Part shown: positions 1-25,961 of the stretch, in pieces | Numbering within the stretch: the stretch's first letter is position 1 | Layout: every line of letters begins with the position of its first letter | DNA from: a virus | Virus record (IMG/VR): IMGVR_UViG_3300030202_002927 | Location: 2,468 to 28,428 of that record | DNA length: 25,961 nt | Direction: 5' to 3' (one strand) | Program-made: the position numbers and the translations under genes | The notes under the pieces: model-generated | What the model was told of the DNA's origin: nothing | What the model saw: only the letters and a program-made list of their open reading frames with translations | Database searches by the model: none

Positions 1-1685
1 CAACAGCAGCGGGGTATACCGGGAGAATACAAGAAGCTTATTTAGACATATTATCATTAACAGACCAATTCCGTAAAGATATCATAAGTGATATGGGTAT
101 GGACCAGGGAATGATGACCGATATCATTATGGGTATAACTGACGCTTCTGACGAATTTACCGGTTGGGCTTTAACAACTAACGATGCGATGAAAACCTTA
201 AAGTCAACAGCAACGGCTACTGGTAGAGCATTTATATTACCTGAAGAAGCTTTAGTACAAGCTACAAAACTGGAGAAATTATATAATATGGATATGGGTG
301 CTGTGTTGGCTGAGTTTGATAAAATTGGTATAGGGTCAAAAGAGGCTACCGATATGACTAATAGAGCAGTTGCAACAGCTGGGAGATATGGGGCAACAGT
401 ATCCAAGATGTTACCTACAGTACAAGCAAATATCTCTAAGATTAACACTTATGGTTTTAAAAATGGTGTTGATGGTTTAACGGATATGGTAGCTAAAGCA
501 CAGGTGTTAGGTTTTGAAATGAGTAATGTGTTACAGACAGCGGATAAAGCATTCACACCAGAAGGTGCAATTGAAATGGCATCTAAATTACAAATGATTG
601 GTGGTGCGGCTAGTGAATTATTAGACCCATTCCAGTTAATGTATATGGCTCAAAATGATGTTGAGGGGTTAATGGACTCACTTACAAAAACAGCAGAGGC
701 TGCGGTAACATTTAATAAGGAGACTGGTGAATTTGGAATATCTCCAGCGGAAAGGTTAAGGTTAAAAGCAGTAGCAGACGCTACAGGTACAGATTATACT
801 AATCTTGCGGATACAGCTGTAAAAGCTGCAAAAAGAACCCAAGCTATAGGTAAATTAGGTGGTATACCCCAGTTAAGTACCGCAGATAAAGAATTAATCG
901 CATCTATGTCCGACATAGACGCTAGTGGTGAGTTTTTAGTAAGATTAGGTACAGAAGATATTCAGTTTGATGATTTGGCGAACACATTATCTGAACATCC
1001 AGAAATGATTGATAAATTAAGAGCACAGTCAGAAAAGAATGAGATGAATTTGGAAGAGGTTAATAAAGCACAATTAACCGTCGCTGAAGCTATGGCAGCT
1101 AATGTAGCACAAATTCAAGTATTTTTAACTGAAATGGCAGCGTCAGGTAGAATGGGAACCACAGCACAAGCAATGGCAGAAGCTATCGCGTCTTCTAATT
1201 TAGGTAGTGAGATGTTTGAAGGAGGTCTACCAGGGTATAATATGGACCTTCAAACTGTTTTAGACGGTCTAGCAGATGCAACATCAACCTCATTTGATTT
1301 AATTGTTGGTTCCACACCTATTGGTGACGCGTGGAACTCTTCAAAAGAAAGATATGGTAGGGATAAAGTTGGTCCAGACGCACCTATTTCGGCACCTGGC
1401 TCTGGAGGACCATTAAACGCCCTACCAACAGAAATTGTTAATTACTTAGAGTCAACACCAGAAGGTAGAGATTTACTAAATCAAAGTAGTGTATCAGCGG
1501 CAGGGGGGTTTACACCTGGTGGGCCTAAAATGGTAGAAATATACCATAAATTTTCTGAATTAGTAATAAGTTATGATGGTAATACGTTAAAATTAACACC
1601 AGCACAGGTTAAAGCCGTACTACCACCTCTATTTAGGGATATCTCAGCAGGTATAGAGAACTTACAACCAACGACACCAGTATAA
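1..1685 (+). CDS. Tail tape measure-like protein, C-terminal part (5' end outside window)
   Basis: The reading frame is open from the first bases of the window (codon phase starts at base 3), so the ATG at 93 is internal and the protein begins upstream. About 560 residues are visible. They are rich in Ala, Met, Leu and Glu, with helical repeats in which small residues alternate with charged ones and several 'GxxxxEAxxMxxxA' type stretches, as in phage tape measure proteins. The last ~100 residues change to Gly/Pro-rich sequence. Tape measure proteins fix tail length and normally lie just before the baseplate hub and tube-initiator genes, which is the order here. No catalytic motif is seen. 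It could be another large virion protein; the identification rests on composition and position. Confidence 0.55.
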   Translation, partial: TAAGYTGRIQEAYLDILSLTDQFRKDIISDMGMDQGMMTDIIMGITDASDEFTGWALTTNDAMKTLKSTATATGRAFILPEEALVQATKLEKLYNMDMGAVLAEFDKIGIGSKEATDMTNRAVATAGRYGATVSKMLPTVQANISKINTYGFKNGVDGLTDMVAKAQVLGFEMSNVLQTADKAFTPEGAIEMASKLQMIGGAASELLDPFQLMYMAQNDVEGLMDSLTKTAEAAVTFNKETGEFGISPAERLRLKAVADATGTDYTNLADTAVKAAKRTQAIGKLGGIPQLSTADKELIASMSDIDASGEFLVRLGTEDIQFDDLANTLSEHPEMIDKLRAQSEKNEMNLEEVNKAQLTVAEAMAANVAQIQVFLTEMAASGRMGTTAQAMAEAIASSNLGSEMFEGGLPGYNMDLQTVLDGLADATSTSFDLIVGSTPIGDAWNSSKERYGRDKVGPDAPISAPGSGGPLNALPTEIVNYLESTPEGRDLLNQSSVSAAGGFTPGGPKMVEIYHKFSELVISYDGNTLKLTPAQVKAVLPPLFRDISAGIENLQPTTPV

Positions 1686-1706
1686 TAGGTAAGTTATAAA
1701 AAATAA

Positions 1707-1727
1707 TACTATCATCTATTTATAGTA
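1707..1727 (+). other. Weak hairpin in the gap before the 980-residue gene
   Basis: TACTAT (1707-1712) pairs with ATAGTA (1722-1727) around a 9-base loop. The stem is short and mostly A/T, and no T-run follows directly, so it is not a convincing terminator. It encloses most of the TATTTAT motif at 1717-1723. It may be only a by-product of AT-rich sequence. Confidence 0.25.
1717..1723 (+). promoter_or_regulatory. TATTTAT motif, candidate phage promoter element
   Basis: TATTTAT lies 19 bases before the ATG at 1743, in the 57-base gap after the tape measure-like gene. The same heptamer occurs in four other gaps of this window at similar positions. No -35-like box is seen at the usual distance. 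The reading as a -10-like element is inferred from its recurrence. Confidence 0.4.
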
Positions 1728-1742
1728 AAAGGTTTTTAATAT

Positions 1743-4685
1743 ATGTCTATAGGTAAAAATTCACAAATAAATTATCCTTACACTCAAGGAGATTTTAATA
1801 TCTCTGTAAGTGGAACAAAGATAATTAGAGACACTCTATTAAATAAGAATTTAGATGGTTCTTATTTAAATAATGGAGGTCCTCCAGGTAGTGCTGTTAT
1901 AAGTCATACACAAGTAGTCTCAGTGGTAGACTCACCAAAGCCAGAAAAAATTACAGATAATAACGGAACACTATTAAAAGAAACTCAATTCCTAGTTAAT
2001 AAATACGGACCATCAGAAGGTTATGGGGCACCACTTTCAGTTAATGTGACAAACTTAGTTGAATCTGCACAACTACAATATGTTAGCCCAAACACACTAC
2101 AACCTAATGGATTTATAATTTCTAATTATACAGCTATTGAAGTTATGAACTCAATTAATAGCGTTAACGGTCAAATAATCACTAATAATTCAGAAATTTT
2201 AGACGATTCATTGTTGATACAATCTTCTTTACCTTATTTAAAAGATAATTTAGGAGCTAATTTAGCACAATTTGATTTTGATTTAACAGATAAAGGAAGT
2301 GCCACTTCAAATATAACAACTAAACCAGGTGAATTAATTCCACCAAAAACAGATTACTTATCTAGATTATCTGGTGTTTATTCTTTAGAATCTGCTATCC
2401 CAGGTTATTACTTTATACAACCAAGACCTTTAGATGTAAATTCTTTAGTTGGACAAGGAGGTAAAAATATATCACAAGCAAGTCTTAATGGTAAGAATAC
2501 AGAGAATGTATTACCTAACACACCATCTACATTATCATCACCGTCTGATAAATTTGTAGAGTACATGGGTGTGAACCAACAATCTTTATTATTTGACACG
2601 CTTAATTATAATGTTTATCGACCAGATTATACTAGAGCAAAAACTGACACTGATACACCAGCTCCATTATCCAATTACTACGTTGGTAGTAAAAATACAG
2701 AACCAGGGGTTATACAATCACCTATGGACGCTACACCAAAGGATAAATTTGATAGACAAGTTAGAGCTTTAGTATATGGACCGTCAGAAGTATATAAAGA
2801 ATATGACAATGTAGAAGGTAGAGCTTTATGGAGGTATTATAATTTTGGAGTTAATGGTAAAGCAACTATAGATGGGGGTACGCTTGAAGGTGGTTTTACT
2901 TGGTTTGGTAAAAAATCCGTATCTTCTGGAAATCAATCCATGGAGTTTATTTTAACTAGGTCCGACTTAAAACCAAAGAAAAAAGGTGGACTATTAGATT
3001 ACACCCAAAAGATAATAGATTCCGCTCCAGCATATGGTGGTGCAAAATGGAAACACGCTGGTAACGCGATAGACCAAGTATCTAAAATATTTAATGACGG
3101 GTATAAAAATATTTCTAAAGGTTCTAATGTTGTTAATTTTACACCAGGAGAAGTGGTGTGGAATTGTGTGGAGTATTGTAGAGCGTGGACCAAGGACAAT
3201 ACCTATTCCAAATATAAAAACTTAGTTAAAACACAAGGAAATCAATGGAAAAACTCAAATTCTGTATTGGACTCACCATTTAATCTTAATATAGCACCAA
3301 CCAACCCAAATATGGGTAAATCCACTACAATACCAGACGGACTTAAAGTTAAAAAATATATGTTTTCTATTGAGAATTTGGCTTGGAGAGGAACTGGAAA
3401 ACAAAGTAATTTACCAGTATCAGAAAAAGGTCCAAATGGTGGTAGAATAATGTGGTTTCCACCTTATGATATACAAGTGGGAGATACGAACTCAACAAAT
3501 TGGTCACGTACTGACTTTTTAGGTAGACCAGAACCGATATATACATACAACAATACCGAAAGAATTGGTACACTATCTTTTAAAATCGTTGTTGACCACC
3601 CATCAATTTTAAACGCTATAACAAATGAACAACTTAAAAATTTACCAGATGCAGAAGCTGATGCAGCCTTAGAAGCATTTTTTGCTGGGTGTAAAAAATA
3701 TGACATATATACCTTAGCTGAAAATTATCCAAATTTTAGTTTGGATGAATTAATGAACATACAAGTATCTTTATTTGGTGGTTCTAAAGAAGTGACTCAG
3801 GAATACAATTCTAACCCAGACCAAGTTATGTCAGAAAATGCCGGTAGTGAATCAGACATTATAGACCCACTAGGTATGACACCAGACCAAGCTAATGATA
3901 TAGAAAACCAACAAGACAAGGATGGTGAAAACGGACAAATAAATGTAGAAAACAATACTCAGGGTGTTATAGGCGGTGGATTTAGAATCGGGTTTACAGA
4001 TAAAAGAGCTACTATTACAAAAATTGTTAGAAAAATGTTGGGTGAGGAAAATTATTTTAATTTTATAAAAGAAGAGTATCCGTTTTTATATAAATCTCTA
4101 AGGGATAATTTAAAATTTTTCCATCCAGCTTTTCACGCGATAACACCTGAAGGTCTTAATTCCAGGTTAACATTCTTATTACAAATTCTAAGACCAGGAG
4201 AAACTATACCTACCACTACAGAACAAGGAACTACTATGGTTGACGCTGATAATACAGCTTTCGGCCCACCACCAATCTGTGTTTTACGTATAGGTGACTT
4301 CTACCACTCTAAAGTTGTATTTGATTCTGTCAGTTATTCTTATGATGAAAATATATTGGATTTAAATCCAGAAGGTATTGGTGTACAACCTATGATTGTT
4401 AGTGTACAGACTAACTTTAAATTTATTGGTGGACAAGGTCTTGAAGGCCCGGTAAGTCAACTACAAAACGCATTATCATTTAGTTACTTTGGTAATACTG
4501 AACTATATGATGAAAGAGCACAAAAACAAACAATACCAGATATTGTAACAGGGAATTACGATAACATATTTTCTAATATGTTTAAGAAACCAACAGGGCC
4601 TACTAATTTACCAGATGGTGACACATCTGGGGGTGAACAAATTGACCCATTATCATTAACACCAAAAGAAGAAACAACAGAATAA
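1743..4685 (+). CDS. Large tail-tube/baseplate junction protein (putative)
   Basis: This 980-residue protein is soluble, with no signal peptide or membrane segment. Two regions look like the tube-type folds of contractile-tail proteins. Residues ~537-640 contain 'WFPPYDIQ' and then 'ERIGTLSFKIVVDHPS', which recalls the N-terminal domain of contractile injection system tube proteins. Residues ~845-910 contain 'LRIGDFYHSKVVFDSVSYSYDE' followed by 'GIGVQPMIVSV' and 'FKFIGG', a pattern typical of tube-cap or hub proteins such as the gp48/gp54 group. The N-terminal half is Asn/Ser-rich and unrecognised. It lies between the tape measure-like gene and the gp53/hub genes, which fits a tube initiator or hub accessory. 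The ATG at 1743 follows a 57-base gap; the next gene begins two bases after its stop. The exact T4 equivalent is uncertain. Confidence 0.55.
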   Translation: MSIGKNSQINYPYTQGDFNISVSGTKIIRDTLLNKNLDGSYLNNGGPPGSAVISHTQVVSVVDSPKPEKITDNNGTLLKETQFLVNKYGPSEGYGAPLSVNVTNLVESAQLQYVSPNTLQPNGFIISNYTAIEVMNSINSVNGQIITNNSEILDDSLLIQSSLPYLKDNLGANLAQFDFDLTDKGSATSNITTKPGELIPPKTDYLSRLSGVYSLESAIPGYYFIQPRPLDVNSLVGQGGKNISQASLNGKNTENVLPNTPSTLSSPSDKFVEYMGVNQQSLLFDTLNYNVYRPDYTRAKTDTDTPAPLSNYYVGSKNTEPGVIQSPMDATPKDKFDRQVRALVYGPSEVYKEYDNVEGRALWRYYNFGVNGKATIDGGTLEGGFTWFGKKSVSSGNQSMEFILTRSDLKPKKKGGLLDYTQKIIDSAPAYGGAKWKHAGNAIDQVSKIFNDGYKNISKGSNVVNFTPGEVVWNCVEYCRAWTKDNTYSKYKNLVKTQGNQWKNSNSVLDSPFNLNIAPTNPNMGKSTTIPDGLKVKKYMFSIENLAWRGTGKQSNLPVSEKGPNGGRIMWFPPYDIQVGDTNSTNWSRTDFLGRPEPIYTYNNTERIGTLSFKIVVDHPSILNAITNEQLKNLPDAEADAALEAFFAGCKKYDIYTLAENYPNFSLDELMNIQVSLFGGSKEVTQEYNSNPDQVMSENAGSESDIIDPLGMTPDQANDIENQQDKDGENGQINVENNTQGVIGGGFRIGFTDKRATITKIVRKMLGEENYFNFIKEEYPFLYKSLRDNLKFFHPAFHAITPEGLNSRLTFLLQILRPGETIPTTTEQGTTMVDADNTAFGPPPICVLRIGDFYHSKVVFDSVSYSYDENILDLNPEGIGVQPMIVSVQTNFKFIGGQGLEGPVSQLQNALSFSYFGNTELYDERAQKQTIPDIVTGNYDNIFSNMFKKPTGPTNLPDGDTSGGEQIDPLSLTPKEETTE

Positions 4686-4687
4686 TT

Positions 4688-5776
4688 ATGGCATTAACTG
4701 GTGAATCAAAATATAAAATTCTTTATAATTCGTTTTTAACGAACACAAAGAACTATAGTGACTTTATTAATGTAAGTTGTGTGGATACATACAACCAATT
4801 CGGTCATGGTGTTTTAGAAGAAACCTTTAAACATGTTTCTTATGAGTGGGGGAATATTATGAATACCGGAATGAATATAGTTGGTGTACCAGACGAAGGT
4901 ATAAAAAGACTTGATGATAAATACTTAATTCTTAAAAATTCTATAACCGCAGAAACCACAAACCTACAAAAACAACCACCAAAAGCTTCAACATTAGATA
5001 AAGAATATGTTAAGAAAGTTTTGTTAAAATACGCAAAAAAATCATGGGACACTAAGAGAAGATTTGTATTACAAAATCTAATAGAATTAAGAGAAAGACA
5101 GATTTCTTTAACACAAAGTGTAGACAAATTAAATTTAGCCTCAAATCTAGTCGGTGGGTATCTAACAGGTACCTCCACCAACGGAATGGTAAATTTTGAC
5201 ATAACTAGTGGGAGTAGTATTAGTAATCTTAAATCTGATGTAGCTAACGTTGCAAATAAATTAGAAATATTTTGTTCTAATGTTAGAGGAGCTACATCTA
5301 TAAATTACATAAACAAATTATCTTACCCTAACGAATATCTTTTTTTTATTGACAAATTAATGGATGTTGAAATTGTGAGATATGTAGATTCACATAAAGA
5401 TTATTTTAACGCGGATAAACTTGTACAATATAGGGATAATGAATTAATTAATGAATTAACCAAAGAAAGAACTAAATACAAAGGTGGTATTCATAAAGAT
5501 ATAATGGTAGATTATAGAACAAATATATTAAAATTCGCAATAAAGCTATTAAATTACGATGTTTCTAGATATAATAATTACTTTAAGTTCATTATGTTAC
5601 CAGAAAAATTAGAACAAATAAAAAGTATACCAAAAACACAACATAATTACGAAGTTACCTTTACACGGAATAATAGTGAATTATCATTAGTAAGAAGCTT
5701 TTTTACCTCTACGGTTATGGGCACTAATAATAAGAGCTACAATAGTAAAATAATAAAAAATATAACTATAACATAA
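4688..5776 (+). CDS. Unrecognised protein in the baseplate operon (362 residues)
   Basis: I do not recognise this family. The protein is mixed alpha/beta, Lys/Asn-rich, with no signal peptide, membrane segment or catalytic motif that I can see. Residues ~95-150 are strongly charged and helical (many Lys, Arg and Glu, including 'NLIELRERQISLTQSV'), and a second helical region spans about 220-290. It starts two bases after the preceding stop and ends one base before the gp53-like gene, so it is almost certainly co-transcribed and translated with the baseplate genes. A structural or assembly role in the baseplate is the natural inference from context. There is no Shine-Dalgarno sequence before the ATG; the leader reads AGAATAATT. 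Confidence 0.75.
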   Translation: MALTGESKYKILYNSFLTNTKNYSDFINVSCVDTYNQFGHGVLEETFKHVSYEWGNIMNTGMNIVGVPDEGIKRLDDKYLILKNSITAETTNLQKQPPKASTLDKEYVKKVLLKYAKKSWDTKRRFVLQNLIELRERQISLTQSVDKLNLASNLVGGYLTGTSTNGMVNFDITSGSSISNLKSDVANVANKLEIFCSNVRGATSINYINKLSYPNEYLFFIDKLMDVEIVRYVDSHKDYFNADKLVQYRDNELINELTKERTKYKGGIHKDIMVDYRTNILKFAIKLLNYDVSRYNNYFKFIMLPEKLEQIKSIPKTQHNYEVTFTRNNSELSLVRSFFTSTVMGTNNKSYNSKIIKNITIT

Positions 5777-5777
5777 A

Positions 5778-6095
5778 ATGTCATACTATAATAGATATAA
5801 AGATTTTAAAGTTAACGGGAAACCCACAACAGTACCATTAATATTACTACCTAAAAAAAGTAGTGATAGAAAAGTGGTATATAAAGTAGGTCAAAGTAGA
5901 CTAGATAAAATATCACAACAAATGTATGATACACCATATTTTGGTTGGTTAATTTTACAAGCTAATCCAGAGTACGGTGGACAAGAATGGAATATCAAAG
6001 ACGGAAGAATATTAAGGATACCATTTCCACTAACAGTTAGTTTACAAGATTATAAAAGTGAATTAGATAAACATTTCTTATATTATGGCAGATGA
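5778..6095 (+). CDS. Baseplate wedge protein, gp53-like with LysM-type fold
   Basis: The protein has 105 residues. The core at ~35-85 reads as a LysM-like module: 'YKVGQSRLDKISQQMY', then 'FGWLILQANP' and 'IKDGRILRIPFP'. This is the pattern of T4 gp53 and P2 gpX-type baseplate proteins, where the LysM-like fold binds other baseplate subunits rather than cell wall. In T4, gp53 joins neighbouring wedges around the hub. It is shorter than T4 gp53 (about 196 residues). It sits directly before the hub gene, as 53 precedes 5 in T4. Its last 11 bases overlap the start of the hub gene (ATGGCAGATGA), which suggests coupled translation. Confidence 0.75.
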   Translation: MSYYNRYKDFKVNGKPTTVPLILLPKKSSDRKVVYKVGQSRLDKISQQMYDTPYFGWLILQANPEYGGQEWNIKDGRILRIPFPLTVSLQDYKSELDKHFLYYGR

Positions 6096-9000
6096 TATCG
6101 TTAATGGTGGCCAAAACGTACACACAACACATGTAGCGGACAATCTAATCCTAATAGACCCTAATAAAGTGCAAACTAGAATGGGGGTGGAGGATAGGTT
6201 AGTTAGACATGAAGATTTGGTGATGTACGTCAATTTAACGGCTAGAATAATACCTAGGTCTAAAATATTGGTTACTGAAGGTAATTCAGATAGTGATGTT
6301 AAAGTAGATTTGTTTGCTGGTCAGATAAATTTTCTTAAACCAGGTGGTAAAAAATCTTTAGATAGTGATTGGACAGACGCTTTTACCGACCCAGGTATTA
6401 ATAAAGTAGTGAGAAATGAAGAGATAGATGATGAAGGCAGTATGTTTATTTCTAAGACAATTGAAAACAAAACAGACTTTCATGGGTTCGGTATTAAAAA
6501 TATAGATATAAAACAAAACGCTTCTTTTATACCAGAAGTAACTATAAACTTTGTGGATGTAAGGGGGATGACCCTTTTTGAACAAGGAGATACAGCCTCC
6601 CCATATACAGCCTTTTTTCATTTACCTTATCCTGTTTTTGAACTAACAGTAAAGGGATATTACGGTAAAGGAGTAAGGTACCAATTAGCTCTTACTAATT
6701 TTAATGCTAGTTTTGACGCATCTAGTGGTGATTACAATGTTACAGCAAATTTTATAGGTAATCACGTTGCATTATTAAATGATATAAAAATGCAACAAGC
6801 GATGATAGCTCCATATCTTTATCCGTCTTTAGGTTCGGAAAACGCTAGTACAGAAGAGTCAGCAAATGGTTTAGGAAGAAATATCATGAATGAGGTTTAT
6901 GGTATATATAAGAAGTTAGGTCTTATACAAAAAGATTTCCCAAACCTAACAATATACGAACTAACAAATAAAGTTAATAATTTTACCAATAAGCTATCAC
7001 AAAAACTAACACAAGCAGATTTAGAATTTACAGATAATCAGAGAAAATATCAGGACAAGCTAAATGATTTTTATAACGCAATCTTTGGTACTCAAGGATG
7101 GATATCTGAATATTTAAATGAAAATGGTAGATTATTGAACAGTACAAGCAATGGCAATAGTATATCTTTTACAGCTTATAAGTTAAAAAATGTTGCTGAT
7201 GATGGTAGTAATCTTGAAGAAGCAATTATTAATGCTGAGGCTAAATTAAAGATGGTAATAGAAGGATATAAAAAAATACTATCTGAAAACCCAACATTTG
7301 GAAAAAACAAAGGAGAATCTTCAGTCGAATTAATAGATGAGTTTAAAGTGGAGAATCAAAGAGCAACAGCTAACCAAGCAAAAAATTTACAAGATATCGA
7401 CTCTAAAGGGTGGTATGTACTTGATGTTAGTCCTATAAGTTTTGGTGGTGTACACGCAAGTGTGTTAAAACAATTTGAAAAAAAATATAATCAAAAACAG
7501 GTAGAAGTCACAGAGAAACTTAATGATACCTTTATAGATGTTTTAGAGTTTTACCCATCTATTAGAAATTTAACAGCGGTAGTGATGGCTGGTGTTGATA
7601 CTTACTTAAGAGTTATGGATAAGGTCCATACAGACGCATACAAACAAAAATCAAACCCATTAAGAGTTAAGGCTGTTACAGGTCCAGACAAAGCCGCATT
7701 CCAAGATACAAAAGACGGTCTAAAAGAATGTTTTCCTTGGCCTCAATATTATGAAGAAGATATAAACACTAGAGAGTTAGTTCTAAAATACCCAGGAGCG
7801 GCTGGAAGTCTATCCAAAACAAAAGCTATGGATAAAAAGTTGTGGCCTGAAGTTGGATTTGTAGAGGAATATACAAAAGCAATGAATTTTAGGAAAACAG
7901 AAATGGTTTTTCCAGTAACCAACCAAAAGTTATATTTAGGAAGTGCCCCAATATCAGTTAGGGAGTTTCCTTTTACCACTAAAGTATATGACCCACTTAA
8001 AAGTAAAAATGAGATTTTATGGGAGATACTAGATAGAGCTATAGATTTTGTTAATTATGTTGGTGTTGTTGGATTTAAACCAACTACACAAAAACAAAAT
8101 ATGGTTGATGTGGTTATACAAGCAGCGTCAAACGATTGTAAAAATTTACAAAAAGCTATAGAAAACGATTATACATTAAATGAGTTTTTTAATAGTAATA
8201 ATTTAAATTATAATGGATTACTACAAGAATTAAAAAATAATTCCAGAGAACAATTCTTACTTTGGAAATGTGGACATATTAACACACCATACTTAAATCA
8301 AAGAAATCTAGGAAATACACAAAATAGTTTTGGGTTATTTGCTTCTGATGTGGTATTTTCTACATTAGTAGATGATGGCCCTATAGTAAAATATATAGAT
8401 TTATATACTAAAACTAAAAAATCAGGGTTTGGTTTGTGGGATACTTACCCTTACAATGCAAATAATAATGCTTTACCTAACAAGTTAGCAGATGGAGAAA
8501 AGATAACACAACAAAAATTTTATGAAATAAACGAACTTCATATACCGGCTACCTCCAGAGTTTATGCCACAACCAATCATCACCTATATTTTACTAATTG
8601 GAATTGGGATGTTAACAAACAAGATACTTTTGATGTTACTGATAAAACATTGAGTGAATTACCAGTAATAAAAACATTCACAACTAAAGGTAATTGGTCC
8701 AGTTTTTACCAAACTAAACAAAATATTTTACAACAATCATTAACTGATGGGATAAACAACTTATCCGGTTTAAAACAATCAATATCCATGTTAAACACCC
8801 CATGGTTTTCTAATGCTATATACAAAGGAGTGATTAATGAAAATACAAACCCTAACGGTGTTGGGCAATATGCTGAAGCCGCATACTTATATCTTAATTC
8901 ATTACCAATAACAAGTCCACTTGAAAAAGTTATAAAAGACTTTGATGGTAAGAATCAATATGGGGCATATGCAGGACAGTTAATCAAACAATTAGCTGCT

Positions 9001-12000
9001 TATCATGAACTACCATATAGCTTTGTTCTAAAATTAGGTTCTTTATGGTGGGCAAATAGTGCAGCTACATCACCAAACAACTCTGTATTTGGTGGGTTAG
9101 GTACTGGAGATGGTGGTGGAACTGGTGAGGACGGTAATGATAGGTGTAATGAATGGTTTGTAGACACTGGTCAGGCAAATGGACAAGGATGGTATGACTA
9201 TACTAGTGGGGGTAACACACTACCAGGATTAAATACCGAACAACAAACCTTAGGTTTATGGCCTAGATTAATAGACATGACCCACCAAGCTATAACAGGT
9301 AAAAAGATATTACCTAATGTTGGTTCTTGGACACCAGTCCCAGACGTAGCAAGTAATTTTATAGGTGGTTTTACTTTAAGTTTGATAAAAGAAACAGGGT
9401 TACATTTTTCAAAGGAAGGGATAGATTATGATTTTTATACGACTTTTGTTGATTCATCTAATATTGGTTCAGCTGGCCATCCAGATATAGACCCAGTTCA
9501 AAACCCTTATTATATACTTTACCCATCTATTGGTGGTTTAGTGAATTCTGATTTAGAGTACATGGAAGAAAATATTTCTACAGCTGGTTTTGACGGTAGT
9601 GCTAGATTTCTATGGGCAGGTGCGGGATACGGAGCTTTTGACGTTAGTGTTCCCGGTAAACCACTACAATATGGAGCGATATACGGTAGAGTACCCTGGA
9701 CTAACTATTTTAAAAAATTACAATTCAACCAACCAGAACAAGACGCGTGGAACATTAACTTTACTGACGACACAAATAATTTAACACAATATGAAGATTT
9801 TACTGAACTATTAGCTATATTTCCAAAACAAGTTTTAGACAAATTTGCACAAGAGTTTATGAACTTTTCCTCACCTTCAAATCCAGATGGTAAAATAGTA
9901 TTAGGTCAATACAAGAATTTTAAATCTATCTTTAAAGATATTATGGTGGTATTGAAGAAAGATGTAGATGAGATGTTCCCAAACTCTAATTCACACACCA
10001 CTCAACAAATTGGGGAAACACAATATAAAAACTTTATTAAAACAACCTCTATATTTCTAAACCAACAGGTTGTATACAAACATGGTTCTGTGAACGGCTT
10101 CGATATAGTAACAACATTTAATGGTGCAGAAGTAAGTACTATAGAAATATTACTACAATTACACAAATCCAATCAAGGTATAACTGCAAATTCTGACCCA
10201 TTAGCTTTAAAAGATTGTATGACATTTCCATCTTATGACGCTTCTTTATATCCAGGTGGAGCAACCACCCCATCATTTGTGACCTTAATATCTGATTGGA
10301 TAATCCCAACACTAGAAGTGGGTGTTAATACACAATTTACACAATCAGCAACTATTTGTTTCGATTTCTTTGTTAACTTTAACATATCACCTACACTGGT
10401 AAAAGAATTTGCACCAATTTTAAAATTCTATCTAACTTTGAGTAAACAAAGTTCTTCACCGAATACCGGGGTAAGTAAACAAAACTTTGTAAGTGTTATT
10501 GATGCTTTATTTAAAAATTTAAATGGTTCAGTAGAACAATATGTTGATACATTCCTAAAAGAAGCGGCAAAGATAGACCCACTAGCTAAACTTAGAGATA
10601 AACAGACTGTTAATGGTGACGATAGACCAGAAGTTATCGCTGATAACCTTAAATTAGAACTATACCAAAGTTTTAAAACATTTAATGATAAATGGATATC
10701 AGGAATAAAAGTACAAGGAGAGAGTACTCGTTATCCATCACCTACCAGTAATAGGGTAATAACGTCATTTAATACACAGTTCGAAAGATTTTTATTTTTA
10801 GATAGAAGAAATGTTGATATTGGGGATGAAGCTGTAGTAGATATTTATCTATTCGCCGGCCTAGATAGTCCATTCTCAACAGAAGCGGATACTTCGGTTA
10901 AACAAAATATAACGAGTTTTATAAGTCAAATGTGTAGTATAAATTACTTTAATTTTATACCATTACCAGCATATGTTAATTTTTATAATGTTGAGAACAA
11001 TAATACAGCAGCACAAGGAAATGCTTTATTTGGGACATTTAAAGAAGTAGATATAACTTTATCCTCACCAAAGTACCTATGTCAGTATATTGGGCCACCA
11101 TCAACAAATCTTAATATAAAGACACCAACATACGGATATAATAACGATTCTTTTATCACTAATAGAACATCACCAAATCCGTTATTATCTCCAGTAACTA
11201 AAGACACTAATTTACAACTAAATAATAAAGTAGTAGCGTTTGCGGTAGATTTCGGAATACCAAATCAAAATGTATTTGAAAGTATTAGTTTAGACCAAAC
11301 AGAATTTCCAAACACTAGTGAGTCTTTCAAAATTATTGAAGATATGGGTAAAATGGCAAGTGGTTCAAAGGTTTCTACGAATTCTCTTAATCTTTTTAAT
11401 CTTTATAAATCACGGTCTTATAAATGTAGTGTAAGTTGTATGGGTAATGCTTTAATACAACCAACAACATATTTTGAGTTAAGGTACGTTCCTATGTTTA
11501 GTGGACCTTATCTTATTATAGATGTAAGTCATACTATATCCCCAAATAATATGGAAACTAATTTTACTGGGGTTAGAGTAGGAATACCAAGCCTACCTAA
11601 GGTTACAGATTTACTAGCAAAACTTAAGGATACACTATTAAAAACATTACCAACAGAAACTAAACAAACAGAAACCAACCAACTAGGGTTAGATGAAGAA
11701 AATCTAACTAGAACACAAATTGATAGAGGTTCCTATAATGATGAAATAGATAAAAAAGAAATTGAGAAGTTAGGTATTGATGTTATGGACCCAGTTAATT
11801 TAAGTAAAGTTGTAAAACCAACATCAGAACAACTCTATAATGCTGGAAGAAGTGATGGTTATGTGCATAAAGGGATAGACTATTCCCCAAGTCCTGAATT
11901 TGAGGACACTAAAATTGACGTAGTATCACCAACTGGTGGTGTGATAAAACATATAGCAAGTGGTTGTGTCGCTGGAATAAAAGAATGTGGTGAAGGTCCT

Positions 12001-12321
12001 GGGTATGCCGGTCTAGGTAACCATATAGTAATTGAAAGAGTTATATTAGAAAAAGGTAAGAGTGGATGGGAACCCGGTAAAGTATCCAGGTATCAATTTG
12101 TATTAGCACACATGAAAGATAAAGAATTTACAACAGAGGTTGTTGGTAACGCTATTAAACAAAGTGTAAAGATTGGTGTTATGGGTAATACTGGAAATTC
12201 TTCAGGTATACACTTACATTATGAAATAAGAAGATTTGTCATAACTGAGTCATTATCAGAAAGAATGCAGTATTTAAATCCAGACAAGTTTAGTAGTGAA
12301 TATTTAAGTGATGTACAATAA
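6085..12321 (+). CDS. Giant baseplate hub protein with C-terminal M23 peptidase
   Basis: The protein has 2078 residues. Residues ~150-230 ('PEVTINFVDVRG', 'FHLPYPVFELTVKGYYG', 'DYNVTANFIG') and ~1778-1838 ('QPTTYFELRYVPMFSGPYLI', 'DVSHTISPNNMETNFTGV') resemble the tube-like domains of baseplate hubs (gp27/gpD type). The C-terminus (~1905-2065) is an M23 (LytM-like) metallopeptidase: H1928 and D1932 in HKGID, H2009 in LAHM, and H2043/H2045 in HLHYE. H1928, D1932 and H2045 would bind zinc; H2009 and H2043 fit the catalytic histidines. It would cut peptide cross-links in host peptidoglycan during entry, like the lysozyme domain of T4 gp5. The middle (~260-1750) is unrecognised apart from a Gly-rich linker at ~1005-1020. 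The overlap with the gp53-like gene supports this start. Confidence 0.8.
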   Translation: MADDIVNGGQNVHTTHVADNLILIDPNKVQTRMGVEDRLVRHEDLVMYVNLTARIIPRSKILVTEGNSDSDVKVDLFAGQINFLKPGGKKSLDSDWTDAFTDPGINKVVRNEEIDDEGSMFISKTIENKTDFHGFGIKNIDIKQNASFIPEVTINFVDVRGMTLFEQGDTASPYTAFFHLPYPVFELTVKGYYGKGVRYQLALTNFNASFDASSGDYNVTANFIGNHVALLNDIKMQQAMIAPYLYPSLGSENASTEESANGLGRNIMNEVYGIYKKLGLIQKDFPNLTIYELTNKVNNFTNKLSQKLTQADLEFTDNQRKYQDKLNDFYNAIFGTQGWISEYLNENGRLLNSTSNGNSISFTAYKLKNVADDGSNLEEAIINAEAKLKMVIEGYKKILSENPTFGKNKGESSVELIDEFKVENQRATANQAKNLQDIDSKGWYVLDVSPISFGGVHASVLKQFEKKYNQKQVEVTEKLNDTFIDVLEFYPSIRNLTAVVMAGVDTYLRVMDKVHTDAYKQKSNPLRVKAVTGPDKAAFQDTKDGLKECFPWPQYYEEDINTRELVLKYPGAAGSLSKTKAMDKKLWPEVGFVEEYTKAMNFRKTEMVFPVTNQKLYLGSAPISVREFPFTTKVYDPLKSKNEILWEILDRAIDFVNYVGVVGFKPTTQKQNMVDVVIQAASNDCKNLQKAIENDYTLNEFFNSNNLNYNGLLQELKNNSREQFLLWKCGHINTPYLNQRNLGNTQNSFGLFASDVVFSTLVDDGPIVKYIDLYTKTKKSGFGLWDTYPYNANNNALPNKLADGEKITQQKFYEINELHIPATSRVYATTNHHLYFTNWNWDVNKQDTFDVTDKTLSELPVIKTFTTKGNWSSFYQTKQNILQQSLTDGINNLSGLKQSISMLNTPWFSNAIYKGVINENTNPNGVGQYAEAAYLYLNSLPITSPLEKVIKDFDGKNQYGAYAGQLIKQLAAYHELPYSFVLKLGSLWWANSAATSPNNSVFGGLGTGDGGGTGEDGNDRCNEWFVDTGQANGQGWYDYTSGGNTLPGLNTEQQTLGLWPRLIDMTHQAITGKKILPNVGSWTPVPDVASNFIGGFTLSLIKETGLHFSKEGIDYDFYTTFVDSSNIGSAGHPDIDPVQNPYYILYPSIGGLVNSDLEYMEENISTAGFDGSARFLWAGAGYGAFDVSVPGKPLQYGAIYGRVPWTNYFKKLQFNQPEQDAWNINFTDDTNNLTQYEDFTELLAIFPKQVLDKFAQEFMNFSSPSNPDGKIVLGQYKNFKSIFKDIMVVLKKDVDEMFPNSNSHTTQQIGETQYKNFIKTTSIFLNQQVVYKHGSVNGFDIVTTFNGAEVSTIEILLQLHKSNQGITANSDPLALKDCMTFPSYDASLYPGGATTPSFVTLISDWIIPTLEVGVNTQFTQSATICFDFFVNFNISPTLVKEFAPILKFYLTLSKQSSSPNTGVSKQNFVSVIDALFKNLNGSVEQYVDTFLKEAAKIDPLAKLRDKQTVNGDDRPEVIADNLKLELYQSFKTFNDKWISGIKVQGESTRYPSPTSNRVITSFNTQFERFLFLDRRNVDIGDEAVVDIYLFAGLDSPFSTEADTSVKQNITSFISQMCSINYFNFIPLPAYVNFYNVENNNTAAQGNALFGTFKEVDITLSSPKYLCQYIGPPSTNLNIKTPTYGYNNDSFITNRTSPNPLLSPVTKDTNLQLNNKVVAFAVDFGIPNQNVFESISLDQTEFPNTSESFKIIEDMGKMASGSKVSTNSLNLFNLYKSRSYKCSVSCMGNALIQPTTYFELRYVPMFSGPYLIIDVSHTISPNNMETNFTGVRVGIPSLPKVTDLLAKLKDTLLKTLPTETKQTETNQLGLDEENLTRTQIDRGSYNDEIDKKEIEKLGIDVMDPVNLSKVVKPTSEQLYNAGRSDGYVHKGIDYSPSPEFEDTKIDVVSPTGGVIKHIASGCVAGIKECGEGPGYAGLGNHIVIERVILEKGKSGWEPGKVSRYQFVLAHMKDKEFTTEVVGNAIKQSVKIGVMGNTGNSSGIHLHYEIRRFVITESLSERMQYLNPDKFSSEYLSDVQ

Positions 12322-12323
12322 AA

Positions 12324-12340
12324 AGAATTTATTTAATTCT
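12324..12340 (+). other. Short AT-rich inverted repeat after the hub gene
   Basis: AGAATT (12324-12329) and AATTCT (12335-12340) can pair around the loop TATTT. The stem has one G-C pair and no following T-run, so a terminator role is doubtful. It begins three bases after the hub stop codon. Confidence 0.2.
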
Positions 12341-12346
12341 AACTAA

Positions 12347-12353
12347 TATTTAT
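12347..12353 (+). promoter_or_regulatory. TATTTAT motif, candidate phage promoter element
   Basis: TATTTAT lies 14 bases before the ATG at 12368. Here it is the left half of the palindrome TATTTATAAATA (12347-12358), so the T4 late promoter sequence TATAAATA also occurs on the + strand at 12351-12358. The role is inferred from its recurrence in other gaps. Confidence 0.4.
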
Positions 12354-12367
12354 AAATAAAAGAAATT

Positions 12368-12610
12368 ATGATTACAGAAAATTTAAAAAACAAATTAGAC
12401 AATTTTTTAGGGAAAAATTCAAACATCGTTGAAAGGTCTTCTTCTGTAGATGGTCAATCTAAAGAGGTTTGTGATTTGGATACAGGTATATGTTATACTG
12501 TAAGAACTAGAGATGGTTTAATAGAAAGAGTAGAAAACGAAACCAGAGTTAATAGAAAGGTCCAAGTAGAATCACCTAACGGGGATGTAAAACAATTATT
12601 AAATGGGTAA
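12368..12610 (+). CDS. Hypothetical protein (80 residues)
   Basis: I do not recognise this small protein. It is charged and begins with a helix (residues 2-16), then a segment with two cysteines (C36 and C41 in 'EVCDLDTGICYTV') followed by alternating hydrophobic and polar residues that suggest beta strands. It contains no membrane segment. The ATG at 12368 is preceded by an A-rich leader without Shine-Dalgarno. Its end overlaps the next gene by eight bases (ATGGGTAA), so the two are probably translated together. The pair stands between the baseplate operon and the terminator at 13401, so it may belong to the structural set, but that is only positional. Confidence 0.65.
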   Translation: MITENLKNKLDNFLGKNSNIVERSSSVDGQSKEVCDLDTGICYTVRTRDGLIERVENETRVNRKVQVESPNGDVKQLLNG

Positions 12611-13379
12611 TTTAGAAAAAGAACTATTAGAAGAATTAAAAAGATTTAATCAAATCGGGTATAATTCTAAAAACCTTAATGAACAAAACATGGGTGGTTT
12701 TGGTAATTTAGGTATGGGAAGTCATGTGGATAGAATATTAGGTAAATCAGAATTGGGTGAACAAGAAGAACCAGAAACGGACGTTGATACAGAAGAAGAT
12801 TCTTTACCACCACTAGGACAAATGCCTCCATCATTTGATGAAGTTGAAATTGGTGATGTAGAAGGTGCTGAAGGTGATAGTTTAACCCCACCACCCGCTC
12901 CACCCGCTCCACCGGCAGCAGGTGCAGACCCAACTCAAACAGCAGCTCCTTCAGGTGACGATTTAGTGCCAGCAGATGGAGAAGGTGACGGTGACACCAC
13001 AGAGGTTGATGTTACAGATATAGTAACTAAACAAGAAGGTTTGGAGAAAACATCTGGAGAAACAAATCAAAAGTTAGATACTTTAATGGATATGTTAACC
13101 GGTATGGAAGAAAAATTAAGTGGTATGGATGATTTAATGGCACAAATAGAAGACATAGAAAGCCAAATAGAAAAATTCAGACCAAAGACACAAGAAGAAA
13201 AAGTAGAATTGAGAAAGTTAGATTCTGGACCGTATAATCAAAGTCTAGTAGATTTTTGGGATGATAGTCAAGATAAATTTGAAGCACAAGGAAAACAAGA
13301 ATATATTCTTACACCAGAAGATGTAGATAATTTTTCTGATACGGAGATAAAAAAGAGTTTTGACGCTTCAGACTACTAA
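12603..13379 (+). CDS. Acidic, proline-rich protein with coiled coil (258 residues)
   Basis: No known family is recognised. Residues 1-40 are helical and basic/acidic mixed. Residues ~50-140 are highly acidic and disordered, with a Pro/Ala tract ('PPPAPPAPPAAGA', ~95-107). Residues ~150-195 form a likely coiled coil ('LDTLMDMLTGMEEKLSG' and the following Met/Leu/Glu heptads). The C-terminal ~60 residues look folded and contain 'LDSGPYNQSLVDFWDD' and 'YILTPEDVDNF'. The layout of an acidic linker and a coiled coil resembles phage scaffold, decoration or other virion-associated proteins, but nothing identifies it. It overlaps the upstream gene by eight bases and is followed 21 bases later by a strong terminator, so it ends its transcription unit. 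Confidence 0.7.
   Translation: MGNLEKELLEELKRFNQIGYNSKNLNEQNMGGFGNLGMGSHVDRILGKSELGEQEEPETDVDTEEDSLPPLGQMPPSFDEVEIGDVEGAEGDSLTPPPAPPAPPAAGADPTQTAAPSGDDLVPADGEGDGDTTEVDVTDIVTKQEGLEKTSGETNQKLDTLMDMLTGMEEKLSGMDDLMAQIEDIESQIEKFRPKTQEEKVELRKLDSGPYNQSLVDFWDDSQDKFEAQGKQEYILTPEDVDNFSDTEIKKSFDASDY
12891..12917 (+). repeat. Three 9-base tandem repeats coding Pro-Pro-Ala
   Basis: CCACCCGCT occurs twice in a row, followed by the diverged copy CCACCGGCA. All three encode Pro-Pro-Ala inside the acidic linker of the 12603 gene. The C-rich codons stand out against the AT-rich surroundings. The copy number of such a repeat may vary by slippage. Confidence 0.7.
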
Positions 13380-13400
13380 AAAATAAAACATATTATATCT

Positions 13401-13424
13401 AAAGCCCTACCAAGGGCTTTTTTT
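13401..13424 (+). terminator. Rho-independent terminator
   Basis: AAAGCCCT (13401-13408) pairs perfectly with AGGGCTTT (13413-13420) around the loop ACCA, and a run of seven T residues covers 13418-13424. It is the only strong GC-stemmed hairpin with a T-run that I found between genes. It ends the unit carrying the 12368 and 12603 genes and separates the structural genes from the replication genes. Confidence 0.9.
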
Positions 13425-13448
13425 ATTCAATTATATATTATAGGATAA

Positions 13449-13479
13449 TTGACAACCTCAAATAAGTGTTATATATTTA
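13449..13479 (+). promoter_or_regulatory. Promoter for the replication block
   Basis: TTGACA (13449-13454), a 17-base spacer and TATATT (13472-13477) match a sigma-70 type promoter. The same bases also fit the Bacteroidota pattern: TTG at 13449-13451, 20 bases, then TATATTTA (13472-13479) against the consensus TAnnTTTG, with only the last base different. It lies just after the terminator and about 38 bases before the ATG of the ssDNA-binding protein. The position suggests host RNA polymerase starts the replication genes here. Confidence 0.65.
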
Positions 13480-13517
13480 CTCCAAAGAAATTAATTATTA
13501 AAAAAAAATAAAAAGAA

Positions 13518-14384
13518 ATGAGTTCATTAGACGCTGTATTAGCCCAATACGAAAAAAACAAACAAGCGACATCTTCTAAACCAAGAATGTCAGACGAAGA
13601 TAGACTAAAACAATATTTCACTATCGCACTACCTAAAGGTGTTAAACAAGGTGAAAAAAGAATTAGAATACTACCAACAACAGATGGTAGCTCTCCATTT
13701 AAAGAAGTGTTTTTCCACAATACACAAGTACAAGGTAGATGGATGAAAATTTATGACCCAGGTAAAGACTCCACAGGTAAACCAACAGGAGAAAGAAGTC
13801 CACTAAACGAAGTGGAAGAAGCACTTAAATTAGCTGGTGACGAACAATCAAAAGAACTAGCAAGACAATATCGTTCACAAAAATTTTATATAGTAAAAGT
13901 TATTGATAGAGATAAGGAAGAGGATGGTGTTAAGTTTTGGAGATTTAAACATAATTGGAAAGGTGACGGACCAATCGATAAAATTATCCCTATTTGGAGA
14001 AATAAAGGTGATGTTACGGATATTAATGAAGGTAGAGATTTAATCCTTATTTTACAAGCAGTACCATTACCAGGTGGGAGAGGAGAATACACAACAGTAT
14101 CTTCTGTTATGTATGAAGACCCAGGTAAGTTATCTAATGATGAGTCACAAACTAAAGATTGGACTTCTAATGAAAAAACTTGGAAAGACGTATACTCTCA
14201 AAAACCGGTTGAGTATTTAGAAGCTATATCTAAAGGTTTGGACCCAGTATGGGATAGTGAATTAAAAAAATACACTTACGATGACCCAAACGCTAAAACA
14301 AATAGTACTGTTGATATGAGTTCATCTAACAATACTGTAGACCCACAAGCAAACGAGAAAGTAGACGAAGATTTACCATTTTAA
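13518..14384 (+). CDS. Single-stranded DNA-binding protein, gp32-like
   Basis: The protein has 288 residues. It would coat single-stranded DNA during replication and recombination and organise the recombinase and helicase encoded downstream. The central region (~45-185) follows the gp32 pattern: 'KRIRILPTTDG', 'FHNTQVQGRWMKIYDPG', then 'QKFYIVKVIDRD' and 'KFWRFKHNW'. The N-terminal ~20 residues may serve cooperative self-binding as in gp32. Unlike T4 gp32, it has no cysteine at all, so the zinc finger is absent. The C-terminal tail is Ser/Asn-rich and ends acidic in DEDLPF, much like the tip of bacterial SSB (DDDIPF). It is the first gene after the terminator and promoter at 13401-13479, with an A-rich leader, which suggests strong expression. 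Confidence 0.8.
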   Translation: MSSLDAVLAQYEKNKQATSSKPRMSDEDRLKQYFTIALPKGVKQGEKRIRILPTTDGSSPFKEVFFHNTQVQGRWMKIYDPGKDSTGKPTGERSPLNEVEEALKLAGDEQSKELARQYRSQKFYIVKVIDRDKEEDGVKFWRFKHNWKGDGPIDKIIPIWRNKGDVTDINEGRDLILILQAVPLPGGRGEYTTVSSVMYEDPGKLSNDESQTKDWTSNEKTWKDVYSQKPVEYLEAISKGLDPVWDSELKKYTYDDPNAKTNSTVDMSSSNNTVDPQANEKVDEDLPF

Positions 14385-14395
14385 ATTTTTAACAA

Positions 14396-15400
14396 ATGGC
14401 ATTAAAGAAAAGAAGTTTTTCAGACATAAAGAGTAAATTCTCTAAAAAGGCTAAATTTAAATCAGACAAATTTTTTGACCTAGGACCGGCATTCCTTGAC
14501 GCAACAGGAATACCAGGTCCAGCTATGGGTCATTTACAGATGTTTTTAGGACATTCAGATACTGGTAAAACAACAGCACTAATTAAAACAGCTGTAGACG
14601 CTCAGAAAAAGGGTGTATTACCAGTAATAATAATAACTGAACAAAAATGGGGGTTTAATTACGCTAAGTTGTTAGGTTTTGATTGTGAAGAAGTAGTAGA
14701 CGAAAGTACAGGTGAAATAGATTGGGAAGGATTTTTCTTATTTAATAACGACTTTGAGTATATAGAACAGATTACTGATTATATAAATTCCTTATTAGAC
14801 GCACAAGAAAAAGGTGAGTTGGATTATGATTTATTGTTTTTATGGGATTCTGTAGGGTCAATACCATGTAAAATGACATTTGACGGAAAAGGTGGTAAGA
14901 TGCACAACGCTGCCGTATTTGCTGATAAAATAGGAATGGGAATCAACCAAAGAATAGGTAAGTCTAGAAGAGAAGATTCAAAATATACAAATACACTAGT
15001 AGTTGTAAACCAACCCTGGGTAGAGTTACCAGACAATCCTTTTGGTCAACCTAAAATTAAGGCAAAAGGTGGGGAGGCTTTATGGTTAAATTCTACACTA
15101 GTATTTAGGTTCGGAAATCAAAAAAATGCGGGAACCACAAACATTTCAGCTGTTAAAGAAAAAAGAAAAGTTAAATTCGCAACAAGAACTAAAATAACTA
15201 TAATGAAAAATCACGTTAATGGTTTAGGTTACGAAGATGGTAAAATATTAATAACACCACACGGTTTTTTAGCCGGTAAAGAAACTTCAGAAGAAAAGAA
15301 ATCAATAGAAAAATACAAACAAGAATACGCTACCTTTTGGTCAGAACAATTAGGTATTGGTGGTGAATTCAATACAAAAGAAGAAAAAGAAAATGAGTGA
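14396..15400 (+). CDS. uvsX: UvsX/RecA-type recombinase
   Basis: The protein has 334 residues. It would form filaments on ssDNA and catalyse homologous pairing and strand exchange, which feeds recombination-dependent replication in T4-like phages. Walker A is GHSDTGKTT at 52-60 (K58, T59). The Walker B-type strand reads 'LLFLWDSVGSIP' near residue 150. 'NTLVVVNQPW' near 200 and 'KAKGGEALWLNSTLVFRF' near 220-240 match the RecA-core strand and L2-like region. The N-terminus is basic (residues 4-25), and the C-terminus is acidic and lysine-rich. The gene starts 11 bases after the ssDNA-binding protein, the usual partner of UvsX, and overlaps the next gene by eight bases. UvsX is preferred over bacterial RecA because of size, context and the divergent core. 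Confidence 0.8.
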   Translation: MALKKRSFSDIKSKFSKKAKFKSDKFFDLGPAFLDATGIPGPAMGHLQMFLGHSDTGKTTALIKTAVDAQKKGVLPVIIITEQKWGFNYAKLLGFDCEEVVDESTGEIDWEGFFLFNNDFEYIEQITDYINSLLDAQEKGELDYDLLFLWDSVGSIPCKMTFDGKGGKMHNAAVFADKIGMGINQRIGKSRREDSKYTNTLVVVNQPWVELPDNPFGQPKIKAKGGEALWLNSTLVFRFGNQKNAGTTNISAVKEKRKVKFATRTKITIMKNHVNGLGYEDGKILITPHGFLAGKETSEEKKSIEKYKQEYATFWSEQLGIGGEFNTKEEKENE

Positions 15401-15827
15401 AATAAAATTAGGTAGTAAAGTTAAGGTACATTATGTTGGTAAGTTAAAAGATGGTAAACAATTTGACAGTTCTTTAGAAAGAAAAGAACCACTTGAATTT
15501 ACCATTGGTGATGAGAGAATGTTAATAGATTTTGAAAATACTGTAAGAACAATGAAAGTAGGAGAAAAGAAATCAGTTGACATACCCAAAGATAAAGCTT
15601 ACGGTGAGATTAAATCAGAAGCTGAAATAAAAGTACCAAGAGCGGATTTTCCAGAAGACTTTAGATATATAATTGACGAAAGAATCCAAGGAAAAACTAA
15701 AAATGGTGAAGGTGCTCAAGCAACAATAGTAGAAGTTACCAAAGATGAGGTAACTTTAGATATGAACCATCCATTAGCTGGTCACGACTTAAATTTTGAA
15801 ATTGAACTTTTAGAAATAGAAAAATAG
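15393..15827 (+). CDS. FKBP-type peptidyl-prolyl isomerase, SlyD-like
   Basis: With the ATG at 15393 the protein has 144 residues; an earlier GTG in frame would run deep into the recombinase gene and is unlikely. The FKBP half-domain is at 1-70 ('VKVHYVGKLKDGKQFDSS', 'EFTIGDERMLIDFENTVRTM', 'VGEKKSVDIPKDKAYG'). An inserted chaperone (IF) domain spans ~72-122, and the typical end 'NHPLAGHDLNFEIELLEI' is at 125-142. This is the SlyD/FkpB layout. It should catalyse cis-trans isomerisation at proline bonds and help proteins fold in the cytoplasm. The His-rich metal-binding tail of E. coli SlyD is missing. Phage copies are unusual. The start overlaps the recombinase stop (ATGAGTGA), implying coupled translation and perhaps a client among the replication proteins. 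Confidence 0.85.
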   Translation: MSEIKLGSKVKVHYVGKLKDGKQFDSSLERKEPLEFTIGDERMLIDFENTVRTMKVGEKKSVDIPKDKAYGEIKSEAEIKVPRADFPEDFRYIIDERIQGKTKNGEGAQATIVEVTKDEVTLDMNHPLAGHDLNFEIELLEIEK

Positions 15828-15852
15828 TGTTTAACCCCATAATTAAAATAAA

Positions 15853-16863
15853 TTGACTCAAACTCTTCTAGTTGACGGAAACTCGTTACTACAGTTAGGA
15901 TTTCATGGATTAAAAAATTTTCAAGATAGAAATAAAAATCTTGGAGCTGTATTCTATTTTTTAAATACCATAAAAAAATTAATAACAGAACATATATTTA
16001 ATAAAGTTGTAGTTACTTGGGACGGACCAAAAAATTATCAGAGTAGAAGGGATGTTTATGAGAGTTATAAGATAAAAAGAACAAATAAGAGATTAAATGA
16101 CGAACAAACAGAATCGTTATATGCACAAAAAGTAAGAATACAACAATATCTAGAAGAAATCTTTATAAGACAATGTGAGTTTGGTGGCTACGAAGCGGAC
16201 GATTGTATAGCTTTTTATTGTTCAAATAGCCTTGATGAAGAAATAACAATTTTGTCTAACGATAGAGACTTAACACAACTAGTAACAGATGGGGTTAGTT
16301 TGAAACTTTTAAACAACCCTGATATCATTAAAAAGGGTGATAAAATTAGATTCGAAAAACATTTTATTCCAGTAGAAAATATAAAGGTCATTAAAATTAT
16401 ATGTGGAGATTCTTCTGATGATATAAGTGGTATAAAGGGAGTTGGAATAAAAACAGTTATAAATACAGTACCTGAAATATTAGAAAAAAATATAAATCTT
16501 GAATATTTTTTAAATAAATGTCGAGACAAGTACCTTAATGGTGAAAGTAATTTCAGAGTTAACAACATAATAAAAGGAATCACTAAAGAAGGTGAGTTAG
16601 GAAAGGATTTCTTTGAAAGAAATAAATTTTTGGTAGACCTAAGTAATACAATACTACCAAAAGAATCTCAAGAAGAGATTAAAGGACTTATAAGTGAAAA
16701 TATGGACCCAGAAGGTCGTTCATATAAAAACTTATTAAGAATGATGATGGAAGACGGTTTATTTAATTTTATTGGAAATTCCGATAAATCTTTTTTAAAT
16801 TTTACTGAACCATTTTTAACATTAACAAGAATAGAAAAAAATAAATTTAAAAAAATTTTATAA
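15853..16863 (+). CDS. 5'-3' exonuclease / RNase H (FEN family)
   Basis: The protein has 336 residues and the PIN/FEN fold of T4 RNase H and polymerase I 5'-nucleases. It would remove RNA primers and 5' flaps. The metal-binding acidic residues are visible in order: D8 ('LLVDGNSLLQ'), D57 ('VTWDGP'), E114/D116/D117 ('GYEADD'), D137/D139 ('SNDRDL') and D186/D189 ('CGDSSDD'). The helix-hairpin-helix motif 'GIKGVGIKT' at 193-201 binds DNA. The Arg/Lys-rich region 65-80 ('SRRDVYESYKIKRTNKR') fits the helical arch. The start is TTG: an in-frame TAA lies three codons upstream and no ATG occurs before the catalytic D8. The nuclease lies between the FKBP gene and a small unknown gene, which ends before the helicase. 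Confidence 0.85.
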   Translation: MTQTLLVDGNSLLQLGFHGLKNFQDRNKNLGAVFYFLNTIKKLITEHIFNKVVVTWDGPKNYQSRRDVYESYKIKRTNKRLNDEQTESLYAQKVRIQQYLEEIFIRQCEFGGYEADDCIAFYCSNSLDEEITILSNDRDLTQLVTDGVSLKLLNNPDIIKKGDKIRFEKHFIPVENIKVIKIICGDSSDDISGIKGVGIKTVINTVPEILEKNINLEYFLNKCRDKYLNGESNFRVNNIIKGITKEGELGKDFFERNKFLVDLSNTILPKESQEEIKGLISENMDPEGRSYKNLLRMMMEDGLFNFIGNSDKSFLNFTEPFLTLTRIEKNKFKKIL

Positions 16864-16864
16864 G

Positions 16865-17293
16865 ATGAAAAAATTTGAAGAAAAAGAAAAATTTGAATTC
16901 GTACTGTCAATAAATGAGAACATAATATGTCAAAGATTTTTTACAGTAAAGAATCACAATCCAAAAACGGTAAAGTCACTAGACCTATATTATACGGTTC
17001 GTGACATAAAAGATATTATAAATCAAAAATTAATTTTAAAAACTATAGATATTGTGGATGAATTTTTTAAGGAAGATATGTCAAAATTACAGGAAGAAAC
17101 TAATAGTTTTACGATAATCATTAAAAAGGGTAGTAGAGTAATTATGGAAAGAATATTCTCTGCCGACCTATACCCACCGAAAGTTAGATTTTCTGTGGAT
17201 ATTAGACCACAAATTTCTTATATTTTAAGAGAGTTAACTGACGTTTTGTCAGACAGAAATCCAGATAGTTACTACCTAGATAAACAACTTTAA
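16865..17293 (+). CDS. Hypothetical protein between nuclease and helicase (142 residues)
   Basis: I do not recognise this protein with certainty. It is Lys/Ile/Asp-rich and reads as two beta-rich halves around a helical middle. The first half has 'FEFVLSINENIICQRFFTV', the middle (~40-75) is amphipathic helix, and the second half has 'FTIIIKKGSRVIMERIF' and 'PPKVRFSVDIRPQISYILREL'. The halves look alike ('ENIICQRFF' and 'SRVIMERIF'), so it may be an internal duplication of a small fold. It starts one base after the nuclease stop and ends before a 36-base gap and the helicase. A role in replication is suggested only by this position; a helicase loader is one possibility that the sequence does not show. 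Confidence 0.65.
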   Translation: MKKFEEKEKFEFVLSINENIICQRFFTVKNHNPKTVKSLDLYYTVRDIKDIINQKLILKTIDIVDEFFKEDMSKLQEETNSFTIIIKKGSRVIMERIFSADLYPPKVRFSVDIRPQISYILRELTDVLSDRNPDSYYLDKQL

Positions 17294-17311
17294 ATACTAA
17301 TTTTAGTATTT
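17292..17311 (+). other. Perfect AT-rich inverted repeat at the end of the 16865 gene
   Basis: AAATACTAA (17292-17300) is the exact reverse complement of TTAGTATTT (17303-17311), with two bases between. A TTTTT run follows at 17313-17317. It starts inside the stop codon of the preceding gene. It could be a weak terminator or RNA processing site, but the stem has only one G-C pair. It overlaps the TATTTAT motif at 17307-17313. Confidence 0.35.
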
Positions 17312-17313
17312 AT
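17307..17313 (+). promoter_or_regulatory. TATTTAT motif, candidate phage promoter element
   Basis: TATTTAT lies 16 bases before the helicase ATG at 17330. It shares the flanking base pattern TAGTATTTAT with the site before the gp25-like gene (CAGTATTTAT). The role is inferred from its recurrence in other gaps. Confidence 0.4.
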
Positions 17314-17329
17314 TTTTAAATAACCTTAT

Positions 17330-18703
17330 ATGACAAAAACAGAAAATTTCGGATATCTCGGATACAACTTCCAATTAAAAATACTGAATTTAATTATTAT
17401 AGATAAGTTGTTTGCCCAGTCAATTATTGACAGCATACAACCTAAGTATTTTGATAATCAATATTTTAAATTAATCATGCAAATGATGAAAGAATACTAC
17501 GAAAATTACCAATCAATACCATCTTTTGAAGGTATAGAACAGTTAACACAGTTGGAAATTTCATCTGAGATGGCAAAAAAGTATGTTATTGATATGTTAA
17601 AAGAGATAAAAGAAGCTTCTTTTGAGGACCATCTTTTTATTAAAGAAAAAACAGTAAAATTTTGTAAACAACAAGAACTTAAAAAAGCTATAAGAAAAGT
17701 AGAAAATATTTTAGAAAAGGGAGAGTTCGAAAGTTATGATAAGTGTGAAGAATATATTAGAGAAGCTATAACTATTGGAGATGGTGATAACGGTAATCTA
17801 GAAGTATTTCACAATTTAGAAGAAGTTTTAAAAGACGATTATAGGAATCCAGTTCCTACTGGGATAGACGGCATCGACAATTTATTAAATGGTGGACTCG
17901 CAAAAGGAGAGTTAGGGGTTATACTTGCACCAACAGGTGTAGGGAAGACCACAATATTAACAAGATTTGCTAATACAGCTTTTAATATGGGTTATAATGT
18001 TCTACAAATATTTTTTGAAGACAATCCTAAAATAATACAAAGAAAACACTTCACTTGTTGGACTGGAATAGCACCACAAGAATTGAGTGAAAATAAAGAA
18101 AAAGTCCTCCACAAGGCGGATGAGATGAAAAAAAATGGTGGTAGGTTGATATTAAAGAAATTAGCTTCAGATGAATTTACCATAGCACAGATTAAGAATC
18201 AAGTTAGAAAAATAATGTCAGAGGGTATAAATTTAGATATAGTGGTATTAGACTATATAGATTGTGTTATACCAGATAGAAGTTTTAATGACGAATGGAA
18301 GGGTGAAGGGTCTGTTATGAGAAAATTTGAAGCTATGTGTCATGAGTTAAACCTAGTTGGTTGGACAGCAGCACAGGGTAATCGTTCATCTATATCCTCA
18401 GAGGTTGTGACCACAGACCAAATGGGAGGTTCAATTAAGAAAGCTCAAGTTGGTCATGTCATAATTTCAGTAGCAAAAACATTACAACAAAAGGAACTTG
18501 GTTTAGCCACAATTGCCATCACAAAATCTAGATTGGGTCAAGATGGTATTATATTTGAAAATTGTACATTTGATAATGCCACATTAGAAATAGATACCCA
18601 ATCAACACAAACATTTTTAGGTTTCGAAGAAGACAAAACCCAGAGAAATAGAAAAAGAGTACAGGACGCTCTAGAAAGAAGAGAAAGAATACTAAATAAA
18701 TAA
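17330..18703 (+). CDS. Replicative DNA helicase, DnaB/gp41-like
   Basis: The protein has 457 residues. It belongs to the RecA-fold hexameric helicases that unwind DNA 5' to 3' at the replication fork and work with a primase (not in this window). The N-terminal ~150 residues are helical, as in the primase-binding domain. The ATPase domain begins at 'VPTGIDGIDNLLNGGLAKGELGVI'-type sequence, with Walker A at APTGVGKTT (G203-T208; K206, T207). The Walker B strand is 'LDIVVLDYIDCV', followed by 'LVGWTAAQGNRSS' and 'DQMGGSIKKAQVGHVI' in place of the usual DnaB motifs H3-H4. 'AITKSRLGQDGIIF' near 390 supplies the conserved Lys/Arg. T4 gp41 is of similar size (475). The C-terminus is basic and coiled. 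Confidence 0.85.
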   Translation: MTKTENFGYLGYNFQLKILNLIIIDKLFAQSIIDSIQPKYFDNQYFKLIMQMMKEYYENYQSIPSFEGIEQLTQLEISSEMAKKYVIDMLKEIKEASFEDHLFIKEKTVKFCKQQELKKAIRKVENILEKGEFESYDKCEEYIREAITIGDGDNGNLEVFHNLEEVLKDDYRNPVPTGIDGIDNLLNGGLAKGELGVILAPTGVGKTTILTRFANTAFNMGYNVLQIFFEDNPKIIQRKHFTCWTGIAPQELSENKEKVLHKADEMKKNGGRLILKKLASDEFTIAQIKNQVRKIMSEGINLDIVVLDYIDCVIPDRSFNDEWKGEGSVMRKFEAMCHELNLVGWTAAQGNRSSISSEVVTTDQMGGSIKKAQVGHVIISVAKTLQQKELGLATIAITKSRLGQDGIIFENCTFDNATLEIDTQSTQTFLGFEEDKTQRNRKRVQDALERRERILNK

Positions 18704-18720
18704 TTAATAAAATAAAAAAT

Positions 18721-20640
18721 ATGGAGATTTCAAACAAAATTTTATCGGATATTACTGTTCATATGAAATATGCAAAATACCTTCCGAATTTAGAAAGACG
18801 AGAAACTTGGGAAGAACTAGTAACAAGGAATAAAAATATGCACATAAAAAAATACCCACATCTAAGGGATGAAATAGAACAGAAATATAAATTGGTATAT
18901 GATAAAAAAGTTTTACCATCAATGCGTTCTATGCAATTTGGTGGAAAACCAATTGAGATATCTCCTAATAGGATTTATAATTGTGCTTACCTACCTATTG
19001 ACCATGTAGATTCGTTTAGTGAAACAATGTTTCTATTATTAGGAGGAACAGGAGTTGGATATTCGGTACAAAAACATCACGTCGCTAAGTTACCAGTAAT
19101 TCAAAAACCATACCCAAAAAGAAAGAAAAGATTTTTAATTGGAGACTCAATTGAAGGTTGGGCAGATTCTATTAAAGTTCTTATGAAATCATTTATGAAT
19201 GGTGGGGGAAGTAGGGTAGAGTTTGATTTTTCTGACATTAGACCAAAAGGAGCTCGATTAATTACATCTGGGGGAAAAGCTCCAGGACCACAACCACTAA
19301 AAGAATGTTTGGTTAAGATAGAAGGCATCCTTTCACAAAAAGAAAACGGAGAACAACTATCAACACTAGAAGTACACGATATTATATGTTATATAGCAGA
19401 CGCAGTATTAGCCGGAGGTATTAGAAGAGCTGCCTTAATTAGTTTATTTAGTGCAGATGATGACGCGATGATTGGTTGTAAAGCGGGGAATTGGTGGGAA
19501 TTGAACCCACAGAGAGGTAGAGCTAACAACTCAGCTTGTTTAATGAGACATAAGATAACTAAGGAGTTTTTTATGGAGTTATGGAAACGTGTTGAATTAT
19601 CAGGAGCGGGTGAACCAGGAATCTATCTAAACAATGACAAAGATTGGGGAACTAACCCATGTTGTGAAATTGCACTAAGACCATATCAATTCTGTAATCT
19701 TTGTGAAGTAAATGTGTCAAATATTGAGTCACAAGATGACCTAAATGAAAGAGTTAAAACGGCATCATTCATTGGAACGCTTCAAGCAGGATATACATCC
19801 TTTCATTATTTAAGAGAAATATGGCAAGAGACAACAGAGAAAGATGCACTTATAGGTGTGTCAATGACAGGTATAGGTTCTGGTAAGGTTCTTGGGTTTG
19901 ATATGAAAAAAGCTGCAAGTCTGGTAAAAAGAGAAAATACAAGAGTTGCAAAACTATTAGAAATAAATCAAGCAGCTAGAACAACCACAGTAAAACCTGC
20001 AGGAACAACTTCTTTAGCATTAGGAACTAGTTCAGGTATTCATGCATGGCATAATGATTACTACATTAGAAGAGTTAGAGTTGGTAAAAATGAATCTATT
20101 TATGTTTATTTAAGTGTTAATCATCCAGAGTTACTAGAAGATGATTATTTTAGACCACACGATACTGCTGTAATTAGTATACCACAAAAAGCACCTAAAG
20201 GTTCTATACTAAGAACAGAATCACCTTTTGAGTTATTAGAAAGAGTAAAAAAAGTAGCAAGTGAATGGGTACGTTCAGGACACAGAAAGGGTTCAAACTC
20301 TCATAATGTTTCTGCAACAATTTCATTAAGAGACCATGAGTGGGACCCAGCAGGAGAATGGATGTGGGAAAACAGAAAACACTATAATGGATTATCCGTC
20401 CTTCCTTATGATGGAGGGACATACATCCAAGCTCCATTTGAAGATATTGAAGAAGAAAAATATAATGAAATGATAAAATCATTACATAATATTGACTTAA
20501 CAAAAGTAATAGAGTTAGAAGATAACACTGATTTGTCTGGTGAATTGGCTTGTGCCGGTGGAACCTGTGAAATTGATGTCGATTTAAAATCTTTAAACAC
20601 AAATGGCACCAAAGAAGAAGTTAGTGAAACACAAATATAG
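18721..20640 (+). CDS. nrdJ: Adenosylcobalamin-dependent (class II) ribonucleotide reductase
   Basis: The protein has 639 residues. It reduces ribonucleotides to deoxyribonucleotides for phage DNA synthesis, using a thiyl radical made from adenosylcobalamin. Key residues match the monomeric Lactobacillus leichmannii enzyme: N312, C314 and E316 in NPCCEI correspond to N406, C408 and E410; C325 corresponds to C419; C88 ('YNCAYLP') to C119. The C-terminal redox pair CxxxxC is present in 'LACAGGTCEID'. The phosphate-binding segment 'PAGTTSLALGTSSGIH' is intact. It is ~100 residues shorter than the 739-residue Lactobacillus protein, so some allosteric or insertion elements may be reduced. The class II type works with or without oxygen but needs host cobalamin. 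Its last 38 bases overlap the following zinc-ribbon gene. No class I small subunit is seen. Confidence 0.88.
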   Translation: MEISNKILSDITVHMKYAKYLPNLERRETWEELVTRNKNMHIKKYPHLRDEIEQKYKLVYDKKVLPSMRSMQFGGKPIEISPNRIYNCAYLPIDHVDSFSETMFLLLGGTGVGYSVQKHHVAKLPVIQKPYPKRKKRFLIGDSIEGWADSIKVLMKSFMNGGGSRVEFDFSDIRPKGARLITSGGKAPGPQPLKECLVKIEGILSQKENGEQLSTLEVHDIICYIADAVLAGGIRRAALISLFSADDDAMIGCKAGNWWELNPQRGRANNSACLMRHKITKEFFMELWKRVELSGAGEPGIYLNNDKDWGTNPCCEIALRPYQFCNLCEVNVSNIESQDDLNERVKTASFIGTLQAGYTSFHYLREIWQETTEKDALIGVSMTGIGSGKVLGFDMKKAASLVKRENTRVAKLLEINQAARTTTVKPAGTTSLALGTSSGIHAWHNDYYIRRVRVGKNESIYVYLSVNHPELLEDDYFRPHDTAVISIPQKAPKGSILRTESPFELLERVKKVASEWVRSGHRKGSNSHNVSATISLRDHEWDPAGEWMWENRKHYNGLSVLPYDGGTYIQAPFEDIEEEKYNEMIKSLHNIDLTKVIELEDNTDLSGELACAGGTCEIDVDLKSLNTNGTKEEVSETQI

Positions 20641-20818
20641 TAAAGAAATTTTATATCATTTTAATTGTGGTAAATGTAATAAATGGTGGTCAATTGCTGA
20701 CTACCATTTATTGTCTAAAGATGTACCAAAAAACAATAAAAAGGTACTTAATTTATTAACATGTCCTTACTGTGGACATAAAGAAGAAGTAAAAGAAGTT
20801 GAATATGAAAAGAAATGA
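20603..20818 (+). CDS. Small zinc-ribbon protein
   Basis: The protein has 71 residues with two CxxC knuckles, C22/C25 (CGKC) and C54/C57 (CPYC), separated by 28 residues. This is a zinc-ribbon arrangement. The N-terminus is very basic ('APKKKLVKHKYSK'), which would suit nucleic-acid or acidic-protein binding. Residues W28/W29 follow the first knuckle. The ATG lies 38 bases inside the end of the reductase gene; a GTG at 20624 is a possible alternative start, but it would remove most of the basic segment. The function is unknown. Neighbours suggest either a small regulator or a redox/metal accessory to the reductase, but the sequence does not decide this. Confidence 0.75.
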   Translation: MAPKKKLVKHKYSKEILYHFNCGKCNKWWSIADYHLLSKDVPKNNKKVLNLLTCPYCGHKEEVKEVEYEKK

Positions 20819-21044
20819 TGATTGGATTAGCGAACTACACTATAAAGAATTTTTAAAACCAAAACTACAACCAAAAGATTTTTACTGGGAAAATGGTACT
20901 ATGGTAATGACAGAAGAGTATCATATAAAAAGAGGTAGTTGTTGTGGTAGTGGTTGTAGACACTGTCCTTTTTGGCCACCACACCTTAAGTTAAATAAAG
21001 AAGTTAGAAGTGATATTTATAATAATAATGAAACATCTAATTAA
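20805..21044 (+). CDS. DUF5522-type cysteine-rich protein
   Basis: With the ATG at 20805 the protein has 79 residues; a TTG two codons earlier is less likely. The core 'FYWENGTMVMTEEYHIKRG' followed by 'CCGSGCRHCPF' (C46, C47, C51, C54) is the signature of the DUF5522 family, small proteins that I associate with Bacteroidota genomes. Four closely spaced cysteines and a histidine (H53) suggest that it binds metal, perhaps zinc or iron. No biochemical role is known to me. It overlaps the zinc-ribbon gene by 14 bases and the next gene by 17, so the run from the reductase onward looks translationally coupled. A phage copy is probably of host origin and supports a Bacteroidota host. Confidence 0.8.
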   Translation: MKRNDDWISELHYKEFLKPKLQPKDFYWENGTMVMTEEYHIKRGSCCGSGCRHCPFWPPHLKLNKEVRSDIYNNNETSN

Positions 21045-21237
21045 AAGAATATTAAAAGAAGAGTCTTATTGGCGCCCTGAAGACGATAGGAAATGGGAAC
21101 TATTAGATAAAGATGTGAAATATATTGTTGAAAGACTTATTGAACGTCATAAAGATAACTGGGGTGGTGACGAATACGCTGTAATATCAGCCATAGAGGA
21201 GATTCTCGAAGGGATGTTCCAGAGAGTAGATAGATAA
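21028..21237 (+). CDS. Small charged helical protein (69 residues)
   Basis: I do not recognise this protein. The ATG at 21028 gives 69 residues; an upstream GTG at 21010 would add only 'MIFIII' and is unlikely. It begins with 'MKHLIKRILKEE', an amphipathic basic helix, then is strongly charged and helical throughout ('YIVERLIERHKDNWGGDEY', 'AISAIEEILEGMF'-like end). There are no cysteines and no membrane segment. It overlaps the DUF5522 gene by 17 bases and ends 24 bases before the gp25-like baseplate gene, so it closes the nucleotide-metabolism group. A regulator or small virion protein are both possible; nothing in the sequence decides. Confidence 0.65.
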   Translation: MKHLIKRILKEESYWRPEDDRKWELLDKDVKYIVERLIERHKDNWGGDEYAVISAIEEILEGMFQRVDR

Positions 21238-21249
21238 TTTAAACGACAG

Positions 21250-21256
21250 TATTTAT
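21250..21256 (+). promoter_or_regulatory. TATTTAT motif, candidate phage promoter element
   Basis: TATTTAT lies only five bases before the ATG at 21262. If it acts as a -10 element, transcription would begin at or near the start codon and give a leaderless or nearly leaderless message. The motif fills most of the 24-base gap between the replication-side genes and the gp25-like gene. Confidence 0.35.
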
Positions 21257-21261
21257 TTAAT

Positions 21262-21768
21262 ATGACAATAGCAGCAACAAGATACGGTATAGCTTTTCCT
21301 TTCAATAACAGTGAGAGTGGTTTATTTTTAAAAACAACCACTACACCAGCTGAGGAAATTAAAACAGATTTAGTACACCTTATATTAACTAGAAAGGGGT
21401 CTAGATATTTTTTACCTGATTTCGGTACAAGATTGTATGAATATATATTTGAACCTATGGATAGTACAACGTATAAAGCTATAGATTCAGAATTAAGAGA
21501 TGTAATAGGAAAATACATTCCTAATGTAGTAGTTAATGAAATAAAAATCCAAAGTTTAGAGGACGTTAGAGAAGAAGAGGCACAAACAAAAGCATCTAAT
21601 CACCCATCGATAGTTAGTAAAGATAACGCTTTAGACAACGATTTAGATGATAGGATATATAGAGTAGCAGGTGACGGAGCGGAAGAATATACAGCAAAGA
21701 TTTTTATAGATTATAGCATAAAAGACGATATCTTTGGTGCTAGAGACTTTATAATTATAAATTTATAA
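21262..21768 (+). CDS. Baseplate wedge protein, gp25-like (GPW/gp25 family)
   Basis: The protein has 168 residues, a little longer than T4 gp25 (132). The family core is clear: 'EEIKTDLVHLILTRKGSRYF', 'PDFGTRLYEYIFEPMD' and 'YKAIDSELRDVIGKYIPNVVVNEI'. In contractile tails gp25 sits in the inner baseplate, binds gp6 and gp53, and its end starts polymerisation of the sheath. The stretch after ~100 ('EEEAQTKASNHPSIVSKDNA') is an extra acidic loop before the final strands. The ATG follows a 24-base gap with the TATTTAT motif, and the gp6-like gene follows one base after its stop, the usual pairing. Confidence 0.88.
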   Translation: MTIAATRYGIAFPFNNSESGLFLKTTTTPAEEIKTDLVHLILTRKGSRYFLPDFGTRLYEYIFEPMDSTTYKAIDSELRDVIGKYIPNVVVNEIKIQSLEDVREEEAQTKASNHPSIVSKDNALDNDLDDRIYRVAGDGAEEYTAKIFIDYSIKDDIFGARDFIIINL

Positions 21769-21769
21769 T

Positions 21770-23611
21770 ATGGCAGAGAAAAAAATAGCATACACAGAAA
21801 GAGATTTTCTAGGGTTAAGGAACGAGTTACTTAGACTAACAAACACCTATTACCCAAATCTAATAAAAAACTCTAATGACGCATCAATATATTCAGTATT
21901 TTTAGATTTAAATGCGGCTGTAGCAGACAACCTACATTATTCTATTGATAGAACTTTACAAGAAACCGTATTACAATTTGCACAAGAAAGAAGTTCATTA
22001 TTTAATATAGCTAGAACTTATGGATTAAAAATACCAGGAAATAGACCTTCTATAACTCTTTGTGACCTATCTATTATTGTCCCAGCTTTAGGTGATAAAG
22101 AAGACTTTAGGTATTTAGGGTTTCTTAGAAGAAACGCTCAAGTTAGGGGTGGTGGACAGGTATTTGAGTTATTAAATGATTGTGACTTTTCATCACCATA
22201 TTCTGTAGATGGTGCACCAAATAGAACAAAAATACCAAATTTTAACGCTAATGGAATCATTCAAAATTATACCATAACTAAAAGAGAGGTTGTAGTTAAT
22301 GGTGTTACTAGAGTGTTTAAGAAAGAAATAACAGAAATTGACAACAAACCATTTTTAAAAATATTTCTTCCAGAAAGAAATGTTTTAGGGGTTACTTCAG
22401 TAATAGAAAAAGAAGGTTTAGGTTATACAACCTTACCATCTAGTTTAGAGTTTATAACAGCAAGAGATAATAAGTGGCATGAAATGCATGCTTTAGCAGA
22501 ATCAGAGGTTTTTGAAATAGACCAGTCCACACCACCAGATGAACCAGGATTAAAAGTTGGGAAGTATACTCTAACTGATAATAGATTTGTTACGGAATAC
22601 ACACCAGAGGGGTTTTTCTTTTTAACATTTGGTAGTGGAAATAATGATTCACAAAAATTACTAAACGAATTTTCAAAATTTAATATAAAGGTACAACCAA
22701 ATAAGATTATAAATAATGTATCATTGGGTTCTATGGTACAACCTAATAGAACACTATTTGTCCAGTATAGGGTTGGTGGTGGTAAAGCTTCTAATCTAGG
22801 AGCTGGTGCGATAAATTCATTAGGTACTATTGATTTTGTAGTTTCTGGTCCAGTATCTACCATAAACAGTAGTGTTGTTGGTAGTTTAAAAGTAACTAAT
22901 GTAACTTCAGCTTTAGGTGGTGATGACCAGATGTCTACTGAGGAAGTTAGGAATTATGTATCATTTAATTTTGCAGCACAAAATAGAGCTGTAACTATAA
23001 ACGATTATGTCGCGAGAGTAAGAACAATGCCATCACAGTTTGGTGCAGCTGCTAAGGTGGGTGTTACTGAGATTGAAAATAAAGTAAAAATTAGTGTCTT
23101 ATCTTATAATTCAGACGGCACATTAACCTCTAGTGTAAGTTCTACGTTAAAAAATAATATAGCTGAATACCTATCAAACTATAGAATGTTAAATGACTAT
23201 ATAGAAATTTCATCAGCTAAAGTAATAGACCTAAGTTTTGATATAGATTTAGTCATCACCAATGATGTCAATCAAGGACAAGTTGTTAGTAACGCAATAA
23301 ACAGTGTAAAAGAATTTTTTGATATAGACTCTAACGAATTAGGTCTTACAATAAATTTAAGTGAGTTATACAGTAAGGTTTCCCAACAACCAGGTGTTTT
23401 AAATGTTATAGACATAAGGGTGTTTAATGAGATAGGTAATGGGTACTCAAACTCCACAATAAGTCAACCATTAAAAAGTGGTACTAACAGGCAATTACAG
23501 ATAAGTGACCAAACAATATTCTTTATGCCCGACGAGATGCCACAAATCAGAAAACCAGATACTGATATTCGTGTTAGGGTTAAACAAATAAATCGAGCAA
23601 ACATTTCGTAA
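21770..23611 (+). CDS. Baseplate wedge protein, gp6-like (baseplate J family)
   Basis: The protein has 613 residues, close to T4 gp6 (660). The N-terminus 'YTERDFLGLRNELLRLTNTYYP' and 'FLDLNAAVADNLHYSIDRTLQET' is the typical opening of gp6/J-type proteins. The central region (~300-420) has 'VQYRVGGGKASNLGAGAIN' and 'GGDDQMSTEEVRNYVSFNFAAQNRAVTI'-type sequence, the conserved J core, followed by 'DYVARVRTMPSQFGAA'. gp6 dimers form the ring that ties the six wedges together around the hub and change shape when the sheath contracts. The gene follows gp25 with one base between, and a 73-base gap follows it. No enzyme motif is seen. Confidence 0.88.
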   Translation: MAEKKIAYTERDFLGLRNELLRLTNTYYPNLIKNSNDASIYSVFLDLNAAVADNLHYSIDRTLQETVLQFAQERSSLFNIARTYGLKIPGNRPSITLCDLSIIVPALGDKEDFRYLGFLRRNAQVRGGGQVFELLNDCDFSSPYSVDGAPNRTKIPNFNANGIIQNYTITKREVVVNGVTRVFKKEITEIDNKPFLKIFLPERNVLGVTSVIEKEGLGYTTLPSSLEFITARDNKWHEMHALAESEVFEIDQSTPPDEPGLKVGKYTLTDNRFVTEYTPEGFFFLTFGSGNNDSQKLLNEFSKFNIKVQPNKIINNVSLGSMVQPNRTLFVQYRVGGGKASNLGAGAINSLGTIDFVVSGPVSTINSSVVGSLKVTNVTSALGGDDQMSTEEVRNYVSFNFAAQNRAVTINDYVARVRTMPSQFGAAAKVGVTEIENKVKISVLSYNSDGTLTSSVSSTLKNNIAEYLSNYRMLNDYIEISSAKVIDLSFDIDLVITNDVNQGQVVSNAINSVKEFFDIDSNELGLTINLSELYSKVSQQPGVLNVIDIRVFNEIGNGYSNSTISQPLKSGTNRQLQISDQTIFFMPDEMPQIRKPDTDIRVRVKQINRANIS

Positions 23612-23661
23612 TTATTTACATAATTTAATCCTACCCCTACTTTTAATTTTATAATAATTAC

Positions 23662-23668
23662 TATTTAT
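23662..23668 (+). promoter_or_regulatory. TATTTAT motif, candidate phage promoter element
   Basis: TATTTAT lies 16 bases before the ATG at 23685, in the AT-rich 73-base gap that follows the gp6-like gene. Spacing is the same as before the helicase. The role is inferred from its recurrence in other gaps. Confidence 0.4.
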
Positions 23669-23684
23669 GATATAAAGATATTTT

Positions 23685-25961
23685 ATGCCAAAAAACTTAA
23701 GAATTAGAACCCAGGTTGGTGTAGACAAGGAAGTTACATTAGATTTGAATCAGGATTTTGATATGTTGGAGATTTTAAGTCTCAATCTTCATCAGACAGA
23801 TGTCTACCCAAAAGACTGTGCAAATTTTGGTGTGGTAGTTGGTAGGGTGCTAGCTAATGGTGGTTTTGGCGTACCTAACGCTAAGGTTTCTATATTTGTA
23901 CCTTTAGACGATAAGGACACAGAAAACCCAATGATACAGTCACTATACCCTTATAAAACACAAGGTTATAGAACAGAAGATGGGTTTAGATATAACCTAC
24001 TACCATCAACCCCAAGTTACAAAGGGCACATCCCTACTGGAAATTTTCCTAAACTATCCGAAGTTTTACTAAATCAAGACGTTTCTTATGTGTATGAGAA
24101 ATACTACAAGTATACAGCTAAAACTAATGCAAGTGGTGACTTTATGTTATATGGGGTACCAATAGGAGAACAAACATTAGTTATAAATGTTGATTTATCT
24201 GATATAGGGTGTTTTTCAATGACACCAGAGGATTTTAAACGTAAGGGTGAACCTAGTTCCAAATTTAACGGGGCTAAATTTAAGAGTTCATCAAACATAG
24301 ACGAATTACCACAAATAGTCACAATGTCTAGAACTATAGATATAAGACCTATGTGGGGTGATGAAGAAGCTGGATGTGGAGCTTCGATTACAAGAAGTGA
24401 TTTTGATTTAAGAGAAGCTGGCGTTGAGATTGAACCTACAGCTGTATTTATGGGTTCAGTCGCGACTGACACTGAAAAAATGTCAGTTAATAGAAATTGT
24501 AAACCTAGAGGTAGACAAGGAGAATTATGTAGACTTGCACCAACACAAGGTAGGATAGAGTCTATAAGGTTTACACCTTTTTTTAAGAAAGAAGAAGACC
24601 CGGCAAATCCAGGTAGTGGTGAACAACTAGTTCCGGTTTTACAAAGATTTGATATAGATGGTGGGTTTAATATAGATGATAATGGGGCATTTTTAATAAA
24701 CATACCTATGAATCTAGATTACTTAATAACAAATGAATTTGGTGAAAGAGTTATATCTAGAGACCCATCTGTGGGTATACCAACAAAAGCTAAACATAGA
24801 TTTAGGATTAAACCTTTAGAGGTTAAAGGTACCGCTAGACAAAGAAGAAGAGGAGCATACCTAGTTCCAAACATTAAAGAACATAATAATAATGTTGATG
24901 GTCATCATTCTGGTATTCAAGCAAATTCATATGCGTTCTCTATAGATTATTGGGATTACCCAAGCCAAGCTATAACCGGAGGTGAAATACTAGCAGCAAA
25001 AGACTATTTTTACGAGTTTAGTTATAGTAAAGTTTATACACCTACAATGTTTCACAATCATTGGAAGGCAAGAAGAAAAGATAGATTTATAGGTGTTAAA
25101 GAGGTATTACCTAGAGAAGAAAAATCTTGTGATGGACAAGCAGCTTCTTTCCCAGTAAACACAGCAAATAAAAATGTAAATTTCCCGATTGTAATAAATC
25201 AATTTGTTACTAGAATACAACAAATTTTTTACACAATAACATATATGATTTTATCTATTTTATGTGCGTTTATTAAATTTGTTAGGAATATTTTAGTTAA
25301 AATTAGGAATTTCTTTAGAGGTATTGTGTGTAAGTTATGTACATTATGGTATAGGAAGAAAAATGAAGGTAAATATTGTTATTGTTCCACATGTCCATGT
25401 ACGATGGAGAAAGAAACTACCGATTGTACTGATATATTTGGTTGTTTATTTATGAGAGTAACCAAATATCCAGAATGTGAAAAATGTATGTGTATGGATG
25501 ATGTTAGTGGTAATGGTTCAGCTGTTAATCACGGACAATACCCTGGATGTAATCAGTGGGCAGATAACCCACCAAATAAAGCTAGAGGGGTGAAGAATAA
25601 TGATTTTATGGAGTGTAGTAAACCTAATAATAAGGCCAAAAATCTAGACGCTGGATGTTACAGTTTACCTATTGGTATGGACACCATAGCTGATTTATTT
25701 TCTACAGATGGTGAAAACGGAGTAGCGTTTATTTCAGATTGGAGAAAAAGAGAGGTTCTTCTAAGGTCTATGTGTGATGGGTTAATGAATTATTTCTGGT
25801 CAAACAACTATATCGGAGGGTTCTTATATCTATTCCAGTTTAAAGCAAAATTAAAACCAAAAGAAAGTGCACCTAACGGTTATAAAGTAAAACATTGTGC
25901 GGAGGTAGTTTATTTTCACTCAGCAGACCAGGAATTTTATTATAGGTCATCACCTTATAAT
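23685..25961 (+). CDS. Large baseplate-associated protein with cysteine cluster, 3' end outside window
   Basis: The frame is open from the ATG at 23685 to the last base, giving 759 residues with no stop. Residues ~45-165 look like a carboxypeptidase-regulatory-like (transthyretin-type) beta sandwich: 'VVVGRVLANGGFGVPNAKVSIF' early and 'KTNASGDFMLYGVPIGEQTL' later. Residues ~514-533 are strongly hydrophobic ('IFYTITYMILSILCAFIKF') with basic residues after them, so they may span or bind a membrane. Residues 549-603 then hold eleven cysteines (549, 552, 565, 567, 570, 572, 581, 587, 598, 601, 603), with five more further on. Its place after gp25 and gp6 is that of gp7 in T4, a wedge protein, but no sequence likeness to gp7 is evident. 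Confidence 0.7.
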   Translation, partial: MPKNLRIRTQVGVDKEVTLDLNQDFDMLEILSLNLHQTDVYPKDCANFGVVVGRVLANGGFGVPNAKVSIFVPLDDKDTENPMIQSLYPYKTQGYRTEDGFRYNLLPSTPSYKGHIPTGNFPKLSEVLLNQDVSYVYEKYYKYTAKTNASGDFMLYGVPIGEQTLVINVDLSDIGCFSMTPEDFKRKGEPSSKFNGAKFKSSSNIDELPQIVTMSRTIDIRPMWGDEEAGCGASITRSDFDLREAGVEIEPTAVFMGSVATDTEKMSVNRNCKPRGRQGELCRLAPTQGRIESIRFTPFFKKEEDPANPGSGEQLVPVLQRFDIDGGFNIDDNGAFLINIPMNLDYLITNEFGERVISRDPSVGIPTKAKHRFRIKPLEVKGTARQRRRGAYLVPNIKEHNNNVDGHHSGIQANSYAFSIDYWDYPSQAITGGEILAAKDYFYEFSYSKVYTPTMFHNHWKARRKDRFIGVKEVLPREEKSCDGQAASFPVNTANKNVNFPIVINQFVTRIQQIFYTITYMILSILCAFIKFVRNILVKIRNFFRGIVCKLCTLWYRKKNEGKYCYCSTCPCTMEKETTDCTDIFGCLFMRVTKYPECEKCMCMDDVSGNGSAVNHGQYPGCNQWADNPPNKARGVKNNDFMECSKPNNKAKNLDAGCYSLPIGMDTIADLFSTDGENGVAFISDWRKREVLLRSMCDGLMNYFWSNNYIGGFLYLFQFKAKLKPKESAPNGYKVKHCAEVVYFHSADQEFYYRSSPYN

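Follow-up and report, generated by a model that had tools for sequence, protein, structure and literature searches.

A conserved hydrophobic segment set between cysteines in a large family of environmental phage proteins encoded beside baseplate genes

The window – the whole stretch of DNA analysed, 25,961 bases corresponding to positions 2468-28428 of a 28,428-base IMG/VR record – carries genes for a gp25-like and a gp6-like baseplate wedge protein and, directly after them, an open reading frame of 759 amino acids that is still open where the contig ends (Table 1). Since the window runs to the end of the record, the gene is incomplete. We refer to its product as the window protein and use its residue numbering throughout. 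The full gene was obtained from a relative, L002 (L002:2624-6085), whose product is complete at 1,154 amino acids and 87% identical to the window protein. Comparison of the two over 757 codons gives a dN of 0.08 and a dS of 0.86; the reading frame is therefore real and under purifying selection. All 23 cysteines of the window protein are kept in L002.

The first-pass annotation drew attention to window positions 25224-25493 (residues 514-603), where a membrane-like stretch is followed by eleven cysteines. Both features are present as it described them. Residues 514-532 (IFYTITYMILSILCAFIKF) form the best 19-mer of the window protein (Kyte-Doolittle 1.89), with a Wimley-White octanol sum of -11.1 kcal/mol, and this hydropathy peak is the highest among 16 window proteins compared, the next being 1.47. 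Residues 549-603 hold exactly eleven cysteines, including CYCSTCPC and CEKCMC, and the cysteine content of the whole protein (23 residues, 3.03%) is likewise the highest among the 16. Eleven cysteines in any stretch of 55 residues arose in none of 20,000 shuffles of the window protein. The shuffles, together with the dN and dS values relative to L002, rule out both a frameshift artefact and a chance cluster of cysteines.

Table 1. Coordinates of the features discussed, as positions in the window; residue numbers are those of the window protein.
Feature	Position	Strand	Basis or remarks
gp25-like wedge protein (neighbour)	21262-21768	+	PHROG 261 (E 3e-18)
gp6 / Baseplate_J wedge protein (neighbour)	21770-23611	+	PHROG 219 (E 7e-17), PHROG 6 (E 8e-15), PF04865 (E 3e-7)
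Gene of the window protein	23685-25961	+	First 759 of about 1154 codons, truncated by contig end
N-terminal beta-sandwich region, residues 44-249, carboxypeptidase-regulatory/transthyretin-like arrangement	23814-24431	+	VIA-align, Pfam
N-terminal-half cysteines C45 (23817), C231 (24375), C272 (24498), C282 (24528)	23817-24530	+	Present in 47/47, 47/47, 46/47 and 47/47 members
C482, just ahead of the hydrophobic block	25128-25130	+	Present in 47/47 members; invariant in 59
Predicted single long helix, residues 500-558, hydrophobic core 514-532	25182-25358	+	AlphaFold2 of L002 (same numbering), hydropathy
Linker cysteines C549, C552, C565, C567, C570, C572, C581, C587	25329-25445	+	Family comparison; first six specific to the lineage of the window protein, L002 and L044
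Family signature Y-P-[DE]-C-x-x-C-x-C (YPECEKCMC; C598, C601, C603)	25467-25493	+	C598 in 47/47, C601 in 46/47, C603 in 38/47 members
C697 and C738 (C695 and C736 of L002)	25773-25898	+	Kept in 44/44 and 42/44 non-gap rows

For the N-terminal region (residues 44-249) the best VIA-align scores were Z 7.1 to teneurin and Z 6.9 to a chain of carboxypeptidase D, and the match to the Pfam family CarboxypepD_reg is weak (E 0.03, below the cut-off). The carboxypeptidase-regulatory/transthyretin-like fold is a common one. A Foldseek search of the PDB returned mainly pilins and adhesins of the Ig/TTR type, which VIA-align places on the N-terminal half. Apart from the weak CarboxypepD_reg hit, the window protein had no match among PHROGs, Pfam or PDB sequences. 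Its N-terminus (MPKNLRIRTQVG) does not have the look of a signal peptide.

In members of the family the genes run in the order gp25-like, gp6-like, homologue, a protein of about 590 amino acids, one of about 300, a fibre-like or other gene, one of 305 amino acids and one of at least 1095, and the position directly after gp6 is kept across clades. The description of a baseplate-region protein thus holds as a statement of position, given by the gp25-like and gp6-like genes upstream. One genome, G003, has an extra protein of 113 amino acids (L138:2248-2586), with a hydrophobic peak of 2.64, between gp6 and the homologue. Elsewhere in the window (6085-12321) lies a protein of 2078 amino acids whose end, near residues 1922-2068, resembles an M23 metallopeptidase; by position and size it is the tape measure.

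The third gene downstream of the homologue is itself rich in cysteines. In the G004 record of L003 it encodes 2636 amino acids with 215 cysteines, or 8.2% (L136:6453-14360), and its counterpart in L002, truncated by the contig end (L002:8837-10894), has 36 cysteines in 686 amino acids and weak matches to PKD and CBM5/12. It is probably a fibre or adhesin. In L007 the same gene (L007:12126-14309) contains GCTDSSALNYNPLATNDDGSC, which we take to be a motif of secreted Bacteroidota proteins and which may point to the host.

The first-pass annotation compared the protein with described wedge proteins, and its gene order and length do suggest the gp7/gpI identity: T4 gp7, P2 gpI and TssG are likewise encoded directly after gp6 and are about 1000-1300 amino acids long. 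Profile comparison and a separate gp7-like reading frame led us to reject this identity. An hhalign comparison of the family with gp7/gpI-type proteins gave a probability of 0.1 and an E-value of 0.73. The gp7/gpI profile weakly matches instead a separate downstream reading frame of 1100-1419 amino acids, the last in the gene order given above, in G004 (E 9.5e-7), G002 (E 2.9e-6) and G003 (E 3.9e-4); in G001, G006 and G007 the same search found no gp7-like reading frame. T4 gp7 was absent among the matches listed by Foldseek and VIA-align against the PDB, a list filled by matches to the N-terminal domain. Since the gp7-like profile matches another protein and not the family protein, the latter is, on this sequence comparison, most likely an additional component.

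An alignment-based scan confirmed at least 588 relatives among IMG/VR contigs. Searches of 50,697 phage records by tblastn with five different queries gave no homologue, and a search of 84,980 prokaryote genomes gave no confirmed one. The family profile had no match in Mel-JY01, the Flavobacterium immuto phage or LR756508 (the same profile matched four other records), and a search of RM378 and T4 with it gave no match. An uncharacterised BFVD entry from Myoviridae sp. ctPuP5, A0A8S5LA66, agrees with the family in its overall predicted fold (Foldseek E 1e-51, 947 columns, 23% identity) and, judged from that model, is almost surely a member. A remote homologue of 727 amino acids, L038:5935-8115, has neither a hydrophobic block nor the C-terminal part nor any of the invariant cysteines; L039 likewise has no block and none of C482, C598 or C601. 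As L038 is without both block and invariant cysteines, the two have been gained or lost together at such distance. The genes directly upstream of this homologue lie on the opposite strand.

Family comparison reveals that the cysteines are of two sets with different histories. Conservation was counted in 47 diverse members, and a second alignment covers the central region in 59 members including the window protein; in the latter C482, C598 and C601 are invariant. The window protein and 58 others thereby share the features that define the family, namely C482, the hydrophobic block, C598 and C601. All eleven cysteines of residues 549-603 are kept in the window protein, L002 and L044, despite variation in 39 of 65 columns (hypergeometric P 9e-6). 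In L007 the six cysteines of residues 549-572 are missing together, C581, C587 and the signature being present, and in other clades the linker between C482 and C598 carries a different set of extra cysteines. Conservation of the cysteines, which had been proposed at the outset as a check, is accordingly split: C482, C598, C601 and mostly C603 are kept, and the six linker cysteines are poorly kept outside the lineage of the window protein, L002 and L044. The presence of C603 accompanies a higher hydrophobicity of the block (77 sequences with, 25 without), but absence of C603 is confined to a single clade and so represents one event; we set the association aside as evidence.

Across the family the best 19-mer between C482 and C598 ranges from 1.3 to 3.46 on the Kyte-Doolittle scale, mostly above the value of the window protein. 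Of 75 distinct sequences, 67 pass the Eisenberg membrane threshold (0.68), the median number of charged residues being three per 54, and many relatives carry two or more membrane-grade segments. These sequence measures support a membrane-grade hydrophobic segment beside the cysteines as something that a large family has conserved, and the observation is stronger at this level than in the single sequence. The block of the window protein lies near the low, amphipathic end of the range (Eisenberg hydrophobicity 0.69, moment 0.46 at 100 degrees), so that by hydropathy its helix appears only borderline for a membrane; in the clade of L008 and L034 the block is weaker still.

AlphaFold2 predicts residues 500-558 of L002 to form one helix (model pLDDT 70, pTM 0.72; pLDDT over the block 89, falling to 68). 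In the model of the central part of L050 (mean pLDDT 66) there is a helix of 54 residues at a pLDDT of about 86-95. Burial of the stretch in an ordinary soluble domain, a possibility raised in the first-pass annotation, is seen in neither model; both have one very long helix. A continuous helix of 54-59 residues is longer than one bilayer requires, and in reality it would therefore be bent, lie along a surface or be bundled.

We propose, tentatively and with somewhat less than even confidence, that the family protein sits at the tail tip or the periphery of the baseplate and that its hydrophobic helix, which a split cysteine site would hold, enters the host envelope when the phage infects. It would be a structural protein of an uncultured T4-related lineage, with a beta-rich body and a long hydrophobic helix inserted between the halves of a cysteine site, C482 before it and Y-P-x-C-x-x-C(-x-C) after. 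A split site at the base of the insert is the simplest reading because an invariant cysteine precedes, and a C-x-x-C(-x-C) follows, an insert of very variable length. C482 and the signature cysteines would close that base, most likely by binding a metal, for instance zinc. The insert would be shielded in the free virion until a change in the shape of the baseplate releases it; it could then enter the host envelope, where it would serve as an anchor for the particle or as a lining of the entry path. The six additional linker cysteines would be a lineage-specific elaboration, forming a second metal knuckle or disulfides.

The main rival to membrane insertion is a buried oligomeric bundle, in which the helix never meets lipid, three or six copies pack together in the tail tip and the cysteines make the fold more rigid through bound zinc or disulfides. 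We consider this somewhat unlikely. It fits the predicted helix, which is continuous and not a hairpin, and the strong amphipathicity of the helix in the window protein, and it has a T4 precedent in the three-helix bundle of (gp6)2-gp7 (PMC6300606). Hydropathy alone may also deceive: T4 tail proteins peak at no more than 1.71 (Kyte-Doolittle) with the exception of gp7, which reaches 2.07 in a segment that carries the GenBank note 'predicted integral membrane domain', yet the baseplate in which gp7 is a wedge protein is soluble and its structure has been solved, so that such predictions can mislead. However, many blocks are more hydrophobic than one would expect for a soluble coiled coil, with 19-mers of 2.5-3.5 in many members and a single charge in the 54 residues of the L050 block. 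In several clades the block consists of multiple segments broken by prolines, 100-130 residues in all and freely varying in length, unlike a packed core, and the remote homologue L038 dispenses with it entirely.

Insertion might instead take place in the infected cell, the protein serving as an inner-membrane anchor during assembly of the baseplate or tail, with the cysteine region as a cytoplasmic zinc domain and with no role in entry. The membrane-grade segments agree with this, as does a basic stretch, KFVRNILVKIRNFFRGIVCKLCTLWYRKK, which the window protein has after its hydrophobic core and which is compatible with the positive-inside rule; however, the basic stretch is missing from most relatives. 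We know of no established membrane-bound step in baseplate assembly of T4-like phages, which also counts against this reading, and we judge it improbable.

We see an equally small chance that the protein is a tail adhesin, in which disulfides between the cysteines form outside the cell, the hydrophobic part acts as hinge or stalk and variable inserts bind receptors. Members do differ by large inserts of several hundred residues between the YPxCxxC signature and the C-terminal domain; a homologue of 2088 amino acids, L103:6001-12264, has DUF5122 beta-propeller repeats there (E 6e-30). In 47 of 56 distinct members the number of additional cysteines between C482 and C598 is even, a count that is suggestive only, the sequences being related, and that would fit disulfides at least as well as metal. 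The cysteine-rich, fibre-like gene downstream also agrees with an adhesin. Against this, the invariant C482, C598 and C601, with their C-x-x-C(-x-C) half, resemble a metal site more, and an adhesin leaves a hydrophobic block of 54-120 residues unexplained. That the protein is no part of the virion at all, being a phage-encoded host membrane protein (for exclusion or lysis, say) that lies in the tail operon by chance, is very improbable given its constant place after gp6, its large, beta-rich make-up with a conserved C-terminal domain, and a start unlike a signal peptide.

Among the known systems with which a helix clamped by a split cysteine site may be compared, the prePAAR effectors of the type VI secretion system (T6SS) offer a parallel in layout: their membrane segments separate two parts which, according to prediction, jointly make up a zinc-binding PAAR domain (PMC7773334). 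Like these Tse6-like proteins, the family would combine a contractile tail machine with a transmembrane region between the halves of a metal site, the metal being in our case putative. The differences are substantial: prePAAR proteins are effectors at the spike tip, marked by a PAAR domain (His/Cys), an AARxxDxxxH motif and Eag chaperones, whereas the family site consists of cysteines only and lies in mid-protein. Pfam gave no PAAR match in the family protein (only the weak CarboxypepD_reg), and the DcrB-family (Eag-type) chaperone PF08786 was not found in six records (83-176 kb, several of them fragments), in a search whose control matched in E. coli. Since neither a gp7 relationship nor the marks of a PAAR effector were found, we describe the family as possibly working like PAAR effectors and not as one of them. 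It is unlikely, though worth stating, that the family is the phage counterpart of prePAAR in the full sense: a dedicated membrane-insertion protein of the baseplate in a widespread contractile-tailed lineage, its helix clamped by a split cysteine-metal site, entering the envelope at contraction and forming or sealing the DNA entry path.

Insertion of hydrophobic parts of tail proteins into the host membrane has been proposed elsewhere, and to that extent those proteins resemble what is proposed for the family. The RcGTA baseplate paper proposes membrane insertion by the N-termini of megatrons and entry of tail-tip parts into the outer membrane (PMC7296036), and insertion is likewise attributed to the pore-forming tail loop of phi29 gp9 (PMC7296036 and its reference 50). 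Unlike the tail machine proposed here, the tails of phi29 and RcGTA are not contractile. To our knowledge neither phi29 gp9 nor the RcGTA megatrons have a cysteine bracket.

The view that virion proteins rarely have such clusters, offered at first pass, needs tempering: the gpL-like hub of RcGTA holds an Fe-S cluster on four cysteines (PMC7296036), and the fibre-like gene downstream of the family is richer still in cysteines. Lambda gpL and the RcGTA hub are tail-tip proteins in which four conserved cysteines hold a cluster, and to that extent resemble the protein proposed here. A search of PDB sequences gave no match to the family, and gpL-type folds were absent among the Foldseek matches listed, which fall mainly on the N-terminal half. 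We know of no membrane segment inside the cysteine site of either.

Hundreds of environmental tail genes thus belong to a family absent from all the phage records searched. How the tail tube of contractile phages passes or seals membranes is poorly known, and accounts of T4 speak chiefly of mechanical puncture. The conserved membrane-grade segment, in a protein encoded at the baseplate locus of a common aquatic lineage, would be a concrete, testable candidate for a membrane step, and the invariant cysteine bracket points to the residues worth testing first.

As to the phages themselves, the large terminase encoded in the 176-kb record from which L034 comes has its closest relatives in Mel-JY01 and the Flavobacterium immuto phages, followed by T4-like phages; gp6 of the window has nearest relatives of the same kind. 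Far-T4 phages abound in water, and host prediction has linked them to Bacteroidota (PMC7198788); the phages of the family may belong to this group or infect Bacteroidota. Between a DnaB-like helicase gene and the gp25-like gene the window also encodes a class II (B12-dependent) ribonucleotide reductase (18721-20640). Its identity to the enzyme of Microcystis phage Mel-JY01 is 68%, a much closer match than the tail genes show.
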